A DNA stretch of 64,000 nucleotides from an uncultured Oscillospiraceae bacterium (GTDB lineage: Bacteria; Bacillota; Clostridia; Oscillospirales; Oscillospiraceae): contig CALXDD010000008.1 in the NCBI GenBank assembly GCA_944386985.1, positions 30,347-94,346 of the forward strand, in the 5' to 3' direction. The notes under the pieces are model-generated. The model was not told the DNA's origin and ran no database searches. It saw only the letters and a list, made by a program, of their open reading frames with translations. A program made the translations under genes and the position numbers. This document shows positions 1 through 64,000 of the stretch, in pieces (the first letter of the stretch is position 1; every line of letters starts with the position of its first letter).

Positions 1-95
1 TCCTTTCGGACCCGGTCGGCCTCCTCATAGATGGGGGAAAAGTCCTCCAGAGCCAGAAGCTGTGCCAGCCCCTCCCGGCTGAGGTCCGGCGTCAC
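1..95 (-). CDS. hydE: Probable [FeFe]-hydrogenase maturase HydE, N-terminal fragment
   Basis: Only the first 31 codons lie in the window. A GTG start overlaps the TGA stop of the upstream regulator (GTGA overlap), with GAGGG six bases before it. The peptide begins VTPDLSREGLAQLLALEDF and continues into an acidic helix (IYEEADRVRK). This resembles the helical N-terminus of HydE, the radical-SAM enzyme that helps build the H-cluster of [FeFe] hydrogenase, just before its first beta strand and CxxxCxxC motif. TM1266-type regulators commonly neighbour hydE, hydF and hydG, which supports the call. Another radical-SAM maturase (HydG) is possible because the catalytic motif is outside the window. 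Confidence 0.5.
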   Translation of the reverse strand, partial: MTPDLSREGLAQLLALEDFSPIYEEADRVRK

Positions 96-346
96 GCCTT
101 GCCCTCGGGGGAGTAGAGGGCCTTGGCGCTGACCCCCTCCAGCATCCCCAGCTTGCCGGTGAGGGCGCTGATGGCGTCGGCGGGAGCGTCCACAATGACG
201 CTGATGACGCTGATGCCCCGCTGGCGGTAGGGAATGCCCATGCGGCCCACGATGTAATTGCTGTAGTCGTGGAGAATGTGGTTGATGCGGTCGGTGACCT
301 CCAGATTCTCCACAATGATGCCGATAACGGCCAGACGTGTCTCCAT
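92..346 (-). CDS. TM1266-type iron-only hydrogenase system regulator
   Basis: An 84-residue protein beginning METRLAVIGIIVENLE with a beta-alpha-beta ferredoxin-like (ACT/NikR-C-like) layout. The segments GMPYRQRGISVI-like (actual GIPYRQRGISV) and VIVDAPADAISALTGKLG are typical of the small proteins annotated as putative iron-only hydrogenase system regulators. These have no DNA-binding domain and probably sense a ligand. A clear ribosome site (AAGGAGAAGGAG) precedes the ATG. It is translationally coupled to the downstream hydE-like gene. A terminator and a structured leader lie just upstream, so expression may be controlled by transcript termination. The family is confident; the biochemical role is not established. 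Confidence 0.85.
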   Translation of the reverse strand: METRLAVIGIIVENLEVTDRINHILHDYSNYIVGRMGIPYRQRGISVISVIVDAPADAISALTGKLGMLEGVSAKALYSPEGKA

Positions 347-371
347 ACTCCTTCTCCTTTTGAAAAATAGT

Positions 372-404
372 AAAAAACGCCTGCGCGGAGCGTCCGCGCA
401 GGCG
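372..404 (-). terminator. Intrinsic terminator between structured RNA and TM1266-type gene
   Basis: A perfect 12-bp stem (378-389 with 393-404) with a 3-base loop is followed on the minus strand by six T (372-377). It lies only about 26 bases upstream of the TM1266-type start codon. It could end the carD transcript or act as a leader attenuator for the hydrogenase-maturation genes. Confidence 0.85.
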
Positions 405-552
405 TTGCAGATTACAGACAGTTTCCCTCAAAACGGGGAGGGGAGAACGGCAGTCTGCCATCTTTCCCGTAGGGCCATCCCTCCGGGTCAGCACAGGACG
501 CAAGCCGCCTTTGACGGCGGGAGATCCCGGCGCCGCAGGCTGGGGTTCTCTC
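405..552 (-). ncRNA. Candidate structured leader or small RNA of unknown class
   Basis: Between the carD-like stop and the terminator the minus strand can fold into a closed multi-stem structure. An outer helix pairs 443-448 with 545-550 (GAGAAC/GTTCTC), then a CC/CC internal loop, then 451-458 with 535-542 (one mismatch). Inside are a hairpin 505-520 (CCGCC/GGCGG) and a hairpin 466-487 (CCCG-AGGG/CCCT-CGGG). A terminator follows directly, the usual arrangement of a riboswitch or a small RNA. I compared it from memory with TPP, FMN, cobalamin, SAM, glycine, c-di-GMP, Moco, THF, fluoride and 6S RNAs and could not match it. Confidence 0.45.
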
Positions 553-1095
553 TCAGTATACCACAGATTCCTCCCTTTGCAAGAGATTTCCGGAGCGGGG
601 CGGCCGCAGCCGCTCCTCCACCAGCGACTCTGCCCGCTCCGGGGATACCCCCAGCGCCACGGAGAGCTCCGTGTACAAAAGCCGCTGTGCCCGTTTCCGG
701 TAGCGCTCATCCATGCCGCCCAGCCGCCGGCCCCGGCGCTCCACGGCCGCCCTGCGGCCCTCCACCGTTTTCAGCAGCCGGACCAGCTCCCGGCAGCTGT
801 GGCTTTTCACCATGGCCCGATACCGGTCCTCCCACTGGCGGAGGCTCCCGCCGCTGAGATCCACCGTCAGCGCGGGAATCTCCTTGAGAAGGGCCTGGGC
901 CTCCTCATAGGTGAGGACAGGCCGGAGAAAGGCGGTGGTGTCCACCGGCACGAACACCCGCCCCGGCTCCCCCACCACCTCCAGGGTGTAGTACAGCCCC
1001 GCCCGGGCGTCGGGGATACGGTCGAGGGGGCCGATGGCCTCGATGCGGCAGACGCCGGCCTGGGCGTAGAACACATAGCTGCCCTTCGGATACAT
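553..1095 (-). CDS. CarD-like transcriptional regulator
   Basis: 180 residues. The N-terminal ~60 residues (MYPKGSYVFYAQAGVCRIEA...) match the CarD/TRCF RNA-polymerase-interacting domain, in which such proteins bind the RNAP beta subunit and modulate open complex formation. The C-terminal part is helical and rich in Arg/Glu, as in CarD's DNA-contacting region. The start at MYPKGS was chosen because the domain begins there and because it lies one base after the stop of the upstream small gene. Longer in-frame extension has no family character. The stop codon overlaps the sequence TATACTGA. Likely co-transcribed with the 79-residue gene upstream. Confidence 0.8.
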   Translation of the reverse strand: MYPKGSYVFYAQAGVCRIEAIGPLDRIPDARAGLYYTLEVVGEPGRVFVPVDTTAFLRPVLTYEEAQALLKEIPALTVDLSGGSLRQWEDRYRAMVKSHSCRELVRLLKTVEGRRAAVERRGRRLGGMDERYRKRAQRLLYTELSVALGVSPERAESLVEERLRPPRSGNLLQREESVVY

Positions 1096-1096
1096 G

Positions 1097-1336
1097 TCAG
1101 TCCAGGTAGCTGCCGCAGCTCTGGTTGTTGTATTGCCGCTTGATCTCGATGACCAAAGAGCCGTCGGCCTGGGCCTCCTCCCGCAGCAGGCGGTAGCGGG
1201 TGCCGTTGCGGTCCATGGTCCGCTTGTACTGCTCATACTCCAGCTGCACCGCCTGGACCGCCGCGTCGTGGGGCAGATTGTCCCGCAGCTGAAAGTGGAT
1301 GGTCTGGGTCAGGCACGCGGCCTTGATACGCTTCAT
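1097..1336 (-). CDS. Conserved hypothetical protein, 79 residues
   Basis: A short protein starting MKRIKAACLTQTIHFQLRD, with a Tyr/Lys/Arg-rich middle (EYEQYKRTMDRNGTRYRLL) and a C-terminal strand-rich segment (GSLVIEIKRQYNN). No membrane segment, cysteine motif or known domain is recognised. It has a strong ribosome site (AAAGGAGG) and a promoter-like TTGAAA-18-TAAAAT upstream, and its stop is one base from the CarD-like ATG, so the two probably form an operon. The frame is real by codon use and coupling, but the function is unknown. Confidence 0.65.
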   Translation of the reverse strand: MKRIKAACLTQTIHFQLRDNLPHDAAVQAVQLEYEQYKRTMDRNGTRYRLLREEAQADGSLVIEIKRQYNNQSCGSYLD

Positions 1337-1363
1337 ATCATGCGCCTCCTTTTTGATATTTCC

Positions 1364-1393
1364 ATTTTACATCACTTTTCACAGTATTTTCAA
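1364..1393 (-). promoter_or_regulatory. Promoter of the hypothetical/carD operon
   Basis: Minus-strand TTGAAA (1388-1393) and TAAAAT (1364-1369) separated by 18 bases, 28 bases upstream of the ATG at 1336. Confidence 0.55.
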
Positions 1394-1476
1394 AGGATAT
1401 TTTTCTTATATAAAAATTTTTGTGTATTTTTGCGCAGAGAGCAGGCGTTTGGATTTGTGCACAATCACAAGGGGGC

Positions 1477-1510
1477 TTGACAGGAAGAAAAACTTCTATA
1501 TACTTAGTAT
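1477..1510 (+). promoter_or_regulatory. padR promoter with overlapping palindromic operator
   Basis: TTGACA (1477-1482), 16-base spacer, TATACT (1499-1504). The -10 box is embedded in the perfect dyad ATACTTAGTAT (1500-1510). PadR-type repressors typically bind ATAC/GTAT-type dyads and repress their own genes, so autoregulation is the natural reading. Confidence 0.75.
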
Positions 1511-1543
1511 TACTAATTAGCTATACAAAGTGGGAGGCGAAAA

Positions 1544-1885
1544 ATGGTGGACGCCAAATACATCCGGCAGTTCAAAAAGGGCGCGATGGAGCTGGTGCTG
1601 CTGGGGCTTCTGCGGGAGGGGGATGCCTACGGCTATCAGCTGATCTGCCAGCTGGACTGCCGGGGCGGCGCCATCTTCGGCGGCGCCCGGGAGGGGACCA
1701 TCTACCCGGTGCTCTACCGCCTGGAGGAGGCGGGACTCATCCGCAGCCGTCTGGCGGCGGAGGGCGGCCGGGAACGAAAGTATTACGCCCTGACGGACCG
1801 GGGGCGGGAGACCCTGGAGGAGCTGACATCGTTTTGGCAGGAGTTCACCCGGTGCGTCAACGGATTTTTGGAGGAGGAACGATAA
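1544..1885 (+). CDS. PadR family transcriptional regulator
   Basis: 113 residues with the PadR winged-helix signature: a helix (GAMELVLLGLLREGDAYGYQL), then EGTIYPVLYRLEEAGLI, the wing (GGRERKYYALTDRGRE), and a C-terminal helix (LEELTSFWQEFTRCVNGFL) for dimerisation. PadR proteins repress adjacent membrane or efflux genes and respond to small ligands. The promoter carries a dyad over the -10 box. Its TAA overlaps the ATG of the next gene (TAATG), the usual PadR plus DUF1700-like membrane protein pair in Clostridia. Confidence 0.92.
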   Translation: MVDAKYIRQFKKGAMELVLLGLLREGDAYGYQLICQLDCRGGAIFGGAREGTIYPVLYRLEEAGLIRSRLAAEGGRERKYYALTDRGRETLEELTSFWQEFTRCVNGFLEEER

Positions 1886-2248
1886 TGAACGAGGAAGAAT
1901 TTCTGCGCCGGACAGGGCGGCTGCTGCCCCGCCGGGTGCGGCAGGCAGTACTGCGGGATCTGAGGGAGATGTTTCAGGCGGCGGAGGAGGCCGGAGAGAG
2001 CGAGGAGGAGGGGCTGGAGCGGCTGGGCACGCCGGAGGAGTTTGCGGCGCCCTTCCGGGAGGGACGGCGGCGGATTTTGCCCCAGGTGCTGCTGGCGCTG
2101 GGGGCGGCTATGGCGGCGGTGGGGGCCCTGCTGTCATCATGGTGGCCCAGAGCGATGGCCTGCCCGGGCCACTGCTGCTGTGCGGAGGACTGATTTTGTG
2201 CGCGGCGGCGGCAGTGCTTTTCCGCCGTGGAGAAAAGCGGAACCGATA
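1885..2248 (+). pseudogene. DUF1700-like membrane protein, frameshifted
   Basis: The first ~83 codons (MNEEEFLRRTGRLLPRRVRQ...) form the helical cytoplasmic segment seen in PadR-linked DUF1700 proteins: a Glu/Arg-rich stretch, the ERLGTPEEFA motif, then one hydrophobic helix (LPQVLLALGAAMAAVGALL). Around 2131-2140 the frame derails to a stop at 2193. The -1 frame continues with an excellent second helix (LPGPLLLCGGLILCAAAAV) and a basic end (FRRGEKRNR) to TAA at 2246-2248. One base appears to be missing. It may be a true mutation or a sequence error. The intact protein would have about 121 residues and two membrane helices. Confidence 0.65.
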
Positions 2249-2261
2249 AGGTCCGGCCAGG

Positions 2262-2312
2262 CAAAAAAACACGGGACCCCTCACTGCTTTCGTGAGGGGC
2301 CCCGTATTTTTT
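2262..2312. terminator. Bidirectional terminator between padR operon and recR
   Basis: A long stem (ACGGG-CCCCTCAC with GTGAGGGG-CCCGT, 2271-2304) flanked by AAAAAAA on the left and TTTTTT on the right serves both converging transcripts. Confidence 0.85.
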
Positions 2313-2328
2313 CGATAGAAAAGCGCCG

Positions 2329-2928
2329 TCAGATCTCCCGCCGCCCCTCCAAAGCCCGCATGAGGGTGGCGTCGTCGGCAAACTCCAGGTGCCCTCCTAC
2401 GGGGATGCCGTAGGCCAGCCGGGTCACCTTCACGTCAAAGGGCCGCAGCAGCCGGGCCAGATACATGGCCGTGGCCTCCCCCTCGGTGTCGGGGTTAGTG
2501 GCCATGATGACCTCCTTCACCTCCCCCTGGGCCACCCGGTCCAGAAGGGATTTGATGTGGAGATCGTCGGGCCCCACATGGTTCATGGGGCTGATGACCC
2601 CGTGGAGCACATGGTAGAGGCCGTTGTACTCCCTGGCCCGCTCCATGGCCACCACGTCCCGGGGGTCCGCCACCACGCAGATGACGGAGTGGTCCCGGCG
2701 GGGGGAGGCGCAGATGGGGCACAGCCCCCCGGCGGTAAGGTTCTGGCATACGGGGCAGCAGGTGACGGTGCGCTTGGCCTCTAAAATGGCGTCGGCAAAG
2801 GCCCTGGCCTCCTCCTCCGGCAGATTCAGCACATAGAAGGCCAGACGCTGGGCGCTCTTGCCCCCAATGCCGGGGAGGCGGGCAAACTGCTCCACCAAAT
2901 TTTCAAGGGGTGCGGGAAAGTATTCCAT
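2329..2928 (-). CDS. recR: Recombination mediator RecR
   Basis: 199 residues, full length for RecR. The N-terminal helix-hairpin-helix (LVEQFARLPGIGGKSAQRLA), the C4 zinc finger (CCPVCQNLTAGGLCPIC) and the Toprim domain (VICVVADPRDVVAMERARE... NPDTEGEATAMYLARLL) appear in order. RecR acts with RecF and RecO in loading RecA at single-stranded gaps. The start matches the family consensus MEYFPAPLENLVEQ. It follows rpe by 3 bases in one operon and is bounded downstream by a bidirectional terminator. Confidence 0.97.
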   Translation of the reverse strand: MEYFPAPLENLVEQFARLPGIGGKSAQRLAFYVLNLPEEEARAFADAILEAKRTVTCCPVCQNLTAGGLCPICASPRRDHSVICVVADPRDVVAMERAREYNGLYHVLHGVISPMNHVGPDDLHIKSLLDRVAQGEVKEVIMATNPDTEGEATAMYLARLLRPFDVKVTRLAYGIPVGGHLEFADDATLMRALEGRREI

Positions 2929-2931
2929 GGA

Positions 2932-3582
2932 TCAACCTCTCAGCTCCCGGATGCGTCCGGGGATATCCGCCGCCCCGTAGACGGCGCTACCGGCCACCAG
3001 CACATTGGCGCCGTTTTCAATGACAGTTTTACAGGTGTCGGGAGCCACGCCGCCGTCCACCTCCAGCTCGCAGGCCGGGTTCTTGTCGTCGATATAGCCC
3101 CGGATGACGCGGAGCTTTGGCATCATGTCGGCCATGAAGCTCTGGCCGCCAAAGCCCGGCTCCACCGTCATCACCAGAATGATGTCGCACAGCTCCAGGA
3201 AGGGCAGCACCGCCTCAGCGGGGGTCTTAGGCTTTACCACCACGCCCGCCTTCTTGCCGCAGGCCCGGATGGTCTCTAAAGCCTTCCGGGTGTTCTCCTC
3301 GGTGTCCGCCTCCACATGGACGGTGACGATGTCCGCGCCGGCCTTGCAGAAGGCCTCCACATAGCGCACCGGCCGGTCGATCATCAGGTGCACATCCAGC
3401 ACCATGTCGGTGACGGACCGGATGGACTTGACCACGGGGATGCCGATGGTGATGTTGGGGACAAAGACGCCGTCCATCACATCCACATGGAGATAGTCGG
3501 CGCCGCCGTCGGACACCTTCCGGATATCCCGCTCCAGATTTGCGAAATCCGCAGACAGGATAGAGGGAGCAATTTTAATCAT
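2932..3582 (-). CDS. rpe: Ribulose-phosphate 3-epimerase
   Basis: 216 residues. A TIM barrel starting MIKIAPSILSADFANLERD, with the metal-binding HVDVMDGVFVPN and VHLMIDRP motifs, MTVEPGFGGQSF phosphate loop and VDGGVAPDT. It interconverts ribulose-5-P and xylulose-5-P in the pentose phosphate pathway. The open frame extends upstream but the extension is GC-biased noise. The family start with GAAAGGA upstream was chosen. recR follows 3 bases downstream. A strong promoter lies about 240 bases upstream, leaving a long GC-rich leader. Confidence 0.96.
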   Translation of the reverse strand: MIKIAPSILSADFANLERDIRKVSDGGADYLHVDVMDGVFVPNITIGIPVVKSIRSVTDMVLDVHLMIDRPVRYVEAFCKAGADIVTVHVEADTEENTRKALETIRACGKKAGVVVKPKTPAEAVLPFLELCDIILVMTVEPGFGGQSFMADMMPKLRVIRGYIDDKNPACELEVDGGVAPDTCKTVIENGANVLVAGSAVYGAADIPGRIRELRG

Positions 3583-3846
3583 CAAACAGCACGTCCTTTC
3601 ATGCCGGCAGCGCCCGGGCAGCGGGGACAGCCCCTCTTCCCGCCGCCCCCGGGGGCGAACGGTGGGATTGTCCCCCGCATAGGATACGGTACGTGGCAGG
3701 AAGCCCGGCCGGGCGGGCGAACACGTCCCCGCGCAGCCATGCGCCCCGCGCCTGACCCTCCGGGCCGGCCACTTCAGATAGGGGGCCGGCGGTTCCTGCC
3801 GGCCCCCATTGTGTCTTATTATAGAGGATGATCGGGGAAAATACAA
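3583..3846 (-). promoter_or_regulatory. rpe promoter and long GC-rich leader
   Basis: Minus-strand TTGTAT (3841-3846), 17-base spacer, TATAAT (3818-3823). The transcript would open with a 10-bp hairpin (3781-3807, GGGGGCCGGC with GCCGGCCCCC) and run about 230 bases before rpe. Several further GC helices are possible, including a CCCCCGGGGG self-complementary site. No coding sequence, known riboswitch or terminator T-run is seen in the leader. Confidence 0.6.
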
Positions 3847-3884
3847 GGGCGTGGAACCCTCCGCATCCCTGGAAGTCCCCGGAC

Positions 3885-3923
3885 TCGGAAATGGGCCGGT
3901 ACCGCCTGAGGCGGTACCGGCCC
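3885..3923 (-). terminator. ileS terminator-like hairpin
   Basis: A perfect 14-bp stem (3893-3906 with 3910-3923, GGGCCGGTACCGCC arms) 18 bases past the ileS stop. The T-tract on the minus side is weak (ATTTCC), so termination may be partial. Confidence 0.55.
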
Positions 3924-3941
3924 TTTGCTGTACGAAGCGTC

Positions 3942-6695
3942 TTACATCTTGCTGACCACAGCGGCGCAGCGGGGGCAGAGGGTGGGATGCTCACTGTTGG
4001 AGCCAACCCCTCCGCTGTGCTTCCAGCACCGCTCGCATTTCTCGCCCTCGGCCTCGTTGACGGAGACGGCGAGCTCGCCGCCCACGGTGAGGGAGACCTT
4101 GGAGACGATGAAGAGATCCGCCAGATCCTCCTCGCCCATTTCCTGAAGGAAGGCGTCCTCCTCCGGCACGGTGAGGGCCACGGCGGCCTCTAAGCTCTTG
4201 CCGATCTTCTTCTCGTTCCGGGCGCTCTCCAGCGCGGCGTTCACCGCCGTGCGGACGGTGATGACCTTGTTCCACTTCTCCATGGCCTCATCGCCTAAGG
4301 CGTAGTCCGTGAAGGGCTGGTTCATCTCATTAAGCACCACGTTGCGGCCGTCGTCCCCGCTCCGGTGGGGCATGACCTGCCAGATCTCGTCGCAGGTGAA
4401 GCAGAGAATGGGGGCGAAGAGCTTGGTGATGGTGTCCAGAATCAGGAACAAGGCGGTCTGGGCGCTGCGGCGCTTGAGGCCGTCCTTCTCCTCGCAGTAG
4501 AGGCGGTCCTTGATGATATCGAGGTAGAAGGAGCTCAGCTCCACCACGCAGAAGTCGTTGATGGCGTGGGACACCACATGGAACTCGTAGTTGTCATAGG
4601 CGGCAAAGCACTTGGCGATGAGCGCATTGAGCTTGGTGATGGCCCAGCGGTCCAGCTCCAGCATCTCCTCCGGCTTCACCAGGTGGTTGGGATCAAAGCC
4701 GCTGAGGTTGCCAAGGCAGTACCGGGCGGTGTTGCGGAACTTCAGGTAGTTCTGGCTCAGCTGCTTGAAGATGTTGTCGCTGCAGCGGACGTCCACATGG
4801 TAGTCGGCGCTGCCGGCCCACAGGCGGAGGAGGTCCGCGCCGTACTTCTTGAAGATGTCGGCGGGGTCCACGCCGTTGCCGAGGGACTTGTGCATGGCAC
4901 GGCCCTCGCCGTCCACGGTCCAGCCGTGGGTGACGCACTCCTTGAAGGGCGCGCCCTGGCCCAAAGCGCCCACGGCGGTGAGAAGGCTGGACTGGAACCA
5001 GCCGCGGTACTGGTCAAGGCCCTCCAGGTACATGGTGGCGGGCCAGAAGCCCTGGTCCCGCTTCATGGAGGCGAAGTGGGTGGAGCCGGAGTCGAACCAG
5101 CCGTCCAAGGTGTCCTCCTCCTTGGTAAAGCCGCTGTTCTTCCCGCAGTGGGGGCAGGTGAAGCCGTCGGGCAGGATCTCAGAGGCCTCCAGCTCATACC
5201 AGGCGTTGGAGCCCTTCTCGCCGAAGAGCTTGCTCACAGCGGCGATGGTCTCGTCGGTGCAGATGGGCTTGCCGCAGTCCGCGCAGTAGAACACGGGAAT
5301 GGGCAGGCCCCACCGGCGCTGACGGCTGATGCACCAGTCGGAGCGCTCCCGGATCATAGAGATCATGCGGTCCTTGCCCCAGGCGGGCACCCAGCGCACA
5401 TCGTCGGTGGCGGCCACCGCCTCGTCCTTGAAGGCGTCCACGGAGCAGAACCACTGGGGGGTAGCACGGAAGATGATGGGGTTCTTGCAGCGCCAGCAGT
5501 GGGGATAGGAGTGGACAATGTCCTCGCTGGCGAAGAGGGCGCCGCTCTCCTTCATGTCCTCCAGGATGACGGGGTTAGACTCCTCGGTCTTCATCCCGGC
5601 GTACTTGCCGGCGTAGTCGGTGTGGCGGCCCTGGTCGTCCACAGGCACCACCATCTCCATGTCGTAGCGGCGGCAGGTCTGGTAGTCGTCGGCGCCGAAG
5701 CCGGGAGCGGTGTGGACGCAGCCGGTACCGGAGTCCATGGTGACGTACTCCGCCAGCAGCAGGCGGCTGGTCTTGGGCAGGAAGGGGTGCTGGGCCAGCA
5801 TGTTCTCGAAGAAGGCGCCGGGGTGCGTCTCCACGATCTCGTAGGACTCGATGCCGCCCACCTTCATGACCTTCTCCACCAGGGCCTCGGCCATGATGTA
5901 GCAGTCGTCGCCGGCCTTGACAATGGCGTAGCTCTCTCTGGGGTGGAGGGAGATACCCAGGTTGCCGGGGAGGGTCCAGATGGTGGTGGTCCAGATCACG
6001 AAGAAGAGGTGGTTCTTGTCATAGCCGGGGAGCTTGCCCAGATCATCGGCCATGGGGAACTTCACATAGACGGTGGTACAGGGGTCGTCCTGGTACTCGA
6101 TCTCCGCCTCGGCGAGAGCGGTCTCGTCCTTGGGGCACCAGTACACGGGCTTGAGGCCCTTGTAGATGTAGCCCTTCTTATACATCTCCCCGAAGACCTT
6201 GACCTCCTCGGCCTCGAAGCTGGGGTCCATGGTCTTGTAGGGGTGCTCCCAGTCGGCGATAACGCCCATGCGCTTGAAGCCTTCCATTTGGATATCGATA
6301 TACTTCTGGGCGTAGTTGTGGCAGGCGGTGCGGAACTCGGGGACGGACATCTTCTTGCGGTTGAGCTTCTGCTCCTTGATAATGGCGGACTCGATGGGCA
6401 TGCCGTGGTTATCCCAGCCGGGGATATAGGGGGTGTAGTAGCCCCGCATGGCGTACATCCGGGTGATGAAGTCCTTCAGGGACTTATTGAGGGCGTGGCC
6501 CATGTGGAGGTTGCCGTTGGAAAACGGAGGGCCGTCGTGGAGGGCGAAGAGGGGCTTGCCCTCGTTCTTCTTCAGCATCTCGTGGTAGAGATCCAGCTTG
6601 TTCCAGTTCTCCAGCATGCCCGGCTCGCGGCTCGGCAGCCCCGCCCGCATGGGGAAGTCGGTCTGGGGCAGGTTGATGGTCTTGTTGTAATCCAT
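3942..6695 (-). CDS. ileS: Isoleucyl-tRNA synthetase
   Basis: 917 residues, the usual bacterial IleRS size. The class I HIGH motif is HMGH at residues 64-67 (GNLHMGHALN). The KMSKS loop appears as AMHKSLGN near residue 600, a variant seen in other bacterial IleRS proteins. The C-terminal zinc site has CERC and CPRC pairs. The protein charges tRNA-Ile and edits valine. The ATG has AGGAGG upstream. About 60 bases upstream begins the large repeat R1, and an isoleucine-type T-box lies 1.35 kb upstream on the same strand, beyond an XRE cassette. The expected leader control therefore seems to have been displaced. Confidence 0.97.
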   Translation of the reverse strand: MDYNKTINLPQTDFPMRAGLPSREPGMLENWNKLDLYHEMLKKNEGKPLFALHDGPPFSNGNLHMGHALNKSLKDFITRMYAMRGYYTPYIPGWDNHGMPIESAIIKEQKLNRKKMSVPEFRTACHNYAQKYIDIQMEGFKRMGVIADWEHPYKTMDPSFEAEEVKVFGEMYKKGYIYKGLKPVYWCPKDETALAEAEIEYQDDPCTTVYVKFPMADDLGKLPGYDKNHLFFVIWTTTIWTLPGNLGISLHPRESYAIVKAGDDCYIMAEALVEKVMKVGGIESYEIVETHPGAFFENMLAQHPFLPKTSRLLLAEYVTMDSGTGCVHTAPGFGADDYQTCRRYDMEMVVPVDDQGRHTDYAGKYAGMKTEESNPVILEDMKESGALFASEDIVHSYPHCWRCKNPIIFRATPQWFCSVDAFKDEAVAATDDVRWVPAWGKDRMISMIRERSDWCISRQRRWGLPIPVFYCADCGKPICTDETIAAVSKLFGEKGSNAWYELEASEILPDGFTCPHCGKNSGFTKEEDTLDGWFDSGSTHFASMKRDQGFWPATMYLEGLDQYRGWFQSSLLTAVGALGQGAPFKECVTHGWTVDGEGRAMHKSLGNGVDPADIFKKYGADLLRLWAGSADYHVDVRCSDNIFKQLSQNYLKFRNTARYCLGNLSGFDPNHLVKPEEMLELDRWAITKLNALIAKCFAAYDNYEFHVVSHAINDFCVVELSSFYLDIIKDRLYCEEKDGLKRRSAQTALFLILDTITKLFAPILCFTCDEIWQVMPHRSGDDGRNVVLNEMNQPFTDYALGDEAMEKWNKVITVRTAVNAALESARNEKKIGKSLEAAVALTVPEEDAFLQEMGEEDLADLFIVSKVSLTVGGELAVSVNEAEGEKCERCWKHSGGVGSNSEHPTLCPRCAAVVSKM

Positions 6696-6747
6696 GGGTG
6701 GATTCCTCCTAAAATCAATATCTTAATTTTCTTATCTTCTTTTTTAT

Positions 6748-7470
6748 CCTCTGACGAGGGGGATGTCTGTTTTTGTCGGTACCCGACGGTTTTTCGATAG
6801 GTGTTTTGCCTCCGGCGGCCTACTTTTGTCGCTGAACAAAAGTAGGCAAAAATCAGCTTAGAACCAAGGTTCTAAGGACTCCTTTATTTCCTATTATGGA
6901 AAGTCTTGTTCCGTGAATTCGTTACCTTGTGCGGCTGACCCTGCAAGGGGGTGACAGTTCCCCTGTTTCCGCGCTTCGGCGCGCTCCCTTGGTGGTTGTA
7001 GGAGCCTCTGCTCCTTTTAGCCTTCCCCTGGGGGAAGGTGCCTCCGAAGGAGGCGGATGAGGGGAACGCCACCCAAAAACTCCAAGCCAACTCAGAGAAA
7101 ATCAACAACCAATTTTTGGCGGGAAGCTGCCTCCGAATTGATCTGCTAAATTCCGATACCGCTCCCCTCATCCGTCCCAGTGTGCGCACTGGGCCACCTT
7201 CCCCCAGGGGAAGGCTTTTAGACACAGCAACCATCGTCAACCCACCAATGGAGCGCGCCGAAGCGCGGTAGTAGTCCGTACCGGACACGTCCACGGAGCG
7301 TCGGAGGCAACTGGGCCAAAATAACCAGGGGGGACTGACAGTACACGTCAGGACAAGGGAGTCCTTAGAACCGTAGGTTCTAAGCGGACTTTTGGTGACT
7401 TTTCTTCCGCGAGAAAAGTCACCCGCCGGAGGCAGAACCAAGTATCGAAATACCATCTCCCGGTTAGGGG
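6748..7470. repeat. Composite palindromic repeat R1
   Basis: A 0.7-kb non-coding block between ileS and an XRE gene. Left end: CCTCTGACGAGG, then GTCGGTACCCGACGG, then GCCTCCGGCGG. Right end: CGCCGGAGGC facing inward. Internal modules include TACTTTTG/CAAAAGTA and GTGACTTTTC/GAAAAGTCAC hairpins, TTAGAACC-GGTTCTAA pairs, a GCGCGC hairpin and CCTTCCCCTGGGGGAAGG twice in opposite order. The same modules recur in R2-R5 in this window. Short open frames inside it (for example 6884-7456) are not coding. Confidence 0.9.
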
Positions 7471-7490
7471 AGAGAGCAATCGTCAGAAGA

Positions 7491-7718
7491 TCACCGAGGG
7501 GTCGGATCGTCGGACAGTCCCAGCAGGTAGTCGGCAGATACTTTGTAATGTTCGCAAATCAGCGCTAATTTTTCCACTGTTGTGGACTTTTTCCCATTTT
7601 CCATTTCGCTGATTTGACTTTTCCCCACAGACAAAAGTTCTGCCAAATCCATTTGATTCTCTTTATTTGCCTTTCGGAGTTCTAACAGCCGATTTCCAAA
7701 GATTTCTTTTGAAAACAT
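7491..7718 (-). CDS. XRE-family helix-turn-helix regulator
   Basis: 75 residues comprising a single HTH_3 domain: GNRLLELRKANKENQMDLAELL, recognition helix VGKSQISEMENGKK, and the C-terminal ending YKVSADYLLGLSDDP common to small clostridial Cro/C1-type repressors. It is divergent from a small 84-residue gene, and the 77-base gap holds a perfect promoter and two palindromic sites. It probably represses both directions. AT content here is higher than in the neighbours, which together with the adjacent R1 repeat suggests an inserted cassette. Confidence 0.9.
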   Translation of the reverse strand: MFSKEIFGNRLLELRKANKENQMDLAELLSVGKSQISEMENGKKSTTVEKLALICEHYKVSADYLLGLSDDPTPR

Positions 7719-7727
7719 AGATTCTCC

Positions 7728-7775
7728 TTGACAAGTTCGCTTTCAGCGAATATAATATAGTTCGCATACAGTGAA
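7728..7775 (+). promoter_or_regulatory. Promoter with two XRE operator dyads
   Basis: TTGACA (7728-7733), 17 bases, TATAAT (7751-7756). The spacer contains the dyad TTCGCTTTCAGCGAA (7736-7750), and a related site TTCGCATACAGTGAA (7761-7775) begins 5 bases after the -10 box. Both would block RNA polymerase, as expected for repression by the adjacent XRE protein. Confidence 0.8.
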
Positions 7776-7795
7776 TTTATTCTGGAGGGATACGA

Positions 7796-8050
7796 ATGGA
7801 AAAAGCACTTGACCAAATTTTTTATGGAAAATACTCTCCCTTTGATTCCCCGATACAAGAACGGAAAGAAGTTCTTCTGACATTAGACCGCCTCTGGCGA
7901 AACACAGAACAACAAATCGGGAAAGACGCAGCCGACGATTTGCGCACGCAATACGAGCAAATGCTGATATTTGACAGTTTGGACGACTTCCGTGCAGGCT
8001 TTCGCCTGGGCGTCTCCCTCATGCTGGAGGTCTTCGCCCCGGCCAAATAA
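7796..8050 (+). CDS. Small conserved protein, DUF6809-like
   Basis: 84 residues, beginning MEKALDQIFYGKYSPFDSP and ending FRAGFRLGVSLMLEVF. The N-terminal Y-G-x-Y-x-P turn, central amphipathic helices and the C-terminal F-x-x-G-F-x-L-G-x-x-L-M-x-E motif recall the small DUF6809 family of unknown function. A similar 83-residue gene is found at 53944-54195, again divergent from XRE genes. Ribosome site GGAGGG precedes the ATG. Its stop abuts the poly-A tract of the T-box terminator on the opposite strand, so it converges onto that RNA. Function unknown. Confidence 0.7.
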   Translation: MEKALDQIFYGKYSPFDSPIQERKEVLLTLDRLWRNTEQQIGKDAADDLRTQYEQMLIFDSLDDFRAGFRLGVSLMLEVFAPAK

Positions 8051-8345
8051 AAAACAAAAGCGCCTTTGCCTCACAAAGAGACAAAGGCGCTCTATCAGCC
8101 TCTGCGGTACCACTCTTTTTGCCGGGAAAAAGCAATCTTCCCGGCCGCTCAAGCCTGTGCGGTAACGGGCACACCCGGCGGCGTCTACTAAGGGGGAATC
8201 ATCCACCCTGTTGGGGCCGCTGCTCCAAGGGGATCTTCCCCGGCGCTCCCTCTCCGCCCTTCCACCAATACGGGCGGCTCTCTGTGGAGGTCCTTCCAGG
8301 TACTCTTCCTTTTCCACGCAGTTTTCCATGATAACGTTATTTATA
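8051..8345 (-). ncRNA. T-box leader, probably isoleucine-specific, separated from ileS
   Basis: The minus strand carries the T-box sequence AGAGTGGTACCGC (8104-8116) within an antiterminator region, followed by a terminator stem (AGCGCCTTTG arms, 8059-8091) and a T-rich run. Upstream is a Stem I candidate ending GGGAAGATCCCCTTGGAGC. The codon-like ATC at 8232-8234 fits isoleucine, though GAT is not excluded. T-boxes bind uncharged tRNA and let transcription proceed into a synthetase or amino-acid gene. Here the next downstream sequence is the antisense of a small gene, then XRE, R1 and finally ileS 1.35 kb away. Confidence 0.88.
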
Positions 8346-8371
8346 TTATCGCCATTTTCCCGTTTTGTCAA
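8343..8371 (-). promoter_or_regulatory. Promoter of the T-box leader
   Basis: Minus-strand TTGACA (8366-8371), 17-base spacer, TAATAT (8343-8348), placing the start a few bases before the T-box RNA. Confidence 0.7.
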
Positions 8372-8398
8372 CCGCAATTGCGCCGTTCTCTCCCGCTC

Positions 8399-8427
8399 TT
8401 GCAAACTTTTTTCCCCAATGCTACAAT
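8399..8427 (+). promoter_or_regulatory. udp promoter
   Basis: TTGCAA (8399-8404), 17 bases, TACAAT (8422-8427), 33 bases upstream of the ATG at 8461. Confidence 0.65.
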
Positions 8428-8460
8428 GAAATCCCAAACTTACGAAATGAGGTGACCGCT

Positions 8461-9222
8461 ATGCAGGAAATGGAAAAACAGTTTCACATCCGCTGCGCGC
8501 CCGGAGACGTGGGGCGCTACTGCATCCTGCCCGGAGATCCGGGCCGCTGCGCCGCCATCGCCGCCCTCTTCGACGACGCCCGGCTCATCTCCCAGAACCG
8601 GGAGTTTACCGTCTACACCGGCAGCCTTTTAGGGGAGAAGGTCACCGTCTGCTCCACCGGCATCGGCGGCCCCTCCGCCGCTATCGCCATGGAGGAGCTT
8701 ACCGCCATCGGCGCGGACACCTTCGTCCGGGTGGGCACCTGCGGCGGCATCGACTTGGACGTCCGGTCCGGGGACATCGTGGTGGCCACCGGGGCCGTCC
8801 GCCAGGAGGGCACCAGCCGGGAGTACGCCCCCATCGAGTTTCCGGCGGTGGCGGATCTGGCCGTGGCCAACGCCCTGGTGGACGCCGCCCGCAGCCTGGG
8901 CAAGACCGTCCACGCCGGGGTGGTCCAGGCCAAGGACAGCTTCTACGGCCAGCACTCCCCCGGCAGGATGCCGGTGAGCTTCGAGCTTCAAAACAAGTGG
9001 GAGGCCTGGAAGCGGCTGGGGGTGAAGGCCAGTGAGATGGAGAGCGCCGCCCTGTTCGTGGTGGCGGCGGCGCTGCGGGTCCGCTGCGGTGCCTGCTTCC
9101 ATGTGATCTGGAACCAGGAGCGGGAGGCCGCGGGCCTGGACCAGGACATGAGCGAGGACACCAGCGCAGCGGTACGGGTAGGCGTGGAGGCTCTGAAGCT
9201 GCTGATTGAGCGGGACCAGTAA
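8461..9222 (+). CDS. udp: Uridine phosphorylase
   Basis: 253 residues of the nucleoside phosphorylase type I family. Visible are the phosphate loop [46 protein letters not shown] and the ribose-binding [12 protein letters not shown]. It splits uridine with phosphate to uracil and ribose-1-P. The ATG has GAGGTG six bases upstream. The last ~22 codons are duplicated 150 bases downstream around a palindromic element. The present C-terminus reads IERDQ-stop, whereas the distal copy reads IERDRG-stop and may be the original end. Confidence 0.92.
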
Positions 9223-9440
9223 CGTCCTGCGTGTCCTCGCTCATGCCGCCGGTAATCCGGCGTACAAGCATTTTCCCCGCAGGGGAAAATCTTGGCGCAG
9301 GGCGGATTCACTCCGCCCGAGCATGTAAAATTACAGGGCTCCCAGCGCGGCAAGCCGCGCTGGGATGCGAGGACACGTCGGCAGCGGTACGGGTAGGCGT
9401 GGAGGCCCTGAAGCTGCTGATTGAGCGGGACCGGGGATAA
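9147..9440 (+). repeat. Gene-end-duplicating palindromic element E1 (udp)
   Basis: Copy 1 of the udp 3' end (9152-9217) and copy 2 (9367-9432) match at 61 of 66 bases. Between them, just after the stop, 9231-9245 is a perfect inverted copy of 9147-9161. Next come hairpin CGCCGG-TAAT-CCGGCG, a TTTTCCCC/GGGGAAAA hairpin (9271-9288), a GGCGGA/TCCGCC hairpin (9301-9318), GAGCATGT, and a final 11-bp hairpin (9341-9364) abutting copy 2. The distal copy ends with its own in-frame stop at 9440. Confidence 0.88.
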
Positions 9441-9464
9441 TCTTCCTTTCATAAAAACAGAGAG

Positions 9465-9520
9465 ACCGCCGGCAGGGGCGCGCGGGAGAATTTCCCGCTG
9501 CCGTCTGCCGGCGGTTTTTG
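9465..9520. terminator. Terminator after udp element and DUF3343 gene
   Basis: An 11-bp stem (9465-9475 with 9505-9515, ACCGCCGGCAG arms) enclosing a smaller GCGGGA/TCCCGC hairpin, followed by TTTTTG on the plus strand. CTGTTTTTAT follows on the minus strand, so it may work both ways. Confidence 0.8.
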
Positions 9521-9528
9521 TTCCTTGC

Positions 9529-9768
9529 CTACTCCTCACTTTGGTAGAGGCAGGAGTATTCCCCCTCCTCCGCCCGCCAGATGGCCTCCAGGTCCCGGTC
9601 CATGGCCTCCAATGCCATATCCTCCCCCTCGTAGAACACGCAGGTCCCGCAGGAGGAGCTGATGCGCCGGGGCACCGGGGCCAGCCGTCCGCTGATCCCC
9701 CGGCTCTTCAGGGCCGCGCAGCTGCGCAGGGCGGAGAGATGGGTGTGAAAGGTGGCGATGTAATTCAT
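9529..9768 (-). CDS. DUF3343 family protein (putative Se/S carrier-like)
   Basis: 79 residues starting MNYIATFHTHLSALRSCAAL, with LAPVPRRISSSCGTCVFYE containing the CGxC pair typical of DUF3343. Comparative genomics links this family to selenium use, together with YedE and YedF-type proteins, which is exactly the arrangement here. It overlaps the 3' end of the TusA/YedF-like gene by 4 bases. The role as a thiol or selenol carrier is inferred from the cysteines and neighbours, not shown. Confidence 0.85.
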   Translation of the reverse strand: MNYIATFHTHLSALRSCAALKSRGISGRLAPVPRRISSSCGTCVFYEGEDMALEAMDRDLEAIWRAEEGEYSCLYQSEE

Positions 9769-9968
9769 TTTTTCAGTATCAGCTTGAAGTCCCCGTCATA
9801 GTCGGACACCGTCACCTGATAGCCGCTGTTTTTGGCAAACCGGGTCACGTTCTCCACGGAGCACTGATTGTCCACCAACACCTCCAGGGTGTCGGGGTCC
9901 TTGCCCTTCACCGCCTTCTGCACCATGACCACCGGCATGGGGCAGGAATATCCGCGCGCGTCAACCAT
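9765..9968 (-). CDS. yedF: TusA/SirA/YedF-type sulfur-selenium carrier
   Basis: 67 residues with the CPxP signature (ARGYSCPMPVVMVQKAV, Cys at residue 9) and the following KDPDTLEVLVDNQCSVENVTRFAKN, a TusA-like two-layer fold. In TusA this cysteine carries a persulfide; YedF relatives lie with selenium genes. It sits 4 bases downstream of the yedE-like transporter gene and overlaps DUF3343, forming one operon. The gene symbol is by context; a full YedF has an extra C-terminal domain, which here is supplied by the separate DUF3343 protein. Confidence 0.85.
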   Translation of the reverse strand: MVDARGYSCPMPVVMVQKAVKGKDPDTLEVLVDNQCSVENVTRFAKNSGYQVTVSDYDGDFKLILKK

Positions 9969-9972
9969 GTTC

Positions 9973-11073
9973 TCACACCTCCACTTTCGCCATATTGGCC
10001 GCGGAAATCACAGCCAGCACCACAAAGCCGCACACCACCGCCAGGGCCACAGGGCCGGTGCCGATGCCCGTGGCGGAGGAGGCCAGGCCGAAGTTGTGGG
10101 CCACCGCCGCGCCCACCACAAAGCCGGTGACGGTGACGGCGGAGTCGGTGTTGCCCTCACCGGCCAGAATGAGCTGCCGCAGGGGGCAGCCGCCCAAAAG
10201 CACAGAGCCCCAGCCCACCAGAACCATGCCCAGAAGGTTCCACAGCGCCTCGTTGTGGGCGATGGGCTGGTCGGTGAAGCTGAAGGTGAGGCCGTTGCCC
10301 ACAATGAGATTGCCCACCATCACGGTGATGATAATGGTGATAAAGGCAGACACCAGGCGGAAGTCCTTGAAGAGCACCGCGTCGCGGATGCCGCCCACCA
10401 TGCACAGACGGGAGCGCTGGGCCACGGCCCCCACCACCAGAGCCACCACCAGTGCCAGCGCCCAGGGGGCGTGCTGGGAGCCGGGGCCGCTCTTGCTGAA
10501 GATGATGAAGGAGGGCGCCGCCACCAGCAGCGCCAGCAGCACCACCATCACGCCGGGGAACACGACGCCCTCGGCCATGGTCTGCTTATAGGCACGCTGC
10601 AGGGAGAAGCCCCGCTTCAAAAAGGCGATGCCGATGAGGATGCCGATGACAAAGCCCACCAGACCCACCACGGCGTTGAGGTCGCCGCCGCCGATACGGA
10701 TGACCATCCGCAGGGGGCACCCCAAAAACACCAGCGCGCCGATCATCACGAACACGGCGATGATAAAGCGCAGCATGGGGGAGGAGCCGCCCTTGGGCCG
10801 AAACTCCTTCTTCACCGCCGCCACAATGGCGGCCCCCAGCACCAGACCCATGATCTCCGGCCGCAGATACTGCACGATGCCCGTACCTACCTCCGCGTCG
10901 AAGCCGGCCCGCTGGAAGTTCAGCGCTCCGGAGATGTCCCGCAGGAAGCAGGCGATGCAGAAGCCCATGTTGGCGGGATTGCCGTAGGCCGTCAGCAGCA
11001 CCGCCGCCGCGCCCACCACCACGCCGGCGGCGATCAGCAGGCCGTAGCGTTTGAGAAAACTCTCTTTTTCCAT
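9973..11073 (-). CDS. yedE: YeeE/YedE family transporter, probable selenium or sulfur importer
   Basis: 366 residues, almost entirely membrane helices (about nine to ten). Two internal repeats each contain the YeeE/YedE signature: GCPLRMVIRIGGG and GGCPLRQLILAGEG, plus RSRLCMVGGIRDAVL. These cysteine-containing re-entrant loops conduct thiosulfate in structurally known relatives. The YedE branch next to YedF and DUF3343 is linked to selenium. A terminator hairpin between its promoter and ribosome site suggests attenuation. A cysteine-desulfurase-like gene is transcribed divergently. Confidence 0.88.
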   Translation of the reverse strand: MEKESFLKRYGLLIAAGVVVGAAAVLLTAYGNPANMGFCIACFLRDISGALNFQRAGFDAEVGTGIVQYLRPEIMGLVLGAAIVAAVKKEFRPKGGSSPMLRFIIAVFVMIGALVFLGCPLRMVIRIGGGDLNAVVGLVGFVIGILIGIAFLKRGFSLQRAYKQTMAEGVVFPGVMVVLLALLVAAPSFIIFSKSGPGSQHAPWALALVVALVVGAVAQRSRLCMVGGIRDAVLFKDFRLVSAFITIIITVMVGNLIVGNGLTFSFTDQPIAHNEALWNLLGMVLVGWGSVLLGGCPLRQLILAGEGNTDSAVTVTGFVVGAAVAHNFGLASSATGIGTGPVALAVVCGFVVLAVISAANMAKVEV

Positions 11074-11120
11074 CCGAAAATTCTCCTCTCCTTATTTTTG
11101 TGAAGAAATCACGGTGGGAG

Positions 11121-11163
11121 AAAAAATGGCGTCTGCGGATTTTCTTCCCCTTCCGCAAACGCC
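11121..11163 (-). terminator. Leader terminator upstream of yedE
   Basis: An 11-bp stem with one mismatch-free core (11128-11138 with 11153-11163, GGCGT-TGCGG arms) followed on the minus strand by ATTTTTTC. It lies between the promoter (11188-11216) and the yedE ATG, so transcription must read through it. Confidence 0.7.
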
Positions 11164-11187
11164 GATCCCTCCGTTATTCTTATAAAG

Positions 11188-11216
11188 AGTATACGATACT
11201 TTTCCATGAATTGCAA
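11188..11216 (-). promoter_or_regulatory. yedE operon promoter
   Basis: Minus-strand TTGCAA (11211-11216), 17 bases, TATACT (11188-11193). Confidence 0.75.
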
Positions 11217-11251
11217 GAGAAATCTGAAGGCCGGAGAAAATCTCCGGCGGC

Positions 11252-11280
11252 TTGCGCTGTCTGGGGATGTATGGTATGCT
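11252..11280 (+). promoter_or_regulatory. Promoter of the cysteine-desulfurase-like gene
   Basis: TTGCGC (11252-11257), 17 bases, TATGCT (11275-11280). Divergent from the yedE promoter. Confidence 0.6.
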
Positions 11281-11312
11281 TTTCAAAAGAACAACGGAGG
11301 GGGGAACCACCC

Positions 11313-12461
11313 ATGATCTATATGGACAACGCCGCCACCAGCTTCCCCAAGGCCCCGGGGGTCAGCGCCGCCATGGTGCGCTACACCGAGGAGGTGGGGG
11401 CCTCCATCAACCGGGGGGTCTACGGCTCCGCCCAGGAGGCGGGGATGGAGGCCCTTTTGCTGCGGGAGAGGGCAGGACAGCTTCTGGGCCGGGGAGACCC
11501 CACCCACTGCGTGGTAACGCCGGGGGACACCTGGGGTCTCAATATGGTGCTGCTGGGGGCGCTGGGCCCCGGGGACCACTGTCTGGTCAGCGCGGTAGAG
11601 CACAACGCGGTGATGCGGCCTCTCAGCGCCCTCCATGCCCAGGGGGTGACCTTCGACCGCATCCCCTGCGACGCCGCCGGGCGGCTGGAGACAGGAGCCA
11701 TGGAGACCCTTTTCCGCCCCAGCACCCGGCTGGTGGTGCTGGCCCACGGCTCCAACGTCAGCGGGACCGTTCAGGACGTGGAGACGGCGGCGGAAATCTG
11801 CCGCCGCCATGGGGTGCCTCTGGTTCTGGACGCCGCCCAGACCGCCGGACACTTCCCCATCGACTTTGACGGCCTGGGCCTCAGCGCCCTGACGGCCCCG
11901 GGCCACAAGGGCCTTTTAGGCCCCTCCGGCACGGGACTGCTCCTTTTATCGGAGGAGTTTGCCGCCTCTCTCCGTCCGGTGATCACCGGGGGCACCGGCT
12001 CCGCCTCCGACGAGGAGGCGCAGCCCCCCTATATGCCCGACAAGTTTGAGCCGGGCACCCCCAACCTGCCGGGGATCTACGGCCTGTCCGCGGCCCTCGG
12101 CTACCTTCTCAGCCGGGGCGACGCCATCCGCCGCCGGGAGGAGGAGCTGATCCGCCAGTTTTTGGACGGGCTTCGGGGGGTGAGGAACATCCGCTTAGCG
12201 GGTCCCTGGGAAGCGGAGCGCCGGGCGGCGGTGTTCTCCCTGGACTTTCAGAACAGGGACAACGCCGAGGCCGCCTTCCGCCTGGAGCAGGACTACGGCA
12301 TCCTCACCCGCTGCGGCCTCCACTGCGCCCCTGCGGCCCATAAGACTCTCGGTACATTCCCTCAGGGCACCGTCCGCTTCTCTCCCGGCCCCTTCACCAC
12401 CGACCGGGAGGTTCAGGACACCCTGGCCGCCATCCGCGCCCTTGCGGAACAACAAGTGTAG
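11313..12461 (+). CDS. Cysteine desulfurase-like aminotransferase class V protein
   Basis: 382 residues starting MIYMDNAATSFPKAPGV, the classic class V opening. Motifs in order: SAVEHNAVMRPL, VLAHGSNVSGTVQDV, LVLDAAQTAGH, the PLP lysine in TAPGHKGLLGPSGTG, and RCGLHCAPAAH with the active cysteine. This is the SufS/NifS-like subfamily often found with YedE/YedF and DUF3343, where it may release selenium or sulfur from (seleno)cysteine. The start follows GGAGGGGGG. Longer frames upstream lack family similarity. It is divergent from the selenium-linked operon and probably co-regulated. Confidence 0.88.
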   Translation: MIYMDNAATSFPKAPGVSAAMVRYTEEVGASINRGVYGSAQEAGMEALLLRERAGQLLGRGDPTHCVVTPGDTWGLNMVLLGALGPGDHCLVSAVEHNAVMRPLSALHAQGVTFDRIPCDAAGRLETGAMETLFRPSTRLVVLAHGSNVSGTVQDVETAAEICRRHGVPLVLDAAQTAGHFPIDFDGLGLSALTAPGHKGLLGPSGTGLLLLSEEFAASLRPVITGGTGSASDEEAQPPYMPDKFEPGTPNLPGIYGLSAALGYLLSRGDAIRRREEELIRQFLDGLRGVRNIRLAGPWEAERRAAVFSLDFQNRDNAEAAFRLEQDYGILTRCGLHCAPAAHKTLGTFPQGTVRFSPGPFTTDREVQDTLAAIRALAEQQV

Positions 12462-14383
<1,922 letters not shown>

Positions 14384-14402
14384 GACCCGCCCCAAATCGG
14401 AA

Positions 14403-14445
14403 ACGAAAAAAGGGAGTCCGCCGCGGCGGACTCCCTTTTGTTTTG
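14403..14445. terminator. Bidirectional terminator after gdhA
   Basis: An 11-bp perfect stem (14412-14422 with 14425-14435) with AAAAAA before and TTTTGTTTT after. It separates converging gdhA and the SPFH gene. Confidence 0.9.
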
Positions 14446-14462
14446 TTGCAGAGGGGCGGGGG

Positions 14463-15413
14463 TTACTCCTTGCTGTCCACAAAGGCTTCCTTTACCCCGG
14501 CGGCCAGGCCCGCAAGGCCCTGGATCTCGCTGGGAATGATGATCTTGGTGGCCTGACCGTTGGCGGCGGCCTGGAAGGCCTCCAGCGCCTTCAGCTTCAC
14601 CACCTGGTCGTTGGGGGCCGCCTCGTTGAGGAGCTTCAGGGCGTCGGCGGTGGCCTGCTGCACCTTGGTGATGGCCTCCGCCTCGGCCTCGGCGGCCATG
14701 ATCCGGGCGGCCTTCTCCGCCTCGGCGGCCATGATCTTGGCCTGCTTGGCGGCGTCGGCCTTCAAAATGACGCTCTGCTTCTCGCCCTCGGCCACCAGGA
14801 TCTGGCTCTGCTTGGTGCCCTCGGCCTGGAGGATGGACTCACGGCGCTCCCGCTCCGCCTTCATCTGCTTCTCCATGGCGTCCTGAATCTCCCGGGGCGG
14901 GATGATATTCTTCAGCTCCACGCGGTTGACCTTGATGCCCCAGGGGTCCGTGGCCTCGTCCAGAATGGAGCGCATCTTGGTGTTGATGTGGTCCCGGCTG
15001 GTGAGGGACTGGTCCAGTTCCAGATCGCCGATGATGTTTCGCAGGGTGGTGGCGGTCAGGTTCTCGATGGCGCTCATGGGGTGCTCCACGCCGTAGGTGT
15101 AGAGCTTGGGATCGGTGATCTGGAAATAAATCACCGTGTCGATCTGCATGGTGACGTTATCCTTGGTGATGACGGGCTGGGGCGCGAAGTCCACCACCTG
15201 CTCCTTCAGGCTCACCCGCTTGGCCACCCGCTCCACAAAGGGGACCTTCACATGAAGGCCCACCTCCCACACCGTGGAGAAAGCGCCCAGGCGCTCGATG
15301 ACGAAGGCCCGGGACTGCTGGACCACATAGATGTTGCGGATGAGGATAACGACGACGATGATAGCAATGACAAGAATGGGCAGAAATTTAAGAAGCAACT
15401 CCACAGGGCACAT
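14463..15413 (-). CDS. SPFH/Band 7 (stomatin-like) membrane protein
   Basis: 316 residues: one N-terminal membrane helix (FLPILVIAIIVVVILI), then the Band 7 domain (RAFVIERLGAFSTVWEVGLH... DFAPQPVITKDNVTMQIDTV), and a long Glu/Ala/Lys coiled coil (MKAERERRESILQAEGTKQS...). It belongs to the QmcA/stomatin type, which forms oligomeric rings organising membrane microdomains. It overlaps the upstream NfeD-like gene by 26 bases; the SPFH-NfeD pair is a well-known conserved operon. The start could be a few codons later, but the ATG used keeps the whole membrane helix. Confidence 0.93.
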   Translation of the reverse strand: MCPVELLLKFLPILVIAIIVVVILIRNIYVVQQSRAFVIERLGAFSTVWEVGLHVKVPFVERVAKRVSLKEQVVDFAPQPVITKDNVTMQIDTVIYFQITDPKLYTYGVEHPMSAIENLTATTLRNIIGDLELDQSLTSRDHINTKMRSILDEATDPWGIKVNRVELKNIIPPREIQDAMEKQMKAERERRESILQAEGTKQSQILVAEGEKQSVILKADAAKQAKIMAAEAEKAARIMAAEAEAEAITKVQQATADALKLLNEAAPNDQVVKLKALEAFQAAANGQATKIIIPSEIQGLAGLAAGVKEAFVDSKE

Positions 15414-15843
15414 CCTCCTTCTTCACAATCAGCTTCACACCTTCCACACGCTGTACGGAGATCAGGGCATCCTTTTCAATGGGGGCGCCGTCCGTACTGC
15501 GGGCGCTCCAGGTCTTCCCGTCGATATAGACGGTGCCGGTGCCGGCGATGTTGTCGATGGTCTCGGTCACCCGGGCGGTCTGCCCGATGAGGCGGCCCAC
15601 ATTGGTGGGCACCTTGCGGCTGTCCACATACCGGCGCACCAAGGGGCGGGCAGCGGCCAGGACCGCCGCGGATACCGCCAGGAACAGCACCACCTGCAGC
15701 CAGACAGATCCCCCCAGCAGGGCGGCCGCCATGGCCACAAGGGCACCGGCGGCAAACCAGATGGAGGTCAGCGCCGCTGTGGCTGCCTCCACGATGCCGA
15801 ACAACAGCAGCAGCGCCAGCCAGACATAGGCGGCTATGGGCAT
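15388..15843 (-). CDS. NfeD-like membrane protein
   Basis: 151 residues with an N-terminal hydrophobic region of three to four helices ([40 protein letters not shown]) and a C-terminal OB-fold ([20 protein letters not shown]... [15 protein letters not shown]), the NfeD domain. NfeD partners the SPFH protein encoded next, probably stabilising it in the membrane. The first gene of the pair; ribosome site GGAGG precedes the ATG. Confidence 0.93.
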
Positions 15844-15972
15844 GTCAGGGCCTCCTTTCCACGGCGCGGCGCGCCGTACCTTAATAGGGTATTTCTATTA
15901 TACCATGGCGGGTTTCATACCGCAAGGACTACCTGTTCCGGGAGGATTTCCATTTTCTTCGAAGGTTTTCTA

Positions 15973-16002
15973 TTGTCTCCCCCTTGCGCTGTGTGCTATA
16001 CT
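15973..16002 (+). promoter_or_regulatory. pgi promoter
   Basis: TTGTCT (15973-15978), 18 bases, TATACT (15997-16002), 46 bases upstream of the ATG. Confidence 0.6.
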
Positions 16003-16048
16003 ACAACAAGATCATCCAAACTTTTCATTTCGAGAGGAGATACGAGAA

Positions 16049-17371
16049 ATGATTTCTGTTGATTACAGTAAAGCTGCCGGCAAGGTATCCGACTTTGTCC
16101 CCAGCCTCCAGCAGGCCCACACCTGGCTTCAGGAGGCCACCGGCCGGGGCAACGATTTTGTGGGCTGGGTGAACCTGCCCCGGGATTATGACAAGGCGGA
16201 GTTCGCCCGCATCCAGGCCGCCGCCAGGAAGATCCAGAGCGACAGCAAGGCCCTGGTGGTCATCGGCATCGGCGGCTCCTATCTGGGGGCCAAGGGCGCC
16301 ATCGACTTCCTCTGCTCCCCCAACTACAATCTGAAGAAAAAGAACACCCCCAACATCTACTTTGTGGGCTGCGGCCTCTCCGCAGACTATCTGCAGGAGG
16401 TCATGGACCTCATCGGGGACGACGACTTCTCCGTCAACGTGATCTCCAAGTCCGGCACCACCACCGAGCCCGCCGTGGCCTTCCGGTTCTTCCGGGCGGC
16501 CCTGGAGAAGAAGTACGGCAAGGCCGAGGCGGCAAAGCGGATCTACGCCACCACCGACAAGGCCCGGGGCGCTCTGAAGAGTCTGGCCGACGCCGAGGGC
16601 TATGACACCTATGTGGTGCCCGACGACGTGGGCGGCCGCTACAGCGTGCTCACCGCCGTGGGCCTTCTGCCCATCGCTGTGGCCGGTGTGGACATCGCCC
16701 AGCTGATGGCCGGCGCGGCGGAGATGATGGAGACCTGCCGCAAGGCGGACCTTTCCGAAAATCCCGCCTGGCAGTATGCCGCCGCCCGCAACGAGCTGTA
16801 TCAGAGCGGCAAGAAGATCGAGATTCTGGCCGCCTACGAGCCCGCCTTCCGGTTTATGACCGAGTGGTGGAAGCAGCTCTACGGCGAGAGCGAGGGCAAG
16901 GAGAACAAGGGTATTTTCCCCGCCAGCGTGGAGTTCACCGCGGACCTCCACTCCATGGGCCAGTACATCCAGCAGGGCGAGCGGCACATCTTTGAAACGG
17001 TGGTCCGCTTTGGTCCCTCCGCCGCCGATCTGAAGGTGCCCTACGACGAGTCCGACGGGGACGGCCTCAACTTCCTGGCGGGCAAGGATATGGACTACAT
17101 CGCCACCCAGGCCATGGACGGCACCCTGCTGGCCCATGTGGAGGGCGGCGTGCCCAACATGATCGTGAAGGTGGGGGAGAAGAACGCCTACACCCTGGGT
17201 GAGATCATCTACTTCTTTGAGTATGCCTGCGGTCTCAGCGGCTATCTGCTGGGTGTGAACCCCTTCGACCAGCCCGGCGTGGAGGCCTATAAGAAGAACA
17301 TGTTTGCCCTCCTGGGCAAGCCCGGCTATGAGGAGAAGGGCGCGGAGCTCCGGGCCAAGCTGGGCCGGTAA
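16049..17371 (+). CDS. pgi: Glucose-6-phosphate isomerase
   Basis: 440 residues, the short bacterial PGI type. Motifs: [50 protein letters not shown] (the PGI family signature region) and the C-terminal helix [13 protein letters not shown]. It converts glucose-6-P to fructose-6-P. The start at [12 protein letters not shown] follows GAGAGGAGA; the upstream in-frame extension is not coding. The last 18 codons including the stop are duplicated 211 bases downstream around a palindromic element, with one mismatch in 55 bases. Confidence 0.96.
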
Positions 17372-17583
17372 GCTGCAGAATTTCCCCCTTTGCAGGAGGG
17401 CTTGCCCAGCACCGCCGCTTGCGGCGGTACGAGCGTTTTGCTGCGCAAAACCTCGGCGTAAGGCGGAATTCATTTCCGCCGCGCATGTCCAATCAAAGGG
17501 GTCCCCGCGGAGCCTGCTCCGTGGGGAAAAGCCCGGCTACGAGGAGAAGGGCGCGGAGCTCCGGGCCAAGCTGGGCCGGTAAG
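17312..17583 (+). repeat. Gene-end-duplicating palindromic element E2 (pgi)
   Basis: Copy 1 of the pgi end (17318-17372) and copy 2 (17529-17583) agree at 54 of 55 bases including TAAG. After the first stop, 17398-17409 is a perfect inverted copy of 17312-17323. Then hairpin ACCGCC-GCTTGC-GGCGGT (17411-17428), TTTTGC/GCAAAA hairpin, GGCGGA/TCCGCC hairpin (17463-17480), GCGCATGT, and a last hairpin (17502-17527) touching copy 2. The order of parts is the same as in E1. Confidence 0.9.
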
Positions 17584-17614
17584 TTTTGTTTTTCCACGAA
17601 AAATAATACATATA

Positions 17615-17652
17615 AGAGGGACAGGCCGGATGGCCTGTCCCTCTGCTGTTTT
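17615..17652 (+). terminator. Terminator beyond the pgi element
   Basis: A 13-bp stem (17615-17627 with 17632-17644, AGAGGGACAGGCC arms), then GCTGTTTT. Confidence 0.8.
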
Positions 17653-17655
17653 CCC

Positions 17656-17687
17656 AAAAAGATCCTGCCTTTTCCAAGGCCGGATCT
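17656..17687 (-). terminator. Terminator of the D-cysteine desulfhydrase operon
   Basis: Minus-strand hairpin with AAGATCC/GGATCTT and CCTT/AAGG pairs, followed by TTTTT, 25 bases past the dcyD stop. Confidence 0.7.
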
Positions 17688-17712
17688 TCTCTCCTTTTTT
17701 GCGCCGGACCGC

Positions 17713-18684
17713 TTACGCCTCCGGCAAATCCACAGCAAAGAGGCCGCCTGCGCCGCCGCTGTGGAGGAAGAGGATGTTCTCTCCGGTAAAATACCCCTCC
17801 TTCAAAAGCTCTAAAAACTGGGCGAAGGCCTTGCCGGTGTACACCGGGTCCAGGAAGATCCCCTCCAGCCGGGCCATCTCCTCCACCGCCGCCGTGTCCT
17901 CAGGGCCGGGGATGCCGTAGCCCGCCCCCACATGAAAGCGGATCTCCGGGGGCGTCACCGTCTCCCCCTCCCGCTCCAGAAGCCGGAGGGCCCCCGCCAC
18001 CAGGTCCGCCACCACCTGGTCGAAGGGCTCGTTGTCCACCGCCACCGCCAGCACCCTGGTGTCAGGAGAATAGAGATGGGTGCCCAGGGTCACTCCGGCG
18101 GTGGTGCCGCCGGAGCCGCACACGCATACCGTGTGGTCAAACCGGACGCCCAGGTCCTTTGCCTGACCATAGGCCTCCTCCATGCCCGCCACATATCCGA
18201 GAGACCCCAGGGCCGTGGAGCCGCCCAGGGGAATGGTGTAGGGCACATGGCCCTCCCGGCGGAGCTTTTCCGCCAGCCGGTCCATCCGGGCGTAGACCTC
18301 CTCATAGGAGTCCGTGTCCACAAACCGGACCTCCGCCCCCAGGAGGTGGTCCAGCAGCAGGTTGCCCTTTTGCTCCGTGACGCCCCGCTCCTTCAAAAAG
18401 AGCACCGTCTTCATGCCAAGCTTGGCGCAGCAGGCGGCGGTGAGCATGGCGTGGTTGGACTGTGCGCCGCCGGTGGTGAACACCACGTCGGCCCCCTGGG
18501 CCTTCGCCTGGGCCAGCAGATACTCCAGCTTCCGGACCTTGTTGCCCCCAAGACCCACGCCGGTCATGTCGTCCCGCTTGATGTAGATGTTCCTGCCGTA
18601 CCGGGCGCTGAGATTGGGCAGGCGGTACAGGGGCGTGGGGCCCACACACAGGGGCAGGCGGGGAAAATCATGGACGCTTTTCAT
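17713..18684 (-). CDS. dcyD: D-cysteine desulfhydrase / ACC deaminase family enzyme
   Basis: 323 residues of the fold-type II PLP family. The PLP lysine is K49 in [31 protein letters not shown] and [14 protein letters not shown] bind the cofactor phosphate, and [16 protein letters not shown] closes the active site. Such enzymes break D-cysteine to pyruvate, ammonia and sulfide, or act on ACC; sequence alone does not separate them with certainty. The ATG overlaps the stop of the GNAT gene (ATGA), so both are co-translated. Confidence 0.88.
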
Positions 18685-19193
18685 TGTGCTCCTCCTTCTC
18701 TGCCCTCAAGGGGCAGTACCATATCGTGCCAGGGAACGCCGCCATGAACCGACGCGCCCACTCCCCGGTCCTCAAAGCCGAAGCCGGCATAATAGGGGAC
18801 CTTTCCCTCCAGACAGGTAAGGGTGACGCTTTTTCGGCCCTCCCGCCGGGCAAGGTCGATCAGCGCCCGCAAAAGGGCGCCGCCCACTCCTTTGCAGCGG
18901 TACTCCGGCAGCACTGCCAGACTGAACACCGCCTGGTGGGGATGGTCCTCCCGGTGGCAGCTCTCGTCGGCAAACATGGGGTCTTCAATATAGGGCCGGT
19001 CAATCACCGGGCCCATGATGTGGCCCACCGGAACGCCGTTCTCCAAAGCCATTAGAATGTGGCCGGGATAGGCGGCAAGGCGGCGGCCAATGGACGCCTG
19101 CTCCGCCCCCTGCTCAGGGGGAAAGCAGGCGGACTCGATGCCGTACAGGGCGTCAAGATCCTCCGGCCGGGCCCTTCGGATGGAAAGAGACAT
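18681..19193 (-). CDS. GNAT family N-acetyltransferase
   Basis: 170 residues starting MSLSIRRARPEDLDALYGIE after GGAGGA. The acetyl-CoA site is SLAVLPEYRCKGVGGALLRA (motif A, Q/RxxGxG/A), followed by GRKSVTLTCLEGKVPYYAGFGFED. The N-terminal part with ACFPPEQGA resembles the arylalkylamine/serotonin acetyltransferase branch. Substrate unknown. It overlaps the D-cysteine desulfhydrase start by 4 bases, so a role in amino-acid or amine handling is an inference from position only. Confidence 0.9.
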   Translation of the reverse strand: MSLSIRRARPEDLDALYGIESACFPPEQGAEQASIGRRLAAYPGHILMALENGVPVGHIMGPVIDRPYIEDPMFADESCHREDHPHQAVFSLAVLPEYRCKGVGGALLRALIDLARREGRKSVTLTCLEGKVPYYAGFGFEDRGVGASVHGGVPWHDMVLPLEGREGGAQ

Positions 19194-19265
19194 GGATGGT
19201 TCCTCCTCGGTATGGATCATGGCACATAGTATACCATACCCCTCCTTCGCCGCGCAAGGGCGGGC

Positions 19266-19302
19266 AGGAAAACGCCGCAGGCTCCCAAAAGAGCCTGCGG
19301 CG
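19266..19302 (-). terminator. Terminator of the PpiC-type lipoprotein gene
   Basis: A 12-bp perfect stem (19273-19284 with 19291-19302, CGCCGCAGGCTC arms) with TTTT on the minus side, 8 bases past the stop. Confidence 0.85.
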
Positions 19303-19309
19303 AAAGGGG

Positions 19310-20530
19310 TTACGCCTGGGTGTCGCCGGCGTCGGCCGTACCGGCAGTGTCTGCGGTATCGGTGGTACCGGAGGTGTCGGTGGTACCGGTGTCCGCGATA
19401 TCCGCGGTGTCATCGGTCTCCTCAGTCTCCTCCGCCTCGGTGAGCTCCCGGACGGCGGAGTGAAGGGCGGTATAGGTCTGATAGTCGATCTGGAACTGCC
19501 GGATGTCCAGAGTGTTATACGCGTCGCTGTAGGTCATCTCGGCGTTGTCCATGGCCACGGAAATGAGGTCGGACAGGTACTGGTCCGCCACATACTGGCG
19601 GATGGGACGGCGGAGAATGATGTGGTAGCCCGCGTCGGTCGCCACGATGCCGCTGTACTGGTTCTCCTCCAGGGCCAGGGCAGCCTCCTTGAACTCCGGC
19701 AGGAAGTCGGCGTCCTCGGTGACCAGATAGCCGTTGGGATAATAGGACCGGCCGGGGTCCTGGCTCACCTGATCGGCGATATAGGAGAAGACGGAGGGGG
19801 CGCTGTCTCCGGCCTGGTCCAGCATCTCCAGAATCTGCTCCATGGCGGCATAGGCCTCCATGTTGGCCTCGGCGTCGTCCCCCTTGGTCAGGAGAATGTG
19901 GTCGGCCAGCACGGTGTCGGGGGTGATCTCCTCATACTGGTAGAGGACGTCGTCGGTGATGTACAGGGGGCTGCCCGGCTCCATGGTGGCGTCGTGGAAT
20001 TCGGAGTAGGTGTAGTAGTCGTAGCTGAAACGCCGGTTGAGCTCGTCGGTGAGGCCCTGATCCCACAGATAGGCCTCGTACATCTCCTGGCCTCCCAGCT
20101 GCTCAGCGTAGCTGTCCAAATCCTGGTCGATGATGGCCTTGTCGTCGTCGGTGAGGGTGATGCCGTACTCCTCAGACCAGTTCTCCACCACCATGTACAT
20201 CTTGGCGGTGTTCAGGGCCTCCTGCCGCACCAGATCCTCCACGGTCTGGCCCTCGGTGACCTCCTCATCCCACTTGAGCAGTCCCGCATCATCCACCCAG
20301 TCGGGCACGGAGGAGGTGATGGAGCTCATGGTATAGGCGAGCCAGTAGAAATACATCCGGTTGGTGACCTCCCGGCCATCCACCGTCAGCATCACGGCCT
20401 CGGGGTCCAGACCGGTGATCTCATAGAAGATTCCCTCCCCCTGGCCGGCGGGGGTCTCCTCCTCGGAGGCACAGGCCGCCAGCGTCAGCATCATGCACAG
20501 CGCAAGGAGCAGCGCGGTCAATCGTTTCAT
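19310..20530 (-). CDS. Peptidyl-prolyl isomerase lipoprotein (PrsA/SurA-like)
   Basis: 406 residues. A lipoprotein signal peptide MKRLTALLLALCMMLTLAAC with lipobox LAAC. A SurA-N-like helical domain follows, then a parvulin rotamase-like region (ADHILLTKGDDAEANMEAYAAM... VSQDPGRSYYPNGYLV... IVATDAGYHIILRRP). It would be anchored outside the membrane to help exported proteins fold. The C-terminus (after residue ~375) is a low-complexity Thr/Asp/Glu tail with TDTSGTTDTADTAGTADAG repeats. The start was chosen at the signal peptide; a longer frame upstream is not coding. TTGCGT-17-TATAAT promoter upstream. Confidence 0.88.
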   Translation of the reverse strand: MKRLTALLLALCMMLTLAACASEEETPAGQGEGIFYEITGLDPEAVMLTVDGREVTNRMYFYWLAYTMSSITSSVPDWVDDAGLLKWDEEVTEGQTVEDLVRQEALNTAKMYMVVENWSEEYGITLTDDDKAIIDQDLDSYAEQLGGQEMYEAYLWDQGLTDELNRRFSYDYYTYSEFHDATMEPGSPLYITDDVLYQYEEITPDTVLADHILLTKGDDAEANMEAYAAMEQILEMLDQAGDSAPSVFSYIADQVSQDPGRSYYPNGYLVTEDADFLPEFKEAALALEENQYSGIVATDAGYHIILRRPIRQYVADQYLSDLISVAMDNAEMTYSDAYNTLDIRQFQIDYQTYTALHSAVRELTEAEETEETDDTADIADTGTTDTSGTTDTADTAGTADAGDTQA

Positions 20531-20621
20531 GAAACTGTTTCCTTTCCAATCATACAGAAATCCGCCCAGCGCGGCAGAATACCGCCGGGCAGGCCGCAAA
20601 GCGGCCAGAATAACAGGCAGT

Positions 20622-20650
20622 ATTATAACACAGGTGCCGTCCGGACGCAA
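20622..20650 (-). promoter_or_regulatory. Promoter of the PpiC-type lipoprotein gene
   Basis: Minus-strand TTGCGT (20645-20650), 17 bases, TATAAT (20622-20627). A GCCGC/GCGGC hairpin follows in the leader. Confidence 0.7.
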
Positions 20651-20720
20651 GCGGGGGATGGCGGATTTCCCCGCAAACGCGACCTGCATCCCCGCAGGCA
20701 ATCCGTCCCCCGGTCCCTGC

Positions 20721-20760
20721 AAAAAAAGCTTCGAAGCCGCACTTGACTTCGAAGCTTTTT
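20721..20760. terminator. Bidirectional-type terminator
   Basis: Stem AAGCTTCGAAG with CTTCGAAGCTT, flanked by A7 and T5. It follows the zinc-ribbon gene on the minus strand. Confidence 0.85.
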
Positions 20761-20801
20761 CCTATCGTTGCACGGGTCCTCCCCAAGAGGAGGAGACAGC
20801 G

Positions 20802-20978
20802 TTACTGGGGGAACGCCTTGCCGGCCTCAATGACCAGGCCGCACTTGGGGCACTTGACCTCCTCCGTCACCACGCCGTCCTTGGAGAACACCTCTAAAAT
20901 CTCTCCGCAGGTGGGGCAGGGCCGCTCCTCTACCGTCGGGGTCCAGGACTTTGCGCCGCATCCATCTAAAACTGCCAT
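20802..20978 (-). CDS. Small zinc-ribbon protein
   Basis: 58 residues starting MAVLDGCGAKSWTPTVEER after GGAGG. Two CPxCG knuckles (RPCPTCGEILEVF and VKCPKCGLVIEAGK) form a rubredoxin-like or zinc-ribbon fold. Such small proteins are common in anaerobes, but no function is assigned. The longer in-frame extension to 21095 has no ribosome site or similarity. It lies 127 bases downstream of the ygiQ stop on the same strand and may be in the same transcript. Confidence 0.8.
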   Translation of the reverse strand: MAVLDGCGAKSWTPTVEERPCPTCGEILEVFSKDGVVTEEVKCPKCGLVIEAGKAFPQ

Positions 20979-21104
20979 AGCTGTGCCTCCTTTTCTAAAT
21001 TGGATAGTCTCATTGTATCCCATCAGAGCCGCTATGTCAACAATTTTGCCAAACAGCGACAAATTTTCTCCAGTAAATTTGTCCTGTTTGTCCAAATCGC
21101 CAGC

Positions 21105-23081
21105 TCAGGGCCGTCCCCGCCGGGGACCGCTCTTCCGAGGACCTTTTCCCGGTCTCTTCCGCCGGTTCCCCGCCCCGGCGTCCTCCCGGCTCCGGCGGCT
21201 CTCGCCGCTTTGGCGGACGGGCGCCTTTGTCCCCTGCTTCTCCCCGCCCCTGCCTTTCTTCTCTCCCGCCGCCCCGGCGCCGCCGTGGAGAGGCCGGATG
21301 AGGCACTCCTTCCCGTAGCCGATGAGGTCGGTGCGCCCTGCTTTGTGGAGGGCCTCCGTCACCAGGCGGCGCATCTCCGGCCGCTTCCACTGCAAAAGCG
21401 CCCGCTGGAGGGCTTTCTCATGGGGGTCCCGGGCCACATACACCGGCTCCATGGTCCTCGGGTCGATGCCGGTGTACCACATACAGGTGGACAGCGTCCC
21501 CGGAGTGGGGTAGAAGTCCTGGACCTGCTCGGGCTGGCGGCCGGTCTTGTTGAGAAACTCCGCCAGAGCCACCGCGTCGGAGAGGGTGCAGCCGGGGTGG
21601 CTGCTCATGAGGTAGGGGACGATATACTGCTCCAGGCCGTAGCGCTGGTTGAGGCGCTCATACTTCTCCTTGAACCGGAGGTACACGTCAAAGTGGGGCT
21701 TGCCCATATAGTCCAGCACCTGGCTGGAGCAGTGCTCCGGGGCCACCTTCAGCTGGCCGGACACATGGTATTTCACCAGCTCGGAGAAAAACTCGCTGTT
21801 TTTCTCCGCCAGCATGTAGTCGTAGCGGATACCGCTGCGGATAAACACCTTTTTCACCCCGGGGATGGCCCGGATCTTCCGAAGGAGGCTCAGATAGTCG
21901 CTGTGGCTGGGGTCCATATTGGGGCAGGGGGTGGGGGCAAGACAGGCGCGTTTTTTGCACATGCCGTTTTTCATCTGCTGCTTGCAGGAGGGGTGGCGGA
22001 AATTGGCGGTGGGGCCGCCCACGTCATGGACATAGCCCTTGAACTTGGGATCGCGGGTAAATGCCTCCACCTCCTTCAAAACGCTCTCGTGGCTGCGGGA
22101 GGTGATCATCCTGCCCTGGTGGAAGGCCAGGGAGCAGAAATTGCAGCCGCCAAAGCACCCTCTGTTGTGGGCCACAGAGAAGCGGACCTCCTCAATGGCG
22201 GGGACGCCCCCCTCCTTGTCGTACATGGGGTGGACCTCCCGGGTGAAGGGCAGGGAATAGACGTGATCCAGCTCCTGACGGCTGAGGGGCATAGCGGGGG
22301 GATTGACGATAAGGTATCCCCCCTCGTGGGGCTGGATAATGCCCTTGCCCCTGACGGCGTCGTGCTCCTCGTACTCCACCCTGGTGGCCACGGCGTAGTC
22401 GTGCTTATCGGCCCGGACAGCCTCGAAGGAGGGGACCTCCACGGCGGCATAGGCGCAGGCAGGGGCGTGGGAGAAGAAGGCGGTGCCCCGGACGTCGGTG
22501 ATGGTCTTCACGTCCTCCCCCTTGGAGAGGCGGCGGGCGATCTCCCGGGTGGCCCGCTCCCCCATGCCGTAGACCAGCAGATCCGCCTGGGCGTCCAAGA
22601 GAATGGAGCGGCGGACCTTGTCGTCCCAGTAGTCGTAGTGGGCGAAGCGGCGGAGGCTGGCCTCCAGGCCGCCGATGATAATGGGGGTGCCGGGAAAGGC
22701 CTCCCGGCAGCGGTTGGCGTAGACGATGGTGGGCCGGTCCGGGCGGCGGCCGTTTTTGCCGCCGGGGCTGTAGGCGTCCTCGCTGCGGCGCTTTTTGGCG
22801 GCGGTATAATGGGCCACCATGGAGTCAATGTTGCCCCCGCCGATGAAGATGCCGTACCGGGGCTTGCCCATGGCCTGAAAGCCTGCGGCGCTGTGCCAGT
22901 CCGGCTGGGCCAGCACAGCCACACGGTAGCCCTCATCCTCCAGCACCCGGGCGATAATGGCGCTGCCGAAGCTGGGGTGGTCGATATAGGCGTCGGCGGT
23001 GAGGAGGAGGAAATCATAGTACCACCAGTCCCGCTCCTCTAAATCCCGCTTGCTCACGGGGAGAAAATCCAAACGCTCCAT
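21105..23081 (-). CDS. YgiQ family radical SAM protein
   Basis: 658 residues. The radical-SAM cluster motif is NRGCFGGCNFCSLAFHQG near residue 310, preceded by a long N-terminal domain (FLPVSKRDLEERDWWYYDFL... SFGSAIIARVLEDEGYRVAV) characteristic of YgiQ. A second Cys group (KQQMKNGMCKKRACLAPTPC) and PEHCSSQVLDYMGKPHFD follow. The last ~60 residues are a Arg/Gly/Lys-rich disordered tail. The reaction is unknown. Repeat R2 begins about 90 bases upstream of the ATG, so its promoter is unclear. Confidence 0.93.
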   Translation of the reverse strand: MERLDFLPVSKRDLEERDWWYYDFLLLTADAYIDHPSFGSAIIARVLEDEGYRVAVLAQPDWHSAAGFQAMGKPRYGIFIGGGNIDSMVAHYTAAKKRRSEDAYSPGGKNGRRPDRPTIVYANRCREAFPGTPIIIGGLEASLRRFAHYDYWDDKVRRSILLDAQADLLVYGMGERATREIARRLSKGEDVKTITDVRGTAFFSHAPACAYAAVEVPSFEAVRADKHDYAVATRVEYEEHDAVRGKGIIQPHEGGYLIVNPPAMPLSRQELDHVYSLPFTREVHPMYDKEGGVPAIEEVRFSVAHNRGCFGGCNFCSLAFHQGRMITSRSHESVLKEVEAFTRDPKFKGYVHDVGGPTANFRHPSCKQQMKNGMCKKRACLAPTPCPNMDPSHSDYLSLLRKIRAIPGVKKVFIRSGIRYDYMLAEKNSEFFSELVKYHVSGQLKVAPEHCSSQVLDYMGKPHFDVYLRFKEKYERLNQRYGLEQYIVPYLMSSHPGCTLSDAVALAEFLNKTGRQPEQVQDFYPTPGTLSTCMWYTGIDPRTMEPVYVARDPHEKALQRALLQWKRPEMRRLVTEALHKAGRTDLIGYGKECLIRPLHGGAGAAGEKKGRGGEKQGTKAPVRQSGESRRSREDAGAGNRRKRPGKGPRKSGPRRGRP

Positions 23082-23171
23082 AAGGGGGCTCCTTTCTTTT
23101 TTGTCCGCTCGATTGCCGGGACCGGCGCTTCTTTGCGTCTCCCTCTGCCGAGGGTGGGCTGCGCTTTTGTC

Positions 23172-24048
23172 CTGCTGACGGAGGTGGTTCTTTTTTGTCG
23201 GTACCCGACGGTGTACTGATCGGTGTTTTGCCTCCGGCGGGTGACTTTTTGTGCGAGCAAAAAGTCACCAAAAACTCGCTTAGAACCAATGGTTCTAAGA
23301 ACTCCTTTGCTTCCTATTATGGGGAGTCTTGTTCCGTTTGTATCGTTACCTTGTACGGCTGACAGAAGCAAGGGGGTGACAGTTCCCCTGTTTCCGCGCT
23401 TCAAACGCGCTGCCCTGGTGGTCGCAGGAGCCTCTGCAATTACACCAGGCCCAACACAAGCCTTCCCCTGGGGGAGAAGGTGAAAAATTGTCAGCAGCAA
23501 TGGACTACCGGACTGCGGTCTCCTCGCGGCATAGCCGCTGTGGCCTACGCTAAAAACATGCCGCTGGCATGTTTTTTAACGCTGCAGGGTGGCACGGCGA
23601 AGCCGTGACGGATGAGGGGAACGCCGCCGAAAAGCCTCAGACCAACTCGGAGGGAAAATCAAAAACTAATTTTAACTTTTGGCCGAATGTTGCCTCCGAA
23701 TGAATGATTTGGGTTCCGATACCCTTCCCCTCATCCGCCTCCTTCGGAGGCACCTTCCCCCAGGGGAAGGCTTTTAGACGAAACAGCCATCGTCTACCCG
23801 CCAACGGAGCGCGCCGAAGCGCGGTATCAGGGGGACCATGACACGTCAACGGATCGTCGGAGGCAGCAGGGCCAAAATAGTCAGGGGAGACTGACAGTAC
23901 ACATCAGGACAAGGGAATTCTTAAAACCGCAGGTTTTAAGTCAACTTTTGCCTACTTTTCTTTGACGAGAAAAGTAGGCCGCCGGAGGCATAACACCTGC
24001 CGACGTGCGTCGGCCGCCGACAAAACGAACCGCTCCTCGTCAGAGGGC
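23172..24048. repeat. Composite palindromic repeat R2
   Basis: A 0.88-kb non-coding block between ygiQ and the DHHW gene. Left end CTGACGGAGG then GTCGGTACCCGACGG and GCCTCCGGCGG; right end CGCCGGAGGC, CGACAAAACGAAC and CTCGTCAGAGG, the inverted match of the left end of R1 and R3. It shares with R1 the GTGACTTTTT/AAAAAGTCAC hairpin, the TTAGAACC/GGTTCTAAG pairs and paired CCTTCCCC blocks. It carries a nested 87-base element at 23500-23586. Confidence 0.9.
23500..23586. repeat. Nested 87-bp palindromic element (copy in R2)
   Basis: Starts ATGGACTACCGG, contains hairpin CGCGGCATAGCCGCTG and the CATGCC/GGCATG hairpin bounded by AAAAA and TTTTTT, ends AACGCTGC. Nearly identical to 51210-51297 in R4, where it sits at a different place, so it moved independently of the host repeat. 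Confidence 0.85.
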
Positions 24049-24076
24049 AAAATAGCCCCGCCCGGCCGAGGGCCAA

Positions 24077-25237
24077 TCAGGAAAAATACGCGCTGTTGTC
24101 CCGGACAATGAGAATCACCTCCGGCTGAAGCTCCGCAAGGTACGCAGAGATATCGCCGGTAAAATGCCGGGGATCAATGCTGTGGACCTCGTCAAAGGAG
24201 GCGTACAAAAGCGTCTCCAGCGCATTGGTGAAGCTCTCGCCGATGACCACCGCCGTGGGCAGATCCTCCCGGTGGGTATCGATCACGGTCTCCCCGATGT
24301 CCCCGCCCATGAAGGCGTTGTAGGTCACCGTCTCCTCCTCTGTGGCGGGAAGAGCAAGGAGGGACGCCTCCGAGGGCTTCCCGTTGTCGCTGCGGGTGAA
24401 GGGGACGGCCTCCTTGTACTCCGCCACTGTCAGCAGATCCCCCTTGTCCTCCAGGCCGAAGAGCTTCCGGTTCCGGGAGCCTAAGAAGGGATTGGGCAGA
24501 GTGGTAAAGGCGAGGTCCTCCTCCTGGGGGATATAAAGAGCATACCCCTGGGTGTCGTTGATGGCGGCGAGGGCCTCCTGACAGGCCCGCAGGGCCCCGT
24601 AGATGGTGTAGTGGTGGTCCGTGGCGAAGTAATACTCCCTGGGGCAGTCCTCCTCCCGGTAGCGGGTGTACATGGACAGGAAGGGCACACCCACCTCGCC
24701 CATGGCATCCTCCATGGCCTCCTCAATGGGCGGGTAGACAAAGGAGCGGTTCTCCATATAGTCGGGATACCGGTCCTCAAAATAGCTGTACTGCTCGGGA
24801 AGGCCCAGGTAGTACACCTGGCCGCCCCAGTCCTCAGCGGCGGCCTGCCACGCCCCCGGCTCCTCCGCCGCCGTCTTGGCGGAATCCGCGGCGTAGTCCA
24901 TGCTCCAGGTGCCGTAGCCGTGGTAGCCCAGCAGCACGTCGCTGTCGGTGACCACGTCGCTGACCACCGGCTGGTGGAGGATGTGGAGCTGCAGGAAGGT
25001 CTGCACCTTCATAAGGTAGGACCGGAGGGCCACATGGTCGGTGAGATACGTCTCCCACTGGCTGAAATACTCCCCGGAGAGAAAGTCCTCCCAGGTGAAT
25101 TCCGGCGCCTTGGCGAGACTGCGGTTTTCATAGTAGGAGCTGTCGGCCTTGGGCAGCAGCAGCGTCAAAGCCGCCACCCCCGCCAGAAACACACAGAAGC
25201 AGCCCACAAAGAGCTTGGGCGCAATGGATTTTTTCAT
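24077..25237 (-). CDS. DHHW-type SGNH hydrolase-like exported protein
   Basis: 386 residues. N-terminal signal/anchor helix (LFVGCFCVFLAGVAALTLLL), then YYENRSLAKAPEFTWEDFLSG, VALRSYLMKVQTFLQ, and the catalytic-type FATDHHYTIYGALRACQE, with TAVVIGESFTNALETLLYASF near the C-terminus. This is the AlgX/AlgJ-like family (DHHW proteins) that pairs with MBOAT acyltransferases in O-acetylation of extracellular polymers. It starts 11 bases after the MBOAT stop. The ATG with AAAGGAG was preferred over one 15 bases upstream. Confidence 0.87.
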   Translation of the reverse strand: MKKSIAPKLFVGCFCVFLAGVAALTLLLPKADSSYYENRSLAKAPEFTWEDFLSGEYFSQWETYLTDHVALRSYLMKVQTFLQLHILHQPVVSDVVTDSDVLLGYHGYGTWSMDYAADSAKTAAEEPGAWQAAAEDWGGQVYYLGLPEQYSYFEDRYPDYMENRSFVYPPIEEAMEDAMGEVGVPFLSMYTRYREEDCPREYYFATDHHYTIYGALRACQEALAAINDTQGYALYIPQEEDLAFTTLPNPFLGSRNRKLFGLEDKGDLLTVAEYKEAVPFTRSDNGKPSEASLLALPATEEETVTYNAFMGGDIGETVIDTHREDLPTAVVIGESFTNALETLLYASFDEVHSIDPRHFTGDISAYLAELQPEVILIVRDNSAYFS

Positions 25238-25248
25238 GGCTGCTCCTT

Positions 25249-26622
25249 TCAAAAGCGGTAGTAGATGAAGGGGTTGAAGGTGGAACTGATGAGCTGGAGG
25301 AAGCCAAAACCCAAAAGGATCAGGGCCGCCGCCGGCATGGCCCAGGTCTGTATCTGCTCCGGCAGCTTCGCCTTCAGCCAGTCCCGCACCGGCAGGGAGG
25401 CCGCGGCCCCCGCCAGAAGCCAGAAGCCGTACTGCTTGAGGAAATAAATCCCCTGGCCCGCCGCCCCCTCCGAGAAGCCCGCCATGGCGGCGAGATAGCT
25501 CCCCACCGCCGAAAGGGACTCACAGCGGAAGAGGACCCAGCCCAGGACAATGAGCACCATGGCGTACACATGGCGCACCGCCCGGGGACTTCTGGTGAGA
25601 AAGCCCTTCCAGACAAAGCGCTCCCCTAAGAGGAGAAGGGCAAAGTAGAGGCCCCAGAGGAAAAAGTTCCAGGCGGCCCCGTGCCAGATGCCCGTGAGCA
25701 TCCACACCACCAGCACATTGCGGACCTGCTTGCCAAGGCCGCAGCGGCTGCCCCCCAGGGGGATATACACATAGTCCCTGAACCAGCCGCTGAGGGACAT
25801 ATGCCAGCGCCGCCAGAACTCAGACACGGACTGGGACAGGTAGGGGTAGTTGAAGTTCTCCTCAAAGTGGAAGCCGAACATCCACCCCAGGCCGATGGCC
25901 ATGTCGGAGTAGCCGGAGAAATCGAAGTAGATCTGGCCGGTATAGCCCAGCGCCCCCAGCCAGGCGGCCCCGGCGGAAAGGCCGGCGGCGGAGAAAGCCT
26001 CGTCGGCCAGCATCCCTAAATTGTTGGCCAGCAGCATCTTCTTGGCAAGGCCGAAGCAAAACCGGACGGCCCCGGCGTAGAAGTCGTCAAAGCGCTCCTG
26101 CCGGTGGCCCAGCTCCCAGGCCACCGTGGTGTAGCGGACAATAGGACCTGCCACCAGCTGGGGGAAGAGGGAGATATAGAGGGCCACGCCTAAAATGCTC
26201 CGGTCGGCCTTGGCGTCCCCCCGATAGACGTCGATGACGTAGCTCATGCCCTGGAAGGTGAAAAAGGAGATGCCCACCGGCAGGGCGATGGTAGGGACGG
26301 ACACGGGAAGGCCCAGGGCCTGGAGATTCTCCATGAGGAACATGGCGTATTTGAAATAGCCGAGGAGGGCCAGATTGGCCGCCATGGAGAGGATCAGGGC
26401 CGGTTTCCGTCCCCCCTCCACCAAAAGGCCGGAGACGTAGTTGATGAGGATGGAGGCCAGCATCAAAAGAAGGTATTTGGGCCCGCCGCAGAGGTAGAAG
26501 AAGAGGCTGAAGAGCAGCAGCGCCAGATTCCGGCCCGTCCGCCACCGGGCGGGCTGGAGGTAGTACAGCACCAGGAGGGCGGGCAGGAACAGAAAGAGAA
26601 AAGAAAAGCTGGAAAATACCAT
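25249..26622 (-). CDS. MBOAT family O-acyltransferase (AlgI/DltB-like)
   Basis: 457 residues, about ten or more membrane helices. Signature regions: LPVGISFFTFQGMSYVIDVY, SLFPQLVAGPIVRY, SEFWRRWHMSLSGWFRDYVY and the catalytic histidine in TGIWHGAAWNFFLWG. Such enzymes pass acetyl groups across the membrane to polysaccharide or cell wall polymers, here with the DHHW partner encoded next. The frame is open far upstream, but the membrane protein begins at MVFSSFSFLFLFLP; the ribosome site there is weak (AGGTAC), so the start is moderately uncertain. Confidence 0.92.
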   Translation of the reverse strand: MVFSSFSFLFLFLPALLVLYYLQPARWRTGRNLALLLFSLFFYLCGGPKYLLLMLASILINYVSGLLVEGGRKPALILSMAANLALLGYFKYAMFLMENLQALGLPVSVPTIALPVGISFFTFQGMSYVIDVYRGDAKADRSILGVALYISLFPQLVAGPIVRYTTVAWELGHRQERFDDFYAGAVRFCFGLAKKMLLANNLGMLADEAFSAAGLSAGAAWLGALGYTGQIYFDFSGYSDMAIGLGWMFGFHFEENFNYPYLSQSVSEFWRRWHMSLSGWFRDYVYIPLGGSRCGLGKQVRNVLVVWMLTGIWHGAAWNFFLWGLYFALLLLGERFVWKGFLTRSPRAVRHVYAMVLIVLGWVLFRCESLSAVGSYLAAMAGFSEGAAGQGIYFLKQYGFWLLAGAAASLPVRDWLKAKLPEQIQTWAMPAAALILLGFGFLQLISSTFNPFIYYRF

Positions 26623-26766
26623 AAAAAGTACCTGTTTCTTTCGCTTATTTTGCACAACAGAGCCATTATACGCCAGAAGGCGGCGTATGACAAGAGAAAG
26701 TGGCGGCTTCCCGCAAAATCTGTGCCTCCTGCCGCCTTTTCCCCGGAGGCAGCCCTTCGCCCCTCC

Positions 26767-26802
26767 GAAAAAACAGGCGGGCGGCCGTATGGGACCGCCC
26801 GC
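26767..26802 (-). terminator. Terminator downstream of the 247-residue lipoprotein gene
   Basis: Minus-strand hairpin GCGGGCGGTCC...GGCCGCCCGC followed by CTGTTTTTTC, separating the lipoprotein gene from the MBOAT operon. Confidence 0.75.
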
Positions 26803-26836
26803 GCAGAAACGCCGGATAGTTTTTGAAAGGACTCGC

Positions 26837-27580
26837 CTACTGAGCGGGGTGGAGGAAAATCTCCACGATGCTGCTCTCCCCCTCCGGGGGATAGAAATAC
26901 ACCTCCCAGGGCACATAGCCCTCGGGCAGCTCCGCCGGAGGCGTCTGGGCGGCTTCGCCGGAGTTCTCCCCGGCGTTCTCCCCCTCCCCAAGAGGCGGCA
27001 CGTCGCTGGTCTCCCCGGTCTCCAGCTCCCACTGGAGCTGGCGGATGTTCTCTAAAAGGCTCTCCCGCTCCTCCGCCAGGTAAGCGTAGCGCACCGTCAG
27101 CCGGTCCTTTCCCTCCTGCCAGGCCTGGAGCAGCAGCTCGTAGATGGCCGAGGAGGAGGCGGTCTCCACAATGGCCGCCGCCTCCTCCGCCGTGCGGCGG
27201 TAGGTGGGCAGCAGGTCCACCTGATAGTAGCTGTTGCGCAGCTCCTGCATGTCGAAATCCAGAACCTCTAAGGAGTAGGAGCCGATGGCCGTCTCCTGCC
27301 GCACCTCCGCGCAGGCGTTGCGGACCATCTCAAAGGCCGCGGCGTAGTCCACGTCGGTGAGGTAGAGACGGATGGTGCCCTCCGTCTCGTGCTGCTCCAC
27401 CAGGAGCAGCAGGGTATTCACCAGATCCTGATAGCTCTCCGCCCGGAGGATATCCTCGGCGGTGCTCTCCCAGTACTGGTTCTCGTGGGGCTCCACCACG
27501 CTGTACTCCCGCTCCAGGGAGCAGCCGCTCAGCAGCAGCAGCGTCAGGGCCGCCGCCAGACACAACGCCCGCAGTTTCAT
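26837..27580 (-). CDS. Hypothetical lipoprotein
   Basis: 247 residues. Signal peptide MKLRALCLAAALTLLLLSGC with lipobox LLSGC. The mature part is acidic and mostly helical (AEDILRAESYQDLVNTLLLL; AYLAEERESLLENIRQLQWELE), followed by a Gly/Pro/Glu-rich linker and a short C-terminal segment (EVYFYPPEGESSIVEIFL). No known domain is recognised. It is followed by its own terminator and preceded 34 bases away by the LUD-domain gene on the same strand. Confidence 0.8.
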   Translation of the reverse strand: MKLRALCLAAALTLLLLSGCSLEREYSVVEPHENQYWESTAEDILRAESYQDLVNTLLLLVEQHETEGTIRLYLTDVDYAAAFEMVRNACAEVRQETAIGSYSLEVLDFDMQELRNSYYQVDLLPTYRRTAEEAAAIVETASSSAIYELLLQAWQEGKDRLTVRYAYLAEERESLLENIRQLQWELETGETSDVPPLGEGENAGENSGEAAQTPPAELPEGYVPWEVYFYPPEGESSIVEIFLHPAQ

Positions 27581-27614
27581 CAGGGGGCGGTCCTCCTCTC
27601 GTCAGAGTGTGGGA

Positions 27615-28214
27615 TCAATAGCCCAGCTCCTGGTCCACCAGCACCACTTCCATGTCCATGGAGTTCATCTTCTTGTAGTGGACCACCAGGCCCCGGCAGA
27701 TCCGCTCGGGGCTGCTGCAGTTGTAGCACTTGTCCCCCTTCACAGCGCAGGGGGTCTTCCGCCCCAGGCGCTGGGCGTTCTTGGGGGCCACCACGTTGCG
27801 AAGCCGCCACAGGGCCTTGTCGAAGTCCTCGGACACCTTGTTCTTCCCGGCCACAAAGTACACCTTCCGGTGGCCGAAGAGGGTGGAGCTGACCCGGTTG
27901 CCGGTGCCGTCGATGCTGAGGATCTCCCCGGTGCTCTCGGCAATGGCGTTGGCGGAGAGGAGATACACGTCGGCGGTCATGGCCTTCTGCATGGTGCCCT
28001 TGGGATCGTCGCTGATACCGTGGTAGTAGAGGGTGTTGTGAGCGGCCAGGGAGTCATAAAGCCCCATTTCCTTCAGGGTCATGGAGCCGCCGCAGCCCAC
28101 GGTGGCGCCATCGATCTCCCGGTTGAGATAGTCCGCCGCCTCCCGGGCCGTGGCGAACACCGACACCTGAAAGCCGTTTTTCTCCAGCTGCTCCCGGAGT
28201 TTTTCAAATGCCAT
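27615..28214 (-). CDS. LUD domain protein (lactate utilization-like, DUF162)
   Basis: 199 residues: AFEKLREQLEKNGFQVSVFAT, GATVGCGGSMTLKEMGLYDS, DVYLLSANAIAESTGEIL and KVYFVAGKNKV match LUD (LutC/DUF162) proteins. A four-cysteine segment (DKCYNCSSPERICRG) near residue 170 could bind a metal or Fe-S centre. It stands alone without lutA/lutB, so a role in lactate oxidation is not supported here. The ATG at MAFEK was chosen because AAAGGA is correctly spaced; three codons upstream another ATG is too close. Confidence 0.87.
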   Translation of the reverse strand: MAFEKLREQLEKNGFQVSVFATAREAADYLNREIDGATVGCGGSMTLKEMGLYDSLAAHNTLYYHGISDDPKGTMQKAMTADVYLLSANAIAESTGEILSIDGTGNRVSSTLFGHRKVYFVAGKNKVSEDFDKALWRLRNVVAPKNAQRLGRKTPCAVKGDKCYNCSSPERICRGLVVHYKKMNSMDMEVVLVDQELGY

Positions 28215-28270
28215 AACAATCATCCTTTCTCATATTCCTGACGGCCCCCACGGGGCCGGCGCATATAGCG

Positions 28271-29146
28271 TTATAAGCTGTCGGGGTTGTAGGCGCCGAA
28301 GCCCTCCCCCATGATCTCATGGGCCTCGCAGACAATGAGGAAGGCCCCAGGGTCCGCCTCGTGGACCGCCCGCTTCACCGCGGCGATCTGACTGCGCTTG
28401 AAGGCGCACAGCAGCACGTCCTTCTCCTTACCGGTGTAGGCCCCGCGGCCGGGGAGGATGGTCACTCCCATGTCCCGCTCCAGAAGCTTCCGGGTCATCT
28501 CTTTGCAGTCGCTGGTGATGATGTAGGCCATCTTGGCGCTGAGGGAGCCGTAGATCACCGTGTCCATCACAAGACTTGAGATGTACATGGACACAATGCC
28601 GTAGAGGGCGTTGTGGAGGTTGTGAAACACCAGGGCGTAGGCACAGATGATCACAAGGTCAATGCCCAGGCACAGCCGCCCGATGGACAGGTGGGGGATG
28701 CGGTATTTCAAAAGCCGGGCCCCCAGCTCCGTGCCGCCGGTGGTGGCCCCCACCTGGAGCATCAGCCCCATGCTCAGCCCCAGCACCGCGCCGCCGTAGA
28801 TGCAGGCCAGCATAGGCTCCATGGGCTGAAAGGTGTGGAGGGCCGCCATCACGTCGATCATGGCGGAGCCCACGGTCATGGCATAGAGGGAGGAGACCAG
28901 AAGGCTCCACCCGATTTTCCGAACGCCGATGATAAACAACGGCACGTTCATCACGAACACCAGCACGCCCACCGGCAAAACCGGAATCAGGCGGTTGATG
29001 ATCTGGCCCGCGCCGGTGAAGCCGCCGAAGGCCAGATTGTTGGGCTGAAAGCACCAGTTGAAGGACAGGGCGTAAAGGGCGCAGCCCAGCGTGATTATGC
29101 CGTAGTCCCATAAATATTTCCAAAGGGATCGTTTATTTTGTCTCAT
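28271..29146 (-). CDS. YitT family membrane protein (DUF161/DUF2179)
   Basis: 291 residues. Five to six membrane helices (IITLGCALYALSFNWCFQPN; IPVLPVGVLVFVMNVPLFII; GVRKIGWSLLVSSLYAMTVG) then the cytoplasmic DUF2179 domain (YIITSDCKEMTRKLLERDMG... EVLLCAFKRSQIAAVKRAV-like). YitT proteins are widespread in Firmicutes; transport of an unknown solute is presumed. It lies 41 bases after the topoisomerase A gene end in the same direction. Confidence 0.93.
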   Translation of the reverse strand: MRQNKRSLWKYLWDYGIITLGCALYALSFNWCFQPNNLAFGGFTGAGQIINRLIPVLPVGVLVFVMNVPLFIIGVRKIGWSLLVSSLYAMTVGSAMIDVMAALHTFQPMEPMLACIYGGAVLGLSMGLMLQVGATTGGTELGARLLKYRIPHLSIGRLCLGIDLVIICAYALVFHNLHNALYGIVSMYISSLVMDTVIYGSLSAKMAYIITSDCKEMTRKLLERDMGVTILPGRGAYTGKEKDVLLCAFKRSQIAAVKRAVHEADPGAFLIVCEAHEIMGEGFGAYNPDSL

Positions 29147-29187
29147 GTCAGCCTCGCCTGTTTCAAGTAACGGGGTGAAAGGAATTC

Positions 29188-31428
29188 CTACAGCAGCTGC
29201 ATCTGCTTGTCGTCGCCGTCCTCCTCCCGGACCAAAGCCCCGGCGGCGGGGATGGAGCGGCAGCGGTAGCGGCCTAAGTTGGTGATGCCGGTATCCTCCA
29301 GGGGCCGGACATCGGCCAAATGGTACTTGGGCTTCAGCGTCATCACCTGGACCCCCTGGGTGGACCGGGTGGCCTTGGGGGAGAGGAGGGCGGTATTGAA
29401 AATGAGGGCCCTCGGCTCTGTGGAATATACCGCCAGTTCCAGGTCCTCCCGGAGATCGATCACCTTCACCAGAGGACTCTTGTCGCTGTAGGCCCCGGTG
29501 AGCTTCCGGCGGTTGGAGGTGGTCTGATAGGCCGCCGCCTCCACCCGGGCGGCCTTGCCGTTTTCAAAGAAGAAGATCAGGTGTCCGGCGTAGTCCCCGG
29601 GGAGGTAGGCGTAGACCACGTGCTCCCCGTCGTCCATGCTGAGCTTGGTGGGGAGATAGTCCCCCATGGCGCTGGCCTTGGTGTCGCCAAAGTCGCTGAG
29701 GCGGCACTTGTACACCTGGCAGCGGTCGGTGAAGAACATGATCTCGGCGCGGTTGGTGGTCTCGAAGCTCTGGCTTAGGCCGTCCTCCTCCTTGTACTTC
29801 TGCTCGGCGGCCATCCGCAGGGACTGGGGGGTGATCTTCTTGAAATACCCCTCCCGGGAGAGGAACAGGTGGATTGGGTAGTCCGGGGTCTCGTCCTCCT
29901 CCCTGTACTCCTCCACCTCGTGGCTGTAGACGATCTCCGTGCGCCGGGGGACGGCGTACTTCTTCTTCACGCTCTCCAGCTCGCCGGTGATGATCTTCTT
30001 CACCCGCTGGGGCTTGTCCAGCACATCCTGGAGGTCGTCGATCTCGTCCCGGAGGTTCTCCAGCTCCTCGGTACGTTTGAGGATATACTCCTTGTTGATG
30101 TTGCGCAGCTTGATCTCCGCCACATACTCCGCCTGGACCTCGTCGATGCCGAAGCCGATCATCAGATTCGGCACCACCATGGCCTCCTCCTCCGTCTCCC
30201 GGATGATCCTGATGGCCTTGTCGATATCCAGCAGAATTTTCCGGAGGCCCTGGAGGAGGTGGAGCTTCTCCTTCTTCTTGTTCATCACGAACCAGACCCG
30301 GCGGCGGACGCACTCGGTGCGCCAGGCGCACCACTCCTCCAAAAGCTCCCGAACCCCCATCACCCGGGGCATGCCGGCGATGAGGACGTTGAAGTTGCAG
30401 GAGAGGGTGTCCTGGAGGGTGGTGGTCTTGAAGAGCTTCTGCATCAGCTTGTCCGGGTCCGTCCCCCGCTTGAGGTCGATGGTAAGCTTCAGACCGTTCA
30501 GGTCCGTCTCGTCCCGCATGTCGGCAATCTCTTTGGCCTTGCCGGTTTTAATAAGCTCCGCCACCTTGTCCAGAATGGCCTCCGTGGTGGTGGTATAGGG
30601 GATCTCGTAGATCTCAATGAGGTTCTCCGCCTTCACATAGCGGTACTTGGCCCGGATCTTCACAGTGCCCCGGCCGGTCTCATAGATCTCCCGCAGCACC
30701 GCCTCGTCTAAAATCACCTGTCCGCCGGTGGGGAAATCCGGGGCCAGCAGGGTGGCGGTGAGGTCGCACTGGGGATTTTTCAGAAAGGCCGCCGTGGTGT
30801 CGCACACCTCCCCCAGATTGAACCCGCACAGCTGGGAGGCCATACCCACGGCGATACCCTGGTTGGCGCTGACAAGAATGTTGGGGAAGGTGGTGGGCAG
30901 GAGGGTGGGCTCCTTCCTGGTGTTGTCGTAGTTGTCGATAAAGTCCACCGTGTCCTGGTCGATGTCACGGAAGAGCTCGGCACAGATGGGGCTCAGCTTG
31001 GCCTCGGTGTACCGGCTGGCGGCATAGGCCATATCACGGGAATAGACCTTGCCGAAGTTGCCCTTGGAGTCCACAAAGGGATGCAGAAGGGCCTCATAGC
31101 CCTTGGAGAGACGGACCATGGTCTCGTAGATGGCGGCGTCGCCGTGGGGGTTGAGGCGCATGGTCTGGCCCACGATGTTGGCGCTCTTGGTCCGGGGCTT
31201 GGTGAGAAGGCCCATCTCATACATGGTGTAGAGGAGCTTTCTGTGGCTGGGCTTGAAGCCGTCGATCTCCGGAATGGCCCGGGAGACGATGACAGACATG
31301 GCATAGGGCATGTAGTTGGTCTCCAGGGTGTCGGTAATGGGCTGCTCCAGCACCTCGGCCCGAAGCCCCATGACGTTGGGGTTATTTACTTTTTTCGCCC
31401 CCTCCTGGGGGGTCTTCTTCTTAGGCAT
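29188..31428 (-). CDS. Type IIA topoisomerase A subunit (ParC/GyrA-like)
   Basis: 746 residues. GFKPSHRKLLYTMYEMGLLT, the quinolone-region HGDAAIYETMVRLS, and the catalytic tyrosine Y140 in AASRYTEAKLSPI are clear. The coiled-coil gate and a C-terminal beta-pinwheel region (from ~residue 500) follow, but the classic GyrA box is not evident. It would form a heterotetramer with the B subunit at 34430-36427. That gene lies 3 kb upstream on the same strand, split by a stalk-domain gene and repeat R3. Whether it decatenates or is a second gyrase is unresolved. Confidence 0.92.
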   Translation of the reverse strand: MPKKKTPQEGAKKVNNPNVMGLRAEVLEQPITDTLETNYMPYAMSVIVSRAIPEIDGFKPSHRKLLYTMYEMGLLTKPRTKSANIVGQTMRLNPHGDAAIYETMVRLSKGYEALLHPFVDSKGNFGKVYSRDMAYAASRYTEAKLSPICAELFRDIDQDTVDFIDNYDNTRKEPTLLPTTFPNILVSANQGIAVGMASQLCGFNLGEVCDTTAAFLKNPQCDLTATLLAPDFPTGGQVILDEAVLREIYETGRGTVKIRAKYRYVKAENLIEIYEIPYTTTTEAILDKVAELIKTGKAKEIADMRDETDLNGLKLTIDLKRGTDPDKLMQKLFKTTTLQDTLSCNFNVLIAGMPRVMGVRELLEEWCAWRTECVRRRVWFVMNKKKEKLHLLQGLRKILLDIDKAIRIIRETEEEAMVVPNLMIGFGIDEVQAEYVAEIKLRNINKEYILKRTEELENLRDEIDDLQDVLDKPQRVKKIITGELESVKKKYAVPRRTEIVYSHEVEEYREEDETPDYPIHLFLSREGYFKKITPQSLRMAAEQKYKEEDGLSQSFETTNRAEIMFFTDRCQVYKCRLSDFGDTKASAMGDYLPTKLSMDDGEHVVYAYLPGDYAGHLIFFFENGKAARVEAAAYQTTSNRRKLTGAYSDKSPLVKVIDLREDLELAVYSTEPRALIFNTALLSPKATRSTQGVQVMTLKPKYHLADVRPLEDTGITNLGRYRCRSIPAAGALVREEDGDDKQMQLL

Positions 31429-31474
31429 ACTGCTGCTGTTCCTTTGCTGTTATGAATGGATGGCCGCCCCAGGG

Positions 31475-31514
31475 GAAAAATCGCTCCACCGCCCCGGCGG
31501 CACCGGGGCGGTGG
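31475..31514 (-). terminator. Terminator of the stalk-domain gene
   Basis: A 12-bp stem (31486-31497 with 31503-31514, CCACCGCCCCGG arms) with TTTTT on the minus side, 10 bases past the stop. Confidence 0.85.
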
Positions 31515-31523
31515 GGAGCTGTC

Positions 31524-33278
31524 TTACAGGCTGGAACCGTCCAGAATGGCGGCTCCGGCGGGGGGCTGGGAGGCAGGGGTCTTGGAGGTGGTCTTGCCGC
31601 TGTAATCCAGAGACAGCTTGGCGTCCACCATATTCTTGATCTGCAGCCGCATCTCCAGATCGCCGCTGAGGGCACCGGAGGTGCCGGACAGGGTAAAGGT
31701 GGCCTCCGCGCCGCTGACAGCGTCGGTAAGGGAGAAGTCCATGCTGACGTCGGCGGAGCCGTCTGTACGGAGGGTCATCTCCATGGAGAGGTCCACGCCC
31801 TCCAGGTCGCCGTCCGTAATGGGCATGCCGGTGGTGGCGGTGAGGAAGGCCGCCACGTCCTTCAGATCCATGCTCCACTTGTAGGAGGTGCCGCTCTTGG
31901 TAAAGGTATCGTCACCAAGGAGGGAATCCAGCATGGTCTTGGTGGCGCCGAGAGTCTGGGCAAAGTTGAAGTAGCTCATCATGCCGGCCTCGCCCAGCAT
32001 CTCCATGGACATGAGGCTGCTGTCATAGAGGATGCTGCCCATGGTGGCGTCCTCGGTCATCATAGCGGAGGACATCTCCATCAGCTGGCCCATATCCATG
32101 CCCAGCACAGCGCCCACATCCATCCACACATCCTTGCCGGACAGGGTGGGGTCCTGCTGCGCCAGAGCGTAGGTGAGGATGGGCGCGCTGATCCAGTAGC
32201 CCTTGCCGGAGAGGATCACGGAGAAATCCATTTCCTTCAGCATGGCCTGCAGCTCCGCGGGAAGCTCGTCGGCGGAGATCTCGCCGCTGTCGATAAAGGC
32301 GTCAACGATGCTGCCCAGATCCAAAGAGCCGGTGATCTCATAGTCGGAGCCCTTCCAGAGCATGGTCATATCGCCGCCCAGGTCGTAGCTCTTGTTGCCG
32401 TTGATGGTGTCATAGAGGGTGACGGAGCCATCCAGGCTGTAGTCAAACTCGTAGGCCCTGTTGAAGTCGTACTGGGCGTACTGCTTGCGCAGCATGTCGT
32501 TGAGGATGGTGAGGTTCTCGTCCAAGGAGGCGATAACGGAGGCCCGGTCCATAATGACGGCGGTGCGGGCCGCGTTGTCCCAGAACACGTCATAGCCGGA
32601 GGCCTCGCTGATGAAGCGGATGGGCACATAGGTGCGGCTGTTCTTGATATAGCTGGGGCTGTCCAGGGTGACGGAGGTGGTCTCGCCGTCCCTCTCCACG
32701 GTGGCCTCGGCGGCGCCCACGGCGAAGGTGACGGTAGCGCCGCCCAGGGTGCAGATGACGGTGCGGTTCTCGTAGGTCACCTCAGCGCCCAGATCCTCCA
32801 TGATGGCCCGGATGGGCACCATGGTGCGGTTGTTGGTGATCTCGGGGGCGGCGTCGGAGAAGTCGATGCACTTGCCGTTCCACATGACATTGGGGCGGCC
32901 CGGCACGCCGCCGGCGGCGGTGATGGCGTCGTTGACCATCTGCTGGGTCAGCAGGGGGGCGGAGACGCTGTCAAACCAGTAGGACAGCATCTCCTGGGAG
33001 AATTCCTCCTCGGTCATCCCGTAGGCGGTCATGTAGTCCTGAGCGATCATGCCCCAGAAGGCCTGCTCGTTATTGATGTAGTAGGTATAGGGATCAAAGC
33101 CTGCCGCCTGGGCGGCGATGGTCTCATAGTTCTCGGCGGAGAGGCCGGTGCTGTTTAGCAGCTCCTGCTGGCTGGCGTAGCCCAGCTGCTGCCACAGGGG
33201 CTGGTCGGCAGCCATGGCGGGCACTGCCAGAGACAGGACCATTACCAGCGCCAGAATCATGGCGCACAGTTTCTTCAT
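31524..33278 (-). CDS. Secreted stalk-domain (copper amine oxidase N-like) protein
   Basis: 584 residues. Signal peptide MKKLCAMILALVMVLSLAVPAMA. Around residues 125-245 are two copies of the stalk repeat (TNNRTMVPIRAIMEDLGAEV; KNSRTYVPIRFISEASGYDV), each followed by a W/T-hydrophobic strand, a domain common in clostridial surface proteins. The remaining ~340 residues are low-cysteine, beta-rich with helical breaks and resemble an extracellular binding domain of unknown ligand. It interrupts the topoisomerase A/B pair and is flanked by R3. Confidence 0.88.
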   Translation of the reverse strand: MKKLCAMILALVMVLSLAVPAMAADQPLWQQLGYASQQELLNSTGLSAENYETIAAQAAGFDPYTYYINNEQAFWGMIAQDYMTAYGMTEEEFSQEMLSYWFDSVSAPLLTQQMVNDAITAAGGVPGRPNVMWNGKCIDFSDAAPEITNNRTMVPIRAIMEDLGAEVTYENRTVICTLGGATVTFAVGAAEATVERDGETTSVTLDSPSYIKNSRTYVPIRFISEASGYDVFWDNAARTAVIMDRASVIASLDENLTILNDMLRKQYAQYDFNRAYEFDYSLDGSVTLYDTINGNKSYDLGGDMTMLWKGSDYEITGSLDLGSIVDAFIDSGEISADELPAELQAMLKEMDFSVILSGKGYWISAPILTYALAQQDPTLSGKDVWMDVGAVLGMDMGQLMEMSSAMMTEDATMGSILYDSSLMSMEMLGEAGMMSYFNFAQTLGATKTMLDSLLGDDTFTKSGTSYKWSMDLKDVAAFLTATTGMPITDGDLEGVDLSMEMTLRTDGSADVSMDFSLTDAVSGAEATFTLSGTSGALSGDLEMRLQIKNMVDAKLSLDYSGKTTSKTPASQPPAGAAILDGSSL

Positions 33279-33407
33279 AGAGTTCTTCCTCCTTTACATG
33301 CAATCCTTTTTCCTTGTTGGTTCCATCTATATGGTGAACATCCGCCAACTGCGGATGGGGGGCACTTTTTGTCCCTCCGGCCGGGACGGGCCGTTCTTTT
33401 CTTTTTT

Positions 33408-34378
33408 CCTCTGACGAGGGGACTTTTTCGTTTTGTCGGTACCCGACGCGTACTGTCTGGTGTTTGGCCTCCGGCGGCCTACTTTTCTCATCAAAGAAAA
33501 GTAGGCAAAAGTTGACTTAGAACCAATGGTTCTAAGGACTCCTTTATTTCCTATTATGGGAGGTCTTGTTCCGTTGGTATCGTTAGCTTGTGCGGCTGAC
33601 ACTGCAAGGGGGTGACAGTTCCCCTGTTTCCGCGCTTTAAGCGCGCTCCCCTGGTGGTGGTAGGGGCCCCTGCAATTACACCATGCCCAACATAAGCCTT
33701 CCCCTGGGGGAAGGTGGCAGCCGCAGGCTGACGGATGAGGGGAACGCCACCCAAAAATCTTCCAGCCAGCTCGGAGGAAAAATGAAAAACTCATATTTAA
33801 TGGAAAACTGCTTCCGAAATAATATGCTGAATGCCGATACCGCTCCCCTCATCCGCCTCCTTCGGAGGCACCTGACCACCGTCGCGGCAAAACGATTCCC
33901 GGGCACTATTCGTGCCCGCCAATCGTGCCGCTTCTGCTCACCGTCGGGCCGAGCCGGCTCCCGGTCGCTAATCGCGCCCGCCAGCCGGGGCCCTTTCTCG
34001 AAATCCGTTCGCTTCTTCTGCCGCAGGCAGCGCTTCACGGATTTCCTCGAAAGAGGCTCGCTTCTTCCGCCACTGGCAGCGCTTCGCCTCTTTCCCCCAG
34101 GGGAAGGCTTTGGGCCATCGTCTACCCGACAGGGCAGCGCGCTTAAAGCGCGGTAGTAGTCTGTACGGGACACGTCCACGGAGCGTCGGAGGCAACAGGA
34201 CCAACCATAGACAGGGGGGATTATCGTTCCACGTCAAAACAAGGGAGTTCTTAGAACCGTAGGTTTTAAGCGGACTTTTGGTGACTTTTCTTCCGCGAGA
34301 AAAGTCACCCGCCGGAGGCAGAACACCTGCCGACGTGCGTCGGCCATCGACAAAACGAACTAAGTCCTCGTCAGAGGG
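33408..34378. repeat. Composite palindromic repeat R3
   Basis: A 0.97-kb non-coding block between the stalk gene and topoisomerase B. Left CCTCTGACGAGGG and GTCGGTACCCGACG, right CGACAAAACGAAC and CCTCGTCAGAGG, making a long imperfect terminal inverted repeat. Internal TACTTTTC/GAAAAGTA, TTAGAACC/GGTTCTAAG, GCGCGC and CCTTCCCC/GGGGAAGG modules as in R1. Extra hairpin-rich filler at 33890-34090 is specific to this copy. Confidence 0.9.
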
Positions 34379-34429
34379 AAAAATAATCCCAGCCCGTCCC
34401 GGCGCTTGAGCGGACAAAAAAGCCCTCCG

Positions 34430-36427
34430 TCAGGAGATATCCGCCAGGTCCAGGAATTTGTACCCATTCTCGGCGATGTGGTCCTTCCGCCCCTGGAGAT
34501 TGTCCCCAAGAAGAAGATCAAACATGGCGCTGGTGCGCTCCGCGTCCTCCGGCATCACCTTGATGAGCCGCCGGGTCTCCGGGTTCATGGTGGTCAGCCA
34601 CATCATATCCGGGTCGTTCTCGCCGAGACCTTTGCTCCGGTCGATCTTGACCTTCTTCCCCTCCAGGGACTTCAAAATCTCCGCCTTCTCCTTCTCAGAG
34701 TAGGCAAACCAGGTCTTTTCCCCGCAGTTGATCTCAAAGAGGGGGGACTCCGCGATATACACATACCCCTTCTCAATGAGGGTGGGGCACAGCCGGTAGA
34801 GCATGGTCAAAATCAGCGTCCGGATCTGGAAGCCGTCCACATCGGCATCGGTGCAGATGACCACCTTGCTCCACCGGAGATTATTGAGGTCAAAGGAGCT
34901 CAGCTCCTTGACATGCTTGTTCTGGACCTCCACGCCGCAGCCCAGCACCTTCATGAGGTCGGTGATGATCTCGCTTTTGAAGATCTTTGTGTAGTCCGCC
35001 TTCAGACAGTTGAGGATCTTGCCCCGGACGGGCATGATCCCCTGAAACTCCGCGTCCCGGCTCAGCTTTACGCTGCCGAGGGCGCTGTCGCCCTCCACAA
35101 TATAGATCTCCCGGCGGGAGACGTCCTTGGTGCGGCAGTCCACAAACTTCTGCACCCGGTTGGCGATGTCGATGCTGCCGGAGAGGTTCTTCTTGATGTT
35201 GAGCCTGGTCTGCTCCGCCCGCTCCCGGGACCGCTTGTTGATGAGCACCTGCTCGGCGATCTTCGCCGCGTCGGTGGGGGTCTCGATAAAATACACCGAC
35301 AGCCGCTCCCGGAGGAACTCCGTCATGGCCTCCTGGATGAACTTGTTGGTGATGGCCTTCTTGGTCTGGTTCTCGTAGCTGGTCTGGGTGGAGAAGTTGT
35401 TGCTCACCAGCACCAGGCAGTCCTCCACGTCCGCCCAGGTGATCTTGCTCTCATTCTTCTGATACTTGCTGTTTTGCTTGAGCCAGGCGTCGATGGCCCC
35501 CACAAAGGCGGACCGGGCGGCCTTCTCGGGGCTGCCCCCGTGCTCCAGCCAGCTGGAGTTGTGGTAGTGCTCGATGACGTGGACCTTGTTGGAGAAGCAG
35601 CAGGCCACGCTGAGCTTCACCTTGTACTCGTCTTTATCGGCCCGGTCCCGACCCTTTCGCTCCGCCTCCCAGAACACCGGCGTGGTGAGGGTCTCCTCCC
35701 CCGCCAGCTCCTTCACATAGTCGGCGATGCCGTTTTCATAGAGAAATTCCGTGGTCTCAAACTTCCCCCGGCTCACCTCGTTCTGGAACCGGAAGGTGAT
35801 CCCGGCGTTCACCACCGCCTGCCGCTTCATCACATCGGTGAAATACTCGGCGGGGATGTCGATATCGGTGAACACGTCTAAATCCGGCAGCCAGTGGGTC
35901 CTGGTGCCGGTGCGCTTGCGGGAGAGGGGGGTTTTCTGGAGTTCCTTTCCCTTCTCGCCCACCACCTCGCCCCGCTCAAAGCGGAGGGTATACTCATAGC
36001 CGTCCCGCCAGACGGTGACGTCCATATATCGGGAAGCGTACTGGGTGGCGCAGGAGCCGAGGCCGTTTAGTCCTAAGGAGTATTCATAGTTGCCCCCCTG
36101 GTTGTTGCCGTACTTGCCGCCGGCGTAGAGCTCGCAGAACACCAGCTCCCAGTTGTATTTCTGCTCCTTCTCGTTCCAGTCCACCGGGCAGCCCCGGCCC
36201 TGATCCTCCACCTCCACGCTGTGGTCTAAAAAGCGCTTGACGGTGATGACCTTGCCGTGACCCTCCCGGGCCTCGTCGATGGAGTTGGACAAAATCTCAA
36301 ATACGGCGTGCTCACAGCCATCCAGCCCGTCGCTGCCGAAAATGACGCCGGGCCGTTTCCGGACCCGGTCGGCCCCTTTCAGGGCGCTGATGGACGTGTT
36401 GCCGTAGGTTTTTTTGCTTGCTGCCAT
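34430..36427 (-). CDS. Type IIA topoisomerase B subunit (ParE/GyrB-like)
   Basis: 665 residues. GHKL ATPase motifs: FEILSNSIDEAREG, DQGRGCPVDW and YSLGLNGLGSCATQYAS. The Toprim domain has YIVEGDSALGSVKLSRD and VVICTDADVDGFQIRTLI, and the end carries KGLGENDPDMMWLTTMNPE. It supplies ATP-driven strand passage to the A subunit at 29188-31428. The ATG at MAASKK follows AGGAGG. EGDSALGSVK departs from the usual EGDSAGGSAK, and the ATPase region is divergent from GyrB, favouring a specialised topoisomerase IV-like enzyme. Confidence 0.92.
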   Translation of the reverse strand: MAASKKTYGNTSISALKGADRVRKRPGVIFGSDGLDGCEHAVFEILSNSIDEAREGHGKVITVKRFLDHSVEVEDQGRGCPVDWNEKEQKYNWELVFCELYAGGKYGNNQGGNYEYSLGLNGLGSCATQYASRYMDVTVWRDGYEYTLRFERGEVVGEKGKELQKTPLSRKRTGTRTHWLPDLDVFTDIDIPAEYFTDVMKRQAVVNAGITFRFQNEVSRGKFETTEFLYENGIADYVKELAGEETLTTPVFWEAERKGRDRADKDEYKVKLSVACCFSNKVHVIEHYHNSSWLEHGGSPEKAARSAFVGAIDAWLKQNSKYQKNESKITWADVEDCLVLVSNNFSTQTSYENQTKKAITNKFIQEAMTEFLRERLSVYFIETPTDAAKIAEQVLINKRSRERAEQTRLNIKKNLSGSIDIANRVQKFVDCRTKDVSRREIYIVEGDSALGSVKLSRDAEFQGIMPVRGKILNCLKADYTKIFKSEIITDLMKVLGCGVEVQNKHVKELSSFDLNNLRWSKVVICTDADVDGFQIRTLILTMLYRLCPTLIEKGYVYIAESPLFEINCGEKTWFAYSEKEKAEILKSLEGKKVKIDRSKGLGENDPDMMWLTTMNPETRRLIKVMPEDAERTSAMFDLLLGDNLQGRKDHIAENGYKFLDLADIS

Positions 36428-36597
36428 GCTGTCCTCCTGCCAATGGTACATAGGGCGGATTCTCCGCCTATCTTATGGTATTATATCAACTTTTTTTCAG
36501 AAAGGCAAGGGAGGCCCCCGCCGCCTTTTCCGGGAACGGCAGAGAAAAACCGGGAAGGCTGTCCGATTTGGCAGACGGCTTCCCGGCTTCCTATTGT

Positions 36598-36631
36598 AAA
36601 AAAGGGAGGCGTCTGAAAACAGACGCCTCCC
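36598..36631 (-). terminator. Terminator of the SLH-domain gene
   Basis: A 12-bp perfect stem (36604-36615 with 36620-36631, GGGAGGCGTCTG arms) with TTTTTT on the minus side, 19 bases past the stop. Confidence 0.9.
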
Positions 36632-36649
36632 CTCCAAATGAAAAGCAAA

Positions 36650-39581
36650 TTATTCCACTGCCTGCGCCACAAACCGCTCCAGCATGGCCGACACCTCGGC
36701 CCGGGTACTGTTGCTCCGGGGACGCAGCAGCTTGTTCTCATCGCCGGTGAGGATGCCCCGCTCACAGGCCCAGGCCACGGCGTCCCGGGCCCAGCCGGAC
36801 ACCTGGGCGCTGTCTCCGAAGGTGTCTATCGTCTGCTTTGCCACCGCAGGGCTTCCGGCATAGCGGTAGAGCATCACCGCCAGCTGCTCCCGGGTAATGG
36901 CCCGGCCGGGTTCAAAGGTGTTTCCGGAAGTGCCGCCGGAGATGCCGCTCTCCGCGGCCCACTCCGCCGCCGCGCTGTACCGGGCGTCCTCGTCCACGTC
37001 CTGAAAGGCACCGCTGCCGGAGGGGGCAGGGGAGCCCTCCAGCCGGTGGAGGACCGTGACCAGCATGGCCCGGGTCATGGTCCCCCGGGGCGCGAAGGCT
37101 CCGCCGCCCACGCCGGAGAACAGCTCCCGGCTGGCGGTGAACCGGACCGCCCCGGCGTACCAGGCGCCGCCGCCCACATCGGAGAAGGTCTTGCTGTTGT
37201 CCACCAGCTCAATATGGCCGGAGCTTTCCAGCTGGACGGCCAGCGCGCCGTTTCGGTAGACGGCGTAGGGGAGCACCCGGCGGCTGCCGTCCTCTCCCAC
37301 CAGCACCGCCACGGTGCCGCTGCCGCCCTTGCAGGGGATGGGCAAAGTTGCCTGGGACACCCCCTGGGGCAATGTCACCTGGGCGGTGACCTTGCCGTCG
37401 GAGGAGGTGGTCACCTGGGCGGAGGCGCCGGTTTTTCCGTCGGTGACGGTCACCGTCTCGCCCTGGACGGGCTGCTCCGGCTCCTGGGGCGCGCCGCCTC
37501 CACCGCCGCCTGTTCCGCCGCCATTGCCGCCGGAGCCCCCGGTCTCCCCGCCGCCCGCGGGGGGCGCGGGAGGCTCCGTGGCCTCCTGATCTGCGGTGGG
37601 CACCCGGCCGATGTGGGTTCAGGCCGCCCGCCGGGCCTCCTGGGACTCCTCCGGGGAGGAGGCGGCGCGGATGGCCGCCAGCCCCTCCTCCAATGCCACG
37701 GCCAAAGCCGCCTGGCCCTTGGAGGAGTAGACGCTCAGGTCCAGGCCCTCATAGGCGCTGCAAAGGTCGGCGGCGTCGCTGCGCTTCTGCCCCGCCAGCT
37801 GGCAGCGCCGGGAGAGGCTGTCCTCCACGGTGGGGCGCTGAGGAACGCCTTTTGCGCCTCGTCAAGCCCTTCCCAGTGGCCGAGAGCCGCCTGGTAGGCG
37901 TCCAGGTCCTCCGCCTGGACATCCGCCATGGGGCGGAGGCTCAGGCCGCCCAGGTCCTCCAGCCACGCTGCCGCCCGCTCCAGGGTCATCAGCTCCCCGG
38001 CGGTCTCCTGCAGCCGAAGGGCCGCCTGTCCCACCGCCTGGGCCCGGTCCTCTTCACGGGTGAGACCGCTGTAGGCAGCCAGGGCGGTCTGGTCCAGCCC
38101 CTCTATGGCCGCCCGGGCCTGAGCGGCGGCGGCAGTGGCGGTGGTTTCTGTGAGATTTCTGGCGGCCAGCAGCTGCAGCGCTCCGCTGTGGGCGCGCTGC
38201 CAGCCGCCGGTGACCTCCCCGATCCGGTCCTCCAGAGTAGGGATCTGGTCCATGGCGGCCTCTGCCGCCGCCGCGGCCCGCTCCATGGCTGCGGTATCCC
38301 CGGCGGCCTCAACGGAGCCCACGCCCTCGGCGTAGGCCCCGGACAGGGCCTCCCAGTCCTCCCCGGTGTACCGCTGGGCCTCCCCCGCGGCGCTGCCGAG
38401 ACTCTGGAACTTTTGCTCCAGCCGCTCCAGGAAGACCTTCCGCTCCCCGGACAGGGAGGTCCGCCACACGGCGTACAGGGTGACCTCTCCGTTTTGCTCG
38501 GCGGTGAGGCGCTGCACCGCGGCTCCGTCAGGGTAGCGCACCGGCCCCTCAGGGCTGAGGGCCCACCCGGCAAACTCCAGGTCCTCGTTGGCGGGGCAAA
38601 GGAGTTGGTCAGGGTCACCGCCGTGCCGTACCGGGCGGGCTTTGTCTGCCGCTCCCCCTGGCCGCCGTTTGGCTCCAGGTAAATGGTGTAGGCGTTGGCC
38701 TCCCAGTTGGCGTAGAGGGTCACCCGGTCGCCGTCGGTGTGCCGCCCCGCCAGGTTGCTGACGGAGGCCTGATCGCCGTAGACAGAGGAGGTGCCGTCGG
38801 GGTAGATGCTCCACTTGGAAAAGGTGTAGCCGGTGCGGGTGAAGGCGTTGGCCGGCAGGAACAGGGAGCTGCCCCACTGGGCGCTGACGGCGTCCATGGC
38901 GCCGCTCCCGCCGTTGGGGGAGAAGTAGATGGTATAGCGGTTGGGGATGCGCTTGCTGTAGAGCGTCTGGCCCCGGGCCTCCAGCATCTCCGGCGCGGGC
39001 TGGGTGCAGTCCTCATCCAGATACCACGCCGCCCGGTCGTGTCCCTCTATGGGGTCCTGCTCGTTGTAGTCGTCCAAATCCACCATGAGGCCGGGCTGAT
39101 CGGGGAGATAGATTTTCTCCATAAAGTTGTTCCGGGCCACAAAGCCGCCGCTCTCCAGCTTCCGGTTCTGACTCATATCCAGCTCCGTCAGCCGGTTGTT
39201 CCCGCAGGAGAGCCGCTCCAGCGCCGGGTTCCCGGAGAGGTCCAGCGCCGTCAGCTGGTTCTTGGAGCAGTCTAAGGTTTTGAGGTTGGGGAAGGCGGAG
39301 AGGTTCTCCAGGCTGGTGAGCCCCAGGCCGGACAGGTCCAGCTCCGTCACCGCGTTCCGCTCCTCCTCGGTCAGTACGCCGTCGGCGCCGGCGCCGTTCA
39401 GATGGGCGGCAGTCCTCATCCACTCCTGAAGCTTCTGGTCGGAGAATACCTCCGAAATCGTCAAGTCTCCCTCCGGAAGGGCCGGGCGTGACACCGCAAG
39501 GGCGGCCGCCGGACGGGCCAGCTGGCCGGACAGCATCAGGGACGCCAGGGCGAGAGACAGCGGCTTGTTATTCGCTTTCAT
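36650..39581 (-). pseudogene. LRR / bacterial-repeat / SLH surface protein, two frameshifts and a stop
   Basis: Signal peptide MKANNKPLSLALASLMLSG, then leucine-rich repeats (NLKTLDCSKNQLTALDLSGN, ALERLSCGNNRLTELDMSQN), InlB B-type repeats (YTIYFSPNGGSGAMDAVSAQ), a helical region, and three SLH domains at the C-terminus for cell-wall attachment. The reading frame changes at a CCCC run near 38594-38602 and again near 37830-37845, and an in-frame TGA lies at 37619-37621, 16 bases before a GTG. Each side reads sensibly, so the parent was one ~970-residue protein. Either decay or indel errors in GC runs explain it. Confidence 0.8.
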
Positions 39582-39747
39582 AATGGCTCCAAATATTGTC
39601 GGTTCTCCTCTGTTTCACAGGAAAAGAGGGCTGTGTTATTATAAAAATGTTACATTATCTTGTCAATGGTGAAATTTTCCCTTCGGACGCAAAGCGCCCC
39701 GGGGGCCGGCCGGGCGCCCGGGGCGCGGGATGGGAGAGAGGCCGATG

Positions 39748-40464
39748 CTATCCGATCTCCTCAATATAGGAGATGTACTCCAGGGAGCGGAGGGCCTCGA
39801 TAATTTCGTGGTGCTTTTTATATTTTTTCAGCTCCTGGCTGCTGATGGTGAAGGAGACGGTATACACGCTGAGGCCGGAGCGCAGGTAGGCCGGGTTCAG
39901 TTCAATGTCGTCGATGCGCATGCCCAAGCGGCGGATGGTGGCGGTGAAGTAGCCCAGGTCGCTGCGGTTTTTCAGCTCTAAGTGCACCTCAAAGTGGTTG
40001 GACTTGTCCTTGAGGTACTTCTCAAAGGCGGGGAAGAAGGACAGGCTGCACAGCAGCGCCACATAGGCGATGAGGGCGGCGGTGTAGAGCCCCAGGCCGA
40101 TGGCGATGCCGATGATGCCGCAGGCCCACAGTCCGGCGGAGGTGGTGAGGCCCTTGATCTGGCCCTTGGAGCTGAAGAGGATGGAGTAGCCGGAGAGCAT
40201 GGCGGTGCTGATGACCACCGCCGCCGTGATCCAGGGGGCGGTGCGCCCGCAGTCGAAGAGGTACTCCTCCACCATGGCCGCCGTGGTGGAGGCCAGAGAT
40301 ACAATGATAAAGGTGCGAAGTCCTGCGGAGTGCCGCTTGCTGGACCGCTCGCAGCCCACGATGGAGGCCAGCACCACCGACAGCACGATCCGGAGAAGGA
40401 TGGACCCGGTGTTCCACTCCGCCGCCCAGGGTCCCAGCAGCGCCGCAATATAGTCCTGTGTCAT
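39748..40464 (-). CDS. MgtC/SapB family membrane protein
   Basis: 238 residues. Four or five N-terminal helices with the family motif VLASIVGCERSSKRHSAGLRTF and TAAVVISTAMLSGYSILF. A soluble C-terminal ACT-like domain (DLGYFTATIRRLGMRIDDI... YTVSFTISSQELKKYKKH) follows. MgtC-type proteins are linked to magnesium stress and F-ATPase inhibition in pathogens; here it follows a cation/proton antiporter gene by 3 bases, so a role in ion homeostasis is inferred. Confidence 0.92.
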   Translation of the reverse strand: MTQDYIAALLGPWAAEWNTGSILLRIVLSVVLASIVGCERSSKRHSAGLRTFIIVSLASTTAAMVEEYLFDCGRTAPWITAAVVISTAMLSGYSILFSSKGQIKGLTTSAGLWACGIIGIAIGLGLYTAALIAYVALLCSLSFFPAFEKYLKDKSNHFEVHLELKNRSDLGYFTATIRRLGMRIDDIELNPAYLRSGLSVYTVSFTISSQELKKYKKHHEIIEALRSLEYISYIEEIG

Positions 40465-40467
40465 GAT

Positions 40468-41943
40468 TTACACCCTCCTGTTCCGCACCACGCCGGCACG
40501 CATGCTGCTCAGCGCGGCAATCTGATCTTCCGCCGCCTCTAAAAACGCCTGCTCCTCCTCGGAGACGGCGCAGCGCCGGGGCAGCTCCTCCTGAATGGCC
40601 TGGATGCGCTGGATCAGCAGCTCCACGGCGCTCTTGGGCTTTCCGTTCTCGTCCACCTCCTGCACCTCCTGAGCGGGGACGATATCCTCCAGCTTGTTGG
40701 AGTAGGACTTGGAAAGGTACAGCGACAGCTTGGCGCAGGCGGGCCCGATGAGCTCATAGAGAACGCAGGAGGCCAGGATCACCGTCTCCAGGGCGATGCC
40801 CGTCTCGCCGCCGATGGTCCGGGCTCCCAGGGCCGCAAGGCCGATGGCCACCCCCGCCTGGGGGATCAGGGCCAGGCCCAGGTAATTGCGGACCTCCCTG
40901 GCCTTCCCGGTGATGAGGCAGCCCAGGAAGGCTCCGGCGTACTTACCTAAGATGCGGACGAAGAAGTACACCACGCCCACCACCAAAAGGGGCGTGGTCC
41001 CCACCGCCGCGGATGTGTTCACCAGGGCGTCCAGCTGGAAGGACAGGCCGGACTGGACAAAGAACAGCAGCAGAATGGGGGGCGTGAAGTAGTTGAGCTG
41101 CTTGAAGAGCTTCTCATCGTGGGTGATGTTGATGTACACGGTGCCCATGGACATGCAGCCCAGCAGGGGGGACACATCCACCATGGCGCAGACGCCGCAG
41201 AAGGCGAAGAGCAGGGACACGGAGATGATGAGCCGGTTATCCTTGGACCGCTTCTTGGGCATCAGCAGCTTGAGGAAGACGCCGAAGCACCCTCCCAGCA
41301 CCAGCACAGCCACGTTGACGGCAATGGGCTTCAATACGCTGGCGGCGCTGAGTCCGGCGGAGCCCACGCTCACCGCCAGGGCCAGGGAGATGGCTACGCT
41401 GTACTCGATGAGGCCCACCACATCGTCCAGGGCCACCACCTGGAGAAGGGTGTCCACAAAGTCCCCCTTTGCGCCGGTCTGGCGGATGGTCATCATGGTG
41501 GAGGCGGGGGCGGTGGCGGAGGCCAGGGCGGAGAGGACGATGGAGAACACCAGGTCCACCCCCATAAGGCAATAGGTCACCAGGAACACCACCACCGTGG
41601 CGAGGCAGGCCTCAAAGATGGTGATGACCACCACCTTGGGGCCGTTTCGCTTCAGGGTCTCCACGGTGAAGAATTCCCCGGTGCTGAAGGCGATGAAGGC
41701 CAGGGCGATGTCCGAGAGGAAGTCCATGCCGTCGATCACCGCCGTGGGGATCAGGTTGAGAAAATAGGGCCCCAGCAGGATGCCGGTGACGATGTAGGCC
41801 GTCACGTTGGGCAGCCGCAGCTTCTTGGTGAGCCTTGTCATGGCAAACCCAAGAAACAGCATAAGGGCGATGGAGATGATGACTTCCGCCACGGAGTGGT
41901 TCCCCATGGCGTCGAAAAAGATGTGATGCAATTGATTCAGCAT
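40468..41943 (-). CDS. Cation:proton antiporter (CPA2/KefB-like)
   Basis: 491 residues, about twelve membrane helices: YIVTGILLGPYFLNLI, ALAFIAFSTGEFFTVETLKR, TAPASTMMTIRQTGAKGDFV, LLQVVALDDVVGLIEYSV (the DD ion-binding region), and LIPQAGVAIGLAALGAR. The last ~90 residues are cytoplasmic helices (SAVELLIQRIQAIQEELPRR). It would exchange Na+ or K+ for protons. It sits in an operon between a small membrane protein (7-base overlap) and MgtC (3-base gap). Confidence 0.9.
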   Translation of the reverse strand: MLNQLHHIFFDAMGNHSVAEVIISIALMLFLGFAMTRLTKKLRLPNVTAYIVTGILLGPYFLNLIPTAVIDGMDFLSDIALAFIAFSTGEFFTVETLKRNGPKVVVITIFEACLATVVVFLVTYCLMGVDLVFSIVLSALASATAPASTMMTIRQTGAKGDFVDTLLQVVALDDVVGLIEYSVAISLALAVSVGSAGLSAASVLKPIAVNVAVLVLGGCFGVFLKLLMPKKRSKDNRLIISVSLLFAFCGVCAMVDVSPLLGCMSMGTVYINITHDEKLFKQLNYFTPPILLLFFVQSGLSFQLDALVNTSAAVGTTPLLVVGVVYFFVRILGKYAGAFLGCLITGKAREVRNYLGLALIPQAGVAIGLAALGARTIGGETGIALETVILASCVLYELIGPACAKLSLYLSKSYSNKLEDIVPAQEVQEVDENGKPKSAVELLIQRIQAIQEELPRRCAVSEEEQAFLEAAEDQIAALSSMRAGVVRNRRV

Positions 41944-42407
41944 ACGCTGCCTCCCTTCCCCGCCAACACAGCGAGATTGATAAAAAGAATGAGAACCAAC
42001 AGGGTGAGAATCCAGGTGAAGCCCCCTAAGATGGCCAGCACCACATAGAGGAGGATCAGAAGGTTGGCCCCCAGCCTCCTCCGGCCGCCGTAGAACTTGT
42101 CGGCGCAGCAGAGTCCCGCCAGCAGATTCACCGCCTGGGCGCCTCCCACGCCGCCGGTGCGCCGGAGCACCAGGTCCGCCGCGGCCATGAGGAGAAAGGT
42201 GAAGAGGAACAGGGCCAGATTCCCCCAGAAAAGGCCCTCCGCTCCAAAGCCCTCCGCCCAGATCTCCAGCACGTCCTGGCAGCACAGCTCCTCCGGCACC
42301 CGGTGAGCGAAGCGCTCCAGCTCTCCGGCGAACCGCCGTCTCCCCTCCGGGTCAAAGCGCAGGAAATTGAAGCGGGCCGTGGCAAGAAAAAAGGAGCGGC
42401 TGTCCAT
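41937..42407 (-). CDS. Hypothetical membrane protein of the antiporter operon
   Basis: 156 residues. An N-terminal soluble part (MDSRSFFLATARFNFLRFDP...RFAHRVPEELCCQDVLEI), then three membrane segments (LFWGNLALFLFTFLLMAAA; LGANLLILLYVVLAILGGF; TWILTLLVLILFINLAVLA). No family recognised. It overlaps the antiporter ATG by 7 bases and begins the operon. The ATG at 42407 follows GGAGGTACACGGAGAG; a longer in-frame start is possible. A minus-strand TATAAT lies at 42472-42477. Confidence 0.6.
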   Translation of the reverse strand: MDSRSFFLATARFNFLRFDPEGRRRFAGELERFAHRVPEELCCQDVLEIWAEGFGAEGLFWGNLALFLFTFLLMAAADLVLRRTGGVGGAQAVNLLAGLCCADKFYGGRRRLGANLLILLYVVLAILGGFTWILTLLVLILFINLAVLAGKGGSVC

Positions 42408-42790
42408 CTCTCCGTGTACCTCCCTGTTGAATGGTGGGCTTATCATAGTCTGGAAGATCCGAAAAAACAAATTATATTTTTTTAGATTCTGATAAAATAT
42501 TTTATGATATCCTTTTCTCCTTCCTGTGATAGAATCAGGAGAAATCCATGTATTGCAACGGGAAGAGGCAGGTCCGGCAAGCAGCTCCCATCCGTTTTAT
42601 CCCGGAAAAATAATCAAAATCATATTACAATATCTATTTATATCATAAATATTCTTTATAGCAGATTGCTCTCGTCCGTGTGAAAAAGCCGTGCGGGGTA
42701 TGCTGGGAGATGATTGACGCTCCTCTGCCCCGACGATATAATACAGTTAGTTTTGTGTGTCCCCATTTTTTAGGAAGGAAGGAATTTTTC
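42408..42790. promoter_or_regulatory. Divergent intergenic region with glycosidase promoter
   Basis: 383 bases, AT-rich at 42470-42530 and 42600-42660. The clear signal is TTGACG (42714-42719), 17 bases, TATAAT (42737-42742), driving the SLH glycosidase gene at 42791. A weak minus-strand TATAAT (42472-42477) may serve the antiporter operon. No open frame with ribosome site is seen. Confidence 0.65.
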
Positions 42791-44476
42791 ATGATGAAAC
42801 AGCGCGCATCCCGCCTCCTGGCACTTCTCCTGACCTGCGCCATGGTCCTGGCCGTCTCGGTGCTGCCTGCCGCCGCCTCCGGCTCCTCGCCGGAGTCCAC
42901 CGGCCGGGCGGACAAGCTGGCCTCCCTGGGCCTCTTCCAGGGCACCGACCAGGGCTATCAGCTGGACAACACCCCCACCCGCATCCAGGGCCTGGTGATG
43001 CTGATCCGTCTGCTGGGCCTGGAGGACGAGGCTCTGGCCCACGACGAGATCACCCCCTTCACCGATCTTGGCTGGGGGAAGAGCTATGTGGCCTACGCCT
43101 ATGAAAACGGCCTCACCCAGGGCACCGGCGGCGCCACCTTCTCCCCCAACTCCGCCCTCAACGCCAAAAGCTATGTCACATTCCTGCTCCGGGCCCTGGG
43201 CTATGACGACGCTGCCGGGGACTTCTCCTGGGGCGACGTCCTGTCCTTTGCCGCCGCCAAGGGGCTGATGACCGCCGACGCCGCCGGTAAGCTAACCTCC
43301 GCCACGTTGAACCGGGGCGACATGGTGGATCTGTCCTACGCCGCCCTCACCTGCGAGCTGAAGGACGGCTCCCAGACCCTTGCCGAGCGTCTTGCGGCAG
43401 ACGGCGTCTTCTCCCAGAGCGCCGGAGAAAGCGCCGGTGTGCTGGGCAGCGGCGCGGGCTGGACCTATACCTACACCCCCTACGACAACTCCACCGTTAC
43501 CTACGCCAAGAAGACCCTGGCCGGCGTGACGGCCCATGTGCTGACGGTGAACACCGGTAACTCCCGGGTCCATGTGAAAACGGCCCTGGTGAACAACACC
43601 GTGGGCGCTACCGCCAGCTTCCAGGATATCGTCAGTTCCTCCGGGGCCCTGGCGGTGATCAACGGCAACTTCTTCGCCTCCTATGACGCCTTCAAGGTCC
43701 CCATCGGCCATGTGATGGTGAACGGCGATCTGAAATACGGCAACTCCGGCGTGTCCTCCCTGGGCATCTACGCCGACGGCTCCGTGGCCATCGGGCGGCC
43801 CGGCATCTTCACCCGCCTGGACACCACCGGCGGCAGCAGCTGGTCCATCTATGAGGTGAACACCACCAACCAGGGCCCTGATTTCAGCGTGCTCTACACC
43901 CCCGCCTTCGGCAAGAGCGTCTCCATTACCGCCGCGGGCAGTGTGATGACCGTATCCGGCGGCGTCATCACCGCCTATCAGTCTGTGGCCCCCGGCGCCG
44001 CCGTCTCCATCCCCTCCGACGGCTATGTTGCCTTCATGGGCGCCGGCTTCACCTCCACCAACTACTATGACACCCCGGTGATCGGCGAGGCGGTGACCAA
44101 GACCTACTACCTGAAGACCGACAACGGGGAGCCCTTCTCCATGGAGAATCTGGTGGGTATGATCTCCGGCGGCCCCCGTCTGGTACAGGACGGCGCCATC
44201 GTCACTACCCTGGAGCCGGGCTTCCAGGAGGACCGGTTCACCACCGCCACCTCCCCCCGCACGGCGGTGGGCATCAACGGCCAGGGTAAGCTCCTGCTGG
44301 TGTCCGTCCCCGGCGGAGCCACCACCCAGCAGATGCGGGAGCTGATGCTGGGCCTCGGCTGTGTGGACGCCTTTAACTTAGACGGCGGCGCCTCCTGCGG
44401 CATGTACTACAACGGCCAGTATCTGGCCACCCCCGGCCGCAACCTCACCGTCACCCTGCAGGTCAGCGTCTCCTGA
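42791..44476 (+). CDS. SLH-domain phosphodiester glycosidase (NAGPA-like)
   Basis: 561 residues. Signal peptide MMKQRASRLLALLLTCAMVL... cleaved near AAASG. Two SLH-like repeats follow (residues ~40-220, with TPTRIQGLVMLIRLLGL and SALNAKSYVTFLLRALGYDD), then the NAGPA domain (SSGALAVINGNFFASYDAFK, PIGHVMVNGDLKYGNSG, ISGGPRLVQDGAIVTTLEPG, TAVGINGQGKLLLVSVPGG and CVDAFNLDGGASCGMYYNG). Relatives hydrolyse phosphodiester-linked sugars such as in teichoic-acid-like polymers. Wall-anchored by SLH. Ribosome site GGAAGGAAGGA. Confidence 0.92.
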   Translation: MMKQRASRLLALLLTCAMVLAVSVLPAAASGSSPESTGRADKLASLGLFQGTDQGYQLDNTPTRIQGLVMLIRLLGLEDEALAHDEITPFTDLGWGKSYVAYAYENGLTQGTGGATFSPNSALNAKSYVTFLLRALGYDDAAGDFSWGDVLSFAAAKGLMTADAAGKLTSATLNRGDMVDLSYAALTCELKDGSQTLAERLAADGVFSQSAGESAGVLGSGAGWTYTYTPYDNSTVTYAKKTLAGVTAHVLTVNTGNSRVHVKTALVNNTVGATASFQDIVSSSGALAVINGNFFASYDAFKVPIGHVMVNGDLKYGNSGVSSLGIYADGSVAIGRPGIFTRLDTTGGSSWSIYEVNTTNQGPDFSVLYTPAFGKSVSITAAGSVMTVSGGVITAYQSVAPGAAVSIPSDGYVAFMGAGFTSTNYYDTPVIGEAVTKTYYLKTDNGEPFSMENLVGMISGGPRLVQDGAIVTTLEPGFQEDRFTTATSPRTAVGINGQGKLLLVSVPGGATTQQMRELMLGLGCVDAFNLDGGASCGMYYNGQYLATPGRNLTVTLQVSVS

Positions 44477-44498
44477 GCGCCTGTTCCCTTCAAAGCCG

Positions 44499-44545
44499 CG
44501 GCGGGGCCGGGACCTTTTTAGGTCCCCGGCCCCGCCGTTTTTTTG
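44499..44545 (+). terminator. Terminator of the SLH glycosidase gene
   Basis: A 15-16-bp stem (44499-44514 with 44521-44537, CGGCGGGGCCGGGACC arms) followed by T7. Confidence 0.9.
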
Positions 44546-44668
44546 CGGAAAAGCGTGGAAGTCCCGCCGGATTGACAGATGTGATATGATGATGGTGTTC
44601 TTCCGCGGATTTCCGCAAAACCTGGCAGGCCCACTCCGGCAGCCAAACAGAAACAGAGAGGAATTACC

Positions 44669-46459
44669 ATGAAATTAAAGATGCAAACCTTCCGCCGCAG
44701 ACAGGAGGAGAACCTGTGGCTGCGGCTGTGCTGGCTGCCTTTGTGCTTTTTGAGCCTTCTTCTCAGCGGAGGCTGGTTCTGGCTGATGTACACCGGCGGC
44801 AACTACCCCCGCCGCTGGCTGATCCCGGCGGCCCTCTTCACCTTCGGCTGGTCCCTGGCTCTGACGGCTCTGGGGGCCCTGCTGCCCCGGATCGCCCGGC
44901 GGTGCTACTTAGTGGTGCTGGGCCTCGCCGTCTTTCTTCTGACATTGACCCACGGCATCTACTTCAATATGTTCCGCAAATTCTTTTCCTTCAGCGACAT
45001 GGCCTTTGCCGGGGACGGCTTCGCCTTCCTGGACAGCTCCTACCTGGTGGTGCGGAAGCTCTCCGTTCTGCTGGGGCTTGCGGCTCTGGTGCTGATGGCG
45101 CTGTCCGCCGCCGCGGTGACAAGGGAGAAGAGCCTTCGAAAGAGGCTTCTCACCGCCCTGGGCGGTCTGGTGCTGTCCGCGCTGTTCATCGGCGGCACCG
45201 CCTTTGCCTTCCTCCGGGGCGGGGACACCATGATCTGGGACATGACCTCGGACCCGGCGGTGGTCTATGAGAACTTCAGCGACTCCAAGGCCTCCATGCG
45301 CCTTTTAGGGCTCTACCAGTACACCTTCCGGGATCTGCAGCTGGCCCTGTTCCCGGAGGGAACGGAGCTGACCGAGGCGGAGCGGAAGGAGATCGACGCC
45401 TATGCCGCCGGACGCACCCACGAGGACAACGAGATGTCCGGCCTCCTGGAGGGGAAGAACCTGATCCTCATTCAGCTGGAGGCCATCGACACCTGGATGC
45501 TGGACTACATGCCCGCCCTCCAGGCGGTGAAGGAGGAGAGCATTGTCTTCTCCAACCACTACACCCCCGCTTACATCACCGCCGGCACCTTCAACACGGA
45601 GTTCATGGTGAACTCGGGCCTGCTGCCCGCCGCCTCCGGCACCTCCGTCAGCGTCTACACCCGCAACGCCTTCCCCTACTCCCTGGCCAATCTGTTCCGG
45701 GATGCCGGCTACACCGCCAACTCCTTCCACGGCAGCGAGGCCAATGTATACGACCGCGGGGCCATCCACGAGAATCTGGGCTATGATGCCTACCACAGCG
45801 GCAGCGACATGGGCATGGCGGACTACACCATGGACTCCCAGCTCATCGGCGCCTTTGATGAGATGACGGCGGGGGACCCCTTCTTCACCTTCATCATCAC
45901 CTACTCCGGCCACGGCCCCTACTCCGACACCAACCCCATCTATCTGGCCCACGCCGAGGAGGCCCAGGCGGCGGCGGAACGGACCGACGGCAACTACGTC
46001 TATGCCGTAGCCCATGCCATGGAGACCGACGCCTTCATCGCCGAGCTCATGGAGGCCATTGAGGAGAGCGGGCATGCCGAGGACACGGTGGTGGCCTTCT
46101 ACGCCGACCACTACAACTACTACATGATGAACGACGCGCTGAACATGGACATCAAGGGCGTGGACAGTCTGGACCTTCTGCAGCACACGGACTTTTTCAT
46201 CTGGGCCCCCGGCGTGGAGCCCATGACGGTGGAGAAGTACACCTCCAGTCTGGACGTGCTGCCCACCCTGGCCAACCTCTTCTCCCTGGATGCCCCCTAT
46301 GGTCTTCTCACCGGGGATGACGCCTTCTCCGACGGCGGCGGGTATGTGTTCTTCAACGACAACACCTGGGTGGGGAGCGAGGCGGACCTCTCGGAGGAGA
46401 TCCTCCAGCGGCGGCGCATCAACGGCCTGATCCTCTCCGGAGATTACTGGGAAGAGTAG
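44669..46459 (+). CDS. LTA synthase family sulfatase (lipoteichoic acid/GPC polymerase)
   Basis: 596 residues: five N-terminal membrane helices to residue ~180 and an extracellular alkaline-phosphatase-fold domain. Motifs: NLILIQLEAIDTWM (metal site), TPAYITAGTFNTEFMVNSGL with the nucleophile threonine, NSFHGSEANVYDRG, ITYSGHGPYSD and VVAFYADHYNYYMM. It transfers glycerol-phosphate or related head groups outside the membrane. It follows a teichoic-type glycosidase gene, suggesting joint cell-wall polymer metabolism. The ATG has AGAGAGGAAT upstream. It is flanked by strong terminators on both sides. Confidence 0.92.
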   Translation: MKLKMQTFRRRQEENLWLRLCWLPLCFLSLLLSGGWFWLMYTGGNYPRRWLIPAALFTFGWSLALTALGALLPRIARRCYLVVLGLAVFLLTLTHGIYFNMFRKFFSFSDMAFAGDGFAFLDSSYLVVRKLSVLLGLAALVLMALSAAAVTREKSLRKRLLTALGGLVLSALFIGGTAFAFLRGGDTMIWDMTSDPAVVYENFSDSKASMRLLGLYQYTFRDLQLALFPEGTELTEAERKEIDAYAAGRTHEDNEMSGLLEGKNLILIQLEAIDTWMLDYMPALQAVKEESIVFSNHYTPAYITAGTFNTEFMVNSGLLPAASGTSVSVYTRNAFPYSLANLFRDAGYTANSFHGSEANVYDRGAIHENLGYDAYHSGSDMGMADYTMDSQLIGAFDEMTAGDPFFTFIITYSGHGPYSDTNPIYLAHAEEAQAAAERTDGNYVYAVAHAMETDAFIAELMEAIEESGHAEDTVVAFYADHYNYYMMNDALNMDIKGVDSLDLLQHTDFFIWAPGVEPMTVEKYTSSLDVLPTLANLFSLDAPYGLLTGDDAFSDGGGYVFFNDNTWVGSEADLSEEILQRRRINGLILSGDYWEE

Positions 46460-46492
46460 GCTCTTCCGGTCTCAGCACATATCCTAACCAGA

Positions 46493-46537
46493 AGGTCCCC
46501 CGGTTCTTTTCGAACCGGGGGACCTGTTTTGTTTTTT
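46493..46537 (+). terminator. Terminator of the LTA-synthase-like gene
   Basis: A 14-bp stem (46493-46506 with 46512-46525, AGGTCCCCCGGTTC arms) then GTTTTGTTTTTT. Confidence 0.92.
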
Positions 46538-46847
46538 GGCGGAGGGCCGGCGGATTTCCTCCAATCCCGGCAGACCACCCGGCGCGGGCCGGTATAAGGG
46601 AGCGGTGTTTCCGCTCCCTTTTATGGCTCCGTTTTCCGGCAATTTCTCTTTCAAAACCTTTCGGACCTATGCAGCCAGGATATTGTATTGCCAAAAAATA
46701 TGCTATAAAATGAAAATAAAAATCAACATTTATTAGAAAATACGAGAGATATTGTCCGGTTTTTACCTTTTGAATCATGTTCAAAAACCGGCAGGCAAGG
46801 ACCGTCTCCGCGGCGTCAGAGACAAAATCAATTCAGCAGGAAAGGAA
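46538..46847 (+). other. Intergenic region upstream of CFI-box gene
   Basis: About 310 bases. A second hairpin AAGGGAGCGG-TGTTT-CCGCTCCCTT (46597-46621) resembles a terminator. Next is an AT-rich stretch with TATAAA-like boxes near 46700. I see no reading frame with a ribosome site. Confidence 0.5.
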
Positions 46848-47513
46848 ATGGAAACGATGGGAATTACGATCAAGGGCCTGAAGTGCGGACACAAAGACAT
46901 TCAATATGGATTCCAGACCAGCCCCGACTCCGCCGGAGGAGTCAGTGTCGCTGGCACCATTGTCAATAACGGGACGAAAACCATTAAGTACATCGTGCTG
47001 CGGTTTGTCCCCTACAACCGGGTACAGGACCCGGTATCGTGTACCATACGGGACACCTCTGAATACGGGCTGCAGTGCACCGGCCCCATTGCCCCCAACG
47101 CCTCCTACAGCTTTTTCGGGGAGAATATGTGGTATAATCACTCCATCGTCACCGTCCGGGTCACCCGGGCGGAGATCGAATATATGGACGGCACCAAGGA
47201 GACCATCCCCGGCTCCAAAATCCCCCTGGAAGCCGGCGGAGGCGGCTGCTATGTGGCCACCGCAGTGTACGGCTCCTATGACTGCCCCCAGGTGTGGACT
47301 CTTCGCCGCTATCGGGACGACACCCTGGCGGAGACCTGGTACGGCCGCCTGTTCATCCGCGTCTATTACGCCGTCAGCCCCACGCTGGTGAAGTGGTTTG
47401 GCCGCACAGGGTGGTTCAAAAAGCTCTGGAAGGGCAAGCTGGACCGTATGGTGGCAAACCTGAACGCCGAGGGCGTGGAGGATACGCCCTACGAGGACCG
47501 GTTCTGGAAGTAA
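46848..47513 (+). CDS. CFI-box-CTERM domain protein
   Basis: 221 residues starting METMGITIKGLKCGHKDIQY after AGGAAAGGAA. The N-terminal ~110 residues are beta-rich (VAGTIVNNGTKTIKYIVLRF; SYSFFGENMWYNHSIVTVRV), like an Ig or FxLYD-type domain. The C-terminal CFI-box is GGGGCYVATAVYGSYDCPQV followed by WTLRRYRDDTLAETWYGRL and YYAVSPTLVKWFG. The function of the C-terminal box is unknown; it appears in bacteria at the ends of diverse, often surface-linked proteins. No signal peptide is visible. Confidence 0.82.
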   Translation: METMGITIKGLKCGHKDIQYGFQTSPDSAGGVSVAGTIVNNGTKTIKYIVLRFVPYNRVQDPVSCTIRDTSEYGLQCTGPIAPNASYSFFGENMWYNHSIVTVRVTRAEIEYMDGTKETIPGSKIPLEAGGGGCYVATAVYGSYDCPQVWTLRRYRDDTLAETWYGRLFIRVYYAVSPTLVKWFGRTGWFKKLWKGKLDRMVANLNAEGVEDTPYEDRFWK

Positions 47514-47637
47514 GCGGACTTCTCAGCTTCCGCAAAACGCCCGGGAGAACCGCGGCGGGCAATGGACAAAACGGCAAGAAGGACGGCGCCGCTGGGAGCC
47601 GTCCTCTTTTCCTGCAAGAAGTACCTCCCCGCAAAGA

Positions 47638-47660
47638 AGGGAGCCGGTTTCCCGGCTCCC
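47638..47660. terminator. Terminator between CFI-box gene and the 109-residue gene
   Basis: Stem GGGAGCCGG-TTT-CCCGGCTCCC followed by TCTTTC, at the junction of converging genes. Confidence 0.55.
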
Positions 47661-47682
47661 TCTTTCACTTATCGGACCGTGT

Positions 47683-48012
47683 TCAGTCCAGAATCTCCAT
47701 CAGTCTGCCGCAGCAGAAGGGAATGGGCTGGCCGGCCTTCACATGCTCGGTGCGGTTGCAGATGTAGCAATAGACATCGGTGTCGTAGGGAGCCAGCACC
47801 TGGGGGACGGCCTTGGCCTCCTCCTCCGTCAGTCCCTCAATGTGGAAGCGGGCGGACTTGTCGGTGCCCCGGACATATACGCCCATGGGCTCCAGCTGCT
47901 TGGTGCCGCCCACGCAGTTTCCCATCTTGATCCACAGAGCCTCCAGCTCCACCGCCTCCGCGGCACTCTCAGGGATAAACTCGGCAATATCCTTATCCAT
48001 TCTGATCTTCAT
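47683..48012 (-). CDS. Hypothetical protein with C-terminal CxxC/CC metal motif
   Basis: 109 residues beginning MKIRMDKDIAEFIPESAAE. C-terminal YCYICNRTEHVKAGQPIPFCCGRLMEIL has CxxC and CC pairs arranged like a zinc- or iron-binding ribbon, recalling desulforedoxin-type sites. It lies 84 bases downstream of the rubrerythrin gene on the same strand and near a Fur gene, so a link to redox or metal stress is plausible by context. No family recognised with confidence. Confidence 0.6.
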   Translation of the reverse strand: MKIRMDKDIAEFIPESAAEAVELEALWIKMGNCVGGTKQLEPMGVYVRGTDKSARFHIEGLTEEEAKAVPQVLAPYDTDVYCYICNRTEHVKAGQPIPFCCGRLMEILD

Positions 48013-48096
48013 GACAGCATTCTCCTTTTTATATTCTGTTATATGAAAACGGGTCCCCCAGCATCTTTCCGGAGGACCCGCTCAGGTTTGCTGTGA

Positions 48097-48663
48097 TTAT
48101 TTGAAGTAACGCTTCAGCAGGCCCTCGAAAGCCTTGCCGTGACGAGCCTCGTCGCGAGCCATCTCGTGGACGGTGTCGTGGATGGCATCCAGGTTGTACT
48201 GCTTAGCCAGCTTGGCCAGCTCGAACTTGCCCAGGGTGGCGCCGTTCTCGGCCTCAACACGCATCTCCAGGTTCTTCTTGGAGGAATCGGTCACAACCTC
48301 GCCCAGCAGCTCAGCAAACTTGGCGGCGTGCTCAGCCTCCTCCAGACCGGCCTTGTTCCAGTAGTCGCCGATCTCAGGATAACCCTCGCGATAGGCAACA
48401 CGGGCCATGGCCAGGTACATACCGACCTCGGTGCACTCGCCGGTGAAGTTGGCGCGCAGGCCATCAATGATCTTCTCCTGGACATCGGCGGGCACATCGG
48501 CGCCGAAGACCTTGCCAACGCCCACCACATGCTCGGCGGCCCAGCTCATCTCAGCCTTCTGCTCGGTGAACCGGGAACCGGGAACACCGCACTGGGGGCA
48601 CTTCTCGGGGGGAACATCGCCTTCATGAACATAACCGCAAACAGGGCAAACCCACTTCTTCAT
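48097..48663 (-). CDS. Reverse rubrerythrin (rubredoxin domain first)
   Basis: 188 residues. The rubredoxin-like domain comes first ([28 protein letters not shown]), then the diiron ferritin-like domain with [55 protein letters not shown] and [16 protein letters not shown]. This order is that of clostridial reverse rubrerythrins, which act as NADH-linked peroxidase/oxidase in anaerobes via other proteins. Ribosome site AAAGGAGAT. The Fur/PerR gene 76 bases upstream in the same direction may control it. Confidence 0.95.
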
Positions 48664-48739
48664 AGTTGTTATCTCCTTTTAAAATAAATTTTTTGAATTT
48701 TGACTCACTTCATCTATGATATCCGTCCCAAAGGTACGG

Positions 48740-49132
48740 CTATCCGATTTGTTTTGCCTGCGCCTTCCGGCAGGCGGGACATAGGCCGGTGTATTCCACT
48801 GTGTAGCCGGTGACCTCATACCCGGCTGTGTCGCAGGGGTGCGCCACCTCCACCCACGGAATGTCCGCCACGGCGCCGCAGCGGCGGCAGCGGATGTGGT
48901 TGTGTCGGATGACGTTTCCGTCGAACCGATCGTCCGAGCCCATCAGACACACCCGCATCACCAGGCCATCCTCTTCCATCTGCCCCAACACACGGTAGAC
49001 CGTGGAGCGGCTGATGCTGGGATGGAGGCGGTGGATCTCCTCATAGAGCTCTCCGGCGGTGGGATGACTGCGCATCCTGCAAAGGGTATCCAAGATGATC
49101 CCCTTCTGTGGTGTGTTTCGCTTCGCAGTCAT
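48740..49132 (-). CDS. Fur family regulator, probably PerR-like
   Basis: 130 residues starting MTAKRNTPQKGIILDTLCRM after AAGGAGG. Winged helix (HPTAGELYEEIHRLHPSISR, STVYRVLGQMEEDGLVMRV), then the metal region (GNVIRHNHIRCRRCGAVADI, CPACRKA) with two CxxC zinc pairs. Its position next to rubrerythrin favours a peroxide-sensing role, though Fur and PerR are hard to separate by sequence alone. The promoter TTGACA-17-TATATT lies upstream, divergent from the promoter of a 54-residue gene. Confidence 0.88.
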   Translation of the reverse strand: MTAKRNTPQKGIILDTLCRMRSHPTAGELYEEIHRLHPSISRSTVYRVLGQMEEDGLVMRVCLMGSDDRFDGNVIRHNHIRCRRCGAVADIPWVEVAHPCDTAGYEVTGYTVEYTGLCPACRKAQAKQIG

Positions 49133-49166
49133 TTGGGCCTCCTTATTAGGACTGGTTCCTGATAAG

Positions 49167-49195
49167 AATATACTATACCCCTTTGGATTTGTCAA
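49167..49195 (-). promoter_or_regulatory. fur/perR promoter
   Basis: Minus-strand TTGACA (49190-49195), 17 bases, TATATT (49167-49172). A nearby CTTAT...ATAAG pair could be a Fur-type site but is imperfect. Confidence 0.7.
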
Positions 49196-49203
49196 CCCCT
49201 TTC

Positions 49204-49232
49204 TTGTACTTTTTTTGAAAATATGCTATCCT
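49204..49232 (+). promoter_or_regulatory. Promoter of the small gene/inositol monophosphatase operon
   Basis: TTGTAC (49204-49209), 17 bases, TATCCT (49227-49232), 28 bases before the ATG at 49260. Confidence 0.65.
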
Positions 49233-49259
49233 GAAGGAAACTGAGAGAGGAGGCGCTCT

Positions 49260-49424
49260 ATGGAGCCCATCTGCTATACGGTCACTACCATCAATGGCGA
49301 CTACGCCTACATGATCTCCGACACCGGCGTGGAGAATCAGGTAGCCATGTTCCTTCTGCCGGAGGGAACGGATACAGGCAGCCGCCTGCTGTTTGAGAAT
49401 TTCGAGTGGACGCTGTTGTCCTGA
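49260..49424 (+). CDS. Small conserved protein, 54 residues
   Basis: Starts MEPICYTVTTINGDYAYMIS after GAGAGGAGG, continues GVENQVAMFLLPEGTDTGSR and ends ENFEWTLLS. The predicted fold is a small beta barrel of the kind seen in many clostridial proteins of unknown function (SH3/KOW-like pattern). It sits 13 bases upstream of the inositol monophosphatase gene with an AAGGAGG between them, so the two are an operon. The good ribosome site and promoter argue that it is real although short. Confidence 0.7.
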   Translation: MEPICYTVTTINGDYAYMISDTGVENQVAMFLLPEGTDTGSRLLFENFEWTLLS

Positions 49425-49437
49425 AGGAGGAAGACCC

Positions 49438-50202
49438 ATGCTGCAAGCCATTGCCGATATTGTTCGGGAGGCGGGAGAGATCGTCCGCTCCGCGGGGAAT
49501 ATCGCCGCCAAAACCCATGAGAAAACCTCCGCTGCCGATTTGGTGACGGAGTACGACGTGGCGGTGGAGGCGTTTTTAAAGGAAAGGCTGTTGGCACTGG
49601 TGCCGGACGCAGTGTTTTTTGGAGAGGAGGAGGCGCTGCAGGGGGACCCGGCCAAGGGCTGGACCTTTATTGTGGACCCCATTGACGGCACCACCAACTT
49701 TGTCCGGGGCTACCATCAAAGCGGTATCTCCGTGGCGCTGGCAAAAGATGGTGCGGTGGAGTACGGCGTGGTATACGACCCCGCCAAGGAGGAGATGTTC
49801 ACCGCCCAGCGGGGCAAGGGCGCCTTTCTCAACGGCCAGCCCATTCACGTCAGCGACAAGCCTCTTAGCCAGGGGATCTTTATTATGGGCACCGCTATTT
49901 ATAACAGAAAATATCTTCAGCCCACCATGTGCCTTACCACACAGCTTTTTGCCCGCAGCTGTGATTTCCGTCGGTTCGGCTCGGCGGCGCTGGACCTGTG
50001 CTATGTGGCCTGCGGCCGGGGGGAGCTGTTTTTCGAGTACAGCCTCAGCCCCTGGGACTATGCGGCGGGGAGTTTGATAGTGACGGAGGCTGGAGGGGTA
50101 GCCTCCACCCTGGAGGGAGCGCCGCTGCCCATTCTCTCCCGCTGCTCCGTATGGATGTGCAACAAAGTCAACCGGGAAGTTCTGCGGGAGCTGAAGGTGT
50201 AA
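49438..50202 (+). CDS. Inositol monophosphatase family protein
   Basis: 254 residues. KTSAADLVTEYDVAVEAFLK, GEEEALQGDP, the metal-binding DPIDGTTNFVRGYHQSGISV and the C-terminal SPWDYAAGSLIVTEAGG (W-D motif) are all present. The enzyme dephosphorylates inositol-1-P or a similar sugar phosphate (FBPase-like or NADP phosphatase activity also possible). Start at MLQAIADI follows AAGGAGGAAG. Likely co-transcribed with the 54-residue gene, ends at a terminator at 50230-50266. Confidence 0.93.
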   Translation: MLQAIADIVREAGEIVRSAGNIAAKTHEKTSAADLVTEYDVAVEAFLKERLLALVPDAVFFGEEEALQGDPAKGWTFIVDPIDGTTNFVRGYHQSGISVALAKDGAVEYGVVYDPAKEEMFTAQRGKGAFLNGQPIHVSDKPLSQGIFIMGTAIYNRKYLQPTMCLTTQLFARSCDFRRFGSAALDLCYVACGRGELFFEYSLSPWDYAAGSLIVTEAGGVASTLEGAPLPILSRCSVWMCNKVNREVLRELKV

Positions 50203-50229
50203 GAGTCATCCGGCGTACAAAGAAAAAAG

Positions 50230-50266
50230 AGGGGAAGACACCGTATGCCGGCGTCTTCCCCTTTTC
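50230..50266. terminator. Terminator after inositol monophosphatase
   Basis: Stem GGGGAAGAC-ACC with GG-C-GTCTTCCCC (50231-50261) followed by TTTT. Confidence 0.8.
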
Positions 50267-50355
50267 CGCACGCGGATGAAATTTCCGCCGCAAGACAGCT
50301 TGGGAAACTGGGTGAAAAACCAGTGGAAAGCCCTTGAAAAACATCTGAAATCTGC

Positions 50356-50384
50356 TTGTAGGCAGCAGAGAAGTGTGATAAAAT
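50356..50384 (+). promoter_or_regulatory. radC promoter
   Basis: TTGTAG (50356-50361), 17 bases, TAAAAT (50379-50384), 46 bases upstream of the GTG start. Confidence 0.65.
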
Positions 50385-50430
50385 AGTACGATAGTTCGAT
50401 TCCCGGCAGAAGGCGGAAGGAGGCGAGGCC

Positions 50431-51108
50431 GTGGGCATCCACGATGACCACCGGAAACGGCGGCGGGACCTGTACATGAGGAATGGGCTGGAGGTCTTTG
50501 CCGACCACGAGGTACTGGAGCTGCTGCTGTTTTACGCCATTCCCCGGAAGGACACCAATCCCATTGCCCACCTGCTGATGGACCACTTCGGCTCTCTGGA
50601 CCGGGTGCTCTCGGCCACCCAGGAGGAGCTGTGTCAGGTGGAGGGGATCGGTCCCGCCGCCGCGGCCCTCATCACGCTGATCCCCCAGATCTCCCGCCGG
50701 GCGGCGCTGCAGCGCATGGAGCGGGAGGTGATCCTCAATTCTGTGGATGCCATGGGAGAATACTGTCTGACGCTGACAGGCGGCGGCCGGAACGAGGTGC
50801 TCTATCTGGTCTGCCTGGACGCCAAGGGGAAGGTACTCAGCCACCACCGGTTGGGGGATGGCTCCGCGTCGGTGTCGGTCAATCTCCGGAAGGTGGCGGA
50901 GCTGGTGCTCCGGTCCAACGCCTACTCCGTGGTGCTGACCCACAACCACCCCAGCGGTATGGCGCTGCCCTCCCGGGAGGATCTGGTGGCCACCCAGCAG
51001 ATCGAGCAGCTGCTGCGGAATATGGGGGTGGTCCTGCTGGACCACATCATCACCGCGGATGGAGATTTTGTCTCCATGGCGGAGAATGGAACCATTTCCC
51101 GCAGATAG
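50431..51108 (+). CDS. radC: RadC-like JAB-domain protein
   Basis: 225 residues with a GTG start after GGAAGGAGG. An N-terminal helix-hairpin-helix (EVLELLLFYAIPRKDTNPIA; VEGIGPAAAALITLIPQISR) and the JAMM metal site SVVLTHNHPSGMALPSREDL, completed by VVLLDHIITADGDFVSM. Called DNA repair protein RadC in genomes, though a repair role is doubtful. Repeat R4 begins about 12 bases after the stop. Confidence 0.93.
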   Translation: MGIHDDHRKRRRDLYMRNGLEVFADHEVLELLLFYAIPRKDTNPIAHLLMDHFGSLDRVLSATQEELCQVEGIGPAAAALITLIPQISRRAALQRMEREVILNSVDAMGEYCLTLTGGGRNEVLYLVCLDAKGKVLSHHRLGDGSASVSVNLRKVAELVLRSNAYSVVLTHNHPSGMALPSREDLVATQQIEQLLRNMGVVLLDHIITADGDFVSMAENGTISRR

Positions 51109-51119
51109 CGGGGGATTTG

Positions 51120-51982
51120 CCCTCTGGCGAGGGCGGGGGTAATTCTTTTTGCCGGTACCCGACGCGTGCTGATTGGTGTTATGCCTCCAGCGGCCTACTT
51201 TTGTTGCCGATGGACTACCGGACTGCGGTCTCCTCGCGGCATAGCCGCTGTGGCCTACGCTAAAAACATGCCACCGGCATGTTTTCTTAACGCTGCGGGG
51301 TTCTAAGAACTCCCTTGTCCTGACGTGTACTGTCAGTCCCCCCTGACTGTTGTTGGTCCTGCTGCCTCCGACGCTCCGTCGACGTGTCATGGTACGTCTA
51401 ATACCGCGCTTCGGCGCGCTGCCCTGGAGGGTAGACGATGGTCGTTTCGTCTAAAAGCCTTCCCCTGGGGGAAGGTGGCGCGGCGCAGCCGTGACGGATG
51501 AGGGGAAGGGCATCGGAACCCACATCATTCATTCGGGGGCAATTTCCTATCTAATTAAATTAGTTTTTGATTTTCCTCCGAGTTGGTCTGGAGCTTTTGG
51601 GTAGCGTTCCCCTCATCCGCCCCAGTGTGCGCACTGGGGCACCTTCCCCCAGGGGAAGGCTTTCGTGTGGTGTAATTGCAGAGGCCATAACAACTACCAG
51701 GGGAGCGCGCTTGAAGCACGGAAACAGGGGGAACTGTCACCCCCTTGCTTCTGTCAGCCGCACAAGGTAACGACACAAACGGAACAAGACTCCCCATAAC
51801 AGGAAACAAAGGAGTCCTTAGAACCTTGGTTCTAAGCGGACTTTTCACCGAGCACAGCGAGGCGCTTAGCGCGGAGATGGTGACTTTTCTTCCGCGAGAA
51901 AAGTAGGCCGCCGGAGGCATGACAAGGTATCGTGACACCGTCGGCTACCGACAAAAAGAACCCCCGCCGTCAGCCGGGCAAA
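51120..51982. repeat. Composite palindromic repeat R4
   Basis: A 0.86-kb non-coding block between radC and an EamA gene. Left GCCGGTACCCGACG and GCCTCCAGCGG; right CGCCGGAGGC, ACCGACAAAAAGAAC and CCGTCAG. Same modules as the other R copies, but the left arm is interrupted by the nested 87-base element (51210-51297), which destroys the first hairpin. TTCTAAGAACTCCCTTGTCC here corresponds to the right-arm order of R1, so arms are mixed. Confidence 0.88.
51210..51297. repeat. Nested 87-bp palindromic element (copy in R4)
   Basis: Starts ATGGACTACCGG and ends AACGCTGC; differs from the R2 copy (23500-23586) at only a few bases in the CATGCC/GGCATG hairpin. Confidence 0.85.
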
Positions 51983-52130
51983 AGCGCCCCCGCCAGAGGA
52001 AGCAGAAAAGAACGGCCTGTCCCGGCCGGAGGGACAGCTCTCCTCCGCCTCCTGGTTGAATTTTCCAATTAATGGAGGTATACTGATAAGAATTCCCGTA
52101 CACAACGCAGTTTTTAGGAAGGAGTTTCCC

Positions 52131-53003
52131 ATGCCACAGCAAAAAGCCGCCGTGTTTCCCCGCCTCCAGGTCCTCATGGGGGCGTCCCTCTGGGGGTTTA
52201 TCGGTCTCTTCAATCGTCAGCTCACTACCGGCGGATTTACCGCCCAATCAATTGTAGCGGTACGAAACTTAGGAGTTCTTCTGGTTCTTACTCTGGCCCT
52301 CCTTCTGACAGACCGGCAAGCGCTGAAGATCCACCCCAGACACCTGCCCTGTTTTTTCGGAACCGGCGTCATCAGTGTGGTGCTCTTTACTCTCTGCTAC
52401 TTTCGCTGCCAGCAGATCTGCTCCCTGGCGGTGGCGGCAATTTTGGTATATACCGCCCCCGCCTTTGTGGTGATTCTCTCCACTATTATCTGGCGGGAAC
52501 GAATCACCCGCCGGAAATTGACTGCCCTGATTCTGGCTTTTTTGGGCTGCGCTTTCGTCTCCGGCATATTTCAGGGACAGCTGGCCCTCTCTAAAACGGG
52601 CCTGATAATGGGCATGGCCTCCGGCTTCTTCTACGGACTCTATCCGATCTTTGCCCGTCTCGCTTTGGAACATTATCCGCCCCTCACCGTCACCTACTAT
52701 ACCTTCCTCTTCGCAGGGCTCGGTTCTCTGCCCTTGCTGCACCTGAATGAAATCGCCTCCGCTTTTCACAGCATTCCTCTCATGGAGAGCGTGGCGGGGC
52801 TGGTGCTCATCGCCACCGTATTGCCCTATCTGCTCTATACGAAGGGTCTTTCAAGAGTAGACAGCGGACGGGCCTCCATTCTGGCCAGCGTAGAGCCGGT
52901 GGTGGCCGCTCTGGTGGGCGTGATCGCTTTTGGGGAGCCTCTCGGCTGGGGCGTGGCCCTGGGCCTTGCCTGTATTCTGACCACAGTATATCTTCTGCGG
53001 TAA
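52131..53003 (+). CDS. EamA family (DMT superfamily) transporter
   Basis: 290 residues with ten predicted helices in two EamA repeats: LMGASLWGFIGLFNRQLTTG, VAAILVYTAPAFVVILSTII-WRE, GMASGFFYGLYPIFARLAL, and VEPVVAALVGVIAFGEPLGW. Probable exporter of amino acids or metabolites; substrate unknown. The start follows AGGAAGGAG. It is the first gene of a group continuing with a small EamA protein and ybaK. Confidence 0.92.
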   Translation: MPQQKAAVFPRLQVLMGASLWGFIGLFNRQLTTGGFTAQSIVAVRNLGVLLVLTLALLLTDRQALKIHPRHLPCFFGTGVISVVLFTLCYFRCQQICSLAVAAILVYTAPAFVVILSTIIWRERITRRKLTALILAFLGCAFVSGIFQGQLALSKTGLIMGMASGFFYGLYPIFARLALEHYPPLTVTYYTFLFAGLGSLPLLHLNEIASAFHSIPLMESVAGLVLIATVLPYLLYTKGLSRVDSGRASILASVEPVVAALVGVIAFGEPLGWGVALGLACILTTVYLLR

Positions 53004-53033
53004 GCAGACCAAAATAGAAAGAAGGCGCTGGTC

Positions 53034-53447
53034 ATGTGGGCAATTTTTGCACTGCTGTCGGCGGTATTCGCCGCGGCTACCTCCCTGCTGGCTAAAGTGG
53101 GCGTGGAACATGTCAATTCCAACTTAGCCACCGCCATCCGCACCACCGTGGTGCTGGTGATGGCCTGGGGCATGGTGCTGCTCACCGGAAAAACCGGGGA
53201 GATGGCCCAGATCAACAGCCGCAGCTGGCTGTTCCTTATCCTGTCGGGAATCGCCACCGGCCTTTCCTGGCTGTGCTACTACTACGCGCTCCAGAAGGGA
53301 CCCGCCAGCAAGGTGGTGCCCATCGACAAATTCAGCGTGGTGATCACGGTGGTGCTGGCCTTTCTTCTGCTCCACGAGAAAGCCGACGCCAAGACAGTTT
53401 TCGGCTGTCTGCTGATCACCGCCGGAACCTTTGTGATGATTTTGTGA
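53034..53447 (+). CDS. Small EamA-type membrane protein (half-size)
   Basis: 137 residues, four to five helices: MWAIFALLSAVFAAATSLLA, TTVVLVMAWGMVLLTG, LFLILSGIATGLSWLCYYYA and VITVVLAFLLLHEKADAKTV. It has one EamA repeat and would act as a dimer, as EmrE-like proteins do. It begins 30 bases after the larger EamA gene, so a heteromeric or paired function is possible but unproven. The ATG has a GAAAGAAGG ribosome site. Confidence 0.9.
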   Translation: MWAIFALLSAVFAAATSLLAKVGVEHVNSNLATAIRTTVVLVMAWGMVLLTGKTGEMAQINSRSWLFLILSGIATGLSWLCYYYALQKGPASKVVPIDKFSVVITVVLAFLLLHEKADAKTVFGCLLITAGTFVMIL

Positions 53448-53458
53448 GGAAAATCGCC

Positions 53459-53947
53459 ATGGCAAAGCAAAAAGAAGAAAAAACCAACGTCATGCGGACG
53501 CTGGAACAGAAAAAAATCCCCTACACCGCCTACACCTACCCCCACGAGGAGGGGGTGGCCGTGGACGGCGTGTCCGTGGCGGAGAGTCTTGGACAGGACC
53601 CCGCCCGGGTGTTCAAGACCCTGGTGACCCGGGGCGCCTCCGGGGGATACTATGTGTTCGACATTCCCGTGGCGGCCACCCTGGACCTCAAGAAGGCCGC
53701 CAAGGCCGTGGGGGAGAAGTCCGTGGCCATGCTCCACCAGAAGGAGCTGCTGCCCCTTACCGGCTACGTCCACGGCGGCTGCAGTCCCGTGGGCATGAAG
53801 AAGCTGTTTCCCACCGTCTTCCACGAGACGGCCCTGGACGGGGAGATCATCATGGTCTCCGCCGGGAAAATCGGCTATCAGGTGGCCTGCAGGCCGGAGG
53901 ACCTCATCGCTCTGGTAAGAGGAAAAACGGCGGATGTGGTGGTCTAA
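53459..53947 (+). CDS. ybaK: YbaK/EbsC-type Cys-tRNA(Pro) deacylase
   Basis: 162 residues: KTNVMRTLEQKKIPYTAYTY, VAESLGQDPARVFKTLVTRG, the invariant lysine region DLKKAAKAVGEKSVAMLHQ and GGCSPVGMKKLFPTVFHET. The enzyme clears mischarged Cys-tRNA(Pro). The ATG at 53459 follows TGAGGA which overlaps the preceding stop area. The last three bases overlap the convergent small gene at 53944. Confidence 0.93.
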   Translation: MAKQKEEKTNVMRTLEQKKIPYTAYTYPHEEGVAVDGVSVAESLGQDPARVFKTLVTRGASGGYYVFDIPVAATLDLKKAAKAVGEKSVAMLHQKELLPLTGYVHGGCSPVGMKKLFPTVFHETALDGEIIMVSAGKIGYQVACRPEDLIALVRGKTADVVV

Positions 53948-54195
53948 GACCGCGGAAAGGGGAACTCTGTCAACAGCTGACGGCAAAACTCCATCCCCAG
54001 CGCAAAGGCTGTGATCCCCTCCGCCCGGCACAGGAGGTCCAGCGCGTCCTCCCGATCCAGCGGTTCCCCCTCTCCGGACAGCAGCAGGTCCCGGGCCTCC
54101 CGGATCTCGGGAGCGCTCTCCGGACGGAGCAGCTCCGAATCCTTCCGACGGGGCTTGCAGTAGTGGGTATAGAGCCAATCATATAGATCGTTCAT
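53944..54195 (-). CDS. Small conserved protein, DUF6809-like (second copy)
   Basis: 83 residues: MNDLYDWLYTHYCKPRRKDS... ending LCRAEGITAFALGMEFCRQLLTEF. The Y-x-W-L-Y-x-x-Y-C-x-P start and the C-terminal F-x-L-G-x-x-F-x-x-x-L-L-x-E motif resemble the 84-residue protein at 7796-8050. As there, it is divergent from XRE genes, with a GCGAAA/TTTCGC palindrome between. Ribosome site CAGGAGATTT. Function unknown. The similarity is by eye and needs alignment. Confidence 0.65.
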   Translation of the reverse strand: MNDLYDWLYTHYCKPRRKDSELLRPESAPEIREARDLLLSGEGEPLDREDALDLLCRAEGITAFALGMEFCRQLLTEFPFPRS

Positions 54196-54209
54196 AGAAA
54201 TCTCCTGTC

Positions 54210-54226
54210 GCGAAATATAGTTTCGC
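54210..54226. promoter_or_regulatory. XRE operator palindrome
   Basis: GCGAAATATAGTTTCGC: 6-bp arms around a 5-base centre, between the DUF6809-like gene and the first XRE gene. Its TTCGC/GCGAA half sites match those of the operators at 7736-7775. Confidence 0.65.
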
Positions 54227-54277
54227 TTTTCTTCAGTGTAGCATAGAGAGAAATTTTTGTCAAGAAGGAGCTTTATT

Positions 54278-54511
54278 GTGGAAGAGAATTTGCAGGTATT
54301 TTCTGTGCGGTTAAAGCAACTGCGGAAAGAAAAAGGAAACACCCAGCGAGAAATGGCTCTGTTCATTGAGAAAACAGAGCGGCACTACCAACACATTGAG
54401 GCGGGAAAAATCAACATTTCCTCTATGCTGCTGTTGAAGCTGGCGGACTATTTTAATGTATCAACTGACTATCTTCTGGGCCGTACGGACCGGCGGGAAG
54501 TGAATCGGTAG
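54278..54511 (+). CDS. XRE regulator, tandem copy 1
   Basis: 77 residues with a GTG start after AAGGAG. Single HTH: VFSVRLKQLRKEKGNTQREM, TERHYQHIEAGKINISSML, and the ending LADYFNVSTDYLLGRTDRRE. The replaced Q-SxIS recognition helix (TERHYQ) is shared by the next two genes, so all three came from one ancestor. A TTG ATG-like extension upstream in frame is less likely because the ribosome site points to the GTG. Confidence 0.85.
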   Translation: MEENLQVFSVRLKQLRKEKGNTQREMALFIEKTERHYQHIEAGKINISSMLLLKLADYFNVSTDYLLGRTDRREVNR

Positions 54512-54528
54512 GTGCGGGACGCGGGAAA

Positions 54529-54765
54529 ATGAACGTGATTCTGCCTGACTTCTCCGCACGGCTCAAAGCCCTGCGAAAAGAAAAGCGTCTGACCCAGCGG
54601 CAGATGGCGGAACTTTTGGCGTGTACGGAGCGTCATTACCAAAAGATCGAATACGGTGAGGTGAACCTGCCCACACTGGATTTGATGCTGCTGGCAGACT
54701 ACTTCGAGGTATCCGCCGACTATCTGCTGGGCCGCACCGACCGGCGAGAAGTGAACGGATTATAG
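54529..54765 (+). CDS. XRE regulator, tandem copy 2
   Basis: 78 residues: MNVILPDFSARLKALRKEKR, QMAELLACTERHYQKIEYGE and DYFEVSADYLLGRTDRREVN. Starts 17 bases after copy 1. It is the most diverged of the three (the helix before TERHYQ reads LLAC rather than IEK), so it may read a different operator. Confidence 0.85.
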   Translation: MNVILPDFSARLKALRKEKRLTQRQMAELLACTERHYQKIEYGEVNLPTLDLMLLADYFEVSADYLLGRTDRREVNGL

Positions 54766-54787
54766 CGGAATTTTGGGGGAGAGAAAC

Positions 54788-55021
54788 ATGGATGTTATTT
54801 TTCCTGTGTTTTCCGAGCGGCTGAAACAGCTTCGGAAGGAAAAAAAGAACACCCAGCGAGAGATGGCCCTGCTGATTGAGAAGACGGAACGACATTACCA
54901 AGATATCGAGGCGGGAAAGATCAATATTTCTTCCACAATGCTGTTGAAGCTGGCGGACTATTTCGAAGTATCCGCCGACTATCTGCTGGGCCGCACCGAC
55001 CGACGGGAAATCTGCCGTTAG
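54788..55021 (+). CDS. XRE regulator, tandem copy 3
   Basis: 77 residues: MDVIFPVFSERLKQLRKEKK, EMALLIEKTERHYQDIEAGK and DYFEVSADYLLGRTDRREIC. Its first half resembles copy 1 and its start and C-terminal half copy 2, which hints at gene conversion. Ribosome site GGGGGAGAG before the ATG. It ends 65 bases before uvrA. Confidence 0.85.
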   Translation: MDVIFPVFSERLKQLRKEKKNTQREMALLIEKTERHYQDIEAGKINISSTMLLKLADYFEVSADYLLGRTDRREICR

Positions 55022-55086
55022 TTTAAAACAAATCGCAATGATTTGACAATATTCTACAATAAGGAATCAAAAAGGAACGGAAATCC

Positions 55087-57918
55087 ATGCAGGATAAAAT
55101 CTATATCAAGGGCGCAAGAGAGAACAACCTGAAAAATATCGACCTGACCATCCCCCGGGACAAGCTGGTGGTGTTCACCGGGCTCAGCGGAAGCGGCAAA
55201 AGTTCCCTGGCCTTCGACACCATCTACGCCGAGGGACAGCGGCGGTATGTGGAGAGCCTCAGCTCCTACGCCCGGATGTTTCTGGGCCAGATGGAAAAGC
55301 CGGACGTGGACTATATCGACGGCCTCTCTCCCGCTATCTCCATCGACCAGAAGACCACCAGCAAGAACCCCCGGTCCACCGTGGGCACCGTGACGGAGAT
55401 CTACGACTACCTCCGTCTCCTGTGGGCCCGGGTGGGCGTGCCCCACTGCCCCAAGTGCGGCAAGGAGATCAAGCAGCAGACCATCGACCAGATCATCGAC
55501 CAGGTGGCGGCGCTGCCCCAGGGCAGCCGCATCCAGATCCTGGCCCCTATGGTCCGGGGCAAGAAGGGCGAGCACCAGAAGATCTTTGAGGACGCCCGCC
55601 GCTCCGGCTACGTCCGGGTCCGCTGCGACGGCATCCTCTACGACCTGGGCGAGGAGATCAAGCTGGACAAGAACAAGAAGCACACCGTAGAGGTGGTGGT
55701 AGACCGGCTCATCATCCGGGAGGACATGCAAAAGCGCCTCACCGACAGCGTGGAGACCGCCAGCGCCCTGTCCGGGGGCCTGGTGGTGGTGAACCTCCTG
55801 GGGGAGCAGGAGCAGGATCTGACCTTTTCCCAGAACTACGCCTGCGAGGACTGCGGCATCTCCATTGAGGAGCTGACGCCCCGGATGTTCTCCTTCAACA
55901 ATCCCTTCGGCGCCTGCCCCACCTGTACGGGCCTCGGCAGTCAGCTGAAGATCGACCCGGACTTAGTGGTGCCCGACGACAGCCGCTCCATTTTAGAGGG
56001 GGCTATCCAGGCCACCGGCTGGAACAATATCCGGGGGGACGGCATCTCCCGGATGTACTTTGACGCCTTGAGCAAGAAATACCGCTTCCAACTCACCACC
56101 CCCTGGCGGGAGCTTTCCAAGGAGGCCCGGGACGTGATCCTCTACGGCACCGGCGGGGAGAAGCTGGAGCTCCACTACGACCAGCCCCGAGGCAAGGGGG
56201 TGCTCCACCAGGCCTTTGAGGGCATCTGCAACAACCTGGAGCGCCGCTACAAGGAGACCCAGAGCGAGGCCTCCCGCCGGGAGCTGGAGGAGTGCATGAG
56301 CGAGTGTCCCTGTCCCACCTGCCAGGGCAAGCGGCTGAAGAAGGAGAGTCTGGCAGTGACGGTGGGGAAACTGAACATCGACCAGTACACCCACCTCAGC
56401 GTCACCGAGGCGCTCCGCTATGTGGAGCAGCTGCAGCTTGGTCCCACCCAGGCCATGATTGCCGACCGGATTTTGAAGGAGATTCGGGAGCGGCTGGGGT
56501 TCCTCCAGAGCGTGGGGCTGGAGTACCTGACGCTGAACCGCAGCGCCGGGACCCTCTCCGGCGGCGAGAGCCAGCGTATCCGGCTGGCCACCCAGATCGG
56601 CTCCTATCTGATGGGGGTTCTGTATATCCTGGACGAGCCCTCCATCGGTCTCCACCAGCGGGACAACGACAAGCTGCTGGATACCCTGCGCCACCTGCGG
56701 GACCTTGGCAACACCCTTATCGTGGTGGAGCACGACGAGGACACCATGCGGGCCGCCGACTTCATCGTGGATATCGGCCCCGGGGCTGGCATCCACGGCG
56801 GCGAGGTGGTGGCGGCGGGGACGCCGGAGGAGGTCATGAAAAACCCCAAGAGCCTCACCGGTCTCTACCTCAGCGGCAAGAAAAAGATCGCCGTGCCGGA
56901 AAAGCGGCGGGAGGGGAACGGCAAGGTCCTCACCGTCCGTGGGGCGGCGGAGAATAATCTCCGCCACATCGACGTATCCATCCCTCTGGGGACCCTCACC
57001 TGCGTCACCGGCGTCAGCGGCAGCGGCAAAAGCTCCCTGGTCAATGAGATTTTGTTCAAGCGCCTGGGGGCGGATCTGAACCGGATGAAGGTGCGGCCCG
57101 GCAAGCACGACGCCATCGAGGGGGAGGAGTATCTCGATAAGGTCATCAACATTGACCAGAGCCCTATCGGCCGCACGCCCCGCAGCAATCCCGCCACCTA
57201 CACCAGCATGTTCAACGACATCCGGGATCTCTTCGCCGCCACGGCGGAGGCAAAGGCCCGGGGCTATGGTCCGGGACGGTTCAGCTTCAACGTCCGGGGC
57301 GGGCGGTGCGAGGCCTGCCAGGGCGACGGCCTTTTGAAAATTGAGATGCACTTCCTGCCGGACATCTATGTGCCCTGTGAGGTGTGCAAGGGCCGCCGGT
57401 ACAACCGGGAGACCCTGGAGGTACACTACAAGGGGAAGAATATCTATGAGGTGCTGGAGATGACCGCGGAGGAGGGCGCGGAGTTTTTCTCCGCCATCCC
57501 CAAGATCTCCCGGAAGTTAGAGACCCTCTGCGACGTAGGACTTGGATATATCAAGATCGGCCAGCCCTCCACCACCCTCTCCGGCGGCGAGGCCCAGCGG
57601 GTGAAGCTGGCCACGGAGCTTTCGAAGCGGTCCACAGGCCAGACCATCTATATTTTGGATGAGCCCACCACCGGCCTCCACACCGACGATGTGGGGAAGC
57701 TGCTGCTGGTGCTGCAGCGTCTGGTAGACGCCGGGAACACGGTGGTGGTGATCGAGCACAATTTAGATGTCATCAAGTGCGCTGACCATATCATTGATCT
57801 CGGCCCGGAAGGCGGCAGCGGCGGCGGGCAGATCGTCTGCACCGGCACGCCGGAAGAGGTAGCTGCCTGCGAGGGCAGCTACACCGGACAGTATTTGAAA
57901 AAAATGCTGGTAAAGTGA
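55087..57918 (+). CDS. uvrA: Excinuclease ABC subunit UvrA
   Basis: 943 residues, full length. Two ABC modules: Walker [21 protein letters not shown] at residue ~31 and [19 protein letters not shown] at ~640, signatures [17 protein letters not shown] and [17 protein letters not shown], zinc modules with CPKCG-like pairs ([30 protein letters not shown]). It recognises DNA damage with UvrB. The ATG is preceded by AAAGGAACGG. It follows the tandem XRE genes by 65 bases. Confidence 0.98.
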
Positions 57919-57935
57919 GAGAAAAACCCCGCCGG

Positions 57936-58050
57936 GAGGCCATGGGGGGCTTCTGGGGGGAACTGGTTCCCCCCGGAAAAGCCGGCGCGCGAAGCGCCTG
58001 GTTTCCCCGCAGGGAAACCCCGGCTTTAGGGGGAAACCCCGGCTTTAGGA
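57936..58050. repeat. Hairpin-rich segment after uvrA
   Basis: Two strong hairpins: GGGGGGAAC/GTTCCCCCC around 57953-57972, and GGTTTCCCC-GCA-GGGAAACC around 58000-58019. Then CCCCGGCTTTAGG occurs twice in tandem (about 58017-58050). No T-run, so it is a poor terminator. It resembles a short repeat element, but I cannot match it to the others here. Confidence 0.5.
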
Positions 58051-58087
58051 AAACGTTAACAAAGTAAAGGAGATTGGGAGGTTTACC

Positions 58088-58570
58088 GTGGAACTGCAGC
58101 AATGGCTGAATGAAACACCAATAGGAGAATTTTGCTTTACCATTCTGGTATCCATGCTGCCGGTGGTGGAGCTGCGGGGCGGCATTCCCTTTGGCCTGCA
58201 GGCGGGATTGACACTGCCCATGGCCTTCGGGGCGGCGTTTATTGGGAATATCCTCCCGGTGCCGTTTCTCATTCTCTTTACCCGGAGGGTTCTGGCGTGG
58301 CTGCGGCAGAAGATTCCCCCGGTACGGGGAGCGGTAAACTGGCTGGAGCGGAAGGCGGACAAGAAAAAGGACATCGTTCTGCGCTACAGCGCGCTGGGGC
58401 TGTTTATTCTGGTGGCGATCCCCCTGCCGGGGACCGGGGCCTGGACCGGCTGCCTGGTGGCGGCGTTTTTAGACATGCGGCTGAAAAGCGCGGTACCGGC
58501 CATTATTGCCGGTGTGCTGGCAGCGGGGTTCATCGTCTCCATCCTCAGCTACGGGTTGTTTTCGCTTTGA
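58088..58570 (+). CDS. Small multidrug export-type protein (COG2426)
   Basis: 160 residues with a GTG start after TGGGAGG. Four to five helices: TILVSMLPVVELRGGIPFGL, MAFGAAFIGNILPVPFLILF, LGLFILVAIPLPGTGAWTGC and VPAIIAGVLAAGFIVSILSY. The VVELRGGIPFG and PLPGTGAWTG motifs are those of the COG2426 family, annotated as putative small multi-drug exporters; the substrate is not known. Repeat R5 starts 34 bases after the stop. Confidence 0.88.
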   Translation: MELQQWLNETPIGEFCFTILVSMLPVVELRGGIPFGLQAGLTLPMAFGAAFIGNILPVPFLILFTRRVLAWLRQKIPPVRGAVNWLERKADKKKDIVLRYSALGLFILVAIPLPGTGAWTGCLVAAFLDMRLKSAVPAIIAGVLAAGFIVSILSYGLFSL

Positions 58571-58603
58571 TGGTCCCTCGCTTGCCGGGATCGGCGCTTT
58601 TGT

Positions 58604-59440
58604 CTTCTGACGAAGGACCTTGTCTTTTTGTCGGTACCCGACGGTATTTCGATACCTTGTCATGCCTCCGGCGGGTGACTTTTTGTACGAGCAAAAAGTC
58701 ACCATCTCCGCGCCAAGAGCCTCGCTGCGCTCGGTTGCGCTCCGAAACACCTCGCTGCGGCTCGGCGAAAACTCGCTTAGAACCTACGGTTCTAAGAATT
58801 CCCTTGTCCTGACGTATACTGTCAGTCCCCCTGACTATTTTGGTCCTGCTGCCTCCGACGCTCCGTTGACGTGTCCGGTACAGACTATTTTTGCGCTTCA
58901 GCGTGCTCCACTGGCGGGTTGACGATGGCTGTTTCGTCTAAAAGCAGTATCTCCAAGCCTTCCCCTGGGGGGAAGGTGGCACGGCGCAGCCGTGACGGAT
59001 GAGGGGAACGCCAATGAAAAGCTCCAAGCTAACTCGGAGGAAAAATCGAAACTAACTTTGACTTTTTGATAGAAAGCCTCCTCCGAATTGATCTGCTAAA
59101 TTTCGATACCGCTCCCCTCATCCGCCCCCTTCGGGGGCACCTTCCCCCAGGGGAAGGCTTTTAGACGCAGCAGCCATCGTCTGCCAAACAGATGAGCGCG
59201 CTGAAGCGCGGTAGTAGACGGAGCGAGACACGTCAACCGGCGTCACTCGTAAAAACCAGCAAATAAAAGCATCCCTGACCTTCCGGTTTTGGTAATAAAC
59301 AAGGGAGTCCTTAGAACCGTAGGTTCTAAGTCAACTTTTGCCTACTTTTCTTTGACGAGAAAAGTAGGCCGCCGGAGGCATAACACTATTCGAAAAATCG
59401 TCGGGTACCGACAAAAAAGAACCACCTCCGTCAGCAGGAC
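58604..59440. repeat. Composite palindromic repeat R5
   Basis: A 0.84-kb non-coding block. Left end CTTCTGACGAAGG, GTCGGTACCCGACGG, GCCTCCGGCGGGTGAC; right end TACTTTTC/GAAAAGTA, CCGCCGGAGGC, CGGGTACCGACAAAAAAG and CCTCCGTCAGCAGG. Internal TTAGAACC/GGTTCTAAG, CCTTCCCC/GGGGAAGG and GATGAGGGGAACGCC/CTCCCCTCATCCG modules as in R1-R4. A copy-specific hairpin cluster lies at 58700-58760. Confidence 0.9.
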
Positions 59441-59540
59441 AAAAGCGCAGCCCCGCCCCCGGCAAGGGACAAAAAGCCCCGAGGCGGCCAGAGCCTCACC
59501 AATCCCCGCCCCCTGCATAGGATAGGGGCGAGGTGAGACG

Positions 59541-59876
59541 ATGAAGCTATTGCAGGACGGCGTGATCGCCATGCTGGCCGCCATCGGCCTTGCCACTTTG
59601 CTGTGGCTGGCGGTCAGCGTATTCCTCCGCCTGCGCGGGCGGACCACCATCTACCACGCCGTGGCCATGATCCCCTCCCGGGGCGGCGCCAACGGCCTGG
59701 AGCACACCATCCACGCCCTGGAACAGCTGCGCTGCGACGGCGGCTGCTTTGGCGCCATCGTGATCGTGGACTGCGGTCTCAGCGCGGAGGGACAGCAGGT
59801 GGCGGCCCTTCTGGCCCGGCAGGAGCGGGACATTTTCCTCTGCAAACGGGAGGAGCTCCCAAACTTTTTACAGTGA
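59541..59876 (+). CDS. Hypothetical membrane-anchored protein
   Basis: 111 residues: MKLLQDGVIAMLAAIGLATL, one membrane helix (AAIGLATLLWLAVSVFLRL), then a soluble alpha/beta part (GRTTIYHAVAMIPSRGGANG; GCFGAIVIVDCGLSAEGQQV; ARQERDIFLCKREELPNF). The alternation hints at a small Rossmann-like or glycosyltransferase-like fold, but no motif fixes it. The ribosome site is GGGGCGAGGTGAG. It ends 12 bases before recD2 and is probably its operon partner. Confidence 0.7.
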   Translation: MKLLQDGVIAMLAAIGLATLLWLAVSVFLRLRGRTTIYHAVAMIPSRGGANGLEHTIHALEQLRCDGGCFGAIVIVDCGLSAEGQQVAALLARQERDIFLCKREELPNFLQ

Positions 59877-59888
59877 GAGGTACATACC

Positions 59889-62102
59889 ATGAACCAGCAG
59901 CAGGTCACCCTGGACGGCACCATCCTCAGCACCATTTTCCAGAACGAGGAAAATGGCTATACCGTGCTGCGCCTGGTCACCGGCGACGGGGAGATCGTCA
60001 CCGTGGTGGGCTGCATTCCCTGCGCCGCCCCGGGGGAGGAGCTGATCCTCACCGGCAGCTGGATGGTCCACCCCCAGCACGGGGAGCAGTTCAAGGCCGA
60101 TGAGGTGGAGCGGCACCTGCCCACCGATGAGACGGAGATCCTCAACTATCTGGCCTCCGGCGTCATCAAGGGGGTAGGCCCCGCCACCGCCCAGCGGCTG
60201 GTGGACCGCTTCGGGGACGACACCCTCCGTGTGCTGGAGGAGGAGCCGGAGCGGCTGAAGGATATCCGGGGCATTACCGCCAAGAAGGCCCAGGAGATCG
60301 TCACCGGCTTCCGCTACCAGACCGGTATGCGCCGCCTGCTGGAGTTTCTGGCCCGCCATGACCTGCCCCTGGCCCTCGCCATGCGGCTCTACCGCCGCTA
60401 CGGCATGGAATCCATGGAGGCCCTGCGGGAAAATCCCTACCTCCTGGTGGACGACTTCTACGGCGTGGACTTCTCCGTCATGGACGCCATCGCCCTGTCC
60501 ATGGGCTTTGACGGGGGCAGCCGCCGCCGGACCGAGGCCGCTGTCCTCTTCGAGCTGTCCCACAACATGGGCAACGGCCACGTCTTCCTTCCCCGGGAGA
60601 AGCTGATCGCCGCCACCGCCCAGCTGCTGGACCTGGCCCCCGCTGAGGTGGAGACCGCCCTGGACGATCTCATCGGGCGAAAGAGCGTGGTTCAGGAGAT
60701 GGTGGGGAAGGTGGATGCCTGCTACCTCTGGCGGCTTCATGAGGCGGAGGTCTATGTGGCGGACAAGCTGGCCCTTATGCGGTCCTACCGGGCGGATATG
60801 GGCAGGAACATCAACCACCTCATCGACCGTATCCAAAACCAGCAGGGCATTACATACGCCGCCGCCCAGCGTCGGGTGGTGGAGCTGGCCGCCACCGAGG
60901 GCATGGTCCTCCTCACCGGCGGCCCCGGCACCGGCAAGACCACCTGCGTCCGGGCCTTAGTGGCCCTCTTTGACAGTCTGGGGCTGGACATGGCCCTGCT
61001 GGCCCCCACGGGCCGGGCGGCCCAGCGCCTCAGCGAGCTTACCGGGAGGGAGGCCCAGACCATCCACCGGTGCCTCGGCATGGTGTACAACGAGCAGACC
61101 GGGGATCTCACCTTCTCCAAAAACGAGAAGGAACCCTTAGAGGTCCACGCCGTCATTGTGGACGAGATGAGCATGGTGGACCTGCCCCTGATGCGGGCGC
61201 TGCTGGCGGCTCTCCGCCCCAACTGCCGCCTGGTGCTGGTAGGGGACCCGGACCAGCTGCCCTCTGTGGGGCCGGGAAACGTGTTCGGGGACCTGATCCG
61301 CAGCGAGGTGATCCCCGAGGTGCCTCTCACGGAGATCTTCCGTCAGGCCCGGCAGAGCGCCATCGTCCGCAACGCCCACGCCATCAACCTGGGCCAGGCC
61401 CCCTGTCTCGACAACAATCAGGGGGACTTTTTCTTCCTCTGCCGCCGGGACCCCCAGCGGCTGGTGGACACGGTGGTGGGCCTGTGCCAGACCCGGCTGC
61501 CCGACAACATGGGCATGGAGCCGGGACAGATCCAGGTCCTCTGTCCCACCCGGAAGGGGCCATGGGGCACCGAGGCGCTGAACCGGGCCCTCCAGGCGGC
61601 CCTCAATCCCCCCGGCCCCGGCAAGCGGGAGCGGACCTTCGGGGACCTCACCTTCCGCACCGGCGACCGGGTCATGCAGATCCGCAACGACTACGACGTG
61701 CTGTGGGAGCGGGAGGACGGCACCGCCGGCAGCGGCATCTTCAACGGCGACGTGGGGCAGATCGTGGATGTGGACCCCAGCGGGGAGCTGGTGACCATCC
61801 TCTTCGACGACCGGAAGGCCACCTACACCCTGGAGATGCTGGGGGAGCTGGACATGGCCTACGCTACCACCGTCCACAAGGCCCAGGGCAGCGAATACCG
61901 CTGCGTGGTGCTGGCGGTGATGCGCTGCGCCCCGTCTCTCATGGTCCGCGGGGTGCTGTACACCGCCATCACCCGGGCAAGGGAGCTGCTGGTGGCGGTG
62001 GGGGACGACTCCGCCATCCGCCAGATGGCCGCCAACGACCGCCAGCAGCGCCGCTACAGCGGCCTTCGCCGGCGGCTGAAGCACGCCGGAGAAGAGCGCT
62101 GA
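59889..62102 (+). CDS. recD2: RecD2-type 5'-3' DNA helicase
   Basis: 737 residues. N-terminal OB-like domain (MNQQQVTLDGTILSTIFQNE... VVGCIPCAAPGEELILTGSW), helix-hairpin-helix repeats (ASGVIKGVGPATAQRLVDRF; DIRGITAKKAQEIVTGFRY), Walker A GGPGTGKTTCVRALVALFD near residue 350, Walker B AVIVDEMSMVDLPLMRALL, and the UvrD-C-like end YATTVHKAQGSEYRCVVLAV. This is the RecBCD-independent RecD helicase of Firmicutes. Start ATG after AGAGGTAC. Confidence 0.97.
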   Translation: MNQQQVTLDGTILSTIFQNEENGYTVLRLVTGDGEIVTVVGCIPCAAPGEELILTGSWMVHPQHGEQFKADEVERHLPTDETEILNYLASGVIKGVGPATAQRLVDRFGDDTLRVLEEEPERLKDIRGITAKKAQEIVTGFRYQTGMRRLLEFLARHDLPLALAMRLYRRYGMESMEALRENPYLLVDDFYGVDFSVMDAIALSMGFDGGSRRRTEAAVLFELSHNMGNGHVFLPREKLIAATAQLLDLAPAEVETALDDLIGRKSVVQEMVGKVDACYLWRLHEAEVYVADKLALMRSYRADMGRNINHLIDRIQNQQGITYAAAQRRVVELAATEGMVLLTGGPGTGKTTCVRALVALFDSLGLDMALLAPTGRAAQRLSELTGREAQTIHRCLGMVYNEQTGDLTFSKNEKEPLEVHAVIVDEMSMVDLPLMRALLAALRPNCRLVLVGDPDQLPSVGPGNVFGDLIRSEVIPEVPLTEIFRQARQSAIVRNAHAINLGQAPCLDNNQGDFFFLCRRDPQRLVDTVVGLCQTRLPDNMGMEPGQIQVLCPTRKGPWGTEALNRALQAALNPPGPGKRERTFGDLTFRTGDRVMQIRNDYDVLWEREDGTAGSGIFNGDVGQIVDVDPSGELVTILFDDRKATYTLEMLGELDMAYATTVHKAQGSEYRCVVLAVMRCAPSLMVRGVLYTAITRARELLVAVGDDSAIRQMAANDRQQRRYSGLRRRLKHAGEER

Positions 62103-62104
62103 AA

Positions 62105-62152
62105 AACAGGAGAGAGCAGACACGGCTTTTGCCGCACCTGCTCTCTCCTTTG
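62105..62152. terminator. Terminator between recD2 and dacF
   Basis: Stem GGAGAGAGCAG with CTGCTCTCTCC enclosing a CGGC-TTTT-GCCG hairpin, followed by TTTGTC on the plus strand; converging genes share it. Confidence 0.8.
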
Positions 62153-62157
62153 TCATG

Positions 62158-63303
62158 TTATCCGCCGAAGGGCTCCATGAGGAAGGAGCAGCGGAGCATC
62201 CGCAGCAGCACCTGACCATAGGTGAGCCGGGGGACGGACTCCGCCGCCACCAGCGGGATCTCCGCCACTACTTCCTCCCCGGCGGTATACCGCAGGGTGC
62301 CCAGCTGCTGTCCCCGCTCCACCGGAGCCTTCACCGACGGCTCCACCACAACTTTCTGCTGCAGGTTGGGGGCCACGGTCTTCTCCAGCAGCAGGGCCGT
62401 GTCCTCCCCCAAGGTCAGGGACACCTGACCGGCGGTGCCCATGGACACCGGCACAGAGGGCAGAGGCTCCTCAGGGGAGGCGTGGGTGAGGGAGTAGGCA
62501 GCGAAGCCGTAGTTGAGGAGGGTCTTGGCCCCCTCAAAGCGCTTATCGCTGGTGGGGGACTTCAAAATGACGGCGATAAGCTCCATGCCCTCCCGCTCCG
62601 CCGTGGCGGAGAGGCAGTAGAGAGCGCTGTCGGTGCTGCCGGTTTTCAGCCCGGTGGCCCCCTCGTAATAGCGGATGAGCCGGTTGGTATTGGAGAGGGT
62701 AAAGGCCCCGTTTCGGAGGGAGTCCATCCAGATGGTGGTGAAGCGGCGGATATCCGGGTGGCGCAAAATCAGCTCCCGGGACATGAGGGCGATATCATAG
62801 GCGCTGGTGACATGGCCCTCGGCGGGAAGACCGGTGCAGTTGACGAAGTGGGTATCCTCCATGCCCAGCTCCGCCGCCCGCTGGTTCATCTGGGCCACAA
62901 AGGCGTCGGCGCTGCCCGCCAGGTGTTCCCCCAGGGCCACGGCGGCGTCGTTGCCGGAGGCCACGCACACGGCCTTCAGAAGGTCCTCCACGCTCATCTG
63001 CTCATTTTCCTTCAGATAGACCTGGGAGCCGCCCATGGAGGCGGCATAGGCGCTGGTGGTGACCAGATCCTCATAGGAGAGGCGGCCTTCGTCAATGGCC
63101 TCCATCACCAGCAGGATGGTCATGATTTTGGTGACGCTGGCAGGCTCCAGCTGCTGGTGCTCATTGACAGCGTAGAGCACCTGGCCGGTCTCCTTTTCCA
63201 TCAGGATGCAGCTGGCCGCGTCTACGGTCAGCGCCTCCGCCCGGACGGGCACAGCGGCCAGCAGGCACAGCAGCACCGCCAGCACCGCGGCAATTCGTTT
63301 CAT
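62158..63303 (-). CDS. dacF: D-alanyl-D-alanine carboxypeptidase
   Basis: 381 residues. Signal peptide MKRIAAVLAVLLCLLAAVPV. Peptidase S11 motifs: SxxK in LEPASVTKIMTILLVMEAID, SGN in KAVCVASGNDAAVALGEHLA, KTG in EGATGLKTGSTDSALYCLSA. A C-terminal beta domain (PVERGQQLGTLRYTAGEEVV) follows and then RMLRCSFLMEPFGG. It trims pentapeptides in peptidoglycan outside the membrane; DacF-type roles in sporulation or vegetative growth cannot be separated. The start was placed at MKRIAAV because AAAGGAG is 8 bases before it. Confidence 0.94.
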   Translation of the reverse strand: MKRIAAVLAVLLCLLAAVPVRAEALTVDAASCILMEKETGQVLYAVNEHQQLEPASVTKIMTILLVMEAIDEGRLSYEDLVTTSAYAASMGGSQVYLKENEQMSVEDLLKAVCVASGNDAAVALGEHLAGSADAFVAQMNQRAAELGMEDTHFVNCTGLPAEGHVTSAYDIALMSRELILRHPDIRRFTTIWMDSLRNGAFTLSNTNRLIRYYEGATGLKTGSTDSALYCLSATAEREGMELIAVILKSPTSDKRFEGAKTLLNYGFAAYSLTHASPEEPLPSVPVSMGTAGQVSLTLGEDTALLLEKTVAPNLQQKVVVEPSVKAPVERGQQLGTLRYTAGEEVVAEIPLVAAESVPRLTYGQVLLRMLRCSFLMEPFGG

Positions 63304-63379
63304 CCCCATCGCTCCTTTCCTTGTTGATACCAATCTATGAGGCGGTGGAAAATTTCATACGCCATCGGCAAAATTCTCA

Positions 63380-63408
63380 TTGCAAACCGGGAAAAGGTAT
63401 GCTATAAT
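63380..63408 (+). promoter_or_regulatory. tRNA-Gly promoter
   Basis: TTGCAA (63380-63385), 17 bases, TATAAT (63403-63408), 14 bases before the mature 5' end. Confidence 0.8.
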
Positions 63409-63422
63409 TCTTACTGTTCTAT

Positions 63423-63496
63423 GCGGGCGTAGTTCATCGGTAGAATGAAAGCTTCCCAAGCTTTAGAGGTGGGTTCGACTCCCATCGCCCGCTCCA
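63423..63496 (+). tRNA. tRNA-Gly (anticodon CCC)
   Basis: Cloverleaf: acceptor GCGGGCG (63423-63429) with CGCCCGC (63486-63492), D-arm AGTTCATCGGTAGAAT, anticodon stem AAAGC/GCTTT with loop TTCCCAA (anticodon 63455-63457), T-arm GTGGGTTCGACTCCCAT, discriminator T and an encoded CCA. It reads GGG. Terminator follows. Confidence 0.95.
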
Positions 63497-63501
63497 GAAA
63501 A

Positions 63502-63535
63502 AGAGAGACACGACAAAAGTCGTGTCTCTTTTTTT
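63502..63535 (+). terminator. tRNA-Gly terminator
   Basis: Stem GAGACACGAC-AAAA-GTCGTGTCTC followed by TTTTTTT; just 6 bases after the CCA. Confidence 0.93.
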
Positions 63536-63562
63536 GGGATTCTGTGGGATTTTAATGTGCTC

Positions 63563-63793
63563 GCTGGAATTCATTTCCGCCGAGCATTTCAAATTTTTAC
63601 GGAATTCAAAAAGAGGGGCATCCATTTGGATGTCCTCCGGCGGCGTAAGCCGCTGCGCCGCGAGTGCGGCGTCACGAGTGTTTTGGGCCGCGGGTCCAAA
63701 ACCTCGGCGCAGGCGGAATTCATTTCCGCCGAGCATTTTAATGTCTCACGGAATCCAAAAAAGAAGGACATCCTTTTGGATGTCCTTCTTTTT
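63563..63793. repeat. Gene-end-duplicating element E3 (core between direct repeats)
   Basis: Direct repeats of about 72 bases (63566-63638 and 63715-63790), each holding GGAATTCATTTCCGCC, GAGCATTT, ACGGAAT-C and a GGCATCC/GGATGTCC hairpin, flank a core with CGCCGCGAGTGCGGCG, TTTTGG/CCAAAA and CTCGGCGCAGGCGGAATTC. The core is the same family as in E1 and E2. The hairpin is the terminator of the tRNA-like sequence on the minus strand. Confidence 0.8.
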
Positions 63794-63824
63794 TGGAGCG
63801 GGCGACGAGGCTCGAACTCGCCAC
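63794..63824 (-). pseudogene. tRNA 3'-end fragment
   Basis: The minus strand reads GGCGAGTTCGAGCCTCGTC then GCCCGCTCCA: a T-arm, acceptor 3' strand and CCA, followed by a T-rich terminator hairpin (63757-63790). No matching 5' acceptor, D-arm or anticodon arm lies upstream, so it is only the 3' part of a tRNA gene. Confidence 0.75.
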
Positions 63825-64000
63825 CGGCATCCCACGAATGGCCTCCCGGCCATTCGCAGGAGCCCTGCCGGACCTCAGATTTGACGTGCCTTCGGCACAG
63901 GTGGAGGCAGCGAGTTCGTCCTTCTACAGACAAAAAGAGGACACCCAAGCTTGGATGTCCTCTTAAAAATGGAGCGGGCGACGGGGCCCGACCTCGCTAC
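63825..64000 (-). repeat. Gene-end-duplicating element E4 (tRNA-like 3' end)
   Basis: Read on the minus strand from 64000: a tRNA 3' end (GTAGCGAGGTCGGGCCCCGT, then GCCCGCTCCA), a terminator hairpin (63934-63964), an inverted copy of the tRNA segment (63904-63921), a GTGCC/GGCAC hairpin, a middle part, hairpin CGAATGGCC-GGGA-GGCCATTCG (63835-63856), then the second tRNA 3' end (63794-63824) with its terminator. The parts come in the same order as in E1 and E2. The parent tRNA gene may continue past the window end; the T-loop of the distal copy is degenerate. Confidence 0.7.

Follow-up and report, generated by a model that had tools for sequence, protein, structure and literature searches.

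The short, hairpin-rich inserts that occur at the ends of many essential genes in a group of gut bacteria, the Oscillospiraceae, suggest an undescribed kind of element, one that would use base pairing to mark its position while its host gene stays unbroken. In our preferred reading, to which we give a probability of about 0.4, this is a non-coding hairpin element of the Oscillospiraceae, probably active as single-stranded DNA, whose gene-specific internal guide sets a single exact junction. Among the top literature matches, which cover subscription papers and bioRxiv thinly and so leave novelty unproven, we found no earlier description of such an element.

The window, a 64,000-nt stretch of the 2.99-Mb source genome (G000, a draft in 83 contigs), carries the clearest example at pgi, whose ORF occupies 15836–17371; all coordinates of this unit refer to the + strand. 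The end of the gene is present twice, at 17318–17372 and 17529–17583, as a direct repeat of 55 nt with 54/55 identical positions, the length and match count that the initial annotation had given. The first copy (U) has its stop codon at 17369–17371, and the second copy (D) has its own. Between 17317 and 17318, the duplication has its left edge, which falls in the middle of the target junction within pgi (x/s1, 17312–17323); of this junction segment, 6 nt precede the repeat and 6 nt lie inside it. This segment pairs at 12/12 positions with its reverse complement at 17398–17409, the “arm” or putative internal guide, which is also seen in the profile over loci. The annotation was thus right about a perfect inverted pair of 12 bases, but not in taking it for a copy of the first 12 bases of the repeated segment, since the repeat starts at 17318 and not at 17312. 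A linker (17373–17397), which lacks similarity to the flank of D, connects U to the arm.

The predicted hairpin series is present between the two gene ends. It consists of HP2 (ACCGCCGC/GCGGCGGT, 17411–17428; recognized by folding and as covariation helix 1, with 81.9% of cells paired), HP3 (CGAG-C-GTTTTGC/GCAAAAC-CTCG, 17430–17455; helix 2, 99.1% paired, double changes in 9/11 pairs), and HP4 (GGCGGAATTCATTTCCGCC, 17462–17480; helix 3, 99.3% paired, double changes in 6/7 pairs). These are followed by a conserved GCGCATGTCCAATCA stretch defined by the alignment of cores (GCGCATGTCCAATCAAAGGGGT, 17481–17502) and by the closing hairpin HP5 (CCCCGCGGAG-CCTG-CTCCGTGGGG, 17503–17526), which carries the frequent G·T pair of the family. 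A terminator-like inverted repeat (17615–17644) lies beyond D. Allowing three mismatches, GGCGGAATTCATTTCCGCC has five matches at three places in the window (both strands), compared with 0.07 expected. Folded alone as DNA, the pgi strand forms the arm stem and the hairpin series (z = −4.65). As RNA, the unit also folds better than shuffled sequences (z = −4.83), with the arm pairing with another stretch in the RNA minimum.

The same design recurs, as had been claimed, at a second target in the window (9152–9432, + strand), with U at 9152–9217, the arm at approximately 9231–9245, the core at 9244–9326, and D at 9367–9432. This unit, probably the one that the initial annotation called E1, lies at the end of a uridine phosphorylase-like gene, a name taken from its same-site partner L105. 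Intergenic copies of a subtype that we call B are found on the + strand near a tRNA gene and terminator-like hairpins, as a partial match at 63563–63581 and a full core at 63654–63738. By eye, the region 63540–63990 consists of intergenic cores stacked with terminator-like hairpins and includes an opposite-strand stretch resembling the 3′ portion of a tRNA. Elsewhere in the window, a T-box leader occupies 8074–8325 on the − strand (Rfam RF00230, 112 bits).

A covariance model of the core was built from six cores of the source genome. Searches with this model detected the core in 11/11 genomes of the genus, with 8 to 34 copies each, and in at least one copy in 46 of 200 genomes and 33 of 106 genera of the family. 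The exact core pattern occurs in nine stretches of named records, which belong to Flavonifractor sp. An10, Oscillibacter valericigenes An890, Candidatus Pelethomonas, and uncultured Oscillospiraceae. Plasmid and phage collections contained one record each matching the pgi unit, both partial. No known RNA family was identified for the unit, the pgi-unit region giving no Rfam match at the gathering threshold and other hits being sub-threshold and unrelated. Scanning 84 loci and the window gave 107 matches at 106 places (the core at window position 9244 is also locus L047 and was matched twice), and the 106 cores were used in what follows. In their alignment, whose pairing figures lean towards the covariance model because the alignment was fitted to it, 94.4% of the cells are paired, compared with 76.4% in shuffles, and double changes occur in 22 of 25 pairs. 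The 1824 cells of HP3 and HP4 hold 1789 Watson–Crick, 20 G·T, and six A·C pairs. G·T is frequent in HP5: of the 53 closing hairpins, 30 have it, and in 44 the base on the 3′ side is T. The excess of G·T over A·C in HP5 as a whole (49 versus 4) indicates that the + strand is probably the folded one, and the scarcity of G·T in HP3, HP4, and the arms suggests DNA rather than RNA. The initial annotation had also proposed that closing hairpins match their local targets; across 54 loci, the longest word shared with the own target (5.74 on average) is no longer than that shared with other targets (5.80), and copying of the closing hairpin from the target was rejected.

A regular duplication, starting 30 to 55 nt after the core and with its left edge within 150 nt, accompanies 56 of the 106 cores. 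The 50 others comprise 15 with another duplication, several of which are second units of tandem arrays, and 35 with none; 20 of the 106 cores are of the intergenic subtype B. At most loci the unit is about 205 to 225 nt long, and the duplication varies between about 40 and 110 nt. The right end of the unit (..TGGGG) is nearly constant, D beginning 35 to 51 nt after the core, and the 5′ part is variable, with a left end that by eye differs between loci. Subtype B copies (L049, L051, L057, L064, L071, and others) have a terminator-like hairpin in place of HP5 and appear to be a separate branch. A third subtype, in G001 and G010 (ten loci among L077–L107), often has GGAATCYAAAGGGGGGAC and then a terminator-like hairpin after the closing hairpin; these ten loci gave no regular unit, and the two genomes contribute nothing to the 56. 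At L008 (1–200), the infB unit is succeeded by one more copy of the gene end, preceded by a different short hairpin (GGGGTACGGTTTCC...GCGGT) and lacking the core hairpins. The unit seems to break assemblies, as some copies lie at contig ends. In one IMG/VR contig (L182, 8200–8367), a terminal core runs into low-complexity G/C, which is possibly an assembly artefact.

Complementarity between arm and gene was scored for 53 loci, which represent 30 distinct sites; L050 and L052 had been excluded because they are intergenic, and a single further locus (L108+) because of a short flank. The arm is 10 to 17 nt long; its complement is the uninterrupted gene sequence spanning the left edge of the duplication, and the pairing is centred on that edge. 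Scores of at least 12 were obtained for 32/53 loci and for none of 2682 cross-site controls, and scores of at least 10 for 42/53 loci and 29/2682 controls. This bears out the initial proposal of a core that is the element's own and an arm that matches the local gene, and the sharing of one core by 30 sites rules out, as also proposed, a chance tandem duplication. In stems scoring at least 8, each of positions −4 to +5 is Watson–Crick paired in 83 to 98% of loci (mean 92%), pairing falling to about half of the loci at −6 and +9, and the cells of these stems comprise 628 Watson–Crick pairs, 12 G·T pairs, and 14 mismatches. Five of the 53 loci score below 8 (L059, L070, L094, L046, and L093, the release-factor locus). 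The junctions share no strong target motif, merely a weak preference for G at −2 and at 0/+1. For the 46 loci scoring at least 9, the arm starts at a median of 78.5 nt downstream of the junction; counting one locus per site, it starts within 70 to 90 nt at 18 of 26 sites. Outside the genus, 22 places were read (27 hits), yielding nine loci with a duplication, of which seven have arms scoring at least 8, the exceptions being L169 (score 6) and L153 (score 3); in five of the nine, the arm starts at 76 to 81 nt.

The arm also follows the gene when the gene changes. In 20 of 21 same-site comparisons, representing about ten distinct positions and counting only those inside both chosen stems, the arm matches, in both species, a gene base at which the two differ. 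As read by eye, arm and gene of aspS in G005 share a change (CAGAAACAG) that is absent from G000, from G009, and from the gene of the C18 copy in G007. By eye, the C147 copy of aspS in G007 has the CAGAAACAG change in the gene and not in the arm, which counts against arm–gene matching, and L150, a G007 aspS copy that has lost D, has an arm with two mismatches to the gene. In G007, aspS ends that differ from each other are found on two contigs (L145 and L150), both with cores, reflecting either a strain mixture or two gene copies. When the arm was tested for better pairing with one gene end or the other, the outcome was nearly even (U, 8; D, 5; tie, 11); this is a fairer count than an earlier one, in which the arm matched U in 10/10 cases, biased by stem choice.

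Target genes were named for 20 proteins, several of which are fragments below the NCBIfam cut-off. The best NCBIfam hits include release factor 2, IF-2, AspRS, AlaRS, LepA, MnmG, MutS2, an OmpR-type response regulator, UvrB, RNase HI, SecA, EF-G, SigG, TruB, uridine phosphorylase, NrdD, ArgG, RuvX, and Era. All 54 regular units that were placed span a gene edge, with the left edge of the duplication within the gene and the unit pointing outward; none lies inside a gene. Fifty are at gene ends, and four are antisense at gene starts (lepA in G000 and G006, truB, and rnhA). The lepA genes of G000 and G006 have units at both ends (L041, 1334–3382, and L108), antisense at the start and sense at the end. 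In rnhA of G003 (L087, 619–1277), cores are likewise present at both ends, and by eye the copies of the gene start differ only synonymously, with an identical non-coding part.

Both gene ends appear to be kept as coding sequence. D is in frame with its own stop at 50/50 gene-end loci, as is U. U and D differ by 115 synonymous and 22 nonsynonymous changes, with a neutral nonsynonymous fraction of 0.74 (p ≈ 5e-8, even if half of the changes are assumed to lie on an unconstrained D), and their peptides differ at 17 loci, yet both copies reach a stop. These counts used, where possible, a frame that brings both copies to a stop, and a wrong frame was thereby taken for L004, L075, L095, L104, and L117; correction gives 139 synonymous and 27 nonsynonymous changes and 21 loci with differing peptides, and both copies still end in a stop. 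The raw totals of a separate count, 120 synonymous and 40 nonsynonymous changes, take in wrong-frame and antisense loci.

Each unit thus begins at a single exact position within a conserved gene, close to the gene edge, and supplies the rest of the gene first (U, with its stop), then the arm, the core hairpins, and the closing hairpin, with D after it. In the mechanism that we propose, the gene would work with the unit because U completes it, and without the unit D would do so. The strand would fold as single-stranded DNA, in which the arm may serve as an internal guide or splint, bringing the body and the end of the gene together at a single exact junction, and this pairing would fix where the unit is joined or precisely removed. 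An arm at a near-constant place, its covariation with the gene, and a D that is intact would all be expected if an internal guide directed precise joining or removal; moreover, the target of the arm, the uninterrupted gene across the edge, is what would be regained if the unit were removed. Template switching, gene conversion, or a new insertion could renew arm, U, and D from the local gene, the core staying at its site meanwhile. More tentatively still, we suggest a new class of elements: a structured strand, probably single-stranded DNA, with a guide of 10 to 17 nt for one exact junction in one host gene and a spare end of that gene, which would enter and leave essential genes precisely and harmlessly, taking guide and spare end afresh from each new host allele. 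If the arm guides joining or removal, then a small, protein-free element is placed by base pairing with essential genes left intact, using a natural guide that is different for each gene.

The main rival explains much, and we consider it only somewhat less likely than the guide reading, although on balance rather unlikely. It holds that the units are old inserts without present function, which entered once with a target duplication of 75 to 110 nt; gene conversion or slippage would keep U and D the same, and template switching at stalled hairpins would keep arm and hairpins perfect. Plain gene conversion fits the observation that, over 36 pairs, U and D are 0.935 identical within a genome, as opposed to 0.836 (U–U) and 0.825 (D–D) between genomes. 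The identity usually ends at the stop codon, as old inserts would also lead one to expect: at 16 non-tandem loci with coding identity of at least 0.97, the non-coding stretch past the stop averages only 0.38, so that near-identity of U and D does not show recency, contrary to what the near-perfect pgi duplicate had been taken to imply. Two of these 16 loci are 1.00 identical past the stop, and there the arm recurs after D. The non-coding part is also alike at L007 (29/29), L004 (0.92), and L163, and tandem or remnant loci are alike past the stop (L120, L087+, and L114+, 1.00). A fresh 78-nt target duplication at every near-identical locus is not supported because the non-coding part is usually unrelated, and so the likeness of U and D seems to be renewed or selected, usually with no simple fresh duplication. 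At least eight loci carry units in tandem (L002, L043, L058, L075, L078, L086, L114, and L120), which is consistent with old inserts, as are stems that are nearly all Watson–Crick with G-C/C-G flips. Template switching is a published maker and keeper of such stems (PMC8794818), and alone could hold them perfect. Against old inserts stands D, which holds frame and stop throughout, including the 17 loci where the peptides differ. The near-constant start of the arm at about 78 nt also implies a loop longer than those of usual quasipalindromes, and the centring of the arm on the duplication edge is not explained by this rival itself. Even if replication errors alone maintain the units, they constitute a genome-wide natural experiment on template switching and concerted evolution in bacteria.

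The history of individual sites can be followed between genomes. Between genomes, cores that share a site are more alike (identity 0.742) than are cores from different sites within one genome (0.597), a difference reached in 0/2000 permutations. Empty-site alleles, which the reading in the initial annotation requires, were recognized by eye. Among the nine genomes in which pgi was found, the whole unit is present in G000, G004, G007, and G009, and the site is empty in G001, G003, and G006; remnants are seen in G002, which has lost D, and in G008, which retains U and the arm, the core being gone. At aspS, the unit is present in G000, G005, G007, and G009, the site is empty in G004 and G001, and in G006 it is interrupted by a contig end. 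In aspS of G005, the ending of U resembles that of U in G007 and G009, and the ending of D is different.

An intron-like RNA element would account for several of the same features but seems improbable. The unit would be spliced from the transcript, the arm acting as an internal guide that joins the gene to D, and U would be a fallback end. The arm is indeed complementary to the exact spliced product, D is coding, the core covaries as a structure, and the G·T excess in HP5 points to a folded + strand. However, the four units antisense to lepA, rnhA, and truB at gene starts cannot be spliced from the host mRNA, and the placed units all span a gene edge, with none inside a gene. In addition, G·U is rare in core and arms, Rfam gave no intron match, and the unit is small. 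For the guide reading, the rarity of G·T together with the antisense units favours single-stranded DNA over RNA.

Slightly less probable again is a retro-element, or a non-autonomous guest of a reverse transcriptase, that would insert by target-primed synthesis with a fixed 3′ end, a variable 5′ end, a long duplication, and a snap-back arm. The constant 3′ end and variable 5′ part of the unit agree with this, as does L163, a locus of a different genus in which U and D are alike through the stop and the terminator as far as the arm; this locus may be a fresh duplication. The initial annotation had suggested looking for a protein that tracks with the core, and the domain searches do not bear this out. 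RVT_1 was detected in only 3 of the 11 genus genomes, all of which carry the core and are drafts of 76 to 96% completeness, and it is absent from G191, a core carrier in a single contig. Y1_Tnp was likewise found in 3/11 of these incomplete drafts, with stops inside three of its five matches. In 14 core-bearing genomes chosen from the 46 of the family, RVT_1 occurs in 11 and Y1_Tnp in 8. Neither a reverse transcriptase nor a Y1 transposase was retained as a universal partner because their presence does not track the core, and these two domain searches revealed no dedicated enzyme for the unit. Very improbable is a miniature DNA transposon of a DDE family that, like IS1549/IS1634, makes long target duplications: duplications of the observed length would fit, but only the right end is constant, there is no terminal inverted repeat pair, and a target-complementary arm is not predicted.

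Several known systems resemble the unit in part. Quasipalindrome template switching (PMC8794818) also creates and corrects inverted copies, but it is a mutation process and not an element, and neither the core nor the constant geometry follows from it. Papers on the IS1549/IS1634 family mention direct repeats of variable length, and the unit shares such long, variable repeats with this type; it differs in lacking terminal inverted repeats and in having a target-derived arm and core hairpins. MITEs are defined by terminal inverted repeats at both ends, which the unit lacks, and by a duplication of short, fixed length, whereas that of the unit is long and variable. We know of no gene-end duplication or target-complementary arm in REP/REPIN elements. 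Otherwise these elements and their Y1-type RAYT partner (PMC3116915) offer a parallel, the unit being likewise short, non-coding, hairpin-based, persistent, and present in many copies; unlike them, its carriers do not universally have Y1_Tnp, as far as the incomplete drafts tell.

Group I introns offer a parallel for the arm. These introns contain an internal guide sequence (P1/P10) that is complementary to both sides of the junction, and the unit has an internal stretch with the same property. By the criteria for group I and group II introns, the unit has the junction-complementary guide and no match to a known catalytic RNA family; it further differs from group I introns in carrying a gene end, in its antisense insertions, and in its rare G·U pairs. 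For the gene end, the parallel lies with phages and genomic islands that integrate at the 3′ ends of genes and replace them. Like these, the unit carries a copy that completes the gene, but at about 210 nt it is too short for an integrase gene, and it has its own arm for each gene.
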